Source of the DNA: Desulfovibrionales bacterium
Lineage (GTDB): Bacteria > Desulfobacterota > QYQD01
DNA length: 64,000 nt
Assembly (NCBI GenBank): GCA_028715605.1
Contig: JAQURM010000003.1
Location: 162,810-226,809, forward strand
Reading direction: 5' to 3'
Position 1 is the first letter of the stretch. Every line of letters starts with the position of its first letter. The position numbers and the translations under genes are program-made. Below are positions 1 through 64,000 of the stretch, in pieces. The notes beneath the pieces were generated by a model. It made no database searches. It was not told the DNA's origin and saw only the letters and a program-made list of their open reading frames with translations.

Positions 1-161
1 TGATTTTTTATTGGTATTTGTGGGCCTTGTTTTGACCCTGGCTTGTTAGGCTTAAGGAGAACAAGCTCAGAACCCTTTCCGCGTTTTCTTGCCATGGCCA
101 CAACACCATAAGGTTTGAGCTTCTTGAGAAGCTCCCTTACGGTATAGGGACGTTTAGGCAT
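1..161 (-). CDS. hicA: HicA-like toxin, partial (cut by window edge)
   Basis: The minus strand reads MPKRPYTVRELLKKLKPYGV and continues through a basic stretch (ARKRGKGSELVLL) before running off position 1 with no stop. The small basic start, the 'KLKPYGV' helix and position directly after a HicB-like gene fit a HicA mRNA interferase, which cleaves mRNA when not bound by HicB. The start codon lies inside the last codons of the upstream hicB (8 bp overlap, 154-161), so the two are translationally coupled. The catalytic histidine region cannot be seen because it lies partly beyond the edge or is diverged. The family call rests mainly on size and context. Confidence 0.6.
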   Translation of the reverse strand, partial: MPKRPYTVRELLKKLKPYGVVAMARKRGKGSELVLLKPNKPGSKQGPQIPIKN

Positions 162-531
162 GACACTGCTTGCCTTGCTGGCATGTTTTGGCGATAAGCC
201 AAGGTGGTAAAATTTTGTGCTCTTTTACTTCTTTCTGGAAGCCAGACTCAAGTTTGTATTTGCGCTCTCTTTGCTCCTTGCAAGCGAAGAACTCTGCCCA
301 TACCTCTGGGGGGGCCGGATGGAAAAGATTGTCAAGGTTATTGTTGCTGAAGGCGTAATCGACCTGTGCACAAACGACTGATATTACTTCCCGTTGAGCG
401 TCTTCTGCGCTCTTGGCAACAGCTACAACATCTAATTCAAGGCAATGAGCAACGAACATGTCCTCATCTTCTTTGATCAGTATATTGACAGATATGGAAA
501 TATCTTTTGATTTCTTGCCCAAACTTGCCAT
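154..531 (-). CDS. hicB: HicB-family antitoxin
   Basis: A 125-residue protein. Residues ~14-60 form the HicB partial RNase-H-like fold: strand ISVNILIKEDEDMFVAHCLE, then a central ELDVVAVAKSAEDAQREV segment, as in HicB proteins that mask HicA. The C-terminal half (FHPAPPEVWAEFFACKEQ) has no recognised DNA-binding domain. It overlaps the downstream toxin start by 8 bp. A palindrome at 577-598, upstream of its start, is a candidate autoregulatory operator. The order antitoxin then toxin is one of the two seen in hic loci. The family is fairly clear; the binding specificity is unknown. Confidence 0.65.
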   Translation of the reverse strand: MASLGKKSKDISISVNILIKEDEDMFVAHCLELDVVAVAKSAEDAQREVISVVCAQVDYAFSNNNLDNLFHPAPPEVWAEFFACKEQRERKYKLESGFQKEVKEHKILPPWLIAKTCQQGKQCHA

Positions 532-576
532 GATTCGTCCTCCTTAACATACGAATCGGTACATAATACTAAAACT

Positions 577-598
577 AAAATGAATAAACATTCATTTT
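577..598. promoter_or_regulatory. palindromic operator candidate for hicBA
   Basis: Perfect 8-bp arms AAAATGAA and TTCATTTT separated by six bases, 46 bp upstream of the hicB start. It lies in AT-rich DNA where the promoter should be. Palindromic operators bound by the antitoxin are typical of toxin-antitoxin loci; the role here is inferred. Confidence 0.4.
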
Positions 599-887
599 AA
601 AACATTAGAACATTACCTACCTAATTTTCCTCATTTTGTCAACAATGAGGTCAAGATATCAATAATTATTATTGAATGAAGTCATGGCATGGCGATTGAC
701 GCTGAACGAATAAGAATTTTTACGGCGCGGGGCCAACTGTAAAAATCCTGTTAAACTGAACTGCGCAATCTGGGCTATGGCTTGGAATTCTACCGGCTCG
801 GTATATTAGTATTGTTTGATTTTATATCAGAAATCGATTAGTATCCCAAAACTTTTGACAATACGTCCAAACGAATAAGGAGAAATT
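599..887. other. intergenic, divergent promoters expected
   Basis: No gene seen. The region separates the leftward hicBA from the rightward PEP-CTERM gene. It holds AT-rich DNA and a weak sigma-54-like GG-N10-GC spacing at 784-797. An RBS-like AAGGAG lies just before the ATG at 888. Confidence 0.3.
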
Positions 888-1604
888 ATGCGAAAAGTAG
901 TCTTATTAGTTATTGTTGCCATTATGTTAGGTGTCCCCGGTGTCGGCTTTTCATATTCGTTCTCGGATGATTTTAATGATGGAAATTTGGAGGGCTGGAC
1001 AATCAAACAAGGAGATTGGTTTAATCCTGGAGACCATCTCCTAAGTTCATATGATAATTATGGGATTATCTGGAAAGATGACAGCTTCGGGGTTGACCAA
1101 TTTTTGCAGGTTGATGCGTATTTTGATGATGGTACAACCAGCAAAACCGCACAATTAAGATTAAGAAGCGGCGATGCCGGATGGGGGCCAAATCCATATT
1201 TCGATCATGGCTATTTTGCTGGGGTTAGTGATAGCTCGGTTTACATTTATAACGCCGTGGCGCCGTATGATCAAAGATTTCTTGGCAGCGCCACTATAAA
1301 CCTGCAGGACAATAGTTGGCATACACTCGCATTTTCCGTTGTTGGCCTGGGGAACGATACAAATCTTAAGTTGTGGGTCAACGATGTGCTATATCTTGAT
1401 GTTTATGACACCACCGGGGCGCAACATGATGACGGAGGCTATGTAGCGCTCGGTTCCAGCAATCATTTAAATCCGCAGATACAATACGACAATGTTTCCG
1501 GTTCTGTCGATGTAACTCCCGTCCCCGAACCGGCTACCATGCTGCTGCTAAGTTCCGGCCTAATCAGTATGGCGGGGATTAAGAGGAAGTTTAGAAAAAG
1601 GTAA
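888..1604 (+). CDS. PEP-CTERM exported protein with lectin-like domain
   Basis: A 238-residue secreted protein. Residues 1-22 are a signal peptide (MRKVVLLVIVAIMLG...FS). Residues ~25-205 look like a concanavalin A/LamG-type beta sandwich: an FSDDFNDGNLEGW start, then W, G and D rich strands. The last ~27 residues are a PEP-CTERM sorting signal: VPEP motif, hydrophobic segment LLLSSGLISMAG, basic tail KRKFRKR. Such proteins are cut by exosortase and are linked to exopolysaccharide or biofilm matrix. No exosortase is in the window, but a PEP-CTERM-type sugar transferase lies at 33976-35367. The gene stands alone, with an AAGGAG ribosome site and a terminator at 1628. Confidence 0.85.
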   Translation: MRKVVLLVIVAIMLGVPGVGFSYSFSDDFNDGNLEGWTIKQGDWFNPGDHLLSSYDNYGIIWKDDSFGVDQFLQVDAYFDDGTTSKTAQLRLRSGDAGWGPNPYFDHGYFAGVSDSSVYIYNAVAPYDQRFLGSATINLQDNSWHTLAFSVVGLGNDTNLKLWVNDVLYLDVYDTTGAQHDDGGYVALGSSNHLNPQIQYDNVSGSVDVTPVPEPATMLLLSSGLISMAGIKRKFRKR

Positions 1605-1627
1605 CACTTGTCCAAATTATTCTCGAT

Positions 1628-1656
1628 GCAGGGTCAGCGGTGGCCCTGCCTTTTTT
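1628..1656 (+). terminator. rho-independent terminator
   Basis: Stem GCAGGG/CCCTGC with a 10-base loop, followed by C and six T residues, 24 bp after the PEP-CTERM gene stop. Confidence 0.75.
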
Positions 1657-1840
1657 ATGGACCACCGGAGCGCCACTTCGCCCCCCATCCACCCATGTGT
1701 CTGTTGGCATCTTGCTTCCGGGCATCAAAAACTAAAAAAGTTCCAGATAACTGGCTATAACCCCTCCGCCGCAGGCGGATGCCAGGTGGTATGGGGACTG
1801 GGGGAGAAAAGCCCCTGGTTACCCGATTAGATTTTATTCT

Positions 1841-2449
1841 CTAAAATGGTAAATAAAATAAGGTCGGTATCAATTTTGTATTTTCTTCAAAATATTCAAG
1901 AAATTCTAATAAAATGAATAACCACATAAAAAAACTGGCATGAACCATTGAGCGAAAGAAAACCTTTGGGTAAATTTCGAATTTGTTTTTTGACCAATAG
2001 TTATTGAAGTTTGGGATAATTCGTTTGACTTTTTTGCAGTATTCAGCGTATTCATTTCCAAATAATTCAAGGAGTCTTGCCTCTTCTCCTTTGATAACAA
2101 AGTAGTAGTTATAAATAAAAAAAGGCATGATTATAAAAAGAAGTATTAATTTCCCCGAGCTAAGAATGATTCCAACTGCACCGAGAAAAGAGAACACATA
2201 CAGAGGATTTCGCCATATAGAATATGGCCCGTCCTGACATAATTCTTCATCTTTTCTTCCTCCGATATAAACGGTAGCCCAGATTCGTCCGAGGGTTGCA
2301 ATAACTATCAATGCATATCCGGATAATTCCAGAATTTCATATGAAAGTGACCCTTCATGACCTGATTTTGAAAATAGAATTATTGAGATGAAAATTAATC
2401 CAATTAACCAACTAAATCCAAGTCGGTATCTTTCAGCTGTTGTATGCAC
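1841..2449 (-). CDS. ICMT/PEMT-family membrane methyltransferase
   Basis: A 202-residue integral membrane protein with about five hydrophobic segments. The conserved core GPYSIWRNPLYV at ~residues 75-86, followed after a hydrophobic hairpin by GEEARLLELFGNEYAEY and a KRIIP tail, is the signature of the isoprenylcysteine carboxyl methyltransferase / phospholipid N-methyltransferase superfamily, which moves a methyl group from SAM to a membrane substrate. The bacterial substrate cannot be read from sequence. The C-terminal ~45 residues (FFRSMVHASFFMWLFILLEF) are an extra hydrophobic segment. It is 9 bp downstream of the HNH gene and probably co-transcribed with it. Confidence 0.8.
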   Translation of the reverse strand: MHTTAERYRLGFSWLIGLIFISIILFSKSGHEGSLSYEILELSGYALIVIATLGRIWATVYIGGRKDEELCQDGPYSIWRNPLYVFSFLGAVGIILSSGKLILLFIIMPFFIYNYYFVIKGEEARLLELFGNEYAEYCKKVKRIIPNFNNYWSKNKFEIYPKVFFRSMVHASFFMWLFILLEFLEYFEENTKLIPTLFYLPF

Positions 2450-2458
2450 GGTGTTCCT

Positions 2459-2857
2459 TTACTTCTTGTCCTTCAGGTTCTTGTCCTTCAGCAAGGCAGC
2501 GAGATTAGCGAACGACTTGTAAGTCGAAGGTGGTTCCGGCTCGCCTCCCGGCGTTGGACCGTCATACCATTCTGCATCCAAATATCGTGAGTGCTCATTG
2601 TCATGACAATAGAGACACAGCAGCTCCCAGTTGCTGCCATCAGGCGGATTGTTATCGTGGTTGTGGTCCTTATGATGGACCGTCAACTCACGAAGTCTTT
2701 TGCCCGTGAATTCACGCCCGCACCGCGCGCAAATCCACGGAAAAATCTTGAGGGCTCGCTCCCGATAGGTCTTCTGCCGACGCTCTCGGTCGCGGCGAGC
2801 TTCAGCAATGATCTGATCCTGCTTGTCGCCCTCTGTTTGTGTCTTCTTCAATGACAT
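2459..2857 (-). CDS. yajD: HNH nuclease family protein YajD
   Basis: About 132 residues from the start MSLKKTQ. The zinc/HNH core is CARCGREF, then LRELTVHHKDHNHDNNP, then DGSNWELLCLYCHDNEHS: two CxxC pairs that bind zinc and the HH/N/H catalytic set. The tail FANLAALLKDKNLK matches the end of Escherichia coli YajD. An upstream in-frame Met would add 11 residues (start 2890), but the YajD-like length favours the inner start. The cellular substrate of YajD proteins is not established. The gene lies just upstream of the membrane methyltransferase on the same strand. Confidence 0.85.
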   Translation of the reverse strand: MSLKKTQTEGDKQDQIIAEARRDRERRQKTYRERALKIFPWICARCGREFTGKRLRELTVHHKDHNHDNNPPDGSNWELLCLYCHDNEHSRYLDAEWYDGPTPGGEPEPPSTYKSFANLAALLKDKNLKDKK

Positions 2858-3049
2858 ATGCACACTCTCCAGTCGCCCGGATTGGAACACGCCTGACTTA
2901 TATATTAAACAGATTCTACTTTTTTCATCGGCTTCTACCTTTGAGGTTAATCATATTAGAATTTACTGAATAACACAATAAGATAAAATGTATTTAAATA
3001 TCAGGCGGATAGAGTCGGTAAAATAAAAGATGATGTCTTTTCTTTTTTA

Positions 3050-3098
3050 TTGACATAATGTACAAATTAAGCCATTATTTCGATTAACTTGTACAAAT
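3050..3098 (+). promoter_or_regulatory. promoter with two TGTACAAAT operators
   Basis: TTGACA at 3050-3055, a 17-bp spacer, then CATTAT at 3073-3078 make a good sigma-70 promoter. TGTACAAAT occurs at 3059-3067 (in the spacer) and again at 3090-3098 (about +7 to +15). The two copies start 31 bp apart, close to three helical turns. This fits cooperative repression by the antitoxin encoded next; the binding itself is inferred. Confidence 0.6.
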
Positions 3099-3113
3099 AA
3101 GGGGGGACTGTTC

Positions 3114-3368
3114 ATGGGAAAACCACTTAAAAAAATCAAATTAAGTGAAGCGCGTTCGAAGCTGACTCAGTTAAACAAGATATTGAAACCAGGGGAGAGC
3201 TTGCAGCTTACCAAAAGAGGGAAGCCATATGCCCGGATCGAATTGATCGAAGGAATGGATCTCTATGAAAAAGCTCTCAAGTCTATCGAAGCCCTGCCTG
3301 AGCCGAAAGGAAAGTTACAGCGGGTAGCCCAGGGCTATAAATCCATTCTTTATGGGAAGCGTAAATGA
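3114..3368 (+). CDS. Phd/YefM-type antitoxin
   Basis: An 84-residue protein starting MGKPLKKIKLSEARSKLTQL, followed by LQLTKRGKPYARIELIEG. The 'KLSEARSKL' helix and 'TKRGKPYARI' strand are the DNA-binding/dimerisation part of the Phd/YefM family, which binds both operator DNA and the partner toxin. The C-terminal ~35 residues (ALPEPKGKLQRVAQGYKS) would wrap the toxin. Its stop overlaps the next start in ATGA (3365-3368). An AAGGGGGG ribosome site precedes the ATG. The two TGTACAAAT boxes upstream are candidate operators for its own control. Confidence 0.75.
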   Translation: MGKPLKKIKLSEARSKLTQLNKILKPGESLQLTKRGKPYARIELIEGMDLYEKALKSIEALPEPKGKLQRVAQGYKSILYGKRK

Positions 3369-3787
3369 AAAGTCTCAAGGGCCTTACTGCGGTTTTCTGT
3401 GACGCCAGTTTTTTTGTTGCGCTATTTTCCAAAAAAGACGCAAAACACAGACGGGCCATAGAACTCTTTAAGGAGATCAAGGACAACCGAATTCTGATTT
3501 ATACTTCCTGGTTTATAATCTCAGAGTCTATGACTGTCCTGCTCTATCAATATGGCTACACTGAGGCATTAACCTTTAATCAATCGATCGATCTCTACAA
3601 AATTGTCTATCCTACGGAAAGCCACTGCCACCAGGCCATCGCCTTGTTCAATCTTTTGGGAAAAGACAGGAAGATTTCGTATGTGGATGCCCTTTCATAT
3701 ATTATCATTTCAGGAGAACTAAAGAACCTGCCGGCCCTCTCTTTTGATAGCGACTTTAAATCAATGGGATTGACCGCGATTTCTTAA
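3365..3787 (+). CDS. PIN-domain ribonuclease toxin (VapC-like)
   Basis: A 140-residue PIN protein. The first acidic residue is in VFCDASFFVALF (Asp ~14), a conserved Glu in IISESMTVLL (~53), and the final acidic pair in SYVDALSYIII and LSFDSDF (~104 and ~127). This is the usual spacing of the Mg-binding pocket of VapC endoribonucleases, which cut tRNA or rRNA. It overlaps the antitoxin by 4 bp, so the pair is a type II toxin-antitoxin module. The RNA target cannot be read. Confidence 0.8.
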   Translation: MKSLKGLTAVFCDASFFVALFSKKDAKHRRAIELFKEIKDNRILIYTSWFIISESMTVLLYQYGYTEALTFNQSIDLYKIVYPTESHCHQAIALFNLLGKDRKISYVDALSYIIISGELKNLPALSFDSDFKSMGLTAIS

Positions 3788-3797
3788 GTAACTTATC

Positions 3798-4058
3798 TCA
3801 GTGATGCCCTTCATCTTTTAGGAAATACTGGTGGTATTCTTCCTCCGCCAGGTGTTTTTTAAGTGTTCCAGTTATAAAGTCAACCATCTCTGAGACCTCG
3901 GTATCGCTTAAGCGTTTTACTAAAAGATTCATAAGCTCGTCATCGGTAAATTTTTGCAGGTACGCGATGAGGGACTTTTCATCCAGTTCCCGACTTAAGC
4001 CAAAGGCTATCTGGCCTTCATCAAATGTATTCACAAATTCATGTCTGTGTCTGCCCAT
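3798..4058 (-). CDS. conserved small protein, unknown function
   Basis: An 86-residue acidic, mostly helical protein with a His-rich start (MGRHRHEF) and end (DEGHH), no membrane segment and no signal. I do not recognise a functional domain. It lies 37 bp after the acyl-CoA synthetase on the same strand, and is probably the last gene of the patatin/acyl-CoA synthetase operon. It converges on the vapC-like gene with only 10 bp between the stops. Confidence 0.6.
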   Translation of the reverse strand: MGRHRHEFVNTFDEGQIAFGLSRELDEKSLIAYLQKFTDDELMNLLVKRLSDTEVSEMVDFITGTLKKHLAEEEYHQYFLKDEGHH

Positions 4059-4095
4059 ATAAGTAAAGAGCCTCCGTTGTCGTATTATCGTTACC

Positions 4096-5886
4096 TTACC
4101 GGTAGAGGTTTTCTATCTCTTCTTGAAATGTTGCGGCGATGGCCGCCCTTTTCTTTTTTAAGGTAAAGGTCAAAAGGCCGCTCTGTGCAGTCCATTCTTC
4201 AGGAATCAGTTTAAACCTGATAATCCTCGCCCATGGCCTGGTGCCTTCTTTTTTGTTATGGAGTCGATCTGTCTCATTTTTGATAAGTTGGACAATCTCA
4301 GGATACTCTATCAATTCTTCTTTATCACTGCAACGTATGTTATGTGTGCGGCAATAGTCCTCGATAGCCTGCCTATACGGCACTATGAGCGCGCCCAGAT
4401 GTTTCCGGTCCTGTCCGACAATGATGACCTGAGATATGAAAGGACTCAGAGACAGGGCGGTTTCTATAGGTTCCGGTTCGATATTCTCACCGCTTAAAAG
4501 GACGATGGTATCCTTGGCCCGGCCGGTGATGATTAGATCCCCTTGCGGGGTCAGCATGCCGAGATCGCCGGTATTCAGCCAGCCATTTTTGAGTACCTTA
4601 TCCGTGGCCTCCTTGTCCTTAAAGTATCCCCGCATCACCTGAGGCCCCTTCACCCAGATAATCCCGGCCTTGCCGGGCGGGACGGGTTCCTCAGTTTCGG
4701 TCAGTATTTTTATCTCTGTTTCGGGTATCGGTCTTCCCGCGCTGCCCTTAATGTTGGCTTCCGGCCGCCTTATGGTAAGAACAGGCGAGGTTTCCGTCAG
4801 CCCGTAGCCATTGAGAAGGGTTACTCCTATCATTTCGAAAAAATCATCGAGATGGGGTGGCAGGGTTCCTCCCCCGCTCACCGCTACCCTGAGTTTGCCG
4901 CCCAGGTTATATCGCACGGTTTTATATATCAGCCGGTCAGCGAGGAGATGGAGTGGAAGGTACATGAATCGCCCGGATTTTATGAAGTTTTTGCTGGCCG
5001 TAAGCAATAAGCTGATCAGCTTATAATATTTTTCCTTTTTAAATCTGTCCATTACCCCCTGATAAAATATCTCCCACAGCCTGGGCACACCTGCTATGAA
5101 ATTTGGCTGTTGCGCAGACAGATCCTTACGAAAGTGGTGAGGGTCGCTGAAAATAAGCGTGGCTCCACTCGAAAGAGCGATATATTCGACTGTTCTTTCG
5201 AACATGTGATAAGGCGGGAGGAGGGATAAAAAACGTTCTTCTGGTTGAACGGGTATGCACTTGAGGACGGAACCAACATTTTTAGCTATGTTCCCATGGG
5301 TGAGCATAACCCCTTTGGGCCGCCCGGTCGTGCCTGAGGTATAGACAATAGTGGCCAGATCGTTTCCCCTGGCCGTTTTAGCCCGGTCAAAGAATGTCTT
5401 GTCGCCGTGGGATAACAGTTCTTTTCCCTTAAGCCTTACCTCTTCCCAGGTGATGAGACCTTTTACTTCGGGGGGCGTTTTATCTCCTGAGTAGATGATA
5501 TATCCAATGGTTGGGGCTTCCTTTTTCAGGATTGGGATTGCGTCCGGGGACATATCCGTGATGGCGATCTTGACCTCTGCGTGGTTGGCTATATAGGTAA
5601 GCTCGTCCAGGGCCAGGTCGTTACCGCGCGGGACATCTATCCCGCCGCTGCCCAGGATGGCAAGGTCGCCGATGAGCCAGTTGCAGCCTTTATTTATGAA
5701 AAGGCCTATATTTTCTTCCGGTCTTACACCCAGGGAGATAAGGCCGGTTCCTAACTCGGCAATGGTTTTTCCCATCGCGCTGTAGGACAGGGTTGTCCAC
5801 CCGGCATTATGCCTTTCCTGCAGCGCAACACTGCCGGGGAATTTGGATATGGCCTGTTCAAGTAAATGGTTAACCGTGTCTCGCAT
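4096..5886 (-). CDS. long-chain fatty acid-CoA ligase (AMP-forming)
   Basis: A 596-residue adenylate-forming enzyme that activates a fatty acid to acyl-AMP and then acyl-CoA. Visible motifs: the phosphate loop IVYTSGTTGRPKG (~182-194), YGLTETSP (~360), NTGDLG (~440), and the hinge TGRAKDTIVLLSGENIEP (~460). The SGENIEP form is typical of the long-chain FAA/FadD15 branch. The length is normal. It lies 32 bp downstream of the patatin-fusion gene, so fatty acids freed by that lipase could be re-activated here; that pairing is inference. The gap holds a short CTATCAGC-type intergenic repeat. Confidence 0.92.
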   Translation of the reverse strand: MRDTVNHLLEQAISKFPGSVALQERHNAGWTTLSYSAMGKTIAELGTGLISLGVRPEENIGLFINKGCNWLIGDLAILGSGGIDVPRGNDLALDELTYIANHAEVKIAITDMSPDAIPILKKEAPTIGYIIYSGDKTPPEVKGLITWEEVRLKGKELLSHGDKTFFDRAKTARGNDLATIVYTSGTTGRPKGVMLTHGNIAKNVGSVLKCIPVQPEERFLSLLPPYHMFERTVEYIALSSGATLIFSDPHHFRKDLSAQQPNFIAGVPRLWEIFYQGVMDRFKKEKYYKLISLLLTASKNFIKSGRFMYLPLHLLADRLIYKTVRYNLGGKLRVAVSGGGTLPPHLDDFFEMIGVTLLNGYGLTETSPVLTIRRPEANIKGSAGRPIPETEIKILTETEEPVPPGKAGIIWVKGPQVMRGYFKDKEATDKVLKNGWLNTGDLGMLTPQGDLIITGRAKDTIVLLSGENIEPEPIETALSLSPFISQVIIVGQDRKHLGALIVPYRQAIEDYCRTHNIRCSDKEELIEYPEIVQLIKNETDRLHNKKEGTRPWARIIRFKLIPEEWTAQSGLLTFTLKKKRAAIAATFQEEIENLYR

Positions 5887-5918
5887 CTTAATAGCTTTCA
5901 GCTATCAGCGATCAGTTT

Positions 5919-7874
5919 TCAGCTTTTTTGACTGCCGACTGCTGGCAACTCTCCACTTATTAATTTTTCGATTTCATCTATTTTTTGAAGGCAGGCCTCT
6001 TCCCCCCTGCGTATTAATTCCTTCCCCAGGTGAAAATCTCCCCATTTGTAGCCTTCGACATCGGGATAAATAACGATGTCGGCCTTATTAATGCTTTCCC
6101 GTGCGGCATGGGAAAACATTATGGAGAAGGAACGAGTGAGTACGCCTAAGATGGAAGGCTCCCTATTTTCAGGCCAGCGCTCGCCGGTGCGCCTTTCTAC
6201 TACCGAGGCTAATAGAAAATCGGCGCCTTTATTGACGAGTACATCCACGGGCAACGGATTGAGAAGCGCCCCATCGCTAAGCCACTGTCCGTTCATATTA
6301 AATGGATTGAACATACCCGGGCTGGATATACTGGCCCGCACGGCCTTGCTCACCGACCCCCGCTCCATAATAACCTCCTGACCGGTGGCCATGTCAACGG
6401 CAATAATACTCACCGGGATCGCCAGGTCAAGAAAATCTGCGCCCTCCAACATCTCTTCGAGTACGGAGAGGATGCGATTTCCCTTTAAGACTCCACCGCC
6501 CAGCAGTGTGTAGTCGTATATATTTTTTCTTACCTGACGAGTAGTGGAGAAATAGGACAAGGCCAGTTCTATGGCCGCATTTGCCGAACCGGTCTTGCCG
6601 TATAATGCGGCTACAAATGCCCCGATGCTGCATCCGGCTATCATATCTATGGGGATGCCCTTTTCCTCCAGCGCCTTTAGAACGCCCAGATGTGTCCATC
6701 CCCGTGCGCCTCCGGCCCCGAGCGCTACTCCGACTCGTCTTTTGCAAATTTCGCGCGCCAGTCTTCGCAGCGCAGTCCTATTTTTTTCTTCCTCCTTATA
6801 TTGCCATATCTCCGGGACCTCGGCCAGATTCAGACGGGCCTTTATTTCAGTGCGGTGAAGACCTGTATCTCCTCTTGTATGGCTTGTGCCGATCTTGATG
6901 CGCGCTGACGTAGAATCAATGATATCCTGAATCGGACGAAGCTTTTTGGGGACGTCGGCCATATCTTCCGCAAGGGTCGGGATAAGAAAGAGAATGCAGT
7001 CAGAGAGCCTTAAGGCCCGTTTGCTTACCGTATTGATCTCATGGTGGAGATCGAAAAAGACATAGGCAAAATTAGTTTTAAATACTTCCATGATAGAGGA
7101 TAGATGAGACCTGGTTTCCGTAACAAATTGGCGATCACTCGTTTGCGGCAATTGGAAGATAGTGACACCGGCGGGGCTTTTGTACCAGGATCGCCTTAGG
7201 TTAGCCCTGGTTTCCGGAGAAAAGTCTTCAATTAATCGGTTGTCCGGGCAGTCGATCTGTTCCCCGCCCAGGATATGTAAGACCTGTCCACGGGGTTCGT
7301 CCAGGTCTATAGCCAGGACTTTTCCTCCTGCTTCGCGGGCGACGGATACCGCCAGCATAGCGGTAAAAGTGGAGCAACCAAGGCCGGCGTGAGAACCGAT
7401 GACACTATAAAAGCAAGGGGCGACCAGCGGGGTAATCAGCCCTCCAGCCTTACTGAACCTGGAAGATATAATGCGGCTGATGTGCAGGGCAACCTGTGGA
7501 TGTTTGTACAATAGCGCCTCAAAATCCGCCTTCTTAAGCCCAAAGAGTTCGACGTCTAGGGCTGCTTTGACTGTGGCCATCCTTGGTTCCCCGGTGAGAA
7601 TGGCCCGTTCACCAAAGAAATCTCCCCGGTGTAACTGGGCAATAAGGTCCTCCCGCCCCTCCTTTCTTACATAAACATCAACTATGCCGGACTTGATTAT
7701 GAAAAGTGAATCCCCCGGGTCCCCTTCCCGGCAGATTACCTCACCTTTTCTGGCCCGCAGCCTTTTGAACCGTTTTGCCAGATGGAAGAGTTCCTCTTCC
7801 GGGAGAAAAGCCAGAAAATCCACCCCGGGAAGCGCATAAAAGACTTCTATGTTATTAGAGGTCAGTTCTTCCAT
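5919..7874 (-). CDS. cNMP-binding / ParA-like / patatin phospholipase fusion
   Basis: A 651-residue three-part protein. Residues ~15-140: cyclic-nucleotide-binding beta roll (GEVICREGDPGDSLFII, GDFFGERAILTGEPR). Residues ~155-360: a MinD/ParA/CpaE-like fold (VLAIDLDEPRGQ, VFFDLHHE), but the P-loop reads SHAGLGCSTF, lacking both expected lysines. Residues ~380-570: patatin with oxyanion hole GAGGARGW, nucleophile GCSIG (~411) and dyad SDGA (~532), so serine lipase chemistry is intact. No signal peptide; cytoplasmic or membrane-associated. First gene of an operon with acyl-CoA synthetase. The likely role is signal-gated phospholipid hydrolysis. Confidence 0.85.
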   Translation of the reverse strand: MEELTSNNIEVFYALPGVDFLAFLPEEELFHLAKRFKRLRARKGEVICREGDPGDSLFIIKSGIVDVYVRKEGREDLIAQLHRGDFFGERAILTGEPRMATVKAALDVELFGLKKADFEALLYKHPQVALHISRIISSRFSKAGGLITPLVAPCFYSVIGSHAGLGCSTFTAMLAVSVAREAGGKVLAIDLDEPRGQVLHILGGEQIDCPDNRLIEDFSPETRANLRRSWYKSPAGVTIFQLPQTSDRQFVTETRSHLSSIMEVFKTNFAYVFFDLHHEINTVSKRALRLSDCILFLIPTLAEDMADVPKKLRPIQDIIDSTSARIKIGTSHTRGDTGLHRTEIKARLNLAEVPEIWQYKEEEKNRTALRRLAREICKRRVGVALGAGGARGWTHLGVLKALEEKGIPIDMIAGCSIGAFVAALYGKTGSANAAIELALSYFSTTRQVRKNIYDYTLLGGGVLKGNRILSVLEEMLEGADFLDLAIPVSIIAVDMATGQEVIMERGSVSKAVRASISSPGMFNPFNMNGQWLSDGALLNPLPVDVLVNKGADFLLASVVERRTGERWPENREPSILGVLTRSFSIMFSHAARESINKADIVIYPDVEGYKWGDFHLGKELIRRGEEACLQKIDEIEKLISGELPAVGSQKS

Positions 7875-7909
7875 GTTGCCTGATTTCCTTTCGGGAACAA
7901 TCGTTGTAT

Positions 7910-7977
7910 CCGTTCAGCGTTATCAGTTCACCGTTGACCGTGAAAAACACGAAAATGTCTTTTTCGGTGAACAGCAA
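7910..7977. repeat. dispersed palindromic repeat, family A
   Basis: Contains CGTTCAGCGTTATCAGTTCA at the left and TTTTTCGGTGAACAG at the right. The same unit recurs at 18219-18406, 21176-21256 and 57991-58081, always between genes. Confidence 0.7.
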
Positions 7978-7978
7978 T

Positions 7979-8031
7979 GTAGGGTGGGCTTTGCCCACCA
8001 AGAGAATGATGGTGGGTAAAACCCACCCTAC
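7979..8031. repeat. inverted repeat GTAGGGTGGG type
   Basis: GTAGGGTGGG (7979-7988) is complementary to CCCACCCTAC (8022-8031), with an inner GCCCACC/GGTGGGT pair, giving a ~53 bp stem-loop. This is a widely dispersed intergenic palindrome type in bacteria. It lies between the patatin-fusion start and pilB. Confidence 0.75.
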
Positions 8032-8210
8032 GTGGCTTTCAGCCTCGAGCTGATTTTGCGCGTAGCTGACTGCTAACAATATTATCGGCTAAAAGGGGAG
8101 TCTTATCAAACCAATGTGACCAGGCGACATAAGCCGGTCGTAGATGCGCCCGGGCGTGTTCAAGGATTTGCCCGGGGATGCCGATCAGGATATAAATTAG
8201 GTGGATACGT

Positions 8211-9905
8211 ATGTCAACCCGTCTCGGCGAATTATTAGTTAGAGAAAAGCTGATAACCGTGGAACAACTGAAAGGGGCCTTGAACGAGCAAAGGCTCCAC
8301 GGGGGAACTCTTGGTTATCATCTTGTTAAAATGGGCGTTATTGCTGAAAATGTCCTGCTCAGTTTTTTGAGCAGACAATTTGGGGTTTCCGTGGTGGATC
8401 CTTCCGCTATGGATATCCCCGAGGAGGTTATCAGGCTTGTCCCCCCCCGTATTGTCCAGAAATATCATGTTATCCCGCTAAAGAAAGCCGGCTCGGTTTT
8501 GACCGTGGCCATAGCCGATCCCTCCAATATTTCGGCCATAGATGACATAAAGTTTTTTACCGGTACAAACGTAGTGGTTCAGTTGGCCACCGACCTGGCG
8601 ATCAAAAAGGCCATCGATCGTTTTTATGACATGTCTGCCTCCCTGAGCGATGTGATGGATGGATTCAAAGACGAAGGGATGGACTACGCCGGTGATGAGG
8701 AGGAACTCGATGCCTCAGTCCTGGCTACAGCGGCCACGGAGGCGCCGGTTGTCAAGCTGGTTAATTTTATTCTGGCCGACGCCATTAAAAAGCAGGCCAG
8801 CGATATCCATGTAGAACCGTATGAAAAGGTCTTTCGGGTCAGGTTCAGAATCGATGGCGTCTTATATGAGATAATGAACCCCCCTTCCCGGCTGAAGAAT
8901 GCGATAATCTCGCGAATTAAGATTATGTCCAAACTGGATATTGCGGAGAGGAGGCTGCCTCAGGACGGGCGCATAAAGCTGATCGTAGGGAAGGGCAAAG
9001 AGATGGATTTCCGGGTATCGGTGCTGCCCACCCTATTCGGTGAAAAGGTAGTTTTACGGCTCCTCGACAAGTCTAATCTCCAACTGGATATGACCAGGCT
9101 GGGTTTTGAGGAAAAGGCCCTGACTGATTTTATGGAGGCTATCCACAAGCCCTATGGGATGGTACTGGTTACCGGACCGACCGGGAGCGGGAAGACCACC
9201 ACCCTTTATTCGGCGCTGGCCGAGTTAAATAAGGTGACCGAGAATATTTCGACTGCGGAAGATCCTGTGGAATTCAACCTCATGGGCATAAACCAGGTTC
9301 AGATTCATGATGAAATAGGTTTGAGCTTCGCGGCTGCTTTACGGTCATTCTTGAGGCAGGACCCGGACATAATTATGGTCGGCGAGATCAGAGACTTTGA
9401 GACGGCAGAGATCGGAGTCAAGGCAGCCCTGACCGGGCATCTGGTCCTTTCCACACTTCATACCAATGACGCCCCTTCTACGATTAATCGGCTGCTCAAT
9501 ATGGGCGTAGAGCCATTTCTGGTGTCATCTTCCGTCAATCTTATCCTGGCTCAGCGTTTAGTACGAAAGATCTGTCCGAATTGTAAGGAGGAAGTCTCTA
9601 TTCCTGTAGAGGTCTTACGGAATATGGGGTTACAAGAGGAGTCTGACGAAGAGATTATCTGTTACAAGGGCAAGGGCTGCCTTAATTGCAATCAGAGCGG
9701 TTATCGGGGACGGATTGCCCTCTATGAGGTTATGCCTATGTATGAAGAATTGAAAGAAATGGTTCTGGTCGGGGCCTCGGCCATGGAGATCAAGAAAGAG
9801 ACTATACGTTTGGGCACGAAAACGCTCCGTCAGAGCGGGTTAACCAAGATACTCGAAGGAGTTACCACGATAGAAGAGGTGGTCCGGACAACGGTAGCAG
9901 ATTGA
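8211..9905 (+). CDS. pilB: type IV pilus assembly ATPase PilB
   Basis: A 564-residue GspE/PilB ATPase that powers pilin polymerisation at the inner-membrane base. The N-terminal ~150 residues are the MshEN-type domain (LGELLVREKLITVEQL), known in relatives to bind c-di-GMP. Walker A GPTGSGKTTT is at ~321, then the Asp box (EDPVEFN), Walker B (DPDIIMVGEIRD) and His box (LVLSTLHTNDAP). A zinc four-Cys site, CPNC and CLNC, lies at ~455-485. An AGGTGG ribosome site precedes the ATG. pilC follows after 38 bp. Confidence 0.93.
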   Translation: MSTRLGELLVREKLITVEQLKGALNEQRLHGGTLGYHLVKMGVIAENVLLSFLSRQFGVSVVDPSAMDIPEEVIRLVPPRIVQKYHVIPLKKAGSVLTVAIADPSNISAIDDIKFFTGTNVVVQLATDLAIKKAIDRFYDMSASLSDVMDGFKDEGMDYAGDEEELDASVLATAATEAPVVKLVNFILADAIKKQASDIHVEPYEKVFRVRFRIDGVLYEIMNPPSRLKNAIISRIKIMSKLDIAERRLPQDGRIKLIVGKGKEMDFRVSVLPTLFGEKVVLRLLDKSNLQLDMTRLGFEEKALTDFMEAIHKPYGMVLVTGPTGSGKTTTLYSALAELNKVTENISTAEDPVEFNLMGINQVQIHDEIGLSFAAALRSFLRQDPDIIMVGEIRDFETAEIGVKAALTGHLVLSTLHTNDAPSTINRLLNMGVEPFLVSSSVNLILAQRLVRKICPNCKEEVSIPVEVLRNMGLQEESDEEIICYKGKGCLNCNQSGYRGRIALYEVMPMYEELKEMVLVGASAMEIKKETIRLGTKTLRQSGLTKILEGVTTIEEVVRTTVAD

Positions 9906-9943
9906 TAGGTACGGGGTTTCAGAGGACTTAAGGAGGGATAAAG

Positions 9944-11155
9944 ATGGCTGTTTATATCTGGGAAGCAAAGACAGGCAAGGGGGAAAAGAGGGGCGGTGAG
10001 CTGGAAGCGCCGGATGAGACCACGGTGCGGGTTCAGTTGAGGAGGTTGCAGCTAACACCTACAAAGATAAAGAAAAAACCAAAGGACCTCCTGGAGAATG
10101 TCAAATTTTTAAAGCCCAAGGTGACACAGAAAGATTTAGTCGTTTTTACACGACAACTTTCTACCATGATAGATGCGGGCCTGCCTCTTATTCAGGGCCT
10201 GGATATCCTGGCCAAGCAGCAGGTCAATAAGACTTTCAGGGATGTGCTTACGGATATAAAGACGAATGTAGAGACCGGCTCGACATTTGCCGATTCTCTG
10301 GCAAGGCATGACAAGATTTTTGACAGCCTCTTTTCCAAGATGGTAGCCGCAGGGGAGTTGGGCGGCATACTGGATGTTATCCTCAATCGTTTGGCTATGT
10401 ACATGGAAAAGGTTATGAAATTGAAGAAAAAGGTCAAAGGCGCGCTGACTTATCCCCTGGTGGTCCTTTGTATTGCTCTTTTAGTCGTGGCCATCATCCT
10501 CATCTTTGTTATCCCGGTGTTCCAGAAAATGTTTGCCGATTTTGGCCAGGCATTACCGGCTCCTACTCAACTTGTTATTAATCTGAGCGATTTCTTTAAG
10601 AAAAATATCATTTTTATGATTGCCGGGCTGATTGCGTTTGTATTTGCCTTCCGGAGATTTTACTCTACGGCCAAGGGCAGGAAATGGGTGGACAGCCTTG
10701 TTCTCAAGCTCCCGGTGTTCGGACCGCTGGTCCGCAAGGTAGCCGTAGCTAAATTTACCCGGACACTGGGAACCCTGATAAGCAGCGGCGTCCCGATACT
10801 GGATTCCTTAAATATAGTAGCCGGCACGGCTGGAAATAAGGTCATTGAAGAGGCTATCTTAAAGGTCAGGGTAAACATAAGCGAGGGCCGTCCGATAGCC
10901 GAACCGCTCATGGAGACCGGGGTGTTCCCTAACATGGTGGTTCAAATGATCACCGTGGGTGAGACGACGGGCGCCCTGGATGCCATGCTGGGGAAGATTG
11001 CCGATTTTTATGATGACGAGGTAGATGCGGCCGTAGATGCCTTAACGTCCATGATCGAACCCTTTATGATGGTCTTTCTCGGGGGGACTATCGGCGGCTT
11101 GGTCATTGCCATGTATTTGCCTATCTTTAAGATGGCGGCGGCGGTAGGTAATTAA
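9944..11155 (+). CDS. pilC: type IV pilus inner-membrane platform protein PilC
   Basis: A 403-residue protein with two GspF/T2SSF repeats, ~68-190 (FTRQLSTMIDAGLPLIQGLD) and ~270-395 (FTRTLGTLISSGVPILDSL), and three membrane segments at ~170, ~220 and ~380. It anchors the PilB motor and pilin insertion. Strong ribosome site AAGGAGG before the ATG. It is followed with no gap by the sensor kinase gene. Length and layout are normal for PilC. Confidence 0.93.
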   Translation: MAVYIWEAKTGKGEKRGGELEAPDETTVRVQLRRLQLTPTKIKKKPKDLLENVKFLKPKVTQKDLVVFTRQLSTMIDAGLPLIQGLDILAKQQVNKTFRDVLTDIKTNVETGSTFADSLARHDKIFDSLFSKMVAAGELGGILDVILNRLAMYMEKVMKLKKKVKGALTYPLVVLCIALLVVAIILIFVIPVFQKMFADFGQALPAPTQLVINLSDFFKKNIIFMIAGLIAFVFAFRRFYSTAKGRKWVDSLVLKLPVFGPLVRKVAVAKFTRTLGTLISSGVPILDSLNIVAGTAGNKVIEEAILKVRVNISEGRPIAEPLMETGVFPNMVVQMITVGETTGALDAMLGKIADFYDDEVDAAVDALTSMIEPFMMVFLGGTIGGLVIAMYLPIFKMAAAVGN

Positions 11156-12826
11156 TTGAGTGACTCACATCTCGGCAGGGCGCTATGGTTGATATCTTTG
11201 AGGGTGGTGGTAGCCACCCTCCTTCTGGTCATTACTGTCCTCATCCAGTATCAGTCACGCCCGGCCGGTGTATTTGGCACCCTGTCCCCTTTATACGTAT
11301 TTATATCCTCTGTATATCTTCTGACCGTTGTCTATAGTATTCTGCTCAGGGTGGTCAGAGATCCCGGCCGGGTCATTTTTGTGCAGATGATCCTGGATCC
11401 CCTCCTGGTTACGGCCTTAATTTATGTGACCGGCGGGATAAGCAGTCCCTTCACCTTTCTGTACCTGATGGTAATCATGGTGGCCAGCCGGTTGCTTTAC
11501 AGGCGGGGGGGGGTAATAGCAGCCTCTTTGAGCAGCATACTCTACGCGGCCCTTCTCGATTTTCAATATCTTGGTTACATAGCACCCCTCAACTTTGACC
11601 CTATAGACTTATCCGGTATTTCAGCCGGCCACGTAGGTTACCAGGCTAGTATTCACATAACAGCCTTTTATTTTATGGCTTTTTTAAGCAGCTATTGGTC
11701 TGAACAGGCCAGGAAAGATGCTATTGAGCTGGACAGAAGACAGAGGAATATATGGGAATTAGAGGCATTCAACCGGAACATCGTACAATCGATCAATACC
11801 GGCCTTTTCACCTTAGATACGCATGGCCGCATAACTTCGTTTAACCGCGCAGCGGAGGACATTACCGCCTTTTCCCACAATGAGGTTACAGGTCAACCCT
11901 TAGCCACGGTTTTTCCACATCTTGACCTGCCTTCCGAAGGGGATAATGTCTCTGGAAACAATAACCTTTCCAGTTTTCAGTATAAAAATAGAGAGGGCAG
12001 AGAGCTGTGGCTTTCCTTTTTAATATCGCCGCTGAAGAATGCGGAGCACGAAAATATAGGACAGCTCATCTTGTTTCAGGACATGACGGAAATTAAGGCC
12101 ATGGAGGCGGAGATTCAGCGTCAGCAGGTCCTGGCTTCCATCGGGAAACTGACCGCGGCTATGGCCCACGAGATAAGAAATCCCCTGGCCTCCTTAAGCG
12201 GCTCTGCCCAGATGCTGGGCCGTGATGGATCCGGAACCCCGGGGAAATTCATGAATATTATATTACGGGATGCAGAAAGACTGGACAGATTATTATCTGA
12301 TTTTTTGCTCTATGCCAGACCTGAAGACAGCGAGGCCAGGGCGATTGAGGTTGGACAAGTAGTGGGGGAGGTAGTCGCTGATCTTCGTGAACGGGCCGGC
12401 CGGATTGGTATGCGGGTAGTGATTGATTTAAAATCTCCTGTCTATATAAAGATAGCCCCTGAGCACCTTTCTAAAATTATAGAAAACCTGCTTATTAAAA
12501 TACTGGAGGCCGGACCGGAAGGCGGAGAGGTCAGGATAGACGGACGATTGGTTCAGCAGGTAGGTGAGGACGTCGCGGTTGGAGGCGGGAGCTTCCTTTG
12601 CCTGTTGGTGAAGTCTGGCGGAACAGGAGCGTTTCCTCATCATATAGATAGTGCGTTCAGTCCGTTTCCTATGATAGACGGTGGTGCGGATGAGCTTGGT
12701 TTGGCCGTGGTCTATCGCCTGGTTGAGTATTCCGGGGGTAAGATTTATTTCAAGAGCCCGCCGCCTGAGAAGGATCAGGGGACAACATGTTATATCTACC
12801 TGCCGGTTAACCCTGCCCGGCTTTAA
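11156..12826 (+). CDS. PilS-like PAS sensor kinase with degenerate ATPase domain
   Basis: A 556-residue protein from a TTG that directly abuts the pilC stop. Six hydrophobic segments fill residues ~10-175 (as in PilS), a PAS domain ~205-310 (NIVQSINTGLFTLDTHGRIT), and HisKA with phospho-acceptor His in MAHEIRNPLASL (~337). The HATPase region is abnormal: the N box reads ENLLIKILEA, so the second Asn is Lys, and the G1 box DxGxGx is replaced by VKSGGTG. Only a GGADELGLAVV G2-like segment remains. ATP binding is therefore doubtful. No PilR partner is adjacent. It probably acts with the pilus genes, as a pseudokinase or in a heterodimer. Confidence 0.8.
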   Translation: MSDSHLGRALWLISLRVVVATLLLVITVLIQYQSRPAGVFGTLSPLYVFISSVYLLTVVYSILLRVVRDPGRVIFVQMILDPLLVTALIYVTGGISSPFTFLYLMVIMVASRLLYRRGGVIAASLSSILYAALLDFQYLGYIAPLNFDPIDLSGISAGHVGYQASIHITAFYFMAFLSSYWSEQARKDAIELDRRQRNIWELEAFNRNIVQSINTGLFTLDTHGRITSFNRAAEDITAFSHNEVTGQPLATVFPHLDLPSEGDNVSGNNNLSSFQYKNREGRELWLSFLISPLKNAEHENIGQLILFQDMTEIKAMEAEIQRQQVLASIGKLTAAMAHEIRNPLASLSGSAQMLGRDGSGTPGKFMNIILRDAERLDRLLSDFLLYARPEDSEARAIEVGQVVGEVVADLRERAGRIGMRVVIDLKSPVYIKIAPEHLSKIIENLLIKILEAGPEGGEVRIDGRLVQQVGEDVAVGGGSFLCLLVKSGGTGAFPHHIDSAFSPFPMIDGGADELGLAVVYRLVEYSGGKIYFKSPPPEKDQGTTCYIYLPVNPARL

Positions 12827-12830
12827 GCCT

Positions 12831-12924
12831 TTTCACCGCAGAGCACGCAGAGCCCGCGGAGAAAAACTTTAAACTGTTCAATATGTTATCTCGGCGTTCT
12901 CAGCGACCTCTGCGGTAAATTTTG
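12831..12924. repeat. dispersed palindromic repeat, family E (CACCGCAGAG...CTCTGCGGTAAA)
   Basis: Left arm TTTTCACCGCAGAGCACGCA and right arm CGACCTCTGCGGTAAATTTT form a ~94 bp imperfect palindrome in the 324-bp gap between the kinase and mgtE. Related arms flank the region before mutS (50560-50845). The rest of the gap (12925-13150) holds no gene that I can support. Confidence 0.7.
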
Positions 12925-13150
12925 ACTTCTTACGAGTTCATCAAAGTTCAAGTGAATGACAAATGGTGAGACGCCAGTCCTTTGCCCTGCCGCAGGCAAG
13001 ATGACCAGGGACGAACGCCTGTCCTGCATGCAAAGAATAGCTACAAAATATGTTTGACATTCAGATGTTTTGGGGTAAAACCTTTGACTTTGATTTGTAG
13101 CCGGTTTTGCCGAACGGGATGCCCGGATAAAATCATAGCGGAGGCTGGCC

Positions 13151-14503
13151 ATGGAAGAGCTCTATAAAGATCTACGGGAAGAAGTAGAGCCATTATTGGC
13201 TGAACGGCGGTTTGAGGCCATTAAACAGATACTTTCAGCCAGTAATGCCCAGGATATTGCCGAGCTTATCACCCACCAGCCACCGAAAGAACAGGTGCTT
13301 CTCTTCAGGTTGTTGGCCAAGGAGCTGGCAGTTGATGTCTTTGAACATCTCAGCTCTCCGGACCAGCAACACCTTTTGCAAAATTTTCAAGACAGTAAGG
13401 TCAAGGATATTCTTGAAGAGATGTCGCCGGACGACCTGGCCAGGCTTTTAGACGAAGTGCCGGCCGTAGTGGCCAAACGGTTGGTGCAGTTACTGCCGCC
13501 GCAGGAGCGTAAAGATACCAGTACATTACTCGGATATCCGGAGAACACCGCCGGGCGTATTATGACGCCTGAATACGTCGCCCTAAAGAGGGAGATGACC
13601 GTGGCTGAGGCACTGGACAAAATCAGACGCGTGGGTCTGGAAAAGGAAACCGTCTATTACTGTTATGTGGTTGACGAGAAAAGACGGCTGGTGGGTATTG
13701 TTTCTCTCAAACTCCTGGTTATCAAGCCGCCTACAGCCATCATCGGCGATATTATGGACTCCGACGCCATATCGGTAAGGACGGAGGACGACCAGGAAAA
13801 AGTGGCGCGTGACCTGCAAAAGTACGACCTCCTGGCTGTGCCGGTAGTGGATAAAGAAGATAGGCTGGTGGGGATAATAACGGTCGATGACGTCATGGAC
13901 GTTATGGAAGAAGAGGTTACCGAAGATATCTACCGTATGGGTGGTGTGGAAGTCCCGGATACGGGATATTTTAAGGCCCGGGTTCTTTCTGTTGTAGGCC
14001 GGCGGGTAGGCTGGCTTCTGATACTACTCATAACCAACACACTTACCGGCAATATTATCATGGGTCAATCGGATACTCTAAAGTCTGTCGTTGCGCTGGC
14101 GGCTTTTATACCGCTTTTAATAGGGAGCGGAGGCAATATAGGAGCGCAGTCTTCCACGGTCATGGTCAGGGGTCTGGCGCTAAGGGAGGTATCGGCAAGG
14201 AATTATTGGGGCCTGCTGTCGCGGGAAGTGGGCATCGGCTGTTTACTGGGTGTTATGTTAGGAACAATAGTCACAATCTGGGCCCACTGGTTGCAAGGTA
14301 ATTGGCTTGTCTCTCTCACCGTTGGGTTAAGTCTCGTGGTCATCTCGACCCTGGCCAGTCTTGCGGGTGGCATGCTGCCTTTTGTCTTCTCGCGTTTAAA
14401 GCTTGACCCGGCCATCATGTCCGCCCCCTTTATTACCACAATGGTCGATGTGTTGGGGGTATTCACCTATTTTCAGGTGGCTCGTTTTATCCTGTTTAAA
14501 TAA
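13151..14503 (+). CDS. mgtE: magnesium transporter MgtE
   Basis: A 450-residue Mg2+ channel. MgtE_N superhelix ~25-125 (DILEEMSPDDLARLLDEVP), a CBS pair ~130-255 (GRIMTPEYVALKREMTV; GIITVDDVMDVMEEE) that senses Mg2+, the plug helix, then five membrane helices ~285-450 with the pore signature PLLIGSGGNIGAQSSTV. Length and order match the family. It converges on ompH with a shared strong terminator (14498-14535). Confidence 0.95.
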   Translation: MEELYKDLREEVEPLLAERRFEAIKQILSASNAQDIAELITHQPPKEQVLLFRLLAKELAVDVFEHLSSPDQQHLLQNFQDSKVKDILEEMSPDDLARLLDEVPAVVAKRLVQLLPPQERKDTSTLLGYPENTAGRIMTPEYVALKREMTVAEALDKIRRVGLEKETVYYCYVVDEKRRLVGIVSLKLLVIKPPTAIIGDIMDSDAISVRTEDDQEKVARDLQKYDLLAVPVVDKEDRLVGIITVDDVMDVMEEEVTEDIYRMGGVEVPDTGYFKARVLSVVGRRVGWLLILLITNTLTGNIIMGQSDTLKSVVALAAFIPLLIGSGGNIGAQSSTVMVRGLALREVSARNYWGLLSREVGIGCLLGVMLGTIVTIWAHWLQGNWLVSLTVGLSLVVISTLASLAGGMLPFVFSRLKLDPAIMSAPFITTMVDVLGVFTYFQVARFILFK

Positions 14504-14535
14504 ATAAGGGCGGGGAAGGCCGCCCTTATTTATTT
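14498..14535. terminator. bidirectional terminator between mgtE and ompH
   Basis: A perfect 16-bp stem (AAATAAATAAGGGCGG paired with its complement at 14520-14535) with a six-base loop. It has A/T tracts on both sides, so it can end transcription from either strand. It overlaps the last codons of mgtE. Confidence 0.9.
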
Positions 14536-14555
14536 AGATTTACACGATTATCAAT

Positions 14556-15089
14556 CTATTTCTTTACCTTATTCTCCTTGTTGAAGAGGTTGAGGATGTT
14601 ATCCGTGACGTCGATTTCGTCCGCAGCGTAAACAACACCACTCCTTACGGGGTCTAATATCAGCGTGTACCCCTGCTCTTTACCAAATTTTTCCAGAATC
14701 GTTTGCAGGCTCTTTATTAAAGGCTCGGTTGCCTTGCGTTCAGCTTGCTGCATCTCATATTGGGCATCCTCGTAAAGCTGTTTAAATTCCCGGTATTGTT
14801 TCTGGTATTCTCTCTCTTTTTCGTCTCTGGCTTCAGCGCTGATGACGGCGGTTTTTTTCTCTAAGTCCTGCTTGAATTTTTCCAGCTCATCCTGTTTTTT
14901 ATTTATTTTTTCTTGCAGGGCCTTAAATCTTAAGGATAAGTCATCTTTAGTCTTTTTACCTACTTCAGACTCTCCCAAGACTTTTTGTATATTCACAATA
15001 GCTATTTTAGTTTTTTCTTCCGCCCACGATTGCCCGGCGACCATGAGAACAATCATTATTCCTATTAGTATTAGTAATCCCTTTTTCAT
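14556..15089 (-). CDS. OmpH/Skp periplasmic chaperone
   Basis: A 177-residue secreted protein. Signal peptide ~1-23 (MKKGLLILIGIMIVLMVAGQSWA), then KIAIVNIQKVLGESEVGKK, long charged coiled coil ~45-130 (the tentacle arms), and a C-terminal TLILDPVRSGVVYA...DVTDNIL strand set. This is the layout of Skp/OmpH, which holds unfolded outer-membrane proteins in the periplasm. Its usual neighbour bamA is not here. pal lies upstream on the same strand, separated by a repeat. Confidence 0.88.
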   Translation of the reverse strand: MKKGLLILIGIMIVLMVAGQSWAEEKTKIAIVNIQKVLGESEVGKKTKDDLSLRFKALQEKINKKQDELEKFKQDLEKKTAVISAEARDEKEREYQKQYREFKQLYEDAQYEMQQAERKATEPLIKSLQTILEKFGKEQGYTLILDPVRSGVVYAADEIDVTDNILNLFNKENKVKK

Positions 15090-15140
15090 TTATTGTTCTT
15101 ATCCTTTCTTATGTTTAATGTTTTCGTAAAATACCTAAAA

Positions 15141-15290
15141 TATCACGCAAAGCCGCCAAGGACGCAAAAAGAATAAAATTTGGAACTCAGGAACTCATGA
15201 AGAAAAATACTGTTCTATTCCTGATTTCTTGATTTCCAGATTCTCATTTTCCCTTCGCGGTCTTTGCGCCTTTGCGTGAGAAATTGACTT
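15141..15290. repeat. dispersed palindromic repeat (TCACGCAAAG...CTTTGCGTGAG)
   Basis: Outer arms ATCACGCAAAGCCGCCAAGG and TTTGCGCCTTTGCGTGAG are complementary in part. An inner pair, GGAACTCAGGAACTC against CTGATTTCTTGATTTCCAG, resembles the inner arms of the repeat at 53463-53651. It fills the gap between pal and ompH. Confidence 0.65.
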
Positions 15291-15303
15291 TATTATTATA
15301 CGG

Positions 15304-15879
15304 CTATTTCCCTATCGTGGCAAAATCGGCACGTCTGTTTTTAGTCCAGCATTCTTCATCATGTTCAGGGCAAAGCGGCCTTTCTTCCCCGTAGCTCAGG
15401 GTTTCTATGCGCTCAGGAGCAATGCCCATGTTTGTTAAATATTCTTGCGCGCTGTTTGCCCTCCGCTCGCCAAGGGCCAGATTATATTCGTTTGAGCCTC
15501 TTTCGTCGCAATTACCCTCGATGCGTATCCTGGCCGCAGGATTTTTCTTCAGCCAGTTGGCGTTCTGGTCCAGGCTTGGGGTCTGGTCACCACGGATATT
15601 ATACTTATCAAAATCAAAGTAAACCGGTAATAGCCCCGCCGAGGTTCGGCTCTCTGCCATCGCGAGGACTTCTTCTCTTGGCGCTCCGGTAGTAGGCATG
15701 GCTTCTTCAGCCATGGGCTTGGGCGCAACTGTCTCTGCCGTTTTCGCCGTCACAGCCCCCGGCGCCTTAGCTGTTTCTTCTTCAGAGACACAGATTCTCT
15801 TGGCACAGGCAGAAACCAGAAAGGCCATTGTTATTGCTAATAAAAACGATAGTCCATAAAACAAACTCCTTTTTGTCAT
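15304..15879 (-). CDS. pal: peptidoglycan-associated lipoprotein Pal
   Basis: A 191-residue OmpA-like lipoprotein. Lipobox LVSAC (Cys ~25) gives outer-membrane anchoring, then an Ala/Thr/Pro-rich linker. The OmpA_C domain ~80-190 has VYFDFDKYNIR, IEGNCDERGSNEYN, LGERRANSAQEYL and the Asp/Arg set that holds diaminopimelate of peptidoglycan. It belongs to the Tol-Pal envelope system, though tol genes are not in the window. Length is close to the family norm. Confidence 0.93.
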   Translation of the reverse strand: MTKRSLFYGLSFLLAITMAFLVSACAKRICVSEEETAKAPGAVTAKTAETVAPKPMAEEAMPTTGAPREEVLAMAESRTSAGLLPVYFDFDKYNIRGDQTPSLDQNANWLKKNPAARIRIEGNCDERGSNEYNLALGERRANSAQEYLTNMGIAPERIETLSYGEERPLCPEHDEECWTKNRRADFATIGK

Positions 15880-16137
15880 TTGCCCTCCCCCTTTTTACCT
15901 ATGTTATTAAATTATAATTTAATAAATCGGAATTATTTTGATCGTACATAAACGATAAAAAATAATTATCATTTTTTAAAGGGCAAGGCAAGAACTCTTT
16001 ATAAAAATAATTGGCTCATATAAGCAACAGATAGTCAACTTGTGCCGAAATTTTCAAGGGCAGGGCCATCTTGACCGATAATAAAAATAAGAGACTACGG
16101 AATACCCTGTGCATATCATTTAACAGGTGAGTATGAC

Positions 16138-16332
16138 ATGATGGATGCAGCTAAAGTACAACGGCTGATTAAGACGGTCGAAGGCGAATCCCCCTGTGTC
16201 GATTGCGTATTTTTCCAATGGGATAGTGTAAAACAGCGTTGCGCCAATTGGAGAAAGCGGGTCTGCTATACACATGTGCTGCAGGTCTATTATTTCCTGT
16301 CATCCGACAATGAAACCGGAGTGTATCATTAA
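16138..16332 (+). CDS. small Cys-containing protein, unknown
   Basis: A 64-residue reading frame with Cys residues in ESPCVDCVFFQW, QRCANW and KRVCYT (CxxC plus two more), which could bind a metal. No signal or membrane segment. A tandem ATGATG start follows AACAGGTGAGT. I do not recognise a family, but the composition looks coding and the tail ends before the next repeat. It stands alone between pal and the IspH-UbiA gene. Confidence 0.45.
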   Translation: MMDAAKVQRLIKTVEGESPCVDCVFFQWDSVKQRCANWRKRVCYTHVLQVYYFLSSDNETGVYH

Positions 16333-16365
16333 AGGCGGCCTCGTAAAAAGTCAGGCATCCGGTAA

Positions 16366-16450
16366 GCAATTGAAGCTCCCCGCAGCAAGCTACGGGGAAT
16401 CTCCGTATGCAAGGTGAGATGCATCGTATTCGCTCGCTATGCATGTTCAG
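16366..16450. repeat. dispersed repeat family C (GAAGCTCCCCGC...)
   Basis: Carries AATTGAAGCTCCCCGCAG, GGGGAATCTCCGTATGCAAG and CATCGTATTCGCTCGCTATG. The same blocks recur at 28629-28752 and, inverted, at 50619-50657. It reaches the stop of the neighbouring IspH-UbiA gene. Confidence 0.75.
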
Positions 16451-18186
16451 AAATGCGCCCATAGATAGCTTACCAGGCCGGCCATAACAAAGTTATTTTC
16501 AATCAGGAATTCCAGTTTTACTCCCCGTCGCAGGTAGTTCTTTTCGAAAAGGACAATGCATCCGGCCATGGATAACACCGGTAAGGTCAGCCAGAGGCCG
16601 ACCGTGGTAACATATCCGAGGAAGGAAGAAGCCGCGAGGAGAATAACCATAAATGCTATAAGTCCCTTCAGCAGGGTAAGAGTTGACCTCTCTCCGATTA
16701 AAATAGGCAGTGTCTCCCGTCCGAACATACGGTCCGCCTGGACATCAAATACTTCCAGGAGCGCCGAACGCACGAAGACAAAGGCAAGGACAAAGAGGAA
16801 GGCCGCGATAAGGCCCGGCGTGAACCCCTGGCCTGAGTTCCAGGCAGGCAAAAAAGCCGCAACTGCCGCCCAGGCCAGGGCTATAAATAATGTCCTGGAT
16901 CCCGGTATGTCTTTCAATCGACGGAGGGGAATAACAGGGCTTAAAAAATCGGGAATAATTTTGACTCCGTACAATGTCCCCAGGATGCAAATAAAAAACA
17001 GGAAGAGAAACGGAAATAAACCCAGTGAGTAAGATAGAGAAAGGGCAAAGGCAGCGGCCAGGAGAGATAATAAAAGGATAACCCTTTCGTGTTTAGCGAA
17101 GAATATAGCCCGTCCGGGTTCGGAAAAGGCGTCTGCTTCTTTGTCTGTAAAATGATTCAGATTATGGACGGCATAGATATAGGCGGCCGCAATGAAGAAA
17201 TATGGCAAGGCCCCTTTTATCCCCTGTAGTTTGAGAGAGGCATAGGCGAGGAATCCTGCCCCGAGGCTGATATAAAGGTTGCTTTCCAGAAGAAAGCGAA
17301 AAAATGTATATGCCGTAGCCTTAAGGGTGCTTTCCTGTTTACCCCTTACCCCTTCCAGTTTGCTTACAACCCGGTTGATTATCCAGTTGGGGGTCGATGC
17401 CCCGGCCGTAACGGCCACCCGGCTGAAACCGGACATCTCTTTTAAATCCAAATCGTTTTCTGTCTCGATATGGTAGGCTTTTAACCCGGCCTCTTCTGCA
17501 ATTTGAGCCAGTCTTTTTGTATTTGCGCTTTCCTTACCACCTACTACAACAACGGCTTCAACTTCTTTGCAGAGTTCAAGAACCTCGGCCTGCCGTTCGT
17601 GGGTTGAATGGCAGATAGAATTAAATATCCGGCCCCCTGGATATTTTGAGGTGATTTCCGAGGCGATCTCGTTAAAAAGGTTTTCATCCTGCGTAGTTTG
17701 AGCCACGATAATGTATTTGTCCAGCTTGGGGAGTCCGGCAATATCGGTCTTGCTGCTTATTAAGAGGCCCAGGCCTCCGGCAAAACCAAGGAGTCCCAAT
17801 ACCTCCGGATGCCCTTTGTCGCCAACGATGATTACCTGATAGCCCCTGCGGGCAAAGCGGCGGATAATGGTTTGAACCTTTATAACCCGCAGGCAGGTGC
17901 CATCTATTACCTGTACGCCGGTCTGCAAGATAGCTTCTTTTTGCTGGGGAGGGATGCCGTGGGCCCGGATAACTACCGTGCCGCCTTTGATCTCACCGAC
18001 GCTCCTGGCCACGGAGACGCCTTTATCAGCCAGCAAATCCAGGACCTGCTGGTTGTGAATAAGAGGGCCAAAAGTGGATATTGGTCCGCCTACGGCAGAT
18101 TTTTCCTTGACCGCAGCCAGCAAGGTATCCATGGCCCTTCTTACGCCCATGCAAAAGCCGGCCTTTTTGGCCAGAATAACCTTCAT
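16447..18186 (-). CDS. IspH (HMBPP reductase) fused to UbiA-type prenyltransferase
   Basis: A 579-residue fusion. Residues 1-~280 are IspH/LytB, the 4Fe-4S enzyme of the last step of the MEP isoprenoid pathway: cluster cysteines in GFCMGV (12), DGTCLRV (~96) and NSICHSTHERQ (~192), and the catalytic Glu in GHPEV. Residues ~295-579 are a multi-spanning UbiA prenyltransferase with N-x3-D-x3-D (NHFTDKEAD, ~342) and DVQAD (~480). So one polypeptide makes the isoprenoid precursor and carries a prenyl-transfer domain. IspH is normally ~280-315 residues and stands alone. The acceptor of the UbiA half is unknown. Confidence 0.9.
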   Translation of the reverse strand: MKVILAKKAGFCMGVRRAMDTLLAAVKEKSAVGGPISTFGPLIHNQQVLDLLADKGVSVARSVGEIKGGTVVIRAHGIPPQQKEAILQTGVQVIDGTCLRVIKVQTIIRRFARRGYQVIIVGDKGHPEVLGLLGFAGGLGLLISSKTDIAGLPKLDKYIIVAQTTQDENLFNEIASEITSKYPGGRIFNSICHSTHERQAEVLELCKEVEAVVVVGGKESANTKRLAQIAEEAGLKAYHIETENDLDLKEMSGFSRVAVTAGASTPNWIINRVVSKLEGVRGKQESTLKATAYTFFRFLLESNLYISLGAGFLAYASLKLQGIKGALPYFFIAAAYIYAVHNLNHFTDKEADAFSEPGRAIFFAKHERVILLLSLLAAAFALSLSYSLGLFPFLFLFFICILGTLYGVKIIPDFLSPVIPLRRLKDIPGSRTLFIALAWAAVAAFLPAWNSGQGFTPGLIAAFLFVLAFVFVRSALLEVFDVQADRMFGRETLPILIGERSTLTLLKGLIAFMVILLAASSFLGYVTTVGLWLTLPVLSMAGCIVLFEKNYLRRGVKLEFLIENNFVMAGLVSYLWAHF

Positions 18187-18218
18187 CTATGTGAGCCCCC
18201 AGAGAGGATAATATGGGT

Positions 18219-18406
18219 TAAGCATTGAAACCGTTCACTGTTATCAGTTCACCGTTGTCCGTAAGAACCTGAAAAGCGTTTTTTGGGTGAACAGTCGATG
18301 GTGATTGCATTTCCCGTTAGCTTGGCCGCCGGTGTCCGTGAGAAGCGCGAAAAAGGTCTTTTTCGGTGAACGGCAAACGGTCAACGGTCAACGGTGAATG
18401 CTTAAT
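18219..18406. repeat. dispersed palindromic repeat family A, double copy
   Basis: Outer arms TTAAGCATTGAAACCGTTCA and GTCAACGGTGAATGCTTAA are complementary, with two internal copies of the TCCGTAAGAA/TCCGTGAGAA...GGTGAAC unit. It lies upstream of the IspH-UbiA gene. Confidence 0.75.
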
Positions 18407-18472
18407 ATTTTGATATGGCAATATACTGTAAAAACGAGAGACATTCAACACAGCCTTCGCTTTTTGTAGAAA

Positions 18473-18739
18473 GTGGACCTTTCCCCAAAAATCTCAGCAG
18501 ATTATGTCAACGTGTTAATTTTTATCCAATTTTTGCGTTTTGGAAATGAAAGCCGTCATTCCTTTGCTTCACGGCTTGCGCAGTGACCCTTTCGGGACTC
18601 GCAGGTGGGGAAGGCTTGCCCCTTCCAGCCTCTAAAGGGCTGGCTTTCCCCTTTCTGCTCGCCCTCGAAGGGTGCCCCACTGCTCCAGCAAGTTACGCTC
18701 AGGAATAACGGCCTCCATAAAAATGTGGGGAAAGTCCAC
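18473..18739. repeat. MITE-like element with terminal inverted repeats
   Basis: GTGGACCTTTCCCC (18473-18486) faces GGGGAAAGTCCAC (18727-18739), bounding 267 bp with no gene. Inside are TTCACGGCTTGCGCAG and GCTCAGGAATAACGG, which recur in the element at 28569-28793. No target duplication was clear. Confidence 0.6.
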
Positions 18740-18801
18740 CCAGTCAAAAACGTTGACAGTCTGCGGTCGGTGAGATAAACATAAAAACACAAGGGAAAAT
18801 C

Positions 18802-19767
18802 ATGGCTACAGCTAAATTGCCTGCACACGCGTACCTGGGGTTGATAATCCTGGCTGTCTCCTCTATGTTGCTTATTTACAGGACTGAGCCGGTTTATTCG
18901 CTTTTTTACATCTTTGCCTGGTGGCCGTACATCCTGCTGATCGATGGCCTGGTTTATCGATATAAGGGGAATTCCCTTCTCGTAAATCGTACCGGCGAGT
19001 TTTTTTTGCTTGTTCCCTGGTCAGTCTTTATCTGGCTCATCTTCGAGGCCTTTAACATTTATATCAAAAACTGGTATTATGTCAGGATAATAGATATCCG
19101 CTGGCTGCGCTGGCTGGGTTACTTTGTAGCCTATGGCACGGTGTTGCCCGGCCTTTTTGAAACTACAGAGTTTCTGGAGGCAGCGGGTCTCTACAAGAAG
19201 AGGCACATTCGGCCCATTTCTCCGGCCAAAAGCTGGTATGGCCCGTTTATACTTTTAGGCCTGGCCTTTTTCATCCTGCCGGTTATCTGGCCGCAATACT
19301 TTTTCCCGTTGGTCTGGGGCTGTTTCGTTTTTCTTCTGGAGCCGATAAATCATCACTTCGGCGGCCGGTCGTTAATGCGTGACTGGCAGCAAGGCTCTCT
19401 CCGCAAATTCTCTCTCCTGCTTACGGCCGGATTCATCTGCGGCGTATTCTGGGAGCTGTGGAATTTCTGGGCCGGGAGCAAATGGGTATATACCGTACCC
19501 TTTGTGGGACAGTTTAAAGTGCTTGAGATGCCCGTTGCCGGCTATTTCGGTTTCCCGCCTTTTGCAGTAGAATGTTATGTTATGTATAATTTCATCTCCT
19601 TATTACGGGAGAATAAAGGGTGGGAAGAGGGGAGCATGGGAATACAGGAGAAGACAGCGCCTTATTTCGTGCCGGCAGCCGTGGCTATCATAGTCTCCTA
19701 TGCCTACATTATGTTCCAGACCATCGATCAAAAGACTGTTCACTCCTTTGCCCCCATCTTTTACTAA
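18802..19767 (+). CDS. polytopic membrane protein, unknown
   Basis: A 321-residue protein with about eight hydrophobic helices (for example YLGLIILAVSSMLLIY, WWPYILLIDGLVY, FILLGLAFFILPVIW, FVPAAVAIIVSYAYIMF). Many aromatic residues and a conserved-looking WELWNFWAGSKWVY loop. No known transport or enzyme motif was recognised. Its stop is 5 bp before the rimO start, so the two are probably co-transcribed. Confidence 0.75.
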   Translation: MATAKLPAHAYLGLIILAVSSMLLIYRTEPVYSLFYIFAWWPYILLIDGLVYRYKGNSLLVNRTGEFFLLVPWSVFIWLIFEAFNIYIKNWYYVRIIDIRWLRWLGYFVAYGTVLPGLFETTEFLEAAGLYKKRHIRPISPAKSWYGPFILLGLAFFILPVIWPQYFFPLVWGCFVFLLEPINHHFGGRSLMRDWQQGSLRKFSLLLTAGFICGVFWELWNFWAGSKWVYTVPFVGQFKVLEMPVAGYFGFPPFAVECYVMYNFISLLRENKGWEEGSMGIQEKTAPYFVPAAVAIIVSYAYIMFQTIDQKTVHSFAPIFY

Positions 19768-19772
19768 TACCG

Positions 19773-21131
19773 ATGCCTGAGTCAGTTTTCATAACCAGTC
19801 TCGGCTGTCCCAAAAACCTGGTGGACAGCGAGGTCATGCTGGGCGCGCTGATAGCCGCCGGCTATGAGATTACCTCCAGGGAGGAAGAGGCCGGGGTCAT
19901 AATTGTAAATACGTGCGCCTTCATCCGGCCGGCCGTGGAAGAATCCATCGAAACTATTCTGGCCCTTGCCGAGAACAAGAAGAGGGGCAACTTAAAGCGC
20001 CTGATCGTAACCGGCTGCTTTCCTCAGCGCTATGGCAAGGAACTGATAAAACTCCTTCCCGAAGTTGACGCCTTTATCGGTACGGATGGTTTCCAGAATA
20101 TAGGAGAGGCGTTGCGCAGTCTCAAAGATGGCCCGGCTCAGCCGTTCTCCTTACCACGCAGCCCCCGGTTCATTATGGATGAATATACCCCGCGGAGACG
20201 CACCACGCCTTTTTATACTGCTTATTTGAAGATTGCCGAAGGATGCGGCCATCACTGCAGTTTCTGCCTGATCCCGCGGCTCAGGGGAAAATTAAGGAGC
20301 CGCCCGGTTGATTCGATTTTTACAGAGGCCGCGCGACTGGCCGGAGAAGGGGTGCGCGAGCTTATACTGGTTGCCCAGGACACAAGCGCCTATGGCAGTG
20401 ACCTTAAGGACGGCACAGGCCTGACCGATCTGCTGAAGAAGCTGCTTACTATTCCAGGCCTGGACTGGATTCGGTTGCTTTACCTCTATCCTACTGCGAT
20501 TGATGATGAACTCCTGGAATTAATGGCCTCAGAGCCGCGGATATGCCCATATCTCGATATCCCCATCCAGCATATAAGCTCGCGCATCCTCAGACTTATG
20601 CGCCGGCCTTACGATCAGGATTATATCTATGCCTTGATAGAAAAGATCCGCCGCAAATTACCCGGGGCTGCGCTTCGCACATCACTTATAGCGGGATTTC
20701 CCGGTGAGACCTCGGAAGAATTCCAGGAATTGCTGCGATTTGTAAAAGAGGCGCGATTTGAGCATGTAGGGGTCTTTCCCTATGCGGCGGAAGATGGCAC
20801 GGTAGCCGGCAAGCTACCCGGCCAGTTGCCGGAAAAGGTAAAAAGGGAGCGGCAGAAAAAAATACTCAAGGCGCAACAGACCATATCTCTGGCCATAAAC
20901 CGCTCCCGGGTCGGGGAGATAATCCCGGTGCTGGTTGAAGGCCTGAGCGATGAAACAGAACTCCTCTTAAAGGGCCGGGCTGTTTTTCAGGCCCCGGATA
21001 TAGACGGACAGGTTTATATCGCAAGCGGTCAGACGGAAATCGGCCGGATCGCTTCAGTCCGGATCACCGGGGCCCATCCTTATGATCTGGTCGGAGAGAT
21101 TGTGGCGACTTATAATGTCAATAGTCAATAG
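19773..21131 (+). CDS. rimO: ribosomal protein S12 methylthiotransferase RimO
   Basis: About 452 residues from the ATG at 19773 (MPESVFITSLGCPKNLVDSE). A longer reading frame extends upstream inside the membrane-protein gene, but this start fits RimO. It adds a methylthio group to Asp-88 of ribosomal protein S12. Order: N-terminal UPF0004 domain with three cluster Cys (LGCPKN, NTCAFI, TGCFPQ), radical-SAM cluster GCGHHCSFCLIP (~157-168), and a C-terminal TRAM domain (~390-450). LGCPKN and CSFCLIPRLRG separate it from MiaB, whose gene is at 29055. Confidence 0.94.
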   Translation: MPESVFITSLGCPKNLVDSEVMLGALIAAGYEITSREEEAGVIIVNTCAFIRPAVEESIETILALAENKKRGNLKRLIVTGCFPQRYGKELIKLLPEVDAFIGTDGFQNIGEALRSLKDGPAQPFSLPRSPRFIMDEYTPRRRTTPFYTAYLKIAEGCGHHCSFCLIPRLRGKLRSRPVDSIFTEAARLAGEGVRELILVAQDTSAYGSDLKDGTGLTDLLKKLLTIPGLDWIRLLYLYPTAIDDELLELMASEPRICPYLDIPIQHISSRILRLMRRPYDQDYIYALIEKIRRKLPGAALRTSLIAGFPGETSEEFQELLRFVKEARFEHVGVFPYAAEDGTVAGKLPGQLPEKVKRERQKKILKAQQTISLAINRSRVGEIIPVLVEGLSDETELLLKGRAVFQAPDIDGQVYIASGQTEIGRIASVRITGAHPYDLVGEIVATYNVNSQ

Positions 21132-21146
21132 TCACTTGTCACTGAT

Positions 21147-21386
21147 AGAAGCTATCAGCACTCAGCTATCAGCATGAAGCCGGTTCACCGTTCAGTGTTG
21201 ACCGTTTACCGAAAAAAATGTCGGACAACGATTAACGGTTAACGGATAACGAACATGCTGACCGCTGAAAGCGTGAAGATGGAAACGATAGTTTCCGGAT
21301 GAGCACTAACCAATGACCGGTGACGTTGCCTATAAATGGGAAAGGAGGAGGGCTGAAAGCCCGAAGCTGACGGCTGATAGCTAATT
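21147..21386. repeat. intergenic repeats: family B (CTATCAGC) and family A
   Basis: Holds AAGCTATCAGCACTCAGCTA near 21148, a family A copy at 21176-21256 (GGTTCACCGTTCAGTGTTGA with inverted AACGGTTAACGG), and GACGGCTGATAGCTAATT at the right end. No gene is seen in this 255-bp gap. Confidence 0.6.
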
Positions 21387-21971
21387 ATGGAATACGACGA
21401 CGATTTGAAAAAGGTCATTGCCTTTCACGGTCACATCTGTCCGGGAGTGGCCTATGGTTACAGGGTGGCTAAAGAGGCGATTAGGCATCTTGGCGGGAAG
21501 GCAAAAGATGAAGAACTCGTGGCTATTGTGGAAAATGATTCCTGTGCCGTAGATGCCATTCAGGTACTGACCGGTTGCACCTTTGGCAAGGGGAATCTAA
21601 TCTTTCATGACTACGGGAAACAGGTTTATACATTTTACAGCCGGGCTGCCGGTGAAGGTATTCGTTTTTCTATAGACTTTGATTATACGGAGACACCGGA
21701 AGAGAAAGCCGCGTGGGAAAAATTCCAGGTCGGCGACAGGACAGAGGAGGTTAGCGCGCAAATTAGAAGCCGCAAGGCCAAAAAAGTACAGGCGATCCTG
21801 AGTGCTGCTTCCGAAGAGATGATGAAGATAAAACGTGTGACTATCATTCCTCCGCCTGAGGCCAAGTTATATCCCGGCGTGCGCTGCGCCGTCTGTGGCG
21901 AAAAGGTCATGGAGCCTCGCGCCCGGGTAAAAGGCGGGAAGATCGTCTGTATCCCTTGCAGCGAGGATTGA
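21387..21971 (+). CDS. FmdE-family protein
   Basis: A 194-residue protein. The FmdE domain ~1-150 begins IAFHGHICPGVAYGYR and contains NDSCAVDAIQVLTGCTFGKGN, whose His/Cys residues form the family's metal site. The C-terminal ~40 residues are a zinc ribbon (CAVCGEKVMEPR ... IVCIPC). FmdE proteins are named from the formylmethanofuran dehydrogenase operon and are common in sulfate reducers and other anaerobes without methanogenesis; the activity is often unknown. DUF4911 follows after 37 bp. Confidence 0.88.
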   Translation: MEYDDDLKKVIAFHGHICPGVAYGYRVAKEAIRHLGGKAKDEELVAIVENDSCAVDAIQVLTGCTFGKGNLIFHDYGKQVYTFYSRAAGEGIRFSIDFDYTETPEEKAAWEKFQVGDRTEEVSAQIRSRKAKKVQAILSAASEEMMKIKRVTIIPPPEAKLYPGVRCAVCGEKVMEPRARVKGGKIVCIPCSED

Positions 21972-22008
21972 GCCGGTGTTTTGAAGGAGCGCACCGGGTA
22001 CCGGCAAG

Positions 22009-22260
22009 ATGCACATGACAAACTGGAAAATACAGATTGACCCCCGGCAGGTTCACTACTTGAAATTTATCCTGGAGGGCCACGATCATCTGGCGACTAT
22101 GAGCACCGTTGACCGTCGGCAAGGGATAGTCGAACTCTACATCCCCTCCGGCAATGAAGACCTGGTGCGGGAACTCCTGGTAGCCATAAAGACAGAAATC
22201 GGCCTTAAGATAGAATACAGAAGTCAGGAGTCAGAAGTCGGGAGTTGGGAGTCGAAGTAA
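22009..22260 (+). CDS. DUF4911 family protein
   Basis: An 83-residue protein reading MTNWKIQIDPRQVHYLKFILEGHDHL then MSTVDRRQGIVELYIPSG, which matches the small DUF4911 family of anaerobic bacteria (function unknown). The last ~14 residues (SQESEVGSWESK) are read from a simple intergenic repeat (CAGGAGTCAGAAGTCGGGAG), so the natural stop has probably been replaced. Co-directional with the FmdE-like gene. Confidence 0.7.
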   Translation: MHMTNWKIQIDPRQVHYLKFILEGHDHLATMSTVDRRQGIVELYIPSGNEDLVRELLVAIKTEIGLKIEYRSQESEVGSWESK

Positions 22261-22350
22261 GCGTTACGAGTGGCGGGTTACGGGTCAGGGGGTTCGAAAC
22301 TCAGAACGTCGGGAGTCCAGTCGCTTCGAACGCCGAACGTCTCGAACATT
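22229..22350. repeat. low-complexity intergenic repeat
   Basis: Purine-rich tandem-like DNA (AGTCAGGAGTCAGAAGTCGG) followed by a GAACGTC/TTCGAAC-rich stretch. A similar GGAGCCAGAAGTCAGAAT is at 32130. It encodes the tail of the DUF4911 protein. Confidence 0.5.
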
Positions 22351-22358
22351 TCGAACAT

Positions 22359-23351
22359 CTAACGTTTTAAATCTCTCAACAAGCGCTGAAGTGACCTTTG
22401 ATACTCGTTCTCAATACCCCATTGGCTGAAATCACCAATATGTCTATTCTCCCGAATCTTACGCGCCCACGGCATATCACTGTTCAAAACTTCTTCATCA
22501 ATTTGAACTGGAAATACAACAGTATCGCCGCGATCGCGCTCCTCTGCAAAAGCTCTTTCTACCTCGTCACGAACCCACTCACTAGTTACGGATTTCTTGG
22601 ACAGAATTAAGAGGAGTTTCTCCCGCTGGCGAATTGCCGCGTAAATTGAGTCCAATATTCTGTCGCCTATCTTCATATCATGGGGGGCATACCAACACCT
22701 TACGCCTCTTTTCTGTAAGTCAAGGTAAAGCTTCTCTGCAAACGATTCGTCTCTTGATGAGTATGAAATGAAGCAGGAGTAATAATCACCTTCACTCCCT
22801 AGATTTATAGCTAAGGCTTCCTGATCATTAGCGTAGACTGCCTGAATTGCCGATTCGTTCAGCCCACATCCGCGCATGAACTCGCGTGGCATATGGCCTG
22901 ATTTGGTAAGAGTCTCCCTATCGATGAAACTCGGCCCGTGGTGTTTTGTCGCCGACAGACCTTTGGCACCTCTCAAGTCTGTATTAAGCAGCCTTGTGTG
23001 CGAAAACACGGTTGAGTCAAACTCAGCGCCTTGACAATTGGCATCTTCAAAGTTCGCGTCAGAAAGGTTGGCATGTGGAAAGCGTGCGGTAGAAAGGTCT
23101 GCTTTGTGAAAATCAGCTCTCGTTAGCTGAGCACCGGATAAATCAGCCCCAATTAGGTCTGTCCAACGAAGGTCTGCCCACTCTAAATTTGCATCCATTA
23201 GCATCGCGCCGTTTAGATTCGCACGAACAAAATCGGCTCTGCGAAGGTTAGCACCTCTAAGGTCAAGTCTGATATTCGGGTACCTTTCACGCCAAAAGGC
23301 AATTGCCTTCGCCCCCTGTAATACTATATTCACGTGCTCTTCGTTAGCCAT
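22359..23351 (-). CDS. pentapeptide-repeat protein with C-terminal TIR domain
   Basis: About 330 residues from MANEEHVN; an upstream in-frame ATG would add 7. Residues ~35-130 are A(D/N)LxxAx pentapeptide repeats (LRGANLRRADFVRANLNGAM ...), a right-handed beta helix. Residues ~190-330 are a TIR domain: CFISYSSRDESFAEKL, CWYAPHDMKIGDRI, LLLILSKKSVTSEWVRDEVE, where the Glu after W is in the usual NADase position. Prokaryotic TIRs often degrade NAD+ in antiphage defence or act as scaffolds. No partner gene is adjacent. Defence is possible but not shown. Confidence 0.85.
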   Translation of the reverse strand: MANEEHVNIVLQGAKAIAFWRERYPNIRLDLRGANLRRADFVRANLNGAMLMDANLEWADLRWTDLIGADLSGAQLTRADFHKADLSTARFPHANLSDANFEDANCQGAEFDSTVFSHTRLLNTDLRGAKGLSATKHHGPSFIDRETLTKSGHMPREFMRGCGLNESAIQAVYANDQEALAINLGSEGDYYSCFISYSSRDESFAEKLYLDLQKRGVRCWYAPHDMKIGDRILDSIYAAIRQREKLLLILSKKSVTSEWVRDEVERAFAEERDRGDTVVFPVQIDEEVLNSDMPWARKIRENRHIGDFSQWGIENEYQRSLQRLLRDLKR

Positions 23352-23427
23352 TGCCACTGACTCCTCCCGCATTTAATTTGTATCGAACGATCATTTCCAA
23401 TTTGTGTGTTGCAATTTCCCAGAATAC

Positions 23428-23973
23428 TTATTTGGGGTTATCGGGTTTCATAGGGGCTGGCGTTGGTTCTAGTGTGGCGGCAGGGGTGTCGTCGGGGCTG
23501 GGAGTGTTACGTAGATTAGCATAACATGGCACGGTATCAATATATCTTTTTTTCAAAAACACCATGTCATTACTGTTAGCACCATACTCATCCATGTTCC
23601 TGCTACCGACATTTTTTAATTCTCCATTTAGAAAGGCATAAAGTCTCACTTTTCCTTTTTCGGGAGAATTATAATATTCCCACACTTCGGACCCGGCATC
23701 GTCAATCTTTACTACATTATTCGGTTTCCCCTTTGTTTTAATAATTGATTCTTTGGCGTTTTTAAGCGCTTTATCTGCCGGATTTGTTGTTACTTGAATT
23801 TCTTCAGCGATGTATTTGGCTTGTCGTCTAGCCTTTGCATCCTCGGCTCTTGACTCCATGTAGGAATCTACTATCGAGACTCCTAAATTAGCGATTGAGC
23901 CGGGTGTGCATCCATTAAGCGCTATCATAACAATAACAAAGAAAAAACTTATAAAACTGATTATGGTTTTCAT
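23428..23973 (-). CDS. lipoprotein with BamE-like domain
   Basis: A 181-residue lipoprotein: hydrophobic N-terminus and lipobox ALNGC (Cys 22). Residues ~70-125 read KESIIKTKGKPNNVVKID then EVWEYYNSPEKGKVRLYAF, the 'lGkP..v...g...w.Y' pattern of the BamE/SmpA-like fold, also seen twice in the lipoprotein at 25860-26582. The tail is Pro/Thr-rich (PSPDDTPAATLEPTPAPMKP). The function is unknown. The last codons are part of a 37-bp repeat also found upstream of the gene. Confidence 0.7.
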   Translation of the reverse strand: MKTIISFISFFFVIVMIALNGCTPGSIANLGVSIVDSYMESRAEDAKARRQAKYIAEEIQVTTNPADKALKNAKESIIKTKGKPNNVVKIDDAGSEVWEYYNSPEKGKVRLYAFLNGELKNVGSRNMDEYGANSNDMVFLKKRYIDTVPCYANLRNTPSPDDTPAATLEPTPAPMKPDNPK

Positions 23974-23989
23974 TTCGCATACCTCCTAA

Positions 23990-24027
23990 ACTTCCCAGAA
24001 TACTTATTTGGGATTATCGGGTTTCAT
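23990..24027. repeat. short interspersed repeat (TTCCCAGAATACTTATTTGGG)
   Basis: The same ~37 bp occurs at 23416-23452, where it encodes the end of the BamE-like lipoprotein. A diverged third copy is at ~24494-24530 (CTCGGAATCTATTTGGGTTA). All lie 3' to, or between, small lipoprotein genes on the minus strand. Confidence 0.6.
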
Positions 24028-24114
24028 ACTCTTCAGGGGAACGATATGGTAAAGCAATCTATCCCATTCCAAGGGATATCTCTGGTCTGAGATCTCCAGG
24101 CTCGGCTCCTTGCT

Positions 24115-24477
24115 TTATTCAAGGACTCTGAATCGTGCATCGACTCCCCCATAAGGACCTATAACCATAAGCCACTTCTCGCTTGTTTCTGTATTGAGAA
24201 GGATAAATTCACGCACCCATCTACTGCCATCGTTTCCAAGTAGATAGATCGTGACTTTTCCATCGCCTTCGTTGTGATAACCAATTGCCGTTGCGATGAT
24301 ACCTCTGTCTGACCTGATAGACTCAGCGGCTAACACCTTAGCCTTTTCGTAAGGAAACTTTGTCTGCTGCGTATTCAACACACCTTTTGCTTGAGATCGT
24401 TCCTGACACCCACTCTGCAAGCCGAGGAAAACCAAGAGACATAGTATCGAAAATAGTTGTGCCGATCGTTTGTTCAT
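24115..24477 (-). CDS. small putative lipoprotein, unknown
   Basis: A 120-residue protein with signal and lipobox LQSGC (Cys ~24). The mature part (FPYEKAKVLAAESIRSDRGI, YLLGNDGSRWVREFILLNTE) has no domain I recognise. It sits in a run of lipoprotein genes on the same strand, but is separated from the next by a ~340 bp gap, so a common operon is uncertain. Confidence 0.6.
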   Translation of the reverse strand: MNKRSAQLFSILCLLVFLGLQSGCQERSQAKGVLNTQQTKFPYEKAKVLAAESIRSDRGIIATAIGYHNEGDGKVTIYLLGNDGSRWVREFILLNTETSEKWLMVIGPYGGVDARFRVLE

Positions 24478-24657
24478 TTCACGTCTCCTTTTCTATCAGT
24501 TCTCGGAATCTATTTGGGTTATTGTGTTTCGATGTCTCTTCTGACCTCCTTTGCCCTCGAACTCTCTATTTGACATGTCTGCATGATTCTCCACAAACCT
24601 CTTCATCCGCCTTGAATTATGCCGGTTGCCGTAATAATTAGATTCCGTGTTTTGCCC

Positions 24658-24810
24658 CTATATGATTATACCATGCAGAGCTTCTTTAATGGCTTGGGGT
24701 ATACAGAATACCTCGACTTTTTCAGGATAATCCGCCCAACCTACAGCGAAGCTATTCTTCTGATTGATGAGAATTGAGTAAATGCAGTATCTTCTTTCGT
24801 TTGTTCCTAA
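24658..24810 (-). pseudogene. possible gene remnant without start codon
   Basis: The minus strand reads 50 codons with coding-like content (RRYCIYSILINQKNSFAVGW, then ADYPEKVEVFCIPQAIKEAL) ending in TAG, but an in-frame TGA at 24811-24813 and no start codon precede it. It may be the 3' end of a decayed gene. The rest of 24478-24815 shows nothing else. Confidence 0.3.
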
Positions 24811-24815
24811 TCATC

Positions 24816-25328
24816 TCAAGGTATCGGGGCCAGATCTTTTCCATCGCCCTTTCTCTTGTACATCCCACCTTTGAACTTGATAACTTCTCCATCGTCCAGA
24901 CATATGTCATAGTATCCTTCTGTCTTGGTTCTTAGGACTACAAATCCGAAACACGGTGTCTTATCATCGGTAAATCCTGGCATGAATTCCAGAATAGTCG
25001 TCCATTTGCCAGCTACATTTCCAAATATCTTCATTTCGCAAGGACCGTGGCCGGACTCGTAGCAGCAAAAAGCATATTCATCAATGCTATCGTCATTGAG
25101 GTCCAAAGCATATCCATAATCATACACACTTCCAGTCTTGACGTCGCAGTTGAGTTTTTTCATCAGGTTTTTGACAGGCGTAGGTAGGTCCTTATATTTT
25201 GTAGACATACAGGCCTCGTGCACCTTTTTATTTTTTTCTCCACATTCTTTGCACAAAGCATGTCCATTTAATACTATTCCAATCATATACAAAACGAGCA
25301 TCCCCAAAAACACGCTTTTCCTCTTCAT
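24816..25328 (-). CDS. secreted Cys-rich protein, unknown
   Basis: About 170 residues from MKRKSVFLGMLVLYMIGIVL, which is a signal peptide; the frame continues upstream, but this ATG has a GGAGAC ribosome site. The mature part has several Cys (CKECGEKNKKVHEAC, NCDV, CCYESGHGPCEM, TPCFGF) and an acidic calcium-loop-like DLNDDSIDEYAF. It is probably periplasmic with disulfides. No known family was recognised. Confidence 0.6.
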   Translation of the reverse strand: MKRKSVFLGMLVLYMIGIVLNGHALCKECGEKNKKVHEACMSTKYKDLPTPVKNLMKKLNCDVKTGSVYDYGYALDLNDDSIDEYAFCCYESGHGPCEMKIFGNVAGKWTTILEFMPGFTDDKTPCFGFVVLRTKTEGYYDICLDDGEVIKFKGGMYKRKGDGKDLAPIP

Positions 25329-25477
25329 AAAATGTCTCCTTTCATTATTAGCTCGATACTCCAACCACCATATATGCATATTCCGCTGAAACGGACTAGT
25401 GGTTGGAGCGAAGAGACGTCGGTAATTATTTATGGTGAATCTATGCCGTGAGCCGATATAATGCACCTTATTTACTA

Positions 25478-25795
25478 TTAACCCAACGACCTTTCCACTT
25501 TCTGAATCTGCCTTTTGGCTGATTTACTGGCTGAAAGCCAGGCGGAGATGAAGCCGCAGAACCAGACCGGGGCATAGAGTAAGAAGCCGATTCCCATGGC
25601 GAATACGAGAAGAAAACAAATTCCATCTAAGGCAAAAAAGATAAGGGCCTTAATCCAACTCCCACAGTAAAGATCGCCCATTCCGGGGATTAGACCAGAA
25701 AGAATTACAGCAACCAAAACGCTTTTACCTTTCATTTGCTGCCTTATTTTTTCTTCTTCAAAGACCTTTCGTTTTTCTTCCTCGGAAAGAGCCAT
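25478..25795 (-). CDS. small membrane protein, TM2-like
   Basis: About 105 residues from MALSEEEKRK, preceded by GGAGG; an ATG 15 bp upstream is less likely. A charged N-terminal helix is followed by two hydrophobic hairpins (VLVAVILSGLIPGMGDLYCG, ALIFFALDGICFLLVFAMGI). The GLIPGMGDLYCGSW turn resembles TM2-domain proteins (PGxGxxYxG). The function is unknown. It lies between lipoprotein genes on the same strand. Confidence 0.6.
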   Translation of the reverse strand: MALSEEEKRKVFEEEKIRQQMKGKSVLVAVILSGLIPGMGDLYCGSWIKALIFFALDGICFLLVFAMGIGFLLYAPVWFCGFISAWLSASKSAKRQIQKVERSLG

Positions 25796-25859
25796 GGCGA
25801 CCTCCTTCATTTATGTGAATGGTAAGATACAAGTGGATTAACGTAACCCCCCCTCTGTG

Positions 25860-26582
25860 TTACCGGGCAGCGGCTTTCTGAAAGCAAGGGAAAAGCTTAA
25901 TCATTTCATCTCGCAACCGGCCTGTCTTTATATAGCCCTCCAGATTTTGGTTATAGAAAGACTTGGAATCTTGATAAAGGCCATCTTTAAGGGCAAAGGC
26001 ATAGACCCAGCCGTATTCCCCGTCATATATAAGGACTTCCATGGTCTCATTCATTTGCAGAGTGAAATCCGGCTTGCCAATTGCTTGAATAATTTTTCCC
26101 TTGGGGTCGCTATCCACCCTAAATACTGCCTTCCTGAAATCCTTTTCCGCATAACAGGGAAAGGTTCTAATCATTACGAACCTTAGCTTGCTCTTGGCCT
26201 CACGCTCTTTCCAATTATCAGTAAGGAACTCGCATTTATCCTGGTATAAGCCATTTTTAAAAGCAAAGGCGTAAGTTACCACGCTTGTCTGGTAAGCCAA
26301 CACCTCCATATTTTCATCTATCCCAACGACATAATTCGGCTTGCCAATGGCCTCTATGACGGCCTCTTTAGAATCAATATTGGGTTTAAAATGCACTTCC
26401 CAAGGGTCCTTTTTACCAAACAGCGTGGCGCCGGCAGGCGCAGCTATTTTTGCCGCCTCTATGCCGTACATAGCAGCGGAGTAGGGATTGCATCCGATAG
26501 GGCCGAATATCATGGCCATAGCTACTACGGCTCCCCAGAATATGCCCCATATTTCTGTGCACTGTTTCATATCCATCCCCAA
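25860..26582 (-). CDS. lipoprotein with two BamE-like repeats
   Basis: A 240-residue lipoprotein (lipobox FGPIGC, Cys ~31). Two tandem units of ~75 residues are visible: KEAVIEAIGKPNYVVGIDEN ... YAFAFKNGLYQD and KGKIIQAIGKPDFTLQMNET ... YAFALKDGLYQD. Each fits the BamE/SmpA-like alpha/beta pattern, so an internal duplication is clear. BamE aids outer-membrane protein assembly, but this protein's job is not known. It is 44 bp from the OmpW-like gene and likely in its operon. Confidence 0.7.
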   Translation of the reverse strand: MGMDMKQCTEIWGIFWGAVVAMAMIFGPIGCNPYSAAMYGIEAAKIAAPAGATLFGKKDPWEVHFKPNIDSKEAVIEAIGKPNYVVGIDENMEVLAYQTSVVTYAFAFKNGLYQDKCEFLTDNWKEREAKSKLRFVMIRTFPCYAEKDFRKAVFRVDSDPKGKIIQAIGKPDFTLQMNETMEVLIYDGEYGWVYAFALKDGLYQDSKSFYNQNLEGYIKTGRLRDEMIKLFPCFQKAAAR

Positions 26583-26626
26583 AGACGCTTGTTTACGAGG
26601 GTAGCCTGTTTAAGGGAAGAGCGCTT

Positions 26627-27232
26627 TTAGAAATAATATTTCAGCCCCACTCCGGCGCTAAAGGCGTCTAAATCTATTTCATCTGTTCCAGTTGTTCTCT
26701 GAAAATCAGCTTGGTTCCAAATGTATTTCAGGTCAAGGTTAGCGGCCCAGTTTTGCAGAAAAAATACCTCAAGTCCGGCTGCCACATGGTAGCCAAAGCT
26801 GTTATCCACTCCAGTGACGGTTGAAGAGGAGTTGGTCTTGTCAAAGTCATTAAAGTAATAACCAAGGCCAGCCCCTATGTACGGACTTATGGTTTCCCCG
26901 GCTGGCAGGTGCAGGCGGGCGGTTAAAAGAATGGGAACCTGGGTAAATTCACCCACCTTGCCACCCAAGGTATGTATGGTCATATCTGCCTTGGTATATT
27001 CGCCGCTCAGCTCCAAAGAAAATATCTCATTTAGAAAATAGGTAAGATTGATTCCGTAAAGACCGGATGAATCAATTTCGGGGTCGTATGCTACCAATAT
27101 ACCAGTGTCAACATTATAGTAGGATGCCCTTATCCCTATGCCAAACTTTCTTGTTTCCTCAGCTAAACTTGCCTGACTGAACGCGAACAATAAAATCATT
27201 ACGCAAGATAGAATAATGGCCTTTTTCTTCAT
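26627..27232 (-). CDS. OmpW-like outer-membrane beta-barrel protein
   Basis: A 201-residue protein: signal peptide to ...SLAEE, then alternating beta strands (FGIGIRASYYNVDTG, YGINLTYFLNEIFSLELSGEY, ISPYIGAGLGYYFNDFD, NLDLKYIWNQADF), ending in aromatic FSAGVGLKYYF, the C-terminal barrel signal. This fits the eight-stranded OmpW/OmpA-like family. Its start overlaps the upstream TPR gene stop by 4 bp. Confidence 0.8.
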   Translation of the reverse strand: MKKKAIILSCVMILLFAFSQASLAEETRKFGIGIRASYYNVDTGILVAYDPEIDSSGLYGINLTYFLNEIFSLELSGEYTKADMTIHTLGGKVGEFTQVPILLTARLHLPAGETISPYIGAGLGYYFNDFDKTNSSSTVTGVDNSFGYHVAAGLEVFFLQNWAANLDLKYIWNQADFQRTTGTDEIDLDAFSAGVGLKYYF

Positions 27233-28005
27233 TTCTTTGCTTCCTCCTTTAAGGATATTTGTCTCATTTCAGCTTCAATCCTTTTACGGTAAAAGCTGAC
27301 CGGCTCTAACTCTACGGCTTCTTTAAAATAGGCCGTAGCTTGCTGACTATCTCCGCTTTTATGATGGGCAAGGGCCAGATAATAGAGATTTATAGATGCG
27401 CCCCTTTTAGAACCCTCTGCCTTGTGTTTCTCTGTGGCTTCTTTAAGTAGAGATTGAGCCTCGGGGTAGTTGCCTTTTTGTAAAACCAAACAGCCGTAGG
27501 TGCCTACATAATAAGATCGCCTGCCGTCCAGCTCCATGGCTTTTTGAATATATTTGATCCCCTCATCCGTATTTTCACCCAACATAAAATAGCTCCAGGC
27601 AATGGCGTTCAATAATTGAGAATTTTTTTCATTGCCTTTAAGGCAAGAGAGGTAAGCTTCATTGGACTTACGAAAATATTCTGGGGCGTCTTTTTTTATG
27701 GCCATCTCATTATAGAGCCCGCCCAAGAAACTGCGGTACTCATTGTGGTCAGGCCAGATCTCTATGGCTTTCTTAATACTTTCTTCAGCCATGGCTAATT
27801 GGCCTGCCTTGGCGTATTGTTGAGCCTTCCTGTAGCAGTCTTCTGCTTCAGCTTTTTTCTCTTTACTTATACTGCCAGCGATACCGGCTGCGGCAGCAAG
27901 CCCTTCTACTGCATACCCTCCGTAATACATTCCATAGTAAAGAGCTTGAGCACCGCAGCCGCACAAACAACCGCAAACCAAAATAAGCCCGATAACCTGT
28001 TTCAT
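27229..28005 (-). CDS. TPR-repeat lipoprotein
   Basis: A 258-residue lipoprotein (Cys-rich signal LILVCGCLCGCGAQ). About five tetratricopeptide repeats cover ~55-250 (AMAEESIKKAIEIWPDHNEY, LLNAIAWSYFMLGENTDEGI, LYYLALAHHKSGDSQQA). Such proteins scaffold envelope complexes. First gene of the run TPR, OmpW-like, BamE-like lipoprotein. It is divergent from the XRE regulator at 28164, which may control it. Confidence 0.8.
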   Translation of the reverse strand: MKQVIGLILVCGCLCGCGAQALYYGMYYGGYAVEGLAAAAGIAGSISKEKKAEAEDCYRKAQQYAKAGQLAMAEESIKKAIEIWPDHNEYRSFLGGLYNEMAIKKDAPEYFRKSNEAYLSCLKGNEKNSQLLNAIAWSYFMLGENTDEGIKYIQKAMELDGRRSYYVGTYGCLVLQKGNYPEAQSLLKEATEKHKAEGSKRGASINLYYLALAHHKSGDSQQATAYFKEAVELEPVSFYRKRIEAEMRQISLKEEAKK

Positions 28006-28163
28006 AGCCTACCCTCCTGCCTTGAACTGCTGCCTATAAAGGCAAAATTCACCTTCTTAATAGACCTATAAGGGCGTATTCTGGCATCGTAAATAACGAA
28101 TGTCAAGTCCTTTTCTGATTGTATGTTACCGCCTAACCTGTCACGAACAAAGGAAAGGCTGAC

Positions 28164-28490
28164 ATGGACAAAATTGAGAAGTTGGTAGGGCGGCGGATTG
28201 CCTATTTGCGGAAAGTATCCGGCATAACCCAAGAGGGTCTGGCCGAGAAAGCCAATATCAGCCGGGACTTTTTAAGCCGGGTAGAAAGAGGGATAAGCAG
28301 TATCTCTCTTTCCAATATAGAGGCCATAGCCGGGGCACTGAATGTGCCGGTAAAGGAGTTATTCGACTTTGAGAGGAAAACTGAGGCTGAACAAATGATT
28401 GAGAATATTGCGGTTCTGTTGCGGGGCATAGAGAGAGATTCGCTGAAGAGATGGCATGATGCACTACGGATACTTTTAATGAGGAAATGA
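28164..28490 (+). CDS. XRE-family HTH transcriptional regulator
   Basis: A 108-residue protein. HTH_3 at ~8-62: RRIAYLRKVSGITQEGLAEK, then ANISRDFLSRVERGISSISL, and LNVPVKELFDF. The C-terminal ~40 residues are helical (MIENIAVLLRGIERDSLKRW) and may dimerise. AAGGAAAGG ribosome site upstream. It is divergent from the TPR-lipoprotein operon with a 158-bp shared promoter region, so control of that operon and of itself is likely, though inferred. Confidence 0.85.
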   Translation: MDKIEKLVGRRIAYLRKVSGITQEGLAEKANISRDFLSRVERGISSISLSNIEAIAGALNVPVKELFDFERKTEAEQMIENIAVLLRGIERDSLKRWHDALRILLMRK

Positions 28491-28568
28491 TTACTCTTCG
28501 TATGCCCTCCAATCTCACGGATTTTATTTAACAACTTAATCTCTATTGTATTTGTCATTCCAGTAACG

Positions 28569-28793
28569 AAACCCCTTATTTCTTAGCTTCACGGCTTGCG
28601 CAGCGATCCGCCGGAGCGGACTCCAGCCAAATTGAAGCTCCCCGCAGTCCGCCTTGGGCGGACGGGGAATCTCCGTATGCAAGGTAAAATGCATCGTATT
28701 CGCTCGCTAACCCGCTGTAAGCAGCGGGGAATGCGCTCGCTATGCATGTTCGCTCAGGAACAACGGGTTCCATAAAAACAGGGGAAAGTCCTA
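28569..28793. repeat. composite dispersed repeat (families C and MITE-like)
   Basis: Ends TTCACGGCTTGCGCAGCGAT and ...CAGGAACAACGG...GGGGAAAGTCC are shared with the element at 18473-18739. Inside is a family C copy (AATTGAAGCTCCCCGCAGTC, GGGGAATCTCCGTATGCAAG). With the next repeat it fills the ~560-bp gap before miaB; no gene seen. Confidence 0.7.
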
Positions 28794-28863
28794 TTACCAT
28801 TTTTATATTGAATTGGGAAAGATTGTTATTATAATATCCGCAGAGATTATAATAAGCGTATCA

Positions 28864-29021
28864 GTTTAGCCTTTTGAAAAACTGGCTAAACTTCAATGCA
28901 AAATGCAAGATTCAAAGTGCAAAATTCAAAACGTTGATGGTTTTTGTCCGGAATTTTACATTTTCCATGTTGCATTTTCCATTTTGCAATGAGATTTAGC
29001 GCATTTTTAAGAGCGCTAAAT
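28864..29021. repeat. nested palindromes before miaB
   Basis: GTTTAGCC/GGCTAAAC at 28864-28891, then CAATGCAAAATGCAAGATTC facing CATTTTCCATTTTGCAATG across a centre near 28940, then ATTTAGCGC/GCGCTAAAT at 28994-29021. Confidence 0.6.
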
Positions 29022-29054
29022 TGTTACTAAAGAGCACGGTATTCCCAGCAACTT

Positions 29055-30380
29055 ATGAGCAAGAAAGCCTATATCGCCACCTTCGGCTGCCAGATGAATG
29101 AATACGATTCGGAGCAGATGGCCGGTATTCTGTCCAATATGGACTATGAGGCGACCGAAGACCCGGCCGGCGCCGATCTTGTTCTGGTAAATACCTGCTG
29201 CATAAGGCAGAAGGCCGAAGAAAAGGCCTATAGTTTCCTGGGCCGCCTGCGGAAAATTAAGAAGAAAAACCCTGACCTGATGGTCATTGTGGCCGGCTGC
29301 CTGGCCCAGCAGGAGGGCGGCAGGCTCTTTAAAAAGAGTCCGGGCATTAATCTGGTTATCGGGCCGCAGGGTATTCACCGCCTTCCAGAACTTATAAGAG
29401 AGGCAGAGAAGAACGTAAGAAGGATTACTTACACAGAACTTGGCGTATCTTATGAGTTTCCCGGTTATGCGCGCAGCCTGAACGGGAAAAGGGCGGTAAC
29501 GGCCTATGTCAGTATCATGACCGGGTGTAATAACTTTTGCTCTTATTGTATAGTGCCTTACGTGCGCGGACGCGAGATTAGTCGTCGCAGCGGGGAGATA
29601 TTAAAGGAAATCAGGGGGCTGGTCGAACAGGGGGTAAAGGAGATAACCCTTCTTGGTCAAAACGTGAACTCTTACGGACTTCATGGCGATGGCGGGCGCG
29701 GTTTCGCCGACTTAGTTAGAAAAATAGGCGAGGTTGAGGGCCTGGAGAGGCTGCGATTTACCACCTCCCATCCCAAGGACATATCCGATGACCTGATAGG
29801 GTGTTTTGGCAGCATTAAGTCCCTTTGCGAGCATATTCACTTGCCAATGCAATCCGGTTCGGATAGGATATTAAAAAGGATGAACCGTAAATATACGCGG
29901 GATGATTACCTGGAAAAGGTGGCCAAACTAAGGAGGGTCTGCCCGGATATCAGCATAACTACCGATCTTATCGCAGGCTTTCCGGGCGAAACTGAGGCTG
30001 ATTTTGAAGATACGCTGGACATAATGCGTCAGGTCCGGTTTGACGGCGCCTTTGCCTTTAAATATTCAGATCGGCCGCCGGCTAAGGCCGCAACTTTTGA
30101 TAATAAGTTGCCGGAGCCGGTAAAACAGGAGAGACTTTCCAGATTGCTGGCCCTGCAAAAAGAAATAACGTATAATCGTAATAAGTCTATGGTGGGTAAG
30201 CACGCAGAGGTTTTAGTCGAGGGATATAGCAAGAGTTCGCCCCGGGAATGGATGGGGCGGGCGCGCACTAATGAAGTGGTTAATTTTAGCGGAGATGGGG
30301 ACTTGCCTGGAAAGGTGGTTATAGTTGCTGTTGAGAAGGCCTGCTTACACTCATTAAAGGGCGGTCTGGCAGTAGAATAA
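29055..30380 (+). CDS. miaB: tRNA-2-methylthio-N6-isopentenyladenosine synthase MiaB
   Basis: A 441-residue radical-SAM methylthiotransferase acting on A37 of tRNAs. N-terminal UPF0004 domain with Cys in TFGCQMNEYDS, NTCCIRQKAEEK and AGCLAQQ; radical-SAM motif GCNNFCSYCIVPYVRGRE (~157); LGQNVNSYG; C-terminal TRAM (~375-440). The GCQMN and CSYCIVP forms separate it from RimO. It is followed by the bifunctional nuclease and PHP genes in a likely operon. Confidence 0.94.
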   Translation: MSKKAYIATFGCQMNEYDSEQMAGILSNMDYEATEDPAGADLVLVNTCCIRQKAEEKAYSFLGRLRKIKKKNPDLMVIVAGCLAQQEGGRLFKKSPGINLVIGPQGIHRLPELIREAEKNVRRITYTELGVSYEFPGYARSLNGKRAVTAYVSIMTGCNNFCSYCIVPYVRGREISRRSGEILKEIRGLVEQGVKEITLLGQNVNSYGLHGDGGRGFADLVRKIGEVEGLERLRFTTSHPKDISDDLIGCFGSIKSLCEHIHLPMQSGSDRILKRMNRKYTRDDYLEKVAKLRRVCPDISITTDLIAGFPGETEADFEDTLDIMRQVRFDGAFAFKYSDRPPAKAATFDNKLPEPVKQERLSRLLALQKEITYNRNKSMVGKHAEVLVEGYSKSSPREWMGRARTNEVVNFSGDGDLPGKVVIVAVEKACLHSLKGGLAVE

Positions 30381-30399
30381 AGCCCGGGGGGAGAGGGTT

Positions 30400-30897
30400 A
30401 TGTTCAAAGAAATGAAGGTTTCCGGCATCGCCATCGATCCTGTTACCAATACACCGATTATGATCCTGCGAGAGGTGGACGGTGAGCAGGCTATGCCGAT
30501 ATGGATTGGTCTTCTGGAAGCCACGGCTATAGCCACTGAGCTGGAGAAGATCCAGTTTTCCCGGCCGATGACCCACGACCTCCTTAGAAACATTTTGAAG
30601 GAAGTCGGCGCAGGAGTGGTCAAAATTGAAATCATAGATCTGCGCGAAAATACCTTCTACGCTATTATCACGATAATAACAAAGGATAGAGAGTTCCAGC
30701 TTGACGCCCGCCCCAGTGATGCCATTGCCCTGGCCTTGCGGACTGATTCGCCGATTTATGTCCATGAAACGGTGATAGATAAGTCGAAACGCATGGAGAT
30801 GAGCCACAGGGCGGAGGTTGATACTGAAGAGGGAAAGAAGTGGGCTGATATATTGGAACGCCTTTCGCCTGATGACTTTGGCAAATACAAGATGTGA
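30400..30897 (+). CDS. bifunctional nuclease family protein (DUF151)
   Basis: A 165-residue protein of the BFN/DUF151 family: GIAIDPVTNTPIMILRE, MPIWIGLLEATAIATELE, RPMTHDLLRNIL and the signature LDARPSDAIALALRTDSPIYV. Family members are reported as nucleases in eukaryotes; the bacterial role is uncertain. It is commonly found next to miaB in deltaproteobacteria, as here. Good ribosome site (GGGGGGAGAGG) before the ATG; the stop abuts the next gene. Confidence 0.88.
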   Translation: MFKEMKVSGIAIDPVTNTPIMILREVDGEQAMPIWIGLLEATAIATELEKIQFSRPMTHDLLRNILKEVGAGVVKIEIIDLRENTFYAIITIITKDREFQLDARPSDAIALALRTDSPIYVHETVIDKSKRMEMSHRAEVDTEEGKKWADILERLSPDDFGKYKM

Positions 30898-31557
30898 GTG
30901 TTTATGATAGATTTTCATACCCACAGCCTTTTTAGTGACGGGGAACTCCTTCCCTCTGAACTGGTGCGGAGGGTGGAATGCCTTGGTTATGAATTTGTGG
31001 CTATCAGCGATCATGCCGACAGCTCAAACATCGACCTTATTATCCCCCGTATTACAAAAGTGGCCGCAGATATCAACCGGTATAGCAAGACCAGGCTTAT
31101 TCCAGGGATAGAATTGACACATATTGCGCCATCCTTAATCCGGCCTCTGGCCAAAGAGGCCAGGAAATTGGGGGCAAGAGTGGTTGTCGTCCATGGTGAG
31201 ACCCTTGTTGAGCCGGTAGCTCCCGGGACCAACCGGGCGGCATTGGAGTCTCCCATTGATATCCTGGCCCATCCCGGGCTGATCAGCGAAGAAGATGTAA
31301 TGCTGGCCGCCAAGAAAGGAGTTTTTCTTGAGATTACCAGCCGCCGGGGGCACTGTCTGACCAATGGCCATGTGGCGCGCCTGGCCCTTCAGCATAACGC
31401 CCCTCTCTGCGTAAATTCTGACGGACACGGGCCGGGTGACTTCATGTCAGAAACTATGGCTAAACAGGTGGCCCTCGGCGCCGGCATCCCCCCTAAGCAG
31501 GTAGAGGTAATACGCCGCAATATGGTTAAACTGGCCAAAGGCTGCTTTTCTGCATAG
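30898..31557 (+). CDS. PHP-domain phosphoesterase
   Basis: A 219-residue PHP protein. The GTG at 30898 follows the previous stop directly; an ATG at 30904 (MIDFHTHS) is an equal choice. The metal-binding motifs are in order: DFHTHSLFSDGE, ISDHADSSN, PGIELTH, VVVHGET, DILAHPG, EITSRRGH, CVNSDGHGPGD. This is the trinuclear metal site of the histidinol-phosphatase-like PHP family. The substrate is unknown. Last gene of the miaB-BFN-PHP run. Confidence 0.87.
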   Translation: MFMIDFHTHSLFSDGELLPSELVRRVECLGYEFVAISDHADSSNIDLIIPRITKVAADINRYSKTRLIPGIELTHIAPSLIRPLAKEARKLGARVVVVHGETLVEPVAPGTNRAALESPIDILAHPGLISEEDVMLAAKKGVFLEITSRRGHCLTNGHVARLALQHNAPLCVNSDGHGPGDFMSETMAKQVALGAGIPPKQVEVIRRNMVKLAKGCFSA

Positions 31558-31660
31558 TTCTTCCTGGCGCACTATAAAAACTTTAAAAAATATTTGCTTT
31601 TTGCCGGACATATATCCTATAAGAGAGAGGATAACGGGTATTACCCGGGAGGGACAGAAG

Positions 31661-32026
31661 ATGGCGCCAAATAAGAAAGTACTGGTAGTGGAAGACGATC
31701 AGGAAGTATTATCCATGTTATTGGACTATCTTACCTTTTTGGGATATGAAACTACCGGGGCGGGGGACGGTCTGGAGGGCCTGAAGCACTTGCGAACCGG
31801 ACTTTATGATATGGTGATTACCGATCTTAGTATGCCTTACATCAGTGGGATAGGAATAATCAGCGTTATTAAAAAGGATTATCCCAATATCCCCGTCATT
31901 GCCATAACCGGGTTTGGCCGGTATGCGGAAGAGCTGGCTCAGGAAAAGAGGGCCGATTTTGTTTTGAGCAAACCCTTCGAGATATCCGACTTAAAAAATG
32001 CCATCTCCCGTTTGCTTCCCGCCTGA
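31661..32026 (+). CDS. single-domain response regulator (CheY-like)
   Basis: About 121 residues from the ATG at 31661, which has a GGGAGGG ribosome site; a TTG 60 bp upstream would extend it. A receiver only: acidic pair VVEDDQEV, phospho-acceptor in VITDLSMPYISG (Asp ~55), Thr in VIAITGFGR, Lys in FVLSKPFE. No output domain, so it signals by protein contact or phosphotransfer. The partner kinase is not adjacent. Confidence 0.88.
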   Translation: MAPNKKVLVVEDDQEVLSMLLDYLTFLGYETTGAGDGLEGLKHLRTGLYDMVITDLSMPYISGIGIISVIKKDYPNIPVIAITGFGRYAEELAQEKRADFVLSKPFEISDLKNAISRLLPA

Positions 32027-32340
32027 CGATACCCAGCCTTGCGCCTTCAGTCTTTCCCGGATCGTACCTGAAGGGCGCTCCTGCAATTAGCGTTTAGCGT
32101 TTAATGGATAGTAGGAGAATATAGAATTCAGGAGCCAGAAGTCAGAATAAAAGGAACGCCCAACATTCTGTTTTCTATCTTCTGCATTCTGCCTCCTACC
32201 TCCTAAATGGTAATATATTTCTCTTCTGCCAAGGAAAAGTTTTTCCTCACACAGGGAAAAACATTTTCCCATTTCTTTTAGCGACCAGGTAATCTGCCTA
32301 TAATCGGCCCCAATAACCTGTTTTTCCCTGTAGGTTTTTC
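32027..32340. other. intergenic, no gene supported
   Basis: Contains low-complexity repeat-like DNA (TTCAGGAGCCAGAAGTCAGA near 32127, and pyrimidine-rich CTTCTGCATTCTGCCTCC) and AT-rich DNA leading to the sigma-54 promoter at 32341. Confidence 0.4.
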
Positions 32341-32357
32341 TTGGCATGTCAGTTGCA
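32341..32357 (+). promoter_or_regulatory. sigma-54 promoter (GG-N10-GC)
   Basis: TTGGCATGTCAGTTGCA matches the -24/-12 consensus TGGCAYR-N4-TTGCW, with GG at 32343-32344 and GC at 32355-32356. It predicts a start near 32368, just upstream of the sigma-54 activator gene. Confidence 0.75.
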
Positions 32358-32396
32358 ACAGGAGGATGTCATTTCGGAGGTACTTTTTAAAAAGCT

Positions 32397-33788
32397 ATGG
32401 ATAGAATCGCCTGCCTTTACATCACCGACGAAGACCTTGCCGGATATGTCAAGGCTGTTATCCACCATTATGGATACCGGCAGCGTTTAACGTATTGGCC
32501 TGGCCGGGGAAAGAGCAAGGGGCCTGGGGGTGAGTCTCCCCACGTAATTATCGTAAGCCTGAATGGCGGGGATAAATCATCCCTTTTTGGTATATTAGGA
32601 GACCAAGGGGCCTGCCCCTATCCTGTAGTTCTTATTTATGAAAGAGAACAGGAGTTGGACGCGCTTAATCTTTCTAAAAAATCAGGCGTAGTCTTTCTTA
32701 AGAGGCCGTTTACCCCGCAGCAACTGGTTAAGGCATTGCAAAGAGTTTGCCCATCCGAGCAAGAAGTTAACGGTACCAGCCATTATTTCTTCGGTGAGGA
32801 CAGAAAACTAATTGAGATCAGGGAGAAAATACAGCGGATCAGCCGGACCAATATCACTGTGCTTATTCAGGGTGAAAGCGGTACCGGTAAGGAGATCGCA
32901 GCCCGTTTGGTACATGAGCAGTCTCCACGTGATAAAGAACAGTTTATCAAGGTAAACGGCGCGGCTATCCCGGGAACGCTTCTGGAAAGCGAGTTTTTTG
33001 GTTATGAAAAAGGGGCTTTTACCGGCGCTTACTGTGCAAAACCCGGGAAGTTTGATCTGGCCCATAGAGGGACGTTATTTTTAGATGAAGTAGGGGATAT
33101 TCCGCTGCCCTTGCAATCCAAGCTATTGCAGGTCTTACAGAACGGCGAATTTTCCCGGCTGGGCGGCAAGGAAGATGTCCGTACCGATGTCCGGGTGATC
33201 GCTGCAACAAATGCCGATTTGTCGAGGCTTGTTGAACAGGGCAGGTTTAGATCAGATTTATATTTCAGGCTTAACGTAGCCCATATAACCATACCTCCTT
33301 TCAGGGATAGAAAGGGAGACCTGCCCTTACTGAAAGAGTATTTTTTGGAAAAATACTGTGCGGCATATAACAAACCATATATGCATTTTTCAAGAAGGAT
33401 TATGGACCTTTTCTCGGAATATAGTTGGCCGGGCAACGTGAGAGAACTGGAAAATATTGTCAAAAATATTGTGGTCCTGGAAAATGAGTCAGTGGCTTAT
33501 GCGGAGATCAAGGGGCGACTGATAGGCTTAAGGAATAAGAATGCCGGCCGGGAAGGACGACTTCCGGCCATGGTTGACAGATCTCTGGTATATAACCTTT
33601 TGTGTCAGGGGGGGCTTTCCCTGAAGAAGATAGGTCAGGAATGTATAAGAACGATTGAAACAGAGGCCATAAGGGCCTGCCTGGAGAAGACAAGGTGGAA
33701 TAGACGGGCCTGCGCTTCTCAGCTTAAGATAAGCTATAAATCCCTTTTGAATAAAATGCAAGAATATGGCATACATAAACGCTCGTAG
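32397..33788 (+). CDS. sigma-54-dependent transcriptional activator (degenerate receiver)
   Basis: A 463-residue NtrC-type activator. Residues 1-~120 look like a receiver (LKRPFTPQQLVKAL is the Lys-loop) but the Asp strand reads VIIVSLNGG, with no phospho-acceptor. AAA+ domain ~130-360: GESGTGKEIAARL (~158), GAFTGA loop (~206) that contacts sigma-54, DEVGDIP, SWPGNVREL. The C-terminal Fis HTH (NRRACASQLKISYKSLLNKM) binds enhancers. It lies behind a sigma-54 promoter and before a sugar transferase of the exopolysaccharide type. It resembles the PrsR-type regulators of PEP-CTERM systems; that equivalence is inference. Confidence 0.87.
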   Translation: MDRIACLYITDEDLAGYVKAVIHHYGYRQRLTYWPGRGKSKGPGGESPHVIIVSLNGGDKSSLFGILGDQGACPYPVVLIYEREQELDALNLSKKSGVVFLKRPFTPQQLVKALQRVCPSEQEVNGTSHYFFGEDRKLIEIREKIQRISRTNITVLIQGESGTGKEIAARLVHEQSPRDKEQFIKVNGAAIPGTLLESEFFGYEKGAFTGAYCAKPGKFDLAHRGTLFLDEVGDIPLPLQSKLLQVLQNGEFSRLGGKEDVRTDVRVIAATNADLSRLVEQGRFRSDLYFRLNVAHITIPPFRDRKGDLPLLKEYFLEKYCAAYNKPYMHFSRRIMDLFSEYSWPGNVRELENIVKNIVVLENESVAYAEIKGRLIGLRNKNAGREGRLPAMVDRSLVYNLLCQGGLSLKKIGQECIRTIETEAIRACLEKTRWNRRACASQLKISYKSLLNKMQEYGIHKRS

Positions 33789-33904
33789 ATTGTTTTTTAG
33801 ATAACAGGATAGGCCCGGGTAGCTTTCAGCCCGAAACCGCCGTTTCCACTTCACGCTTTCAGCGATTCCGCTCAGGCGGATCAGCAAAAAACCAAAACAA
33901 ACAA

Positions 33905-33945
33905 CACATTAAGCTGAACGCTGATAGCTGAGTGCTGACCGCCCG
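33905..33945. repeat. family B intergenic repeat
   Basis: AAGCTGAACGCTGATAGCTG, related to the CTATCAGC stretches at 5890-5945, 21147-21176 and 21353-21386, here in the other orientation. It lies between the activator and the sugar transferase. Confidence 0.5.
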
Positions 33946-33975
33946 TCTGGAGACTAGGGAGATTTGAGTTAGGTT

Positions 33976-35367
33976 ATGATTAAGATATTTAACCAGTACT
34001 ATCCCATCAGGAACGTCCTCTTTGTGGTTGGTGAGGGCGGCCTTATTTTTCTGTCCGTCATTCTGGCCGCTATGGTCCGCTTTGGAGGACTGGATGCCGG
34101 ATGGCTGGGAGATAATCTGATCTGGAGCAAGATTTTTCTCATTACCCTGGTCTGCCAGGTCAGCCTCTATTACTTCGATCTTTATGATCTAAAAGTTACC
34201 GATACCTTTCTGGAACTGGGTATCCGCCTCCTCCATGCCCTTGGGGTGGCTTCTATCGGTCTCGCCGTAATCTATTATATATTCCCGCAGCTCATCATGG
34301 GGCGGGGCATTTTTTTTATTACCCTGGCCTTCCTGGTTCTTTTGGTCACTTCCTGGCGCTTTATATACAATTTAATATTGCGCAAGAATATGTTTGCGCA
34401 AAGGCTGTTACTGGTGGGAAACGGCAGGTTGGCCGCAGACATCTTAGCGGAGCTGGGAGAGAAACCGGATTCAGGTTATAAGATAGTGGGTTTGGTCCCG
34501 ACGGCCAGGGGGGAGAGGACATCGCAAACAGAAATTCCTATTTTTGAGGATATCCGGGACTTAAAGAGGCTTGTCGAACAGGAAAAAGTTGACAAGATTG
34601 TGGTCTCTATGGACGAGAGAAGAGGCGCGCTTCCGGTTGCCGAGCTCCTGGATTGCCGGATGAACGGTACCCCGGTTATAGAAGGTGAGACCTTCTATGA
34701 GATATTGACGGGTAAGATCCTGGTAGAAAAGATTAATCCAAGCTGGCTCATATTTTCCGAGGGGTTTGAGAAGACGCCCCTGCATCGGGTGACGAAAAGG
34801 CTTGTGGGATTTGCCCTGGCATCGACCGGCCTGTTAATAACTGCGCCGGTTATATTGATTACCGCCATAGCCATTAAGCTTGATTCCAGAGGCCTGGTGT
34901 TTTTTAAGCAGGAGCGGATAGGTGAGAATGGCCGGATATTCAAGGTCTATAAGTTCAGGTCGATGAGAACAGATGCGGAGCTAAACAGCGGCCCGGTCTG
35001 GGCGCAAGAGGATGACCCGCGCATTACCCGGGTAGGCAGGATTATACGTAACCTGAGAATCGATGAAATACCCCAGATGTGGAATGTCCTTAAAGGAGAT
35101 ATGAGCTTTGTAGGGCCCCGTCCGGAGAGACCCCATTTTGTAAATGAATTAAGAAAAAGCGTGCCCTACTATGATCAAAGACACACAGTGAAGCCGGGGA
35201 TAACCGGTTGGGCGCAGGTTCTCTATCCTTATGGGGCATCTGAGGATGATGCGTTACAAAAGTTGAAGTACGATCTTTATTATATCAAACACATGTCTGT
35301 GGTAATGGACTTGTTAATTGTGGTAAAGACTATTAAAATTGTGCTGTTCGGCCGGGGATCACGTTAG
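33976..35367 (+). CDS. undecaprenyl-phosphate sugar transferase (EpsB/PEP-CTERM type)
   Basis: A 463-residue polyprenyl glycosylphosphotransferase that starts exopolysaccharide repeat units by moving a sugar-1-phosphate to undecaprenyl phosphate. Four N-terminal membrane helices (~15-130), a Rossmann-like segment ([18 protein letters not shown], ~150), then a membrane re-entrant helix and catalytic Bac_transf domain ~275-463: [60 protein letters not shown]. Its N-terminus ([15 protein letters not shown]) and length match the PEP-CTERM-associated transferase group. It fits with the PEP-CTERM protein at 888. Confidence 0.88.
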
Positions 35368-35396
35368 GTCCGGGGGAAGATGGAGAGGATAATTCC

Positions 35397-37232
35397 ATGT
35401 GCGGAATAATAGGTTATGTGGGCCATAGAAGGGTGATACCGGTTCTCCTGGATGGCCTCAAGATGCTGGAGTACCGCGGCTATGATTCGGCGGGGATAGC
35501 TTATCTTAAGGATGGCAAGATAAAGGTCAGCCGGGCCGAGGGGAAACTGGAGAACCTGGACCTTAAACTAAACGGAAAGCGGGATGAGGCCAGTTTCACC
35601 GGTCTTGGCCATACGCGTTGGGCTACCCACGGTGTCCCCAATGAAAGGAACGCCCATCCGCATACGGACTGCAAGAACGAGCTGGTGGTAGTTCATAACG
35701 GCATCATTGAAAACTATTTCAGCCTGCGGGAGAACCTAAAGGCGGAAGGCCATGAATTCCGTTCAGACACAGATACCGAAGTCCTGGCCCATCTTATCGA
35801 GAAATATTTTGCAGGCGACCTGAGTGAGGCGGTGGCCCGGGCGGTGCGGGAGGTAGAGGGTTCTTATGCCCTGGCCGCGATGTGCGCTCAGGACGGAGTC
35901 CTGGTGGCGGCGCGTCACCAGAGCCCACTGGTATTGGGATTGGGCGAAGGGGAGTATTTCCTGGCCTCGGACATACCTGCCTTTTTGCGTTATACCAAGG
36001 ATGTTATGTTCCTGGACGACGGTGAGATGGTTATCGTGCGCCGGGATGGGATACATGTAAAAAAGGCGGCTACCGGGGAAGAGGTAAAAAAGAAGGCGGA
36101 GAGGATAACCTGGGATGCGGCCATGGCCGAAAAATCCGGCTTCAAACACTTTATGCTCAAGGAGATCTACGAGCAGCCGCAGGCCATCTTAGATACCGTA
36201 AGGGGCAGGGTATCGGTAGAAGAGGGCGAGGCCTATCTTCCGGAGATAGACCTGCCGGAAAAAGAACTGAAGGATATCAGGCGCGTAATGCTGGTGGCCT
36301 GCGGGACCTCCTGGCATGCGGCCCTGCTGGCTAAATATTATCTGGAAAAATGGGTTGGCCTGCCCACCGAGGTGGATTTGGCCTCGGAGTTCAGGTATCG
36401 TTCCTTGCTTATAGATGGAGACACACTGACCATCCCCATCTCCCAATCCGGCGAGACCGCGGACACCCTGGCCGGACTCCGTATAGCCAAAGAAAAGGGC
36501 TCCAAAATTATATCCATCTGCAATGTAGTGGGGAGCACGGTCAGCCGGGAATCGCACGGGACGATATATACCCACGCCGGTCCGGAGATAGGCGTGGCCT
36601 CGACCAAGGCGTTTACCAGCCAGTTGACCGCCCTCTACCTCCTGACCATCTATCTGGGCCGGGTACGGGGGATTATCTCAAAGGAAAAGGCCCGGCTTAT
36701 GATTAAGGACATCATAGACCTCCCCCCGCTGCTCGAAGATAATATCAAAAATATACATGCGGCGGTAAAGGAACTGGCCCTGGAATTCTACAAGAAGAGG
36801 GATTTCCTTTATCTGGGCCGCAATTATATGTTTCCCATTGCCCTGGAAGGCGCTTTAAAGCTCAAAGAAATATCCTACATCCACGCCGAGGGTTATGCGG
36901 CCGGCGAGATGAAGCACGGGCCTATCGCCTTGATCGATGAGGCCATGCCGGTAGTGGCCCTGGCCCCCTCTTCGCCGGTCTATGACAAGGTTTTAAGCAA
37001 TATGCTGGAGGTCATGGCCAGGCGGGGGATAGTCATTGCCCTGGCCGATGAAGGGGATAAAAAGGTCACTGATATTGCCACACACACGCTGCTTCTCCCA
37101 AAGGTTTCCGAGGAGATGGCGCCCATCCTCTATACCGTACCCCTCCAACTCCTGGCTTATGAGATAGCCGTACTGAGAGGCTGTGATGTTGACCAGCCGC
37201 GCAACCTGGCCAAGAGTGTTACGGTGGAATAA
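35397..37232 (+). CDS. glmS: glutamine-fructose-6-phosphate aminotransferase GlmS
   Basis: A 611-residue isomerising transaminase that makes glucosamine-6-phosphate for peptidoglycan and LPS. The N-terminal nucleophile Cys-2 is in MCGIIGYVGHR; GLHTRWATHG-type motif (GLGHTRWATHGVPNE) ~70-84; two SIS domains ~290-420 and ~460-600 (CGTSWHAALLAKY, SQSGETADTLAGL, STKAFTSQL). Ends DQPRNLAKSVTVE. Normal length. 29 bp after the sugar transferase, possibly co-transcribed. The integron-like array starts 13 bp after the stop. Confidence 0.96.
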   Translation: MCGIIGYVGHRRVIPVLLDGLKMLEYRGYDSAGIAYLKDGKIKVSRAEGKLENLDLKLNGKRDEASFTGLGHTRWATHGVPNERNAHPHTDCKNELVVVHNGIIENYFSLRENLKAEGHEFRSDTDTEVLAHLIEKYFAGDLSEAVARAVREVEGSYALAAMCAQDGVLVAARHQSPLVLGLGEGEYFLASDIPAFLRYTKDVMFLDDGEMVIVRRDGIHVKKAATGEEVKKKAERITWDAAMAEKSGFKHFMLKEIYEQPQAILDTVRGRVSVEEGEAYLPEIDLPEKELKDIRRVMLVACGTSWHAALLAKYYLEKWVGLPTEVDLASEFRYRSLLIDGDTLTIPISQSGETADTLAGLRIAKEKGSKIISICNVVGSTVSRESHGTIYTHAGPEIGVASTKAFTSQLTALYLLTIYLGRVRGIISKEKARLMIKDIIDLPPLLEDNIKNIHAAVKELALEFYKKRDFLYLGRNYMFPIALEGALKLKEISYIHAEGYAAGEMKHGPIALIDEAMPVVALAPSSPVYDKVLSNMLEVMARRGIVIALADEGDKKVTDIATHTLLLPKVSEEMAPILYTVPLQLLAYEIAVLRGCDVDQPRNLAKSVTVE

Positions 37233-37244
37233 GCCGAACCCCGG

Positions 37245-37316
37245 CGCTAACATTCAAGGCCAAAAATGCGATAGCATTTGCCGATTAATCCGTTTCCTTT
37301 TAGCCTGCTGTTGGGC
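37245..37316 (-). other. attC site A
   Basis: CGCTAAC at 37245 and GTTGGGC at 37310-37316 (a perfect GTTRRRY). The inner stem AAGGCCAAAA pairs with TTTTAGCCT. Left end of the array, next to glmS, after hicA. Confidence 0.65.
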
Positions 37317-37328
37317 GAAGCGGTGGCG

Positions 37329-37550
37329 TTATAATAATTTCACGAATTCCTCCACATTTAAACCAGCTTGCCGGATAATTGCCCGTAAGGTTCCTCTATC
37401 TAATTCTTTGTGGTCAGGGACAACCACCTGTGCAAATGGTTCATTTCTCCTTAAAATCATGTGGCTTCCTTCTTGCCGTTTGAAATAAAAACCTGCTTTT
37501 TCTAATGCCTTAACGCACTCCCGTCCAGAAACTTGTGACAGCTTGCTCAT
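37329..37550 (-). CDS. hicA: HicA toxin
   Basis: A 73-residue HicA mRNA interferase: SGRECVKALEKAGFYFKRQE then GSHMILRR with the catalytic His, and VVPDHKELDRGTLRAIIRQA. It overlaps the HicB stop by 4 bp (ATGA), and the last cassette gene is followed by attC site A. The family is unmistakable. Confidence 0.93.
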   Translation of the reverse strand: MSKLSQVSGRECVKALEKAGFYFKRQEGSHMILRRNEPFAQVVVPDHKELDRGTLRAIIRQAGLNVEEFVKLL

Positions 37551-37753
37551 ACAGCTACCAGCAATGTTTCAAACCGTTCTTTTGGCACAGAAAGTCCGTC
37601 TTCTTCTAATGCCTTGATATAGCCCTGAATTGCCTCTTTGATGTTGGCTATAGCCTCCTCCTTTGTCTTTCCTTGACTGATACAACCCGGAAGACTTGGA
37701 CATTCAGCTACCCAGTAACCGTCTTCGCCTCGATAAATGATCACTTCTCTCAT
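37547..37753 (-). CDS. hicB: HicB antitoxin
   Basis: About 68 residues from MREVIIYRGEDGYWVAECPS, chosen because GGAGG lies 7 bases upstream; an ATG 27 bp earlier also exists. The core PGCISQGKTKEEAIANIKEA is diagnostic of the HicB partial RNase-H fold. No C-terminal HTH, so DNA binding must come from another surface. It forms a cassette with hicA. Confidence 0.93.
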   Translation of the reverse strand: MREVIIYRGEDGYWVAECPSLPGCISQGKTKEEAIANIKEAIQGYIKALEEDGLSVPKERFETLLVAV

Positions 37754-37786
37754 CTTCTTACCTCCATAACATAGCGCCACTGTTTC

Positions 37787-37853
37787 GTATATCGTTCAAG
37801 GCCAAAAGAAATGCGCTAGCATCTGGATGTTAATCTTTTGGCCTGTGCTATCT
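37787..37853 (-). other. attC site B
   Basis: GTATATC (37787-37793) to GCTATCT (37847-37853). Stem AGGCCAAAAGA/TCTTTTGGCC, loop AATGCGCTAGCATCTGGATG. Hairpin type 1, shared with sites J and M. Followed by the conserved block containing ACTTATAAATTTATGGACGT. Confidence 0.75.
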
Positions 37854-37932
37854 GCCGTTACGGGCAACAAGAAACTTATAAATTTATGGACGTTACACAT
37901 CTCTTCTTTGTTGGCAGACAGGGATTTCCCTT

Positions 37933-38166
37933 TTATCCGCTTTTATCCGCTGTTGTCTTTGGATGCCGTAATGCTTGATGTTTTGCTATAAGCGCCCTAA
38001 CTGTAGAGACTAACTGAACAGGGATTTCTATTATTGTTTGGGTCTTATCCTCATATGCGGCTTCATCCTCAGCCACGGCTTCTTCTTCGGTTTGTTTCTC
38101 GTAATGGGCAAGAATTCTCTTCACCTTCTTTTCATCCCATCCTTTCGGAAATCTACTTTTTTTCAT
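37933..38166 (-). CDS. antitoxin of a DUF4258-type module
   Basis: A 77-residue protein: MKKSRFPKGWDEKKVKRILA, then YEKQTEEEAVAEDEAAYED and IIEIPVQLVSTVRALIAKHQ. This 'FPKGWDE..V.....Y..Q' family is common in cyanobacteria and other phyla behind DUF4258 proteins, and is annotated as antitoxin or hypothetical. Its ATG overlaps the stop of the preceding toxin frame (ATGA), which supports the pairing. The toxin itself is interrupted (38163-38444). Confidence 0.65.
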   Translation of the reverse strand: MKKSRFPKGWDEKKVKRILAHYEKQTEEEAVAEDEAAYEDKTQTIIEIPVQLVSTVRALIAKHQALRHPKTTADKSG

Positions 38167-38444
38167 TTCTTCTTTCGCCTCCTGCGCTTATAAGCTGTTA
38201 ATGGTTTGCCGGTCAACTCAAAGGCTGTTATGACAAAAATACTTTCTGGCTCCGGGTCTGGAACATAAATTACCCTGAGATAACGTCCTGCACGGCTCTG
38301 ACCCATAGCTATCCGTGAACCTTCTTTGCCATGGCGGTCTTCCCCTGGCTTTAATAAGACATCTTACACTTCGCCCTCAGATATATTGTGGTTATAGATA
38401 TGGGGTAGACCTGTTTCTGGATCAATATAGTAACGAATATTCAT
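38163..38444 (-). pseudogene. DUF4258-type toxin with in-frame stop
   Basis: A 94-codon frame on the minus strand: MNIRYYIDPETGLPHIYNHN, ISEGEV, then TAA at 38364-38366 (codon 27), then DVLLKPGEDRHGKEGSRIAM and RVIYVPDPEPESIFVITAFE with a basic tail KRRRRKKK. Everything after the stop remains in frame and conserved, so a single substitution (for example Glu codon to TAA) killed the toxin. A restart at Met ~48 could give only a fragment. Confidence 0.75.
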
Positions 38445-38450
38445 AACTAC

Positions 38451-38583
38451 AGAGCCTCTTGCAAAAGCCTCCATTCTGTCATTCCCGCAGCGATTCTGAG
38501 CGGGAATCTGGTTCTAACTGCTTGAAAAACCATATCCCCGATAGAGGCATTCGGGGATGACAAACAGTTTTGCAAGCGCCTCT
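38451..38583. repeat. MITE-like palindrome inside the array
   Basis: AGAGCCTCTTGCAAAA faces TTTTGCAAGCGCCTCT (14 of 16 match). Inside are GTCATTCCCGCAGCGATTCT and its partial complement, a common intergenic palindrome. It lies upstream of the broken toxin gene. Confidence 0.7.
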
Positions 38584-38619
38584 ACATCATAAACAAATTT
38601 TTGTTTTCAAGACAATGGT

Positions 38620-38686
38620 AGATAACGTTTCGAGTGATTGAGAAGGGCCGATCCTTTAGGTGTTGACCTCAAGCACTCTGCTATCT
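38620..38686 (-). other. attC site D
   Basis: AGATAAC (38620-38626) to GCTATCT (38680-38686), inner arms CGAGTGATTGAG/CTCAAGCACTC. Hairpin type 2. Followed by the conserved block to ~38735. Confidence 0.75.
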
Positions 38687-38805
38687 GCCGTTACAGGCAA
38701 CAAGAAACTTATAAATTTATGGACGTCCCGCCCCTCCGTTTAGGCCATTTGGATGGTTATAACCGCCGCAAAGCCTGTTGTTGAAGTGGGGTGCATCCCT
38801 TTTAA

Positions 38806-39051
38806 TTATGCAAAGTGAGCAACCGGAACTGGGCGCTTTTCCGCAAAACTCTTTTTGTGAAGCTTTATGCGCTCAATTTCGTGAAGCGTTTCCGCATCAA
38901 GGTAGCTCTCTCCGCAGTGAGGACAAGTTACCACAGGAACATTTTCTATGACCAAGATATCCTTGCCCTTACCGTAGGTCCTTGCAACCCGCCGGACACG
39001 CGCTCCCTCTTTTCCACAAATGTCACATATCATCTTTTTTGCCTCACTCAT
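38806..39051 (-). CDS. YgiT-type zinc finger antitoxin
   Basis: About 81 residues from MSEAKKMICDICGKEGARVR; an in-frame ATG at 39069 would overlap the toxin gene. It has the zinc site CDICGKEGA ... VVTCPHCGESY, the N-terminal part of MqsA/YgiT antitoxins, followed by LDAETLHEIERI. The full MqsA HTH is absent. It follows a DUF4258 gene, a common pairing. Confidence 0.85.
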   Translation of the reverse strand: MSEAKKMICDICGKEGARVRRVARTYGKGKDILVIENVPVVTCPHCGESYLDAETLHEIERIKLHKKSFAEKRPVPVAHFA

Positions 39052-39058
39052 AGACGTA

Positions 39059-39340
39059 TTATGGCACATACACCGTAATAATAACCAACTTGCCTGTTGG
39101 ACTTAATTTAGCAATAATTTCAACCTTACCACCAGAAATAGTCTTTCCATTTATACGGTATTTCCACTCAGCAGTTTCTCTATCTTTTTGACGTTCCAGT
39201 ATCTTTCCTGTAAGTATACCACTTTCAACGTCATAGATGGTCAAACAATCGTCGTCCATCTCCTCTTCTGCATGTAGCGTCATCACATATGCACGGTGGC
39301 GTATCTTTTCCCGCATCTCTTTCAATATTCGATTGAACAT
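39059..39340 (-). CDS. DUF4258 toxin
   Basis: A 93-residue protein: RHRAYVMTLHAEEEMDDDCLTIYDVESGIL, then KYRINGKTISGGKVEIIAKL and a final VIITVYVP strand. This is the DUF4258 fold, related to the RelE/BrnT-type RNases and paired with YgiT zinc fingers. Gene order toxin then antitoxin, almost overlapping. It is a single cassette closed by attC D. Confidence 0.85.
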   Translation of the reverse strand: MFNRILKEMREKIRHRAYVMTLHAEEEMDDDCLTIYDVESGILTGKILERQKDRETAEWKYRINGKTISGGKVEIIAKLSPTGKLVIITVYVP

Positions 39341-39392
39341 GGATGTTCCTAGTTATAGCCTTCTTTTGTTTTTATTTCCCGCACCCTATTTT

Positions 39393-39459
39393 GTATAACG
39401 TTTCGAGTGCTTGAGAGGGGCCAAGCCTTTGGGTGTTGACCTCAAGCACTCTGTTATCT
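39393..39459 (-). other. attC site E
   Basis: GTATAAC (39393-39399) to GTTATCT (39453-39459), inner arms CGAGTGCTTGAG/CTCAAGCACTC. Hairpin type 2. The conserved block after it encodes the last residues of the neighbouring methyltransferase. Confidence 0.8.
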
Positions 39460-39481
39460 GCCGTTGCGGGCAATAAGAAAC

Positions 39482-40108
39482 TTATAAATTTAAGGGCGTC
39501 CCGCCTCTCCCGGTGCTTTTCCGAGCGACACCGACCACCCTGGATGAATTCACAACGCAGGAATTTTCCGATACCACTAAACCCGACTTTGCTAATTCCA
39601 TCGAAAGTGCTTCCCATGTGAACTGCGCTTCGGGTGGGTGCTGCGTCAGAAGACGCATAATGGGTTTCATTGTAAGAGAAGAAAGAAGCTCCATAAAGAA
39701 AAACCGTCCCCCAGGTTTGAGAACTCGTGCTATTTCACTGATAGCTACGGAATTATCGGGAATATGATGAAGCGCTCCAAAATCGAAAACCGCATCAAAA
39801 TGATTATCAGGAGATGATATTTTCGTTGCATCACCCGTGTATATATTTGCCTTATCTTGATACATACTTGATAAACGCTGTTTTGCTAAACAGACTTGGT
39901 CAGTGTCAAAATCGAAAGCTTCCACGCACGATGGACCAAATATATCAAAGATAATCTCCACACCTACGCCTCTACCACAACCAATTTCCAATACTCTGCC
40001 GCCTCTTACGTCGCCTCCTAGTTGCAACATAAGACGCGCTTCTTTCCGCTGGTTCATTGGACGAATGGGGCTGTTCATAATCAATTTCTCAAACCAATTG
40101 AGTTTCAC
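39482..40108 (-). CDS. SAM-dependent methyltransferase (class I)
   Basis: About 208 residues from a GTG with AAGGAGG eight bases upstream; a frame into the attC would add 13. Motif I VLEIGCGRGVGVEII, acidic loop VEAFDFDTDQ, motif IV FDAVFDFGALHHIPD, and LKPGGRFFFMEL. This is a UbiE/Methyltransf_11-type small-molecule methylase of unknown substrate. The final GTPLNL residues come from the shared cassette 3' block. One cassette with attC E. Confidence 0.85.
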   Translation of the reverse strand: MKLNWFEKLIMNSPIRPMNQRKEARLMLQLGGDVRGGRVLEIGCGRGVGVEIIFDIFGPSCVEAFDFDTDQVCLAKQRLSSMYQDKANIYTGDATKISSPDNHFDAVFDFGALHHIPDNSVAISEIARVLKPGGRFFFMELLSSLTMKPIMRLLTQHPPEAQFTWEALSMELAKSGLVVSENSCVVNSSRVVGVARKSTGRGGTPLNL

Positions 40109-40143
40109 ATATGGTTCCTCCTTTTCTTTTGAACTGCAATGGC

Positions 40144-40228
40144 GCACAACGTTTGGCGGGTATCTGAAGTCTGAGCCGAAGGCGATTTGCGTGAGGGTGT
40201 AGCCCGAACCAGATACACGCTGTTATAT
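40144..40228 (-). other. attC site F
   Basis: GCACAAC (40144-40150) to GTTATAT (40222-40228). The stem GGCGGGTATCTG pairs with CAGATACACGC; the centre is GAAGTCTGAGCCGAAGGCGA. A different hairpin type from its neighbours; lacks the conserved block. Confidence 0.7.
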
Positions 40229-40238
40229 GACGTTGCGA

Positions 40239-40556
40239 TCATACTTCTTCAAACAAAATAATTAATGCTTTTTCTCCTTTGGCAACCTTACCCCTATGTC
40301 TGCATGCTTCCCCTTTGGGAATAAATAGCCCATCACCTGCTTTAAAATTTATCGGTGTTCCATTAAAATCTATCGAAATACCACCTTCTAGAACATAGCC
40401 TACGTGTCCTTTGGTGCACCAATCCTTCTCGATAAATTCCTCTGAAAATTCTACCAACCGTATTCTTTGATTACCTCTAATAAATGCCTTATATCGAACA
40501 CCTGGTGCCAGGCTTTCCCAATTCATGTTTTGGAAATCAATCAAATAGTCCTTCAT
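40239..40556 (-). CDS. cupin-domain protein
   Basis: A 105-residue single cupin. Motif 1 GHVGYVLEGGISIDFNGTPI, motif 2 FKAGDGLFIPKGEACRHRGK with the metal-type His, and an EKALIILFEEV end. It could bind a small ligand or metal; no enzyme can be named. It is a single-gene cassette between attC F and G. Confidence 0.8.
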   Translation of the reverse strand: MKDYLIDFQNMNWESLAPGVRYKAFIRGNQRIRLVEFSEEFIEKDWCTKGHVGYVLEGGISIDFNGTPINFKAGDGLFIPKGEACRHRGKVAKGEKALIILFEEV

Positions 40557-40585
40557 ATTTCATCTCTCTGTTACAACGCAATGTC

Positions 40586-40749
40586 ATATAACGGGCTGGC
40601 GGTTTGGCGGCAAAGCCGCTGTTCCAACCAAACGTGTTTGGGCTTCGGCAAGGCGAGAGAGTCGCTCGCGACGTCGCCTATCTCACGGTTTAGCGGCTTT
40701 GTCAAAATGCCCCTCCGGGGCACATCGCCAAACCGCTAGCCCGATAGGC
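40586..40749 (-). other. attC site G, long form
   Basis: ATATAAC (40586-40592) to GATAGGC (40743-40749), 164 bp. Long arms ACGGGCTGGCGGTTTGGCG and CGCCAAACCGCTAGCCCG. An inner GGCAAGGCGAGAGA/CGCCTATCTC part. Much longer than the other sites. Confidence 0.65.
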
Positions 40750-40855
40750 AGGACCGGCAGGGCTTTTCACCAACCTTCCTAAAGCCTAATTCTTCGATTA
40801 TTACTCCCTTCCCTAGCGGGAAGTATCCCGAAGCCTGCCGAGCGAGCGATGTCCT
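40750..40855. other. ORF-less spacer or remnant cassette
   Basis: 106 bp with no gene between attC G and attC I. Its flanks GATAGGCAGGAC and GTCCTGCCTATC (40743-40754, 40851-40862) are exact inverted repeats, with GGCAGGGCTT/AAGCCTGCC nearby. Confidence 0.45.
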
Positions 40856-40922
40856 GCCTATCGTTTCGAGTGCTTGAGAAGGGCCGAGCCCTTGGGTGTT
40901 GACCTTAAGCGCTCTGTTATCT
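40856..40922 (-). other. attC site I
   Basis: GCCTATC (40856-40862) to GTTATCT (40916-40922), inner arms CGAGTGCTTGAG/CTTAAGCGCTC. Hairpin type 2. The conserved block follows and provides the stop of the OLD-family gene. Confidence 0.75.
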
Positions 40923-40949
40923 GCCTGCGGGCATAAGAAACTTATAAAT

Positions 40950-42938
40950 TTATGGACGGCCCGCCCCTCCGTTCAGATTCAAATTGCCTTGCCTGAGCCT
41001 TGTGACGCGTTCAACGATGTTCTCTAGCACAGGAATTCGCCCCCCGTTTGCATAAACCTGCTTGACGAACATGGCAGCGCCTTCGATGTTCTTAAAGACA
41101 GAAGAGGGTTGATTGTATCCTAGCCCTTCTGCAATTTGTGTTCGGAGTTGATTGAAATTGTCCTGCCCCGTTGCACCTTCAAGTTCCGCCTCGAGTTTGT
41201 CATTGAATACAGCCCAAGTATCAAAGACGTCCGTTTGAGGGAAATCAGTCGGGGGAACACCGGCGAGCCTTTGTAACAAGTGATTGGTCCGAATTGCGGC
41301 ATCACGTTTTTGCCCGTTGAGGCTTGAATCTGCGTCAAATATGAAAAAGGTTGGAATCTCAAGACCTCGGAAAACCACAACTGGCCGATCAATGTTGTTC
41401 TTCCCGCTAACTGGAACGATGGAGATTCCGAGGGCATCCCAGTTGAGCTTCTGAATCTCTTGCATTGTCCACAAAGCACCGACCTCAGAGTTGCCCTCGA
41501 CAATGACAACTAAGTCTGAGAAGAAGCCCTCGTTCACGATCGTGGTCATTACCGGGGAGGCATGAGCTGCGAAAGAGATGTCCGTGAAATCATCGGGATT
41601 CTTTTGGCTGATCTCTGCTAGGCGTCTCGCTGCATCTTCGCGCGTATAGAAAGTTATCTTCGTTTGGAGCGTATTGGTACCCTCAACGGGCACTTTTCTG
41701 GCCAGTCTGATTTGGTCAAATCTCTGGAGGTCAACGAAGTATGGCGAATGCGTTCCATAGATGATCTGCGTTCTTGGATCGCTCTCCTGCTCAGGCTTCT
41801 TTGACAATTGGAGCATAACGCTGGAGAGGTATCTGCATCGTGAGGGATGGAGATATAGTTCTGGTTCCTCAATTGCCAGTATCAAGTCGGGTATTTTGCT
41901 GGGACCTGATGGAGCAAAAGAACTGGTCGACTCTGATTCCGTTTGTTCAGGAACTGTTTGTTCGGTTAGCGAGAGTTGATGCAGAAGGGCGAAGATGAGC
42001 GCCCGTTGAAGTCCGTGGCCACTGTAGTTGATCGGGCATTTGAAATTGTCCTCGACAAGGGAGGCAATTGCTGGAGGTAGAGATAGCTTTGGAGGGTCTA
42101 CCTCACCAAAGGTAAGATCAAGTTCTGCACCTGGCGCGTATCTCTTCAGAACCTGGGTGATCAAAGAACCCAGAGATCGCAGTTCGGTGAGATTGTTTGC
42201 ACTGTACACCTCTTTGACTCGTCTCTCAAACTCAGCATTGAGCTCACGGACGTCCGGTCTAGCATTGACGCTCCTCATTACCAAAACGTCTATAAGTTGG
42301 AGGATCACGCCCCGACGTTCTGCCTCTGAGGACGCATCCCTAACTGCGGGCACCAGAACGAATTTCGTGTACTTGTCGAGTTTGCCACCACCGATATTCC
42401 TTGGTCCGAAAAATTGAGTTTCCCTCGGAAATACCTGCAAGAATTCAGGATGGGCGGATTCGAAGGTAGCCATAGCATCTTCAACTGCTTGGGCAGAATT
42501 CGCTTTCTGATTCAAGTCTGCATACTTGTTGCTTGATACGAGATCATTGAATTCTTTCCGCTTTGGGGTAGCAGCGAGTTTCCTGATCTCTGCGAATTCT
42601 GGAAGCTGTCGTGAAGCAGAATAGTATCGCGCCCCCCCGCTATTGATTACCTTGGTAACAATGAGCCTGCCGGCAGTGATGTATGAAGAGAACTCTTCAC
42701 GCTCATCCTGTTTGAAGTCACCATAGGTGACGCGAATCGTTATGTCGGATGCCGTGTCTTTGTCGAAGTAGTCATACTCCGTAATCTGTGCCGCGGTGTT
42801 GTAGAACACATCAAGGGCGTATAGCACGCTTGACTTGCCAGCGCCATTTCTTCCAAGGATGGCAAGAAGATTAGAGCTGCTGATATCGACTGATCTCAGG
42901 GATCGGAAATTGGTGGCCTCAATTCTCTGTATAATCAT
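40950..42938 (-). CDS. OLD-family ATPase/TOPRIM nuclease
   Basis: About 662 residues from MIIQRIEATNFRSLRSVDIS, chosen for AAGGAG ten bases upstream. ABC-type ATPase: Walker A LGRNGAGKSS (~33), Walker B ILAIEEPELYLHPSR (~353), switch His YGTHSPYFV (~398). The C-terminal TOPRIM has the metal Glu in VVIVEGNSEVGA (~476) and FFIFDADSS (~534). OLD proteins are DNA nucleases used in phage exclusion; class 2 members (GajA) pair with a UvrD-like helicase, but none is next to this gene, so it looks like a stand-alone class 1 type. It is an unusually long single-gene cassette. Confidence 0.88.
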   Translation of the reverse strand: MIIQRIEATNFRSLRSVDISSSNLLAILGRNGAGKSSVLYALDVFYNTAAQITEYDYFDKDTASDITIRVTYGDFKQDEREEFSSYITAGRLIVTKVINSGGARYYSASRQLPEFAEIRKLAATPKRKEFNDLVSSNKYADLNQKANSAQAVEDAMATFESAHPEFLQVFPRETQFFGPRNIGGGKLDKYTKFVLVPAVRDASSEAERRGVILQLIDVLVMRSVNARPDVRELNAEFERRVKEVYSANNLTELRSLGSLITQVLKRYAPGAELDLTFGEVDPPKLSLPPAIASLVEDNFKCPINYSGHGLQRALIFALLHQLSLTEQTVPEQTESESTSSFAPSGPSKIPDLILAIEEPELYLHPSRCRYLSSVMLQLSKKPEQESDPRTQIIYGTHSPYFVDLQRFDQIRLARKVPVEGTNTLQTKITFYTREDAARRLAEISQKNPDDFTDISFAAHASPVMTTIVNEGFFSDLVVIVEGNSEVGALWTMQEIQKLNWDALGISIVPVSGKNNIDRPVVVFRGLEIPTFFIFDADSSLNGQKRDAAIRTNHLLQRLAGVPPTDFPQTDVFDTWAVFNDKLEAELEGATGQDNFNQLRTQIAEGLGYNQPSSVFKNIEGAAMFVKQVYANGGRIPVLENIVERVTRLRQGNLNLNGGAGRP

Positions 42939-42977
42939 TGTGATAGATCTCCTTTGACCGTGCACGTTGTAAATGCC

Positions 42978-43044
42978 GTATAACGTTCAAGGCCAAAAGA
43001 AGTGCGATAGCATCTGGATGTTAATCTTTGGGCCTGTGCTATCT
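42978..43044 (-). other. attC site J
   Basis: GTATAAC (42978-42984) to GCTATCT (43038-43044). Stem AGGCCAAAAGA with TCTTTGGGCC, loop AGTGCGATAGCATCTGGATG. Hairpin type 1. Conserved block ACTTATAAATTTAGGGATGT follows. Confidence 0.8.
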
Positions 43045-43066
43045 GTCGTTACGGGCAACAAGAAAC

Positions 43067-43141
43067 TTATAAATTTAGGGATGTCCCTCCCATCCGTCCC
43101 GCCGGACGCGCCCCCTCTTTTCCACAAATCTCACATATCAT
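43067..43141 (-). pseudogene. truncated YgiT-type zinc finger relic
   Basis: The 24-codon frame MICEICGKEGARPAGR... starts inside the stop of the methyltransferase (ATGA) and ends in the conserved cassette block (TSLNL). Its first 12 residues and DNA match the start of the intact YgiT gene near 38989-39035 almost base for base. The second Cys pair and the rest are missing, so it is a recombination remnant. Confidence 0.7.
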
Positions 43142-43860
43142 CTTTTTTTGCCACCATATATTGTAAATATTCCATATTTATAGAAGCAATCAACATCCTT
43201 GAAACCAATAGATGTCAAAGCGTTTAGCTGTTCATTTAAAGTATCTGGCTTGTTGTCCGTGTTGTCTTTATATCTTTGGATAATATCATCATAAGTGCCT
43301 TCTATTCCCAGAATAGTTTTTCTTTCCGCAATCCATTCTTTCCATAGCGAAAGATACCAATGCTCAAGAGGTTCTGCGGGAGCAAGAATAACATCAATGT
43401 TTAGAAAATACCCGTCAACATTCAGATGAGAATAGATGGTTCTGAATAAAGCTATTTTCTCTTGCATGGACAAATGATGTATTGCCAGTGATGAGACTAT
43501 AAAATTAAAGCTTTGGAGTGTAATTTTTTTATCCAGAATCTCCTGAAGGCTCGCTTTTAAAATATGAATATTTTTAAAACCTTTCAAACGTTCTGCCGCT
43601 TTATTCAGCATATCCTCTGAACCATCAATAAGGGTTGCTACTATTGAATCATCAATTCTCAAAAGTTCATGGATAACAATCCCATCTCCACATCCAAGGT
43701 CAAGGACATTACTCCCTGACTTGCTGGCGACAAAATGTTTATAAAAAGACTTTAAAATCTCAAATAGTCTTCTCCGCTCTACAATATAAACATCCGCGCT
43801 ATCCCTGTATTCTTGCGTGAACTCTGCTTTTGCCCATTGAGATTTGCTGAATTCTGTCAT
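43138..43860 (-). CDS. SAM-dependent methyltransferase (class I)
   Basis: A 240-residue methylase: motif I SNVLDLGCGDGIVIHELL, ATLIDGSEDML, motif IV FNFIVSSLAIHHLSMQEK, and HLNVDGYFLNIDVILAP. It resembles trans-aconitate/tellurite-type methyltransferases; the substrate is unknown. Its stop overlaps a YgiT relic, so the cassette was rearranged. AT-richer than the chromosomal genes around the array. Confidence 0.85.
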   Translation of the reverse strand: MTEFSKSQWAKAEFTQEYRDSADVYIVERRRLFEILKSFYKHFVASKSGSNVLDLGCGDGIVIHELLRIDDSIVATLIDGSEDMLNKAAERLKGFKNIHILKASLQEILDKKITLQSFNFIVSSLAIHHLSMQEKIALFRTIYSHLNVDGYFLNIDVILAPAEPLEHWYLSLWKEWIAERKTILGIEGTYDDIIQRYKDNTDNKPDTLNEQLNALTSIGFKDVDCFYKYGIFTIYGGKKR

Positions 43861-43892
43861 AATTTCTCTCTTTTTCCCATACGAGATATTTC

Positions 43893-43959
43893 AGATAACC
43901 TTTTGAGTGCCTGAGAAGGGCTGAGCCTTTGGGTGTTGACCTCAAGCGCTCTGTTATCC
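43893..43959 (-). other. attC site K
   Basis: AGATAAC (43893-43899) to GTTATCC (43953-43959), inner arms GAGTGCCTGAG/CTCAAGCGCTC (9 of 11). Hairpin type 2 without the conserved block. Confidence 0.8.
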
Positions 43960-43971
43960 GTCGTCTCTCCT

Positions 43972-44178
43972 CTATTCCGACGCAGGATGTTCAGCAACGT
44001 TTAAAACTTCATTCTGTATAGCCGAATATATGGCGCCATACCAATCTATATAATCACCGATCTTATCTTCTATGATTTTCAACTCCGATTCCGAAAGTTC
44101 TCTCCCAAGCTCTTCATCTGCTACATTCTGGACATCTTCAATATTTATGGAATAAATATCTTTCGAGGTATCGAGCAC
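43972..44178 (-). CDS. small acidic protein, unknown
   Basis: A 68-residue acidic protein (IYSINIEDVQNVADEELGRE, KIGDYIDWYGAIYSAIQNEV) with helical character and no recognised domain. A GGGGGGATG-type ribosome site precedes the start. It fills one small cassette between attC K and L. Function cannot be read. Confidence 0.6.
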   Translation of the reverse strand: MLDTSKDIYSINIEDVQNVADEELGRELSESELKIIEDKIGDYIDWYGAIYSAIQNEVLNVAEHPASE

Positions 44179-44286
44179 ACATCCCCCCTTCTACGCAGTA
44201 TCACTGCATGATTCCGATTTCTCGTTCAAATATCTTGTAACTCAAATTTCTCCTATTTCTGTCTTTTCATTGGGCACGGCATTTTC

Positions 44287-44357
44287 AGATAACGGGCTGG
44301 CGGTTTGGACGTCAGTCTTTTCCGCTCGTAGATGCGCCATGGCGTGCGTTGTTATCT
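44287..44357 (-). other. attC site L
   Basis: AGATAAC (44287-44293) and GTTATCT (44351-44357) are perfect complements. The centre GGTTTGGACGTCAGTCTTTT is shared with site N. No conserved block. Confidence 0.75.
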
Positions 44358-44368
44358 GAAGGCCGCAA

Positions 44369-44608
44369 TCATGCTTTATCATAAGCAGCAAGGAAATCAT
44401 CTCTTGAAATTCCTGCTTGAGTACAAATAGTACGAAGAGTGGAGGCCTTTATCTTCGGATGGTTAGGCATAGTCAAAGGGGTTTTGGACCCGTCGGGATT
44501 TATCCTTTCCATCGAAATATGTTCTTTTTCTCGAACGATTTGGAACCCTAAAATCTCAAGCGATTTTATTACCCTCTGTTTTGGAGCATCAACCGGAAAT
44601 TTCGGCAT
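44369..44608 (-). CDS. hicA: HicA toxin
   Basis: A 79-residue HicA: KQRVIKSLEILGFQIVREKE then HISMERINPDGSKTPLTMPN with catalytic His, and KIKASTLRTICTQAGISRDD. Five bp after its antitoxin gene. A different subfamily from the HicA at 37329. Confidence 0.9.
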   Translation of the reverse strand: MPKFPVDAPKQRVIKSLEILGFQIVREKEHISMERINPDGSKTPLTMPNHPKIKASTLRTICTQAGISRDDFLAAYDKA

Positions 44609-44613
44609 TAGAT

Positions 44614-44832
44614 TTACACCCCAGCTTCTGCAACAAATGCCTCAAGGATCGGCGGTTCAATATCGAGCACGTCTTCCCCAAAAGTTTCGATATGGAAACG
44701 GATTGCTGATTTGACATCAGCGAGGGCTTCTTCATATGTATCCCCTTGCCCGACCACAACCCCCTTTAGTCCCAGTGGGTAAGCCACGTAGCCGTCGGGA
44801 TGTTTTTCTACGATAATCTTATATTGTCTCAT
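44614..44832 (-). CDS. hicB: HicB antitoxin
   Basis: A 72-residue HicB: YKIIVEKHPDGYVAYPLGLK then GVVVGQGDTYEEALADVKSA, with the C-terminal DIEPPILEAFVAEAGV tail. AAAAGGAGG ribosome site before the ATG. It pairs with the HicA at 44369 in one cassette. Confidence 0.92.
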   Translation of the reverse strand: MRQYKIIVEKHPDGYVAYPLGLKGVVVGQGDTYEEALADVKSAIRFHIETFGEDVLDIEPPILEAFVAEAGV

Positions 44833-44881
44833 GTCATCGGCCTCCTTTTCTAACTAATAATACCATATTCCTTTAAACGGC

Positions 44882-44948
44882 GGCTTTCGTTCAAGGCCAA
44901 AAGAAGTGCGATAGCATCTGGATATTAATCTTTTGGCCTGTGTTATCC
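44882..44948 (-). other. attC site M
   Basis: Degenerate left core GGCTTTC (44882-44888), good right core GTTATCC (44942-44948). Stem AGGCCAAAAGA/TCTTTTGGCC, hairpin type 1, loop AGTGCGATAGCATCTGGATA. Conserved block follows. Confidence 0.7.
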
Positions 44949-44970
44949 TCTGTTGTGGACAACAAGAAAC

Positions 44971-45069
44971 TTATAAATTTATGGACGTCCCGCATTTCCT
45001 CTCCCACCCATTCAAAGCTATCCGGAGATATTCAAGATCACTCTTTTCAAACTCCTCTTCGTGTTCCAT
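44971..45069 (-). CDS. very small cassette ORF, uncertain
   Basis: A 32-codon frame MEHEEEFEKSDLEYLRIALN with GGGAGAGATAGTT upstream, ending GTSINL in the shared cassette block, as other cassette genes do. It is acidic and helical; it may be a residue of an antitoxin-like gene. No family recognised. Confidence 0.3.
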   Translation of the reverse strand: MEHEEEFEKSDLEYLRIALNGWERKCGTSINL

Positions 45070-45081
45070 AACTATCTCTCC

Positions 45082-45134
45082 CGCCCATCGTATAGTAAAA
45101 AATGTCAGTTTAATGTCTTTCTTTTTTGTGGGCG
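45082..45134 (-). other. degenerate attC-like hairpin
   Basis: CGCCCA/TGGGCG arms with A-rich and T-rich inner arms and a loop GTCAGTTTAATGTC. After it, ACTTTATAAGTTTATAGGCG resembles the conserved block, so this is probably the worn 3' end of the Argonaute cassette. Confidence 0.45.
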
Positions 45135-45188
45135 ATGACAAAATACTTTATAAGTTTATAGGCGTTCCTGCTCTCCGTTCCTTGCCTT

Positions 45189-46745
45189 TCACACGTAGTG
45201 CTTAAAAGGCAGTACCCCGGATTCAACATCTCGTCCTGCTGTAAGTACATCTCCTATGCGATCTGCAAAACGAAGGGTAACTGGTAGGCCTTCTCCGAAA
45301 AGACAGGTGTTGTAATTTAGCTTTGTCAAGGCCAAGATGTCTCTGCACACGGTCTGTATTTGGGGTGAACCTCTGGTTATCTCTATTTCCAAAGGATTGG
45401 GTGTTTCTAATCCAAGCTGGGTTTGAATTCGTGGTATGTAGCCCTTAGTCCACAAGTACGCCTTTGCGTCTCCGAGAATCAAGGCGGTACCCCTTGGCAC
45501 AGAATACTCGAAGTCCCGGTAGAGTTTCATAACTCTATTCTCTCTAATGCGTACTCCTACCAGTCGCGTCTTGCCTTCAGCTGCATCAACAAAGCCGTTC
45601 CATTCTTCGTCATCGAAATTGGTTTTAGCATGGATGAAGACCTCTTTTGGGAAGATTCCCGCGGGATCTCTCTCCTTGAATGAATCAATCGACTGTCGGA
45701 GAAGGTCATGCGCATCCACTCTACGAATATGAAACTCCTTTGTGGCGGGATTATACCATGGCCCAACATTTCCCCGAAAGACAACACCGTCTCCAGAATC
45801 AAGGAACATTTGTGCTGCACAACAGGCGTTCCTATCGGAGTCTTCTGTATGTGTCTTCTTATAAACCAGGCCGAGATAGCAAACTCCATTCCTCACATCC
45901 CCCAAACGCCAAGGGAGCCCACCGGCTTTATAATAAAGGGTTGTAGAGATGTTCCATGCCTTCGCCGTATCGAATTTTCTTTCTGCTGCGATTCGCCTCT
46001 TATCTTCCCAGATTTCGTCGTATGCAACTGTGCTGGCGCGCACTACCTGTGTAACGACCTTCTCGCCTAGTAGTTTTGCCTTTAGTTGATTATGGAAATT
46101 GATCTCGAAATCATATGCTTCGCGCAGCTCATTTAGGTAGTCAAAAAGAAAAACTTGGCCCGCCTGTCTTTCACTTTTGCTCAAGCCAAGCTTAATATTG
46201 TTACGGGATGCTGGGACTCGTGATTTCGGTCTACCATACGTATAGATTTCATCCGGGATCACGACAAACCACACATTAACGGGCATTTCCTCCTGCTTCT
46301 GGTATCTAATTAATCGGTCTGTATAGAGGTTGGAAAGGTTATGCACTCTTTGATGTCCGTCGGTATACCGAAGGAACTCAGCGATTTTGTCTTGGGGAAC
46401 ATCAAGTTCTGGTAGGTTCGCAAAGTTGACGGATACGCCGTATGCGGCTTCCAGACCAGGGAAGAACGGGCGCGCGACTTCACCGTCGCCATATATAGGC
46501 TTGTGCAAGCGTCGCAGATAGCTCTTGAGAAACGCACGGCAAGAGTGTGGCCCTATTATACCTACATTTAGTTGGCCACGAATCTTCTCCCTTGTGTAGG
46601 GCCCGAAGAGCATTATCCCATCGCGTGGGTCGGTTAGCTTCTGACCAAAACCAAAGGTGAGACGCGGCTCGGCGATGTGCAGCAAATAGAACCCCTTCGG
46701 TTGGATAGAGGGCTTCACGCTAGTCTGAATTGTCGTCCTCCTCAT
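45189..46745 (-). CDS. short prokaryotic Argonaute (MID-PIWI)
   Basis: A 518-residue short pAgo without N and PAZ domains. The MID part is ~50-260 (VGIIGPHSCRAFL, NVWFVVIPDEI). PIWI ~270-518 has the short-pAgo hallmark AWNISTTLYYKAGGLPWRL then GVCYLGLVYKK, where the catalytic Asp of active Argonautes is absent; so it should bind guide and target but not slice. It starts 26 bp before the stop of the TIR-APAZ gene. In SPARTA systems the pair forms a heterodimer that uses an RNA guide to sense invader DNA. Confidence 0.88.
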   Translation of the reverse strand: MRRTTIQTSVKPSIQPKGFYLLHIAEPRLTFGFGQKLTDPRDGIMLFGPYTREKIRGQLNVGIIGPHSCRAFLKSYLRRLHKPIYGDGEVARPFFPGLEAAYGVSVNFANLPELDVPQDKIAEFLRYTDGHQRVHNLSNLYTDRLIRYQKQEEMPVNVWFVVIPDEIYTYGRPKSRVPASRNNIKLGLSKSERQAGQVFLFDYLNELREAYDFEINFHNQLKAKLLGEKVVTQVVRASTVAYDEIWEDKRRIAAERKFDTAKAWNISTTLYYKAGGLPWRLGDVRNGVCYLGLVYKKTHTEDSDRNACCAAQMFLDSGDGVVFRGNVGPWYNPATKEFHIRRVDAHDLLRQSIDSFKERDPAGIFPKEVFIHAKTNFDDEEWNGFVDAAEGKTRLVGVRIRENRVMKLYRDFEYSVPRGTALILGDAKAYLWTKGYIPRIQTQLGLETPNPLEIEITRGSPQIQTVCRDILALTKLNYNTCLFGEGLPVTLRFADRIGDVLTAGRDVESGVLPFKHYV

Positions 46746-48117
46746 AACATACGCTCAAGATGTCGAATCGATCTTTACTCTTCGGCTCAAAATAGCCGAA
46801 ATCTGACCAGTACATAACTGGGAGGGGCTGCATTTGAAGAAGGAATGAATTGTTCAGCCCGATATTGATGTCACCATCGCTGTCCCGCAGGCTGTGCAAG
46901 AAACTCAGTTGCATATCGCGCCATTCGGCGTTAAATAATCGTTTTCCTTTTGCTCTGCGATGAGTATGCATTTTGTCCTTATCGTCCCATGCTTTGAAAC
47001 CATCGGTAGTGAAAATTATGTGTGATTTGAGGCTGAAACTGAGCAACGGTGTGAAGATGGGCTTGCAAGAAACGGCGTAATGCCAATAGCCGAGGTCTAG
47101 ATACTTTCCATAGACGCTTTTGCGTTTCTTTTGGTTTAGCTTTCGGAAGGGATACTCAAATTTGGCGAAACCCTTGACCAGGCTTGCGGGTGTCTGGTAG
47201 TAAGCTTGGCTCTTGTCTGCTAGCCCGTACCAATACATCTTCCGTTGCTTCATCAAGAGGTGAAATACTCTGGCCAGCAATGATTTTAGGTGGTTTGCAT
47301 AATCCCTTGGTGTAGGAAATGATTCGTTGTCCCCAATGACGTCGGCAACTACAGCTGCCGTATCACACACGAATCGACCCCTGAGCCTCGCGGTATAGGT
47401 CTGGTTGTCAATTTCGTAAGCGAGGGGTATCTCATCTGAAAAAGTAGAGAGAACATTAGAGACTTTTGCTATGGGGAAGGGTGTAGGGCAGTTATAAACA
47501 GCGCGAGCTTCTTCCTCCGTCTCAAACTGGTAAAGGTAGAACCTTTCCGGAACAGCAGGAATCGGCCAGAGATTTGTGTAGTACAGTTCTGATTTATAGA
47601 TAATCCCAGACTTGGTGGTGTACTGGTTCTCATACCAAGCTGCAAATTTCGATGAATCTGACTCGCCGGAGCGGTGAACCTTGTCCTTATCGAGTTTCTC
47701 TGTAAGCTGATCGAGTCCCTCTGCCCAGTTACCATAAAAAGGGATGTGATTAATACGGTTAGCACCAATGAAGAGATTGTACGCTGAACCGTCAATATTC
47801 ATGAGGATTATGAAATCCTCCAACCCATTTTGCTCGCTGACACTTTCGGCTAAGCTCAGCTCTTTCTCAATACCGTCCCGCAGGCGGCCAGGCTCACCGT
47901 TTATGCAGATATGCCCAGAGTAAACGAGTAGTATCTTGACAGCTTTATGTCTGATAGTATGGTCGATTTTCTGCCAGAACTTTTCTCCCCCAAGCAGAGC
48001 TTTCTTATCAACCCATGTAGCATAACCAAGGGCCTTGAGTCTCGACGCAAGCCAAATAGCGAAACTATTATCCTCTGGAGTTACATGACTTATGAATATT
48101 GTATCTCTATTTGTCAT
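46720..48117 (-). CDS. TIR-APAZ protein (SPARTA effector subunit)
   Basis: A 465-residue protein. The TIR domain ~1-145: IFISHVTPEDNSFAIWLASR, LGYATWVDKKALLGGEKFWQ, VKILLVYSGHI, with a Glu-rich helix (DGIEKELSLAES) where the NAD-hydrolysing Glu lies in TIRs. The rest (~175-465; YRNLWPIP-like TNLWPIPAVPERFYLYQFET, PLAYEIDNQTYTARLRGRFV) fits the APAZ region that replaces the Argonaute N-domain. It directly precedes and overlaps the short pAgo. In known SPARTA, target sensing makes the TIR destroy NAD(P)+ and kill or stall the infected cell. Here activity is inferred. Confidence 0.85.
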   Translation of the reverse strand: MTNRDTIFISHVTPEDNSFAIWLASRLKALGYATWVDKKALLGGEKFWQKIDHTIRHKAVKILLVYSGHICINGEPGRLRDGIEKELSLAESVSEQNGLEDFIILMNIDGSAYNLFIGANRINHIPFYGNWAEGLDQLTEKLDKDKVHRSGESDSSKFAAWYENQYTTKSGIIYKSELYYTNLWPIPAVPERFYLYQFETEEEARAVYNCPTPFPIAKVSNVLSTFSDEIPLAYEIDNQTYTARLRGRFVCDTAAVVADVIGDNESFPTPRDYANHLKSLLARVFHLLMKQRKMYWYGLADKSQAYYQTPASLVKGFAKFEYPFRKLNQKKRKSVYGKYLDLGYWHYAVSCKPIFTPLLSFSLKSHIIFTTDGFKAWDDKDKMHTHRRAKGKRLFNAEWRDMQLSFLHSLRDSDGDINIGLNNSFLLQMQPLPVMYWSDFGYFEPKSKDRFDILSVCYEEDDNSD

Positions 48118-48200
48118 GGTTGTCTCGCCGCTGTTTTTTGGTCATTGAAAAAGGGTGGGCATCTATCTGTTTCTACTACCAAAAGCCCAGCCAGAATTTT

Positions 48201-48267
48201 GCCTAACGTTTCCGCTGCAAAAGAAGCCCGAAGGGTTTGGACGTCAGTCTTTTGCAACGTGTTATGC
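48201..48267 (-). other. attC site N
   Basis: GCCTAAC (48201-48207) to GTTATGC (48261-48267). Stem GCAAAAGA/TCTTTTGC, centre AGGGTTTGGACGTCAGTC shared with site L. It separates the TIR-APAZ gene from the putative nuclease gene. Confidence 0.8.
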
Positions 48268-48283
48268 GTCGCCGCTAATGTCA

Positions 48284-49273
48284 TCATAAATTCAAGGTTT
48301 TTAATTTTGGAAAAATTGACCTATCGGTCACCCACTTAAAGATAAGAGATTCTATGCCCAATTGTTTCAACTTAGACTCCAGCGTTTTATCGACCTGTTC
48401 AGGAATTACAAGGATTAATCGTGGACGAACGGTTAAACTAATGCTGTTTAATAGCAATTGACCTACAGCAGAATACATGCTTGTTGTTGATGTATCTGTC
48501 TTAACTTCGAAAATCGCGGTTATTTTGCGATTTGAATCGATAATATATATATCGCGATTCTTATCATTTCTTACGGTCAGACCGAGTTCTTCGAGAACAG
48601 ATGACAAATTGTTTACGATCAAACCATGATCACATTCTGCTTCTATAATTCTTGAAGTTTTGTATTGCCTTTTCTTCCCTGAGAACTCTTCTTTAAATTC
48701 ATCCGAATCAGCTGGGCTAATTGGTTGCGATGACGGAATTGATGAGAGAGATTTTATCCTATTGACCTCAAATACAAACTGTCTCACTTGATTAACAAAG
48801 CGTGGTGACTTCAATGCACTGATAAGTGCTACCTCAGTGTCAAATCCATTATCTTCAACAATTTCCCATCGACCTCTATATTGGTCTTCAAATAACGATT
48901 TTCCTATCCCCTTTTTGCCGCCACCTATCTTGCCACGGTGAGCTACAAAGATGTCTCCAGTGGAATCCGTGAGAAAAGCTCCACCAATTCTTCTATTGAT
49001 TCCATTGACAGGAAAATTTATTTCACATGTTATCGGAATCATATCGCCTTCTTCAGGCTCACCAACTCCAAACAGATTGATATGCCTGCCTGATCTTTTG
49101 AAAGAGCATACCCAAATTCCCAACTTGGCTAGCCATGATACCTTGCTTTTGAAATTGCCCCCAGGGTATCCAATCTTGACATTAATTTTTTTATCAACGA
49201 TATTAAAAAAATGTGTCAAAAAGATTTTCTGAGCATTATCTATATCATGTTTTTTGTTTAAAACTTTTAACAT
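48284..49273 (-). CDS. putative PD-(D/E)XK nuclease-like protein
   Basis: A 329-residue protein of two parts. The N-terminal ~1-165 has GNFKSKVSWLAKLGIWVCSF, GGAFLTDSTGDIFVAHRGKI and FEDQYRGRWEIVED, which I do not recognise with certainty. The C-terminal ~215-320 has DIYIIDSNRKITAIFEVKTD followed by SMYSAVGQLLLNS, the D...ExK plus Q-helix pattern of PD-(D/E)XK nucleases, as in restriction enzymes. It is the rightmost cassette, next to SPARTA on the same strand but separated by attC N. A restriction or anti-phage role is plausible, not shown. Confidence 0.55.
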   Translation of the reverse strand: MLKVLNKKHDIDNAQKIFLTHFFNIVDKKINVKIGYPGGNFKSKVSWLAKLGIWVCSFKRSGRHINLFGVGEPEEGDMIPITCEINFPVNGINRRIGGAFLTDSTGDIFVAHRGKIGGGKKGIGKSLFEDQYRGRWEIVEDNGFDTEVALISALKSPRFVNQVRQFVFEVNRIKSLSSIPSSQPISPADSDEFKEEFSGKKRQYKTSRIIEAECDHGLIVNNLSSVLEELGLTVRNDKNRDIYIIDSNRKITAIFEVKTDTSTTSMYSAVGQLLLNSISLTVRPRLILVIPEQVDKTLESKLKQLGIESLIFKWVTDRSIFPKLKTLNL

Positions 49274-49306
49274 TTACCCCTCTCTGGTTTAGCGGTGACG
49301 CATAAC

Positions 49307-49679
49307 TCGTTCATAAACGAAATACTTCGCTTTTTGTCCTGTTTTGTAATAATAGACAAAGAATTTCGTTTACCCCAACTCTGGCTGAAGGCTCAAGGCT
49401 TACTGCTTTGAGTACGACCCTCATATCTTCGCTATATCTATCGGAATTGTCAAACTATTTCTCAATGCACGGAGGGCGTTTGTTATCAATGGTCTGGACA
49501 TTTCAGCAAATTCGGCATAATTATTACAATGGTATTTAGATACATGAATTCGATAAAGCCACAGATTACGCAGATTACACAGATTTTTATGAGTTATTGT
49601 GTTAAATTCCCCGAAGCCTCACGATAACGTCAAAGTGGCGCTCATTTTAATGATATAATGAGGTAACTTCCGCAATCCA
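49307..49679. other. intergenic, right edge of array
   Basis: GCATAAC at 49300-49306 looks like a left core of a last, decayed attC: AAACGAAAT and ATTTCGTTT flank a loop up to ~49373, but no right core is seen. Later there is CCACAGATTACGCAGATTAC, a common intergenic repeat (49560-49585). No gene supported. Confidence 0.4.
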
Positions 49680-49762
49680 AAAATCCCTCCTAACCTCCCT
49701 TTTCCAAAGGGAGGAACTGTTGCTCCCCCTTTGGAAAAGGGGGATACAGGGGGATTTTGAGG
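49680..49762. repeat. dispersed palindromic repeat family D
   Basis: AATCCCTCCTAACCTCCCTT and the complementary AAAGGGGGATACAGGGGGAT flank a second inner pair CCTTTTCCAAAGGGAGG. The same element is at 50680-50760. Widely dispersed in bacterial genomes. Confidence 0.8.
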
Positions 49763-49771
49763 TGAGAATAC

Positions 49772-50515
49772 ATGCTGCCACATGAGTACCAAAAGAGATT
49801 TTATCGGGCCTGGGTCAGTGCTCCGGGGCTGGTCTCGTTCCAGGTGCAGGTCAAGGAGACCGATCTGCACATCCAGGCGGAGAGCCCTTTAATCAGCGAG
49901 ACCGAAGAACTGGTCCTGTCTTATCGTCACCAGATAGAATCCTATATCGCCAAGCATCCGGATTTCCTTACCTCTCTGGTTCCTGTTCCCCAGGATGTAC
50001 TGGCCCCGCCTATCGTGCGGGAGATGATAGAGGCCGGGCAGCAGGCCGGTGTCGGCCCTATGGCGGCGGTGGCGGGGGCGATTGCCGAAAAAGCAGGCCG
50101 GGATTTGTTGAAAGAACAGAAGACCGGGGAGATTATCGTGGAAAACGGCGGGGATATCTTTGTCGCTACCCGGAGTGATGCCCGGATAGGCATTTTTGCC
50201 GGGAGTTCTCCTTTGAGCGGCAAGGTGGGCATAGCCATCTCTGCCGGTCAGATGCCTACAGGCGTCTGCACTTCTTCCGGTACGGTCGGCCATTCCCTAA
50301 GTTTCGGCAAGACCGATGCCGTTACCGTGGTGGCCGGATGCACGGCCCTGGCCGATGCGGTAGCTACGGCGGTGGGGAACGTGGTTAAGGGAAAAAGAGA
50401 TATAGACTCCGGGCTGTCTCTGGCTAAAGATATAGGAGAAATATCCGGCGTGGTAATAATTGTGGGAGACAAGATCGGGGCCTGGGGGGATATAGAGTTG
50501 ATATCCCTGGAGTGA
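49772..50515 (+). CDS. UPF0280 family protein (ApbE-like)
   Basis: A 247-residue protein: YRAWVSAPGLVSFQVQVKET, PMAAVAGAIAEKAGRDLL, VENGGDIFVATRSDARIGIF, GVCTSSGTVGHSLSFGKTDA, VTVVAGCTALADAVATAVGN. This UPF0280 pattern is related to the ApbE flavinyltransferase fold (GGDI, TSS, DA...A motifs). Its function is not proven. It stands alone, between the array and mutS. Confidence 0.88.
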   Translation: MLPHEYQKRFYRAWVSAPGLVSFQVQVKETDLHIQAESPLISETEELVLSYRHQIESYIAKHPDFLTSLVPVPQDVLAPPIVREMIEAGQQAGVGPMAAVAGAIAEKAGRDLLKEQKTGEIIVENGGDIFVATRSDARIGIFAGSSPLSGKVGIAISAGQMPTGVCTSSGTVGHSLSFGKTDAVTVVAGCTALADAVATAVGNVVKGKRDIDSGLSLAKDIGEISGVVIIVGDKIGAWGDIELISLE

Positions 50516-50559
50516 TAGGGCGTGGCTTGTTTTTTAGCGGAAAATACGGTAATAGATTT

Positions 50560-50845
50560 AGCCACAGAGGACACAGAGAAAGACTAAAAATTTCAAAAAT
50601 GTATCAGCTTAGCTGTTGAACATGCATAGCGAGCGCATTCCTCGGTGCTTGCAGCGGGGAGCTTCAAAAAGTATTTTAAAATCCCTCCCAACCTCCCTTT
50701 TCCAAAGGGAGGAGAAACACTTCCCCCTTTGAAAAAGGGGGATTAAGGGGGATTTTTGAGGCGCCATTTTCTGGGCGACAAGCTCTTTTCAAACAGCTAA
50801 CGTGTTAAAAATATTTTTCTCTGTGTCCTCTGTGGCAAATTTTGA
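50560..50845. repeat. nested palindromic repeats before mutS
   Basis: Outer arms TAGCCACAGAGGACACAGAG and TCTCTGTGTCCTCTGTGGCA; a second pair CTTAGCTGTTGAA/TTCAAACAGCTAACG; inside, an inverted family C copy (50619-50657) and a family D copy (50680-50760). No gene. Confidence 0.8.
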
Positions 50846-50851
50846 TGCCCT

Positions 50852-53452
50852 ATGATTAACAAAATCACCCCCATGATCCAGCAGTACCTGGAGATAAAAC
50901 AGAATTACCAGGATGCCATCCTTTTCTATCGTATGGGCGATTTTTATGAGATGTTTTTTGATGATGCCCTGAAGGCGTCGAAGCTCCTGGACATCGCCCT
51001 CACCAGCCGCAACAAAAACGCAGAGGAAAAGGTCCCCATGTGCGGCGTCCCTTATCATGCCGCCTCAGGCTATATCAACCGGCTTATCTCCCAGGGCCTT
51101 AAGGTGGCCGTCTGTGAGCAGAAGGACGGGGAAGAGACCAAGGGCCTGGTCAAACGGGAAGTGGTTCGTATGGTTACCCCCGGCCTGGTCATTGACGGAG
51201 ACATGCTTGAGGATAAGGTTAATAACTTTATCGCCTCTGTCTATCCCGGAGGAAAGAAAACCGGCCTGGCTTCACTCGATATTTCCACCGGTGATTTTCG
51301 CCTGATGGAATCTGATGACGTTAATTCTATCGAGGATGAGATAGCGCGTCTGAATCCCGCGGAGATAGTTGTGGCCGACGGGATGGAAGGAGAGGGAGAA
51401 TATTCGTTTCTGGAGGGCTTCCGGAGGGGAAAGGCCTTCACTGCTCGTGATGACGCCTCCTTCGCGCCGGAGGCCGCCCGCGAGTGTCTGCTCAGACATT
51501 TCAAGGTCGTCTCGCTGGAGGGATTCGGCTGCGAGAACATGCAGGCCGGGATTCAGGCCGCCGGAGCGCTTCTTCAGTATGTACAGGAGACACAGAAGGC
51601 AGGTCTGGACCATATCCAGAGGCCCACGCCCCATTTTACCGGCGACTACCTGATTATCGATGACACCACGCGACGGAACCTGGAACTCACCCAAAAGGCG
51701 CATGGACCGGGGGCAGGCGGAAGGCGGGGCTCTCTCCTCGACACCCTGGACATTACCATGACCTCCATGGGCGGTCGCATGCTGCGCCGCTGGATGGATT
51801 ATCCGCTAAGAAACCTTCGCGGGTTACAGGCGCGCCTGGAGGCGGTTTCCGTGCTTAAGGACCATCATTCGGCCAGGCGTGAAATCCGGGCTATCCTTGA
51901 TGAGTTCTACGACCTGGAACGGCTAAACGGCCGCATCGTCCTGGGGAATGCCACGCCGCGTGACCTTCTGGCCCTGAAGAGTTCCCTCCTGCGACTGCCT
52001 GATCTCATAGCCCTGATACCCTCCGGGACCAGCGACCTTCTCAAGGAGATGGCCGGAGGCCTTGACCCTCTCAGCGATATGGCCCGGATCGTTGAGGACG
52101 CCATAAGGGAGGACGCGCCCCTTGGCCTGCGGGAAGGGGGCATAATAAAGGAAGGTTATGCAGCGGCCCTGGATGAACTTATTTCCATACAGCGGGATGG
52201 GAAGGACTGGATTGCCAGACTGGAGGCGACGGAACGGGTCAGGACGGGCATATCCAATCTCCGCGTGGGATTTAACCGCGTCTTCGGCTACTACATTGAA
52301 GTGACAAAAAGCAACCTTTCCTCTGTCCCCGGCGATTATATCCGCAAGCAGACCCTGGTCAACGCAGAACGCTTTATAACCCCTGAGCTCAAGGATTATG
52401 AAGAAAAGGTGCTCACGGCCGGAGAGAAAAGGACTGACCTGGAATACCGCATCTTTCAGGAGATTCGCCTGCGGGTGGCCGCAGAGACCACGCGCATACA
52501 GAAGACCGCCCGTCTCACGGCCCAACTCGACGTCCTGGCCTCTTTTGCCGAAAGCGCAGACCGTCATGGATATGTATGCCCCAAGGTTAATGACAGCGAT
52601 GCCATCTTGATCCGCGACGGCCGGCATCCGGTCGTCGAACGCACCTTGAAGGGACAGCGATTTGTACCGAACTCGGTACTCATGGACAATGACCAGAACC
52701 AGATGCTGATTATTACCGGCCCCAATATGGCGGGTAAATCCACTATCCTGCGGCAGGCAGCCCTGATTGTCCTTATGGCCCATATGGGGAGCTTTGTCCC
52801 GGCTGAGGAGGCCTCGATCGGCCTGGTGGATCGTATTTTCAGCCGGGTGGGGGCCATGGATGATCTGGCCCGCGGGCAGAGCACGTTTATGGTCGAGATG
52901 ATGGAAACGGCCAATATATTAAACAATGCCACAGGAAAAAGCCTGGTCATAATGGATGAGATAGGCCGCGGCACCAGTACGTTCGACGGGTTGAGCATTG
53001 CCTGGGCGGTGGCGGAGTATCTGCTGGATAAGGGAGAAAAAGGGGCCCGGACTCTGTTCGCCACGCATTATCACGAACTGGCGGAACTGGCCCATAGCTA
53101 TAAGAATGTCAAAAATTACAATGTCTCAGTAAAGGAGTGGAACGAGGAGATAATATTTTTGCATCGGCTGGTTCCGGGGAGTATGAACTACAGTTACGGG
53201 ATCCAGGTGGCCCGGCTGGCCGGCCTGCCGGAAGATGTGGTCAGACGGGCCAAGGAGATATTAAAGAAGATCGAGGGTAATGAGTTCGGGACTGCGGTGA
53301 AGAGGATGCCGGATAAGGGCCCGGTCCAGTTGGGTCTGTTCAGCGCTGACGTGAGCAGGATTCTTCGTATGTTGAAGGACATCGATATCGCGTCCCTTAC
53401 GCCGCTGGATGCCCTGAATCTCCTTAATGAGCTCCAGAGACAGATAAAGTAA
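50852..53452 (+). CDS. mutS: DNA mismatch repair protein MutS
   Basis: An 866-residue MutS. Mismatch-binding domain with the Phe-x-Glu wedge (RMGDFYEMFF, ~30), connector and lever domains, clamp (VGFNRVFGYYIEVTKSN), ATPase with Walker A GPNMAGKST (~622), LVIMDEIGRGTSTFDGLSIA and the ABC signature. Dimerisation tail ~800-866. Recognises mismatches after replication. It starts a new transcription unit behind the nested repeats. Start ATG at 50852 (MINKITPMIQQYLEIKQNYQ). Confidence 0.96.
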   Translation: MINKITPMIQQYLEIKQNYQDAILFYRMGDFYEMFFDDALKASKLLDIALTSRNKNAEEKVPMCGVPYHAASGYINRLISQGLKVAVCEQKDGEETKGLVKREVVRMVTPGLVIDGDMLEDKVNNFIASVYPGGKKTGLASLDISTGDFRLMESDDVNSIEDEIARLNPAEIVVADGMEGEGEYSFLEGFRRGKAFTARDDASFAPEAARECLLRHFKVVSLEGFGCENMQAGIQAAGALLQYVQETQKAGLDHIQRPTPHFTGDYLIIDDTTRRNLELTQKAHGPGAGGRRGSLLDTLDITMTSMGGRMLRRWMDYPLRNLRGLQARLEAVSVLKDHHSARREIRAILDEFYDLERLNGRIVLGNATPRDLLALKSSLLRLPDLIALIPSGTSDLLKEMAGGLDPLSDMARIVEDAIREDAPLGLREGGIIKEGYAAALDELISIQRDGKDWIARLEATERVRTGISNLRVGFNRVFGYYIEVTKSNLSSVPGDYIRKQTLVNAERFITPELKDYEEKVLTAGEKRTDLEYRIFQEIRLRVAAETTRIQKTARLTAQLDVLASFAESADRHGYVCPKVNDSDAILIRDGRHPVVERTLKGQRFVPNSVLMDNDQNQMLIITGPNMAGKSTILRQAALIVLMAHMGSFVPAEEASIGLVDRIFSRVGAMDDLARGQSTFMVEMMETANILNNATGKSLVIMDEIGRGTSTFDGLSIAWAVAEYLLDKGEKGARTLFATHYHELAELAHSYKNVKNYNVSVKEWNEEIIFLHRLVPGSMNYSYGIQVARLAGLPEDVVRRAKEILKKIEGNEFGTAVKRMPDKGPVQLGLFSADVSRILRMLKDIDIASLTPLDALNLLNELQRQIK

Positions 53453-53462
53453 CTTAAAAAAA

Positions 53463-53651
53463 TTGTAACACGTTAGGTGTTTGAAACCGTCCTACATTCA
53501 GAAAAGGCTATTAATCTGGAACTCAGAAAATCAGGAAAAGATAGACCCTCTTTATTTGGGTTTGTACTTCCCTGAGTTCCTGATTTCCAGATTTGATATG
53601 TTTCTTTGCACTTTTTATCATCCATTTTCAAAACGCTAAATTATTACAAAA
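53463..53651. repeat. nested palindrome between mutS and amidase
   Basis: Arms TTGTAACACGTTAGGTGTTT and AAACGCTAAATTATTACAA, and inner GGAACTCAGAAAATCAGGAA facing TTCCTGAGTTCCTGATTTCC. Inner part also related to 15141-15290. Confidence 0.65.
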
Positions 53652-53680
53652 ATTTGATTAGAGGCCGATCTTAATAAGTA

Positions 53681-55339
53681 ATGGGTAGGGACATAAAAAA
53701 GTATCACTTAAGTTATATCGTCTGCTGGTCTTTGCTCTTGTGTCTCTTTATACCGGCCGGAGGGATTAGCCCGGCATCTTCCTGGGCCCTTTCGTCTCAG
53801 GATGCATACGTAAGGGCGGAACGGGATTACACGGGCTTTAAGTCCTCGCCCCGCACCAAATATCGCCAGTTCTGGCTGGAACATATCGATAAATTCAAAA
53901 AAATATATTCGAATGAACCCGAGGGCCCGGTGGCGCCTGAATGCCTCTATATGATGGCCGGTATATACCGGGAGCTTTACCGTTATTCCGGAAGACAGGG
54001 AGACCTCTCTGCGTCTATCGATATGTATGAGAGGCTGTGTAAACGCTTCCCGAAAAGCCCCCGGGCTAAAGAGGCCGGGGCTTCGTTGGCTAAGATCGGC
54101 AGGCCTGAGGATAATGCTCCGGCTGGAGAGGCGGCGGCCGGCGCCAAGGCCGAAGAACGGCCGAAGCTTGAGAGAACACCGGTGAGCAAAGGGCTGCACG
54201 AGGTAAAAGACATTCGAGCCTGGTCCACCTCCGATTACACGCGTGTGGTCATCGACGCGGAAGACCAGGCGCCGTTCAAGGAACATCTGCTGAAAAAAGA
54301 CCCTGATATCAAAAAGCCAAAGCGGCTTTATATTGATATCTTCCAGAGCCGCCTGGGTCCCAACCTGCGGGATCCGATCCCGGTCATGGACGGCCTGCTC
54401 CGCTATGTGCGCGCCGGCCAGTATAAGAAGGATACCGTAAGGGTAGTCCTGGATATCGAATCGCTTAAAAAATATAAGGTCTTTTACCTGCTGAATCCCT
54501 TCCGCATCGTTATCGACATCATCGGCGGGCGGGCGGAGAAGGGAAAAGAGAAAGACCTCGGACAGTTGACGCTTACCCAGCAGTTGGGTCTGGGTGTGCG
54601 GAGGATAGTCCTGGACCCCGGACACGGGGGTAAAGACTGCGGGGCTATAGGAATCAACGGGCTGAAGGAAAAGGATATCGTCCTTAAAGTCACCAGGAAG
54701 GTCAAACAGAAGATCGAGGAACGGCTGCAATGCAGTGTTATCTTAACCCGGGACAAGGACGCATTTTTGCCGCTGGAAGAACGCACTGCCATCGCCAATA
54801 CCAAAAAAGGCGATCTCTTTGTCTCTGTTCATGCCAATTCCGCGCCTAACGCGGAGGCCCGGGGTATTGAGACCTACTTTTTGAATCTGGCCTCGGATGA
54901 GGATGCCATGCGTGTCGCTGCCCGTGAAAATGCCACTTCTACAAAGAATATAAGCGACCTTCAGAAGATATTAAATGACCTTATGCTGAACTGTAAGATC
55001 AATGAATCATGCCGGTTGGCAGAGTACGTGCAGGACTGCCTGGTAAGCGGCCTTACCAAGCGATATGAGCAGGTTAATAATCTGGGGGTAAAACAGGCCC
55101 CCTTCTTTGTCCTTATCGGCGCGCAGATGCCCTCTGTTCTGGTGGAAATATCATTTCTCAGCCACCCCCAGGAGGCGGATCGCCTGAAGGATGAAGGATA
55201 CCTTAATGACATAGCCGAACACCTGGCCGACGGGATTCAAAAGTATGTCCGGGATACGGAGACGGCCTATCTGTCTGTTCCGCCCGGTCGCACACACACA
55301 GGCCTCAGGTCTGAGGCCCCTTCAACAAAAAGGCGCTGA
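53681..55339 (+). CDS. N-acetylmuramoyl-L-alanine amidase (AMIN + amidase_3)
   Basis: A 552-residue exported cell-wall hydrolase. N-terminal signal (~10-40), a helical TPR-like region ~50-130 (PEGPVAPECLYMMAGIYREL), AMIN ~180-290 that targets septal peptidoglycan, then zinc amidase_3 ~305-535: VLDPGHGGKDCGAIG (His, Glu), SVHANSAPN, and LVEISFLSHPQEA with the catalytic Glu. It cuts the amide between muramic acid and the stem peptide, like AmiC. Its 3' end overlaps the convergent prfB stop by 35 bp. The tail RTHTGLRSEAPSTKRR is read in the prfB antisense. Confidence 0.93.
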   Translation: MGRDIKKYHLSYIVCWSLLLCLFIPAGGISPASSWALSSQDAYVRAERDYTGFKSSPRTKYRQFWLEHIDKFKKIYSNEPEGPVAPECLYMMAGIYRELYRYSGRQGDLSASIDMYERLCKRFPKSPRAKEAGASLAKIGRPEDNAPAGEAAAGAKAEERPKLERTPVSKGLHEVKDIRAWSTSDYTRVVIDAEDQAPFKEHLLKKDPDIKKPKRLYIDIFQSRLGPNLRDPIPVMDGLLRYVRAGQYKKDTVRVVLDIESLKKYKVFYLLNPFRIVIDIIGGRAEKGKEKDLGQLTLTQQLGLGVRRIVLDPGHGGKDCGAIGINGLKEKDIVLKVTRKVKQKIEERLQCSVILTRDKDAFLPLEERTAIANTKKGDLFVSVHANSAPNAEARGIETYFLNLASDEDAMRVAARENATSTKNISDLQKILNDLMLNCKINESCRLAEYVQDCLVSGLTKRYEQVNNLGVKQAPFFVLIGAQMPSVLVEISFLSHPQEADRLKDEGYLNDIAEHLADGIQKYVRDTETAYLSVPPGRTHTGLRSEAPSTKRR

Positions 55340-56406
55340 TAAACGGGTCCAGATCACCATTTAGCACCGCGTCAACATTGCCTATCTCCAGATTTGTCCG
55401 GTGATCCTTAATCAGGCGGTAGGGTTGCAGGATATACGATCTTATCTGGTTGCCCCAGGCGATTTCCTTCTTTTCGTCATGTATATCCTGTTTTTTCTTG
55501 TCCTGTATGGCCTTTTCCCGCTCATAAAGGCGCGCCCTCAGGATCTTCATGGCCGTGGCCTTATTCTTATGCTGGGAGCGCTCATTCTGGCACTGCACCA
55601 CGATACCCGTCGGGATATGGGTGATACGGACGGCCGAACTGGTCTTGTTGACATGCTGGCCGCCGGCGCCGCTGGCCCGGTATGTGTCTATCCGCAAATC
55701 AGCCTCGTTTATATCGACGGTGATGGTCTCATCCAGTTCCGGCAATACGGAAACAGAGGCAAAGGAGGTATGTCTTCTCCCGCTGGCATCAAAGGGCGAT
55801 ATGCGCACCAGCCGGTGCACGCCTATTTCGGCCTTCAGGTAGCCGTAGGCATAGGGTCCGGCCACGGTAAACGTAATATTTTTCACCCCGGCCTCGTCGC
55901 CCGGCAGGATATCGATAACAGTAAGCCGGTAACCCTTGCTTTGGGTCCACATAGTGTACATCCGGAGGAGCATCTGGGTCCAGTCTTGCGCCTCAGTGCC
56001 TCCCGCCCCGGCATTAATGGACATTATGGCATTACTGCGGTCATGTTCGCCGCACAGCATCCGGTTAAACTCGGCCTGTTCTATAGCCCTTTCCAGGGAT
56101 AAAAGTTTTTTTTCGGACTCCCGGGCGGTTTCTCTATCATCCTCTTCTATAGCCAGTTCCAGGAGAACCTCAGTCTCTTCCAGGTCTTCCGCGCTGGCAC
56201 GCCACTCGCCGATCTCTGCCTGGATGGCGGCCCTTTCCTTGAGGATGGCGGCAGCCGTGGCCGAGTCCTCCCAGAAATTATTTTTGGCCATGATCTTATC
56301 CAGTTCCCGGAGCCGCTCTGTCTTATTGTCTAGATCAAAGATGACCTCGTAACTGGTCCAGTTTGGCCTTTAAGTCCGCGATCCTGCTTTTAAGTTCCAT
56401 TGACAT
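55305..56406 (-). CDS. prfB: peptide chain release factor 2 (RF2), programmed frameshift
   Basis: About 366 residues in two frames. The first 23 codons (MSMELKSRIADLKAKLDQLR...GHL) end in CTT TGA at 56335-56340; a +1 shift continues LDLDNKTERLRELDKIMAKN in the main frame to 55305. RF2 features: the SPF stop-recognition tripeptide in RISPFDASGR, and GGQ in RASGAGGQHVNKTSSAV, which enters the peptidyl-transferase centre. The in-frame TGA makes RF2 supply control its own translation. The start lies inside the end of lnt. Confidence 0.95.
56335..56349 (-). promoter_or_regulatory. prfB programmed +1 frameshift site
   Basis: Reads CGA GGT CAT CTT TGA T on the minus strand: an internal Shine-Dalgarno-like GAGGT, then the slippery CTT TGA. 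Matches the layout of the E. coli prfB site (purine-rich SD three bases from CTTTGA). Confidence 0.93.
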
Positions 56407-57964
56407 GATTAAACCTCCATCCTGTGTAGAAAATTACCATTATACCGAAAATAAAGCAAATGACAGGGAAAAATTCCCCCCATTGATTGTAAACCGTCTT
56501 TTCAGAGACAAGGACTATTTCCTCCCTCAAAAAGGCCGGTGTAAAGAGCGAAGTGGTCTGGGTGATTTCGCCGGTGGGCCGGACAAATAGGCTGATGCCG
56601 GTGTTGGCAGCCCTGGCCAGGCTGATGCGGTTCTCCACGGCCCGAAAGACGGCCATGGACATATGCTGGTATGGGGCGCTGGAACGTCCAAACCAGGCGT
56701 CGTTGGTGATGTTTACCAGCAGGTTGGCCCCGTTGCGGACCTGCTGCCTGGCCAGTTCCGGGAAGATGCTCTCAAAGCAGATCAGGATACCTATGCGCAT
56801 CCGGGCTGCGGCAAGGGGTTTTAGAGAGCGGCCGGGGGTAAAATCGCCTACGGAGGCCACCAGTTTTCCGATAAAGGGTAAAAGCGGCCGGGCCGGCACG
56901 TATTCACCAAAGGGCACCAGGCGGACCTTATCGTATCGATGTATGGCGCCTTCATTGGCCGACAGGAGATAGGCGCTATTGAGGTACAGGGGTTTTCCAT
57001 CCTCTGCTTTGGCGTAGGCCGGCGCGCCGAAAAGGAGGTTTGTTTTTAAATCGCCGGTAAGCCGCAGGATAGTATCGCTCAGTGGGCCGCCGTCCTGGAA
57101 ATAGAATGGGGCCGCGGTCTCCGGCCATATGAGAATATCCGTGTCGAACCCCCTGGCAGCCTCCCGGCTCAGGCCGTCGTATATATTTATGGTTTCTCTC
57201 TGCCAGAGGGGGCTCCACTTAAGGTCCTGTTTTATACTCCCCTGGACAACAGCGGCCCGAATCCTGGGAGCGGTCTTTATCTTTTCCTCGATGTCCTGTA
57301 ATCGATAAAAGCCATAACCCCAGTAAACCAGGCTGACGGCCAGAAGGACCGGTATGTATAATTTAAACGCCCTGGCCCGATTTTGTCCGGCCTGCCGGCT
57401 ATAAATAAGGCTGGCCAGCACGGCGTTTACCAGTACGATATAAAACGAGAGCCCATAATTTCCCAGGATGTCGCAGATCTGTATAACGTGCAGGTTGGTA
57501 TATTGGGTGTAGCTGATGTTTTCCCATGGAAAGCCGGTAAGGAGTTTGGCCCGCAGATACTCTAAAGAGACCCACAGGACAGGCGCAGTAAAGATTATGC
57601 CCAGCCCGGCTTTTTTAGTAACAGCAATAAGGCAGGCAAAGGCTGCGGTGTAAAGGGAGAGGTAGATAACCAGGAGAAGGAGGATGGCCACACTGACAGT
57701 GACGGGAAGATTGCCATAATTATACATTACTCCGGCTACCCAGTAGAGGAGTCCGGAATAATGCACCAGGCCAAAGATGAGGCCGGAGAGAAAGGCGCGT
57801 CTCGGGCTGCCGCCGTCTATGGCGATAAGAAAAGGGATAAGGGCAATCCAGGCCAGGGCCGCCGCGCCGATTTTGGGAAAGCTCAAGGTAAGGAGGAGGC
57901 CGGAAAGGACGGGTAAAAAGAACTGTCTTGGAGAAAAAGAGGTATTTGAGATGGATCTTGCCAT
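56390..57964 (-). CDS. lnt: apolipoprotein N-acyltransferase Lnt
   Basis: A 524-residue inner-membrane enzyme that adds the third acyl chain to lipoproteins. Six or so membrane helices ~12-205, then a nitrilase domain ~225-490 with the triad Glu (LIWPETAAPFY), Lys (YDKVRLVPFGEY) and Cys (GILICFESIFPE). It overlaps the start of prfB by 17 bp. corC is upstream in the same direction, separated by a family A repeat, as in the common ybeX-lnt order. Confidence 0.95.
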   Translation of the reverse strand: MARSISNTSFSPRQFFLPVLSGLLLTLSFPKIGAAALAWIALIPFLIAIDGGSPRRAFLSGLIFGLVHYSGLLYWVAGVMYNYGNLPVTVSVAILLLLVIYLSLYTAAFACLIAVTKKAGLGIIFTAPVLWVSLEYLRAKLLTGFPWENISYTQYTNLHVIQICDILGNYGLSFYIVLVNAVLASLIYSRQAGQNRARAFKLYIPVLLAVSLVYWGYGFYRLQDIEEKIKTAPRIRAAVVQGSIKQDLKWSPLWQRETINIYDGLSREAARGFDTDILIWPETAAPFYFQDGGPLSDTILRLTGDLKTNLLFGAPAYAKAEDGKPLYLNSAYLLSANEGAIHRYDKVRLVPFGEYVPARPLLPFIGKLVASVGDFTPGRSLKPLAAARMRIGILICFESIFPELARQQVRNGANLLVNITNDAWFGRSSAPYQHMSMAVFRAVENRISLARAANTGISLFVRPTGEITQTTSLFTPAFLREEIVLVSEKTVYNQWGEFFPVICFIFGIMVIFYTGWRFNHVNGT

Positions 57965-57990
57965 GCAGTTATCCCGTGATTACGCGTTAT

Positions 57991-58081
57991 ATCCGTTCAC
58001 CGTTATCAGTTCACTGTTATCCGTGAGAAGCGCGAAAAAGGTTTTTTTCGGTGAACGGCGAACGGTCAACGGTGAACGGTT
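57991..58081. repeat. dispersed palindromic repeat family A
   Basis: ATCCGTTCACCGTTATCAGT ... TTTTCGGTGAACGGCGAACG ... AACGGTGAACGG; arms complementary. Between corC and lnt. Confidence 0.8.
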
Positions 58082-58084
58082 TCA

Positions 58085-58951
58085 TTACGGGGAGTCGGCC
58101 ATTTCTTCTTGTTTGCTGAGAAGGGTTCTGGTTATTTTGACCTTATCGATCTTGCGTTCGTTTGCGGATTCAATCTCCATCCTTAAGGGGCCGAAAGAGA
58201 TTTCTTCACCCGCGGCCGGTACGCGGCCGACAAGGTTTATTATGAAACCTCCCACCGATTGATATTTGCCCTCTGGAATCTCCACATCGAAGCGCTGTTC
58301 GATCTTCTCTATGTCTATCTTGGCATCTACTGATATGGTATTTTTATCCACTTCCTCAAATATCTTCTCAGATATGTCGTATTCATCCTGGATTTCACCC
58401 ACGATCTCTTCCAGAATATCTTCTATAGTAAGGAGACCGGCGGTGGCGCCATATTCGTCTATAACAATAGCCATGTGGGATTTTTTGGCCTTAAATTCCT
58501 TTAATAACTCTTCAACCCGCCTGGTTTCCGGGATGAAGTAGGCCGGACGCAATATATCTTTCAGGTCGTTTTTTCCCCCGGTTTTTCCCCAGAATTTCAA
58601 GATGTCCTTGGCATGGACGATTCCCATAATATGGTCAAAATCTCCTTCATAAACAGGGATACGCGTGTGTCCCTCTTCGATTATTGTCCGGACGAGGGCA
58701 TCCAGGGGGGTGTTAATCGGCAGACAGAGCATATCGGTACGCGGGATCATTATGTCGAGGGCTGTCGTGTTTTTGAGCTTTAGAATCCGCCCGATCATCT
58801 TTCTTTCTTCTTCGCTGAACAGGCCCTGCTTTTTGCCGGCATCTACCAGGTGGCGGATATCCTTCAGGATATCTTCGATATCCCCGGGCTCTTCTCCTTT
58901 TTTGAAAAGGGTGAGCAGTTTGTCTAAAAAACCCTTATCCTCTTGATCCAA
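58085..58951 (-). CDS. corC: CorC/HlyC-family CBS protein
   Basis: A 288-residue soluble protein. Two CBS domains ~60-190 (ALDIMIPRTDMLCLPINTPL; HMAIVIDEYGATAGLLTIED) and a C-terminal transporter-associated CorC_HlyC domain ~205-285 (ISVDAKIDIEKIEQRFDVEI). The DUF21 membrane part is missing, as in CorC/YbeX. The family is linked to Mg/Co efflux and ribosome quality control in E. coli. It sits upstream of lnt. Confidence 0.9.
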   Translation of the reverse strand: MDQEDKGFLDKLLTLFKKGEEPGDIEDILKDIRHLVDAGKKQGLFSEEERKMIGRILKLKNTTALDIMIPRTDMLCLPINTPLDALVRTIIEEGHTRIPVYEGDFDHIMGIVHAKDILKFWGKTGGKNDLKDILRPAYFIPETRRVEELLKEFKAKKSHMAIVIDEYGATAGLLTIEDILEEIVGEIQDEYDISEKIFEEVDKNTISVDAKIDIEKIEQRFDVEIPEGKYQSVGGFIINLVGRVPAAGEEISFGPLRMEIESANERKIDKVKITRTLLSKQEEMADSP

Positions 58952-58978
58952 ACCTATAAGTTCCTTTTTATTATAACT

Positions 58979-59090
58979 AGTCAGCCACTAAGACACAAAA
59001 ACGCTAAGATTATATAATAATTCTGTGGTAGCGGTAAGATTTATGTCCATTCTTCGTGTCTTAGTGACTTCGTGGCTGAATGGTTTTTGC
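58979..59090. repeat. dispersed palindromic repeat (CAGCCACTAAGACACAAAA)
   Basis: Arms AGTCAGCCACTAAGACACAA and GTGTCTTAGTGACTTCGTGG/CTGAA are complementary apart from a small bulge. Between speB and corC. This type is common as an intergenic repeat. Confidence 0.75.
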
Positions 59091-59092
59091 TT

Positions 59093-59953
59093 TCAGTGCC
59101 CGATATAGTTTAACAATTTATAGATAAGCTTGGCGGCCAGGAAGTCCGGGGCCACATTGCCCGGCTGAGGTGAAAGCTCAACGACGTCAAAGGCCAGAAC
59201 ATGCTTTTCCCGGGCAATATGCCGCAGAAGGAAGAGTAGATCGTACCAGCCCAGACCTCCCGGTTCAGGGGTGCCTACGGCCGGCATGATGGACGGGTCC
59301 AGGACATCGAGGTCTATAGTTATATAGACCTCGGGCAATAACCGGGTCAATAATTCCTGTAAGACCGCCTCTCGATCGGCCAGCACCGCGGGGGCATAAA
59401 ATGGTTTAAGCCCGCTTCCCTTTATAAATACGGCCTCTTCACGGCTGAGAGAGCGTATCCCCACCTGTTCAATGGGATTATAGTCCATGGCCCGGCGCAT
59501 AATACAGGCATGGCTAAAGGGGGTGTTTTGATAGGAATTTCTCAAATCGGCATGGGCGTCGAATTGTAATATGGAAAAAGATGGCTTATAGTCAAAAGCG
59601 GCTTTTATGGCTCCCAGGCTGACCGAGTGTTCGCCGCCAAGGACTACGACCGTTTTTCCCTGTTGCAGGAGTGGCAGGCAGGCTTCGTGGACAGCCTCTA
59701 TCATGGCTTCGGGCGAGGAGGCGATAGGTTCCATCTCGCCTAATGTGGCAATGCCGGCTTCGCTTACGTCCTGATCAGTTTCTTCGTCGTAAAGCTCTAA
59801 AAAACGCGAGGCATTAATAATGGCCAGGGGCCCTTCGCGGGTGCCGCTCCGAAACGACGTGGTGCCGTCATAAGGAACCGGCACAATTACTGTTTTTGAG
59901 GATTCTAAGCGCGTTTTAGCGTCTTCTAATCCGCCGAAGTTAAAGCCGGTCAT
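59093..59953 (-). CDS. speB: agmatinase/ureohydrolase SpeB
   Basis: A 286-residue manganese ureohydrolase. Metal ligands: VVLGGEHSVSLG, LQFDAHADLRNSY, YITIDLDVLDPSIMPAVG. Also PVPYDGTTSFRSGTREGP at the N-terminus. It turns agmatine to putrescine and urea, feeding polyamine synthesis. Four bp after speD, in the same operon with the XRE-cupin regulator. Arginase-type alternatives in the superfamily cannot be fully excluded; context favours agmatinase. Confidence 0.9.
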   Translation of the reverse strand: MTGFNFGGLEDAKTRLESSKTVIVPVPYDGTTSFRSGTREGPLAIINASRFLELYDEETDQDVSEAGIATLGEMEPIASSPEAMIEAVHEACLPLLQQGKTVVVLGGEHSVSLGAIKAAFDYKPSFSILQFDAHADLRNSYQNTPFSHACIMRRAMDYNPIEQVGIRSLSREEAVFIKGSGLKPFYAPAVLADREAVLQELLTRLLPEVYITIDLDVLDPSIMPAVGTPEPGGLGWYDLLFLLRHIAREKHVLAFDVVELSPQPGNVAPDFLAAKLIYKLLNYIGH

Positions 59954-59957
59954 CTCC

Positions 59958-60395
59958 TTAAATGCTTATCTGCATCCTCTCATCACGCATAAAGTTTTCT
60001 ACCTTGCGGATGATTTTCGGGAACTCCAGACCCCGTTCCAGATTCCTTATTTCTATCTTTTCAAGGCTAAACAATCTCTTGACATCTTCTATGGCCTTTT
60101 GTCCATTAAATTCCTTGCAGGAGAAGATATCCAGACTGAGATACCGTTTTTCCGGGAAGGTATGAATACTTATATGGCTTTCTGCAATGAGGACAAACCC
60201 CGAGATTCCCCAGTCCTCCGGCCTTACGCCGGAGTAACGGAATACATAGGGCGGCATTATCTTGGTCATCTCGATTTCTGCCGGATAGTTACTCAAAAAA
60301 TCGTAGATATAGTTTATGTCCGTCAACTTATCCTGGTCAGAACCATATCCGTCCACCATCAGATGTTGTCCAAAGCCAAATTCTATATTTTCCAA
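59958..60395 (-). CDS. speD: S-adenosylmethionine decarboxylase SpeD
   Basis: A 145-residue pro-enzyme. The cleavage site is in VLIAESHISIHTFPEKRYLS: Glu72-Ser73, where Ser becomes the pyruvoyl cofactor, with His-78 nearby; DIFSCKEFNG supplies the conserved Cys. It decarboxylates SAM to give the aminopropyl donor for spermidine. Short bacterial class. It is followed by speB after 4 bp. Confidence 0.92.
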   Translation of the reverse strand: MENIEFGFGQHLMVDGYGSDQDKLTDINYIYDFLSNYPAEIEMTKIMPPYVFRYSGVRPEDWGISGFVLIAESHISIHTFPEKRYLSLDIFSCKEFNGQKAIEDVKRLFSLEKIEIRNLERGLEFPKIIRKVENFMRDERMQISI

Positions 60396-60442
60396 TTTGC
60401 ATTACCTCCCCTAAAAAGTAATGTGTCCCTGCAAGGACCAAC

Positions 60443-60988
60443 CTAAAAGATGGGCGGTGAAACCACCCACAATATTTTTGCTATGCCCTTCCCGATATTT
60501 TCCACACGATGTACCTTGCTGGCCTTAAAGTAAAAACAATCACCCTTATGTACCGTATGTTTGGCCTTATCCAGGTGGAGCATTACGGTTCCTGATAATA
60601 CGAAGCCGAATTCTTCTCCTTCGTGCGAAATTTCCTCCCAGGTTTTTTCCCGGGGCGAAAGAGTAACCAGCACCGGGTCCATCAGACGATTTTGGGCCCC
60701 CGGCACAAGGAGTTCCACCCTTAAAGTGTCGGTGGAATCAGATGTGATAACCCTGCTGGATTTGGGATAAAACTCCTTTTCCGGCGACGCCTCTTTAAAA
60801 AAATCAGCCAGCTCCTCTCCCAGTACGTCCAGAATGTCCTTCAACGTGGTGATCGACGGAGAGGTAAGGTCACGTTCTAATTGTGATATATATCCTTTAG
60901 TCAGGTAAGCGCGATTGGCCAGTTCCTCCAGAGTAAGATTGTTGGCCAAGCGTAGCCGCCTTAACTTTTCGCCTATTTTTAGACTCAT
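60443..60988 (-). CDS. XRE-cupin transcriptional regulator (PuuR-like)
   Basis: A 181-residue repressor: HTH_3 ~8-62 (KLRRLRLANNLTLEELANRA, YLTKGYISQLERDLTSPSIT) and C-terminal cupin ~105-178 (EEFGFVLSGTVMLHLDKAKH ... FKASKVHRVENIGKG). PuuR-type proteins bind a small ligand in the cupin, often putrescine. It is the first gene before speD and speB, so it likely controls polyamine synthesis. The palindrome at 61017-61031 is 29 bp upstream of its start. Confidence 0.9.
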   Translation of the reverse strand: MSLKIGEKLRRLRLANNLTLEELANRAYLTKGYISQLERDLTSPSITTLKDILDVLGEELADFFKEASPEKEFYPKSSRVITSDSTDTLRVELLVPGAQNRLMDPVLVTLSPREKTWEEISHEGEEFGFVLSGTVMLHLDKAKHTVHKGDCFYFKASKVHRVENIGKGIAKILWVVSPPIF

Positions 60989-61016
60989 ACCCCCGGCATA
61001 TTTGGTTTAATAAAAG

Positions 61017-61031
61017 TAAACTTAAAGTTTA
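61017..61031. promoter_or_regulatory. palindromic operator candidate TAAACTTAAAGTTTA
   Basis: A perfect 15-bp palindrome (TAAACTT-A-AAGTTTA) upstream of the XRE-cupin gene. The TTTAA / TTAAA half sites suit an XRE dimer. Autoregulation is inferred. Confidence 0.55.
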
Positions 61032-61423
61032 ATGCCATTTAATATTTCGGGGCTTTATAATATTCATTTGAGTCTTTGTCAAGAAAAAATATTTTACAGT
61101 TTTTTCGGGTTCAGGCGGGGCGGCTACCCCGATATATAACTATTTGTTTTTATTATCTATATAAGGCATTAAGAGAGAAAGAAATTGACGGTTGCCGGGG
61201 GAATGGGTTATAAGTGCCAAACACCCGTCATTATGAACGGGTTTCTTGTATTTTGAAACAGGCGTAGTTATAATTCCGGCTACATCGTATGCGGTAGCAG
61301 TGGTAATTGTTATTCGAATAATACAAAGATAGCCGTTCTTAAAAGCTCATGATTTTCCGCCTGGGGCGGATAGAAATTCCGGGACATCAAGTCATTAATA
61401 ATAGTTAGGTGGGACTTTAGCTT
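61032..61423. other. intergenic, divergent promoters
   Basis: A 392-bp gap between the leftward polyamine unit and the rightward carboxylase genes. Holds AT-rich DNA and a small hairpin ACCCGT/ACGGGT at 61223-61242 followed by TTCTTGTATTTT (weak terminator or leader). No gene supported. Confidence 0.35.
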
Positions 61424-62845
61424 TTGGAAGATAAAGTACTTATCGCCAATCGCGGCGAGATAGCCATTCGTATAATGAACGCCTGCAAAAATCTGGGGCT
61501 GGATTACGTAGTAGTCTATACGCGGGAAGACGAAAATTCCCTGCATGTGAAGTTGAATCGTGACAGCCGGAGCAATCGTTGTAATGCCTGGAGGGTGTCC
61601 AGTTATTGTGATCCGAACGATATTCTGGCCGTGGCAGATCATACCGGATGCACGGCCATCCATCCGGGCTATGGTTTTTTTGCCGAAGACTACCGGTTTG
61701 CCCGCCGGGTTCAAACCAGAGAGCGTAGCCTGACCTTTATCGGGCCAAGCTGGGAGGTTATCAAGGGCTTAGGCAGTAAGATTAATACTAAGGCCATAGC
61801 CAATGTCTTGAAGATACCGACTATTCCGGGATCGGACGCCCCTATTTATAACGAGATCGAGGCTGAGGGGCTGGCCGAGGAACTCTTCTATATTCAGGAA
61901 GAAAAAGGGATAAAGAATCCGTCCATCCTGGTCAAGGCCTCGGCCGGCGGCGGCGGTATGGGTATTGAGCAGGTGACCCATATCGACCAGTTCCGGCAGG
62001 TCTATCGGCGGATAAAGAATTATGCCAAGAGGCAGTTTGGTGACGAAGGGGTGCTGATCGAACAGTGTATTAATGATTACAACCACCTGGAAGTGCAACT
62101 GGTTTGCAGCAGACATCGGGAGATGGTACATTTCGGCACCAGAAATTGCACCATCCAAAGCCTGGGGAGGCAGAAGCGTATCGAGGTGTCTCCGGGGTTC
62201 GATCTGGAGCATCCTTCCGGTTATCAGTTTAATCCACAACGCATTCTTGACGAAATAATTGATTATTCGCTTAAGCTGGCAGCCCATGTCAAATATGATA
62301 ACGTGGGCACATGGGAGTGGATTGTGACCAGGGAAGGGCATCCCTATTTACTGGAGGTTAATACCCGGATACAGGTGGAAAACGATGTCTCGGCCAAGAC
62401 GTCGCGTATTCGCGGCCATGATAGCCCGCCTAATCTCATCGAGGAACAGATCCGTCTGGCCCTCGGTGAACGGCTGGGATATAGACAAAAGGATATATCT
62501 TTTACCGGGGTGGCTATTGAGTTTCGCGTCGTGGCCGAGGATACGAAAAGGGGGTTTACTCCCTGGATCGGGACGATTACCGGCCTTGAAATCCCTGCCT
62601 ATCCCTGGTTAAGTATTTATTCGCATGTGCCGCACCAGGAGGCCTATGATATCCCCAGTGAATATGACCCTAATCTGGCTTTGGCCATTATGTGGGGCGA
62701 AAACCTGGCGGAGGCCAAAGAGAGAGGTCGAACTTTCCTGTCGGAGGTCAGAATCGAAGGCCGGAACAGCCGTGAAGAACCGATAATAACCAACCTTGAT
62801 TATCTCAAAGAAAATATTGATAACCTACTTATCTTTAAAGACTAA
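61424..62845 (+). CDS. biotin carboxylase (AccC-like), divergent
   Basis: A 473-residue ATP-grasp enzyme from a TTG start (LEDKVLIANRGEIAIRIMNA). It carboxylates biotin with ATP and bicarbonate. Biotin_carb_N ~5-115, ATP-grasp ~120-320 with loop VKASAGGGGMGIEQV, NHLEVQL, and Biotin_carb_C ~340-450. The catalytic loop reads EVNTRIQVENDVSA, where typical AccC has EMNTRIQVEHPVTE: His and the following residues differ, so this is a diverged type. The carboxyltransferase gene overlaps by one base (TAATG). Confidence 0.88.
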   Translation: MEDKVLIANRGEIAIRIMNACKNLGLDYVVVYTREDENSLHVKLNRDSRSNRCNAWRVSSYCDPNDILAVADHTGCTAIHPGYGFFAEDYRFARRVQTRERSLTFIGPSWEVIKGLGSKINTKAIANVLKIPTIPGSDAPIYNEIEAEGLAEELFYIQEEKGIKNPSILVKASAGGGGMGIEQVTHIDQFRQVYRRIKNYAKRQFGDEGVLIEQCINDYNHLEVQLVCSRHREMVHFGTRNCTIQSLGRQKRIEVSPGFDLEHPSGYQFNPQRILDEIIDYSLKLAAHVKYDNVGTWEWIVTREGHPYLLEVNTRIQVENDVSAKTSRIRGHDSPPNLIEEQIRLALGERLGYRQKDISFTGVAIEFRVVAEDTKRGFTPWIGTITGLEIPAYPWLSIYSHVPHQEAYDIPSEYDPNLALAIMWGENLAEAKERGRTFLSEVRIEGRNSREEPIITNLDYLKENIDNLLIFKD

Positions 62846-64000
62846 TGACGCCGGAAATTAATAAACGACTTTCCCAGATTGAACTCAGGGTGCAATATCT
62901 CCTGGACATTAAAGAGGGTGCCGAGTGGGGCAATCTGGGCGATTTAATGGAGAAGGTCCGGCGCCTGAAGGAAGAAATCTATGACCGGACCGAAGAGTCC
63001 ATAGGGGCCGACCTGTCCGACCTGGAAGAGACTATTTCGTTTCTGGAGGATAGGGCGGAAAAATCTCTTACCCCGGATGAGATAGTGCGTATCGTCCGCA
63101 ACCCCCAGCGCATTACACTGCAAAATATCCTGGAAAATGTCTATGACAGTTACACTGAACTGGGAGGGATGGAGGACTGCAACATCGATCCTTCCATGGT
63201 TGTCGCCAAGGCCACTATCTCCAGGCGGGTTAAGGGCCACGTTTATGTCCACCAGGTGATGGTCATCGGCCATGAAAAAGGCCATGGCGAAGAATTTCGC
63301 AATGGCGGCTGCACCCGGCCGTGGGGCAATGAAAAGGCCATGCGTTACATGGAAGTGGCGGAGACCGAAGGGATACCCATACATTTTTATGTATTTACTC
63401 CGGGCGCTTTTCCCATTGAAGATTATCCCGGCGCCGCCCAGCAGATCGCACGCAACCTTTACGCCCTGGCCAAACTGCGTGTGCCTATAGTATCGCTCAT
63501 CTCAGAGGGCGGGTCCGGAGGAGCGGAAGCCGTAGGTATGAGCGATATACGTCTTATGCTTTCACACGGCTATTATTCGGTTATTTCACCGGAAGGGGCG
63601 GCAGCCATCGAGGGAAAGATCAAAGAAGGGGAAAAGGTTCCCAAGGATTTGCTTACCTTCTGCGCCGAACAACTCTCCATTACGGCCCGGGATAATCTAC
63701 AGTTGAAAACGATTGATCGTATTGTGCAGGAGCCGGTTTTAGGGGCCAGGCGTGATGACTTTTCTTTTTTGAGACAGCTTCGCTATGAGATGATCCGGGC
63801 CACGGATGAGGTCGTTCTTAAGACGAAGAGTTTTCGCACCTTCCGGGCCTACGCCATCAAACAGGAAAAGGCGGCAGAACGCAACTACGAATTTGATATC
63901 TACATACGGTGGGAGTTGACGGGGGGGGAAGAGGAGCGTCTTTTACGTTTGCGTTCCTTAAAATACCGTAAGATGGGGCAGGGCTTTTACAATGAGAGTG
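62845..64000 (+). CDS. AccA-like carboxyltransferase, partial (runs off window)
   Basis: An open frame of 385 codons with no stop in the window, from MTPEINKRLSQIELRVQYLL. The AccA-type core: VIGHEKGHGEEFRNGGCTRP, EKAMRYMEVAETEGIPIHFY, YPGAAQQIARNLYALAKLRV, SLISEGGSGGAEAVGMSDIR, YYSVISPEGAAAI. This is the alpha-type carboxyltransferase crotonase fold with the GGSGGA oxyanion region. It follows the biotin carboxylase with 1-bp overlap, so the two form an acyl-CoA carboxylase. The C-terminal part, which may hold a biotin domain, is beyond the edge. Confidence 0.85.
   Translation, partial: MTPEINKRLSQIELRVQYLLDIKEGAEWGNLGDLMEKVRRLKEEIYDRTEESIGADLSDLEETISFLEDRAEKSLTPDEIVRIVRNPQRITLQNILENVYDSYTELGGMEDCNIDPSMVVAKATISRRVKGHVYVHQVMVIGHEKGHGEEFRNGGCTRPWGNEKAMRYMEVAETEGIPIHFYVFTPGAFPIEDYPGAAQQIARNLYALAKLRVPIVSLISEGGSGGAEAVGMSDIRLMLSHGYYSVISPEGAAAIEGKIKEGEKVPKDLLTFCAEQLSITARDNLQLKTIDRIVQEPVLGARRDDFSFLRQLRYEMIRATDEVVLKTKSFRTFRAYAIKQEKAAERNYEFDIYIRWELTGGEEERLLRLRSLKYRKMGQGFYNES

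Follow-up and report, generated by a model that had tools for sequence, protein, structure and literature searches.

An IspH-UbiA fusion with a complete UbiA metal site from a Desulfovibrionales bacterium, in a family where that site is mostly incomplete

The IspH-UbiA architecture is already known and has been in print since 2015. Rao et al. (2015) reported 47 IspH-UbiA "Rosetta stone" proteins with an N-terminal IspH, a C-terminal UbiA-like half of about nine helices and a separate UbiA/MenA elsewhere; all holders are said there to be sulfate-reducing anaerobes, two DXXXD repeats are described, expression of the full-length protein was unsuccessful, and the function of the UbiA half is left open (PMC4746011). 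A literature search, whose reach excluded most subscription journals, found no later study of the fused UbiA half. The architecture itself being published, the role of this half is the question standing since 2015 (PMC4746011). Beyond that paper, the present analysis brings a wider range of phyla, a worn UbiA site set against an invariant IspH site, and the loss or wear of the UbiA half.

Other described systems resemble the fusion in part. In UBIAD1/HMGCR, a UbiA fold can sense a prenyl diphosphate and act on an enzyme of isoprenoid supply (PMC9314443). The likeness lies in a UbiA-fold protein bound to such an enzyme, whereas UBIAD1 and HMGCR are two separate chains of the eukaryotic mevalonate pathway, and sensing by the fusion is a proposal. 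The archaeal UbiA structures (4od4/4od5, 4tq3) share the fold of the membrane half, and their N68, D72, D76, D198 and D202 are all matched in the protein described here; however, they carry no IspH and are only 14-18% identical to it, and its relatives mostly lack the D76 counterpart and often the D72 counterpart. The IspH-RPS1 fusion (NF000907) also has IspH at its N-terminus and gives the top NCBIfam score of our IspH part (305.6 bits, under the cut-off of 624), but its C-terminal partner is ribosomal protein S1 and there is no membrane domain.

The locus lies in a window (the whole stretch of DNA that was analysed, 64,000 nucleotides) from a Desulfovibrionales bacterium. An ORF read of the window gave a single uninterrupted ATG-to-stop frame of 579 codons (579 aa), with the following features:

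16447..18186, minus strand: IspH-UbiA fusion gene, 579 aa; open frame, single match in the genome, same in four congeners
17353..18180, minus strand: IspH/LytB domain, residues 3-278; PF02401 E 9e-86, PDB 3dnf E 6.1e-65, VIA Z 33.7 to 3szu_A
17278..17352, minus strand: linker, residues 279-303; in the AlphaFold2 model a short helix (287-301), then the first predicted membrane helix (304-321)
16549..17259, minus strand: UbiA-fold membrane domain, Pfam span residues 310-546; PF01040 E 1.6e-13, VIA Z 19.6 to 4od4_A
17131..17157, minus strand: UbiA motif 1, residues 344-352, N-H-F-T-D-K-E-A-D; NxxxDxxxD complete by the alignment and the 4tq3 profile
16894..16920, minus strand: RLKDIPGSR, conserved inside loop, residues 423-431; K/R at 431 in 146/156 fusions, P428 in 139/156
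16732..16755, minus strand: UbiA motif 2, residues 478-485, E-V-F-D-V-Q-A-D; D485 in 154/156

With a UbiA-like domain C-terminal to IspH in one chain, the protein falls within the definition of Rao et al. The earlier note on this DNA had read the two domains as a single chain, and this is borne out: the 579-codon frame is unbroken and both Pfam domains score above cut-off (287.9 bits against 24.5 for LYTB, 50.9 against 34.2 for PF01040). The UbiA-fold domain extends past its Pfam span, from about residue 290 to about 579. The chance of an assembly or frameshift artefact is practically negligible. The genome (2.56 Mb), in which the fusion was matched once, is split into 25 contigs, which would leave room for one; but the same fusion protein recurs in four congeners with 95-96% identity and no internal stop (one copy ends at residue 568, where its contig ends), and the frame is also present in genomes assembled as one contig, for example G213 and G160. 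Positions 17300-17400, where the earlier note advised a check of continuity, are plain coding sequence, and at least 141 full-length fusions in the phylum are free of stops. Read-through is thus ruled out by the intact congener frames and the full-length fusions of other genomes.

In the window's phylum, 373 of 395 sampled genomes gave a match and at least 141 of the 395 held full-length fusions without stops; among the matches listed (the best 150 of the 373), three were partial, one had stops and five were IspH only. Fusions also occurred in two further phyla. The claim that joining IspH to UbiA is unusual holds in that IspH does not usually occur fused to UbiA, but this form is published and common. 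In the phylum of Candidatus Scalindua, an anammox bacterium, 27 of 199 genomes matched at E <= 1e-90, with two additional, weaker fusions (L269 and L273), and in that of Nitrospinota 9 of 60 matched at E <= 1e-60. Rao et al. place all holders among the sulfate reducers (PMC4746011), but full-length fusions are also present in Candidatus Scalindua and Nitrospinota. The 52 loci with relatives in the general set, some of them unfused, came from Deltaproteobacteria, Desulfobulbaceae, Thermodesulfobacteriota, Candidatus Scalindua, Candidatus Brocadiaceae, Nitrospinota and others. A fusion gene with two in-frame stops (L225, in G025) may reflect either gene decay or misassembly.

For comparison across the family, 188 loci were taken (the 52 general ones, 36 from the two other phyla and 100 from the window's phylum, where 95 of the at least 141 full-length fusion loci were retrieved), and each gave a frame. 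Thirteen frames shorter than 500 aa were excluded (L039, L040, L043, L048, L050, L051, L054, L056 and L221-L225). The alignment held the remaining 175 loci and the window protein (176 sequences), or 156 after dereplication at 90% identity; 67 sequences entered the structure alignment and 45 the UbiA-half profile.

The IspH half is complete by sequence and model. It scored 266 bits with TIGR00216 (NCBIfam cut-off 187.85), its best solved relative by sequence is 3dnf, the Aquifex IspH, and its model superposes on 3szu_A over 281 residues at 1.9 A (VIA-align). The cluster cysteines and substrate positions, chosen after E. coli IspH, are C12, C98, C192, H44, H76, H126, E128, T165, S220, N222 and S264, all invariant in the 156 dereplicated fusions, and T164, kept in 154.

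The AlphaFold2 model built from the 67 fusions had a mean pLDDT of 92.7 and a pTM of 0.87. By VIA-align, its UbiA half matched 4od4_A over 257 residues at 3.0 A, 4tq3_A with Z 18.7 over 263 residues at 4.0 A, and 4od5 with Z 19.5. Soluble prenyl diphosphate synthases followed from Z 15.8 down, intermixed with the DGGGP synthase 7bpu_A (Z 15.3) and UBIAD1 (8djk_B, Z 14.9); because of this mixing, clear separation is confined to the archaeal UbiA structures. Nine membrane helices are predicted, with the N-terminus inside, and the inside stretches count 14 K+R where the outside loops have 1, a bias that would put IspH and the motif loops of the UbiA half on a common cytosolic face. The predicted topology and the model together show a complete IspH domain, placed on the cytosolic side and tethered by a UbiA-fold domain whose motif loops face the same way.

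The metal-site residues N344, D348, D352, D481 and D485 are all present in the window protein, together with Y406, and in a 4tq3 profile alignment the first five fall on AfUbiA N68, D72, D76, D198 and D202. EcMenA requires its counterparts of N68, D72, D198 and D202 for activity, that of D76 mattering at most indirectly, and AfUbiA mutants of N68 or D72 lose GPP binding (PMC4106721). All four of these AfUbiA-type ligands thus have counterparts in the window protein, which is the sole one of the 156 fusions with all four canonical Asp. The statement that both active-site sets are intact therefore stands for this protein and fails for the family: NxxxDxxxD was found in 2 of the 156 and motif 1 is incomplete in the other 154, which differs from the two DXXXD repeats given by Rao et al. 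(PMC4746011). As a control, 29 of 33 non-fusion UbiA loci from 20 genomes carried NxxxDxxxD; the four misfits were two fragments (L079, L082), one with the second Asp a residue later (L291) and one without the Asn (L292).

Conservation among the 156 fusions was uneven: N344 was kept in 139, D348 in 89, D352 in 16, D481 in 102, D485 in 154 and Y406 in 141. Position 348, the D72 counterpart, was non-Asp in 67 (9 of them Glu). N344, D348, D481 and D485 occurred together in 48 fusions (62 if Glu counts), including 9/9 in the phylum of Nitrospinota and 3/27 in that of Candidatus Scalindua. An acid was found at 478 in 148 of the 156 and at 481 in 116, giving motif 2 the form (D/E)xx(D)xQxD. Of 281 positions ranked by conservation, D485 came 1st, Y406 7th and N344 10th, which indicates that the pocket is still constrained; position 352 came 258th.

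Asp at 348 and Asp at 352 were mostly alternatives (both in 2 fusions, one in 87 and 14, neither in 53; Fisher p 2e-4), with a weaker effect when Glu was counted (8, 90, 13 and 45; p 0.015), and both p values come out too small owing to the relatedness of the sequences.

The explanation that we favour, with confidence no better than even, is an IspH tethered to the membrane by a UbiA half that, site-complete in the window's genus, still prenylates some acceptor other than menaquinone. Working at the membrane surface, the IspH half would make IPP and DMAPP by reducing HMBPP; the window's UbiA half, through N344, D348, D352, D481, D485 and Y406, would bind Mg-prenyl diphosphate and then pass the prenyl group to an acceptor other than the menaquinone ring. 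Judged from its residues, the window protein could possibly link precursor supply to prenyl transfer in the membrane. The intact frame, both domains with their folds, the motif loops lying on the IspH side, the IspH ligands kept in 156/156, the complete UbiA site of the window protein, the high conservation of D485, Y406 and N344, the four ligands in 9/9 fusions from the phylum of Nitrospinota and the separate MqnP-like protein of the genome count in favour of this explanation. Against it count the four ligands in just 48/156 (3/27 in the phylum of Candidatus Scalindua), NxxxDxxxD in 2/156, the worn halves of Thermodesulfobacteriaceae type and the uninformative gene neighbours.

A menaquinone prenyltransferase (MenA/MqnP) is a very improbable identity for the fused half, although this half does belong to the UbiA family. 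An MqnP-like protein is encoded apart from the fusion, in a ubiD-ubiX locus of the window's genome (L058, G000:C15); the fused half is thus a second UbiA, and menaquinone is unlikely to be its product. All 20 genomes checked likewise gave at least one non-fusion UbiA match, and among NCBIfam models the window's half scores best with the unspecific NF010117, ahead of MqnP and MenA; 44 of the 45 UbiA halves match NF010117 at E <= 0.01. We set the menaquinone role aside on the presence of the separate MqnP-like gene. The ubiD frame of L058 as listed starts late (248 aa, with the best profile matches beginning at about position 227 of 433).

After NF010117 came the archaeal GGGP transferase models and chlorophyll synthase, with the window's half far under their cut-offs. 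The GGGP transferase models match 36-39 of the 45 halves, and the best profile match among solved sequences is the archaeal DGGGP synthase 6m31 (E 0.0033), as would suit a bacterial digeranylgeranylglyceryl-phosphate synthase making archaeal-type ether lipid. We hold this extremely unlikely: a search for the partner PcrB/GGGP synthase came back empty in 18 of 20 genomes that carry the fusion, among them the window's (G000), and on that count the ether lipid role was set aside. The two remaining matches (G399, G042) were short and near the cut-off, and the same search was positive in 7 of 14 controls, 4 of these archaea. The neighbours of the fusion differ by lineage (ATE, FtsY, TerB/DnaJ, RadC, DUF502, Dus, DUF3842 and, presumably, a TadA-like protein); these unrelated housekeeping genes, varying between groups, gave no hint of the acceptor.

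The history of the fusion was followed in an IspH tree rooted by choice on L226-L230. Its unfused IspHs came from 40 chosen loci plus L043, L054 and L221-L224, after dropping L264 (a duplicate, G010) and L225 (broken). A clade of 173 tips (support 0.895) takes in all 161 sampled fused IspHs, from three phyla and the unplaced record L053, together with 12 unfused ones in 7 groups. Basal supports are low (0.47-0.8), so that the unfused groups L256/L257 and L236/L240/L241 may predate the fusion; the five other nested groups (L255, L246, L221/L222/L224, L043 and L223) sit in better-supported clades. This branching fits a single old fusion, inherited or spread between phyla, with losses afterwards. 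At E <= 0.001, nine genomes with nested unfused IspHs and four others showed no gene for the UbiA half on its own. In some lineages, several in all, the UbiA half has been lost or is kept as a predicted fold with a worn site. At L043:6001-6855 an unfused IspH lies between an ATE-type gene before it and an FtsY-type gene after it, the gene order of its fused relatives, and has apparently shed its UbiA half at this site.

A search of 123 genomes of the phylum with the UbiA half gave 49 rows reaching E 1e-20: one stands alone (G033, 293 aa), one is a contig-end fragment (G114) and the others lie in frames of at least 507 aa. The 20 loci of the nearest stand-alone relatives comprised 2 fusions, 1 probable cut fusion (L267 in G555, seemingly stand-alone but starting 34 bases from a contig end) and 17 stand-alone proteins. 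Of these 17, 13 keep NxxxDxxxD (it is missing in L270, L275, L281 and L284), and the second Asp was therefore probably lost after fusion. As to an operon ancestry, searching the stretches around the nearest stand-alone relatives with the IspH profile turned up no distinct ispH frame.

The worn end of the family is formed by halves of Thermodesulfobacteriaceae type, of which eight lack an acid at both 348 and 352. The one scanned (L047) had no Pfam match; compared by profile with the main family, the type gave a probability of 47.8 and E 1.9e-4. The best L047 model reached a pLDDT of 90.3 (the five models span 61.9-90.3), and its top PDB neighbours were UbiA structures with probability 1.00, TM about 0.5-0.6 and E 0.03 and above. 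Two 542-aa IspH frames of family f32 (L243, L247) end in membrane halves of which only the later part matches the profile of the UbiA half (E 3e-10 and 5e-8); these halves are perhaps a second worn form.

Such halves raise the question of whether the UbiA half is, in most or all holders, a mere membrane anchor for IspH that has lost prenyl transfer. The confident UbiA-like model of L047, without Pfam match or acid at 348/352, would agree with this, as would the incomplete motif 1 of 154/156 fusions, the rank of position 352 and the 12 nested unfused IspHs in 7 groups, with a separate half in 0 of the 9 genomes searched. Yet the whole metal site is present in the window protein, and D485, Y406, N344 and R473 are kept far better than anchoring requires. 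Divergence also argues against it: at the same IspH identity, the halves of site-worn pairs diverge 0.02-0.04 more than those of site-complete pairs in 4 of 6 bins, with the reverse in 2 of 6, a gap so small that strong general relaxation is not seen. On balance, we consider a mere anchor a serious but unlikely reading. General relaxed selection in site-worn members is, by the same divergence comparison, slight at most.

Another reading takes the UbiA half as a prenyl-diphosphate sensor that would control or place IspH, a covalent parallel, by analogy, to human UBIAD1/HMG-CoA reductase. A Foldseek search with the window model also picked up the HMGCR-UBIAD1 complex (8djk_B, E 9.4e-4), and pocket residues are conserved despite a worn catalytic metal site. 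However, AfUbiA mutants of N68 or D72 lose GPP binding (PMC4106721), and the D72 counterpart is non-Asp in 67/156. We hold a sensor to be distinctly improbable. A broader form, which we regard as rather doubtful, would see in much of the family a membrane-embedded prenyl-diphosphate sensor/anchor, an ex-prenyltransferase with the same covalent parallel, the window's genus being site-complete and the Thermodesulfobacterium types fully worn.

To return to the membrane-tethered IspH that we favour, outside the window's genus its UbiA half may only anchor or sense. Since many lineages retain a half with an incomplete metal site, all holders more probably benefit from having IspH located at the membrane than from a single, fixed prenyl-transfer step. 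The role of the UbiA half must thus be asked of a graded family, with site-complete members (the window's genus), a majority with one Asp in motif 1, and worn members of Thermodesulfobacterium type whose predicted fold is UbiA-like. According to this graded series, the fusion can persist after the metal site is lost, and the series is suited to separating prenyl transfer, sensing and anchoring.

Around the fusion gene in the window, no direct repeats of 14 bases or more were found upstream (18190-18560). A membrane-type protein of 321 aa, with no Pfam match, is encoded divergently from the fusion at 18802-19767 on the plus strand and keeps that position in congener loci L006, L007 and L008. 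Further on, 22362-23372 (minus strand) encodes a pentapeptide-repeat protein (PF00805, E 1e-28) with a C-terminal TIR domain (PF13676, E 5.4e-24).
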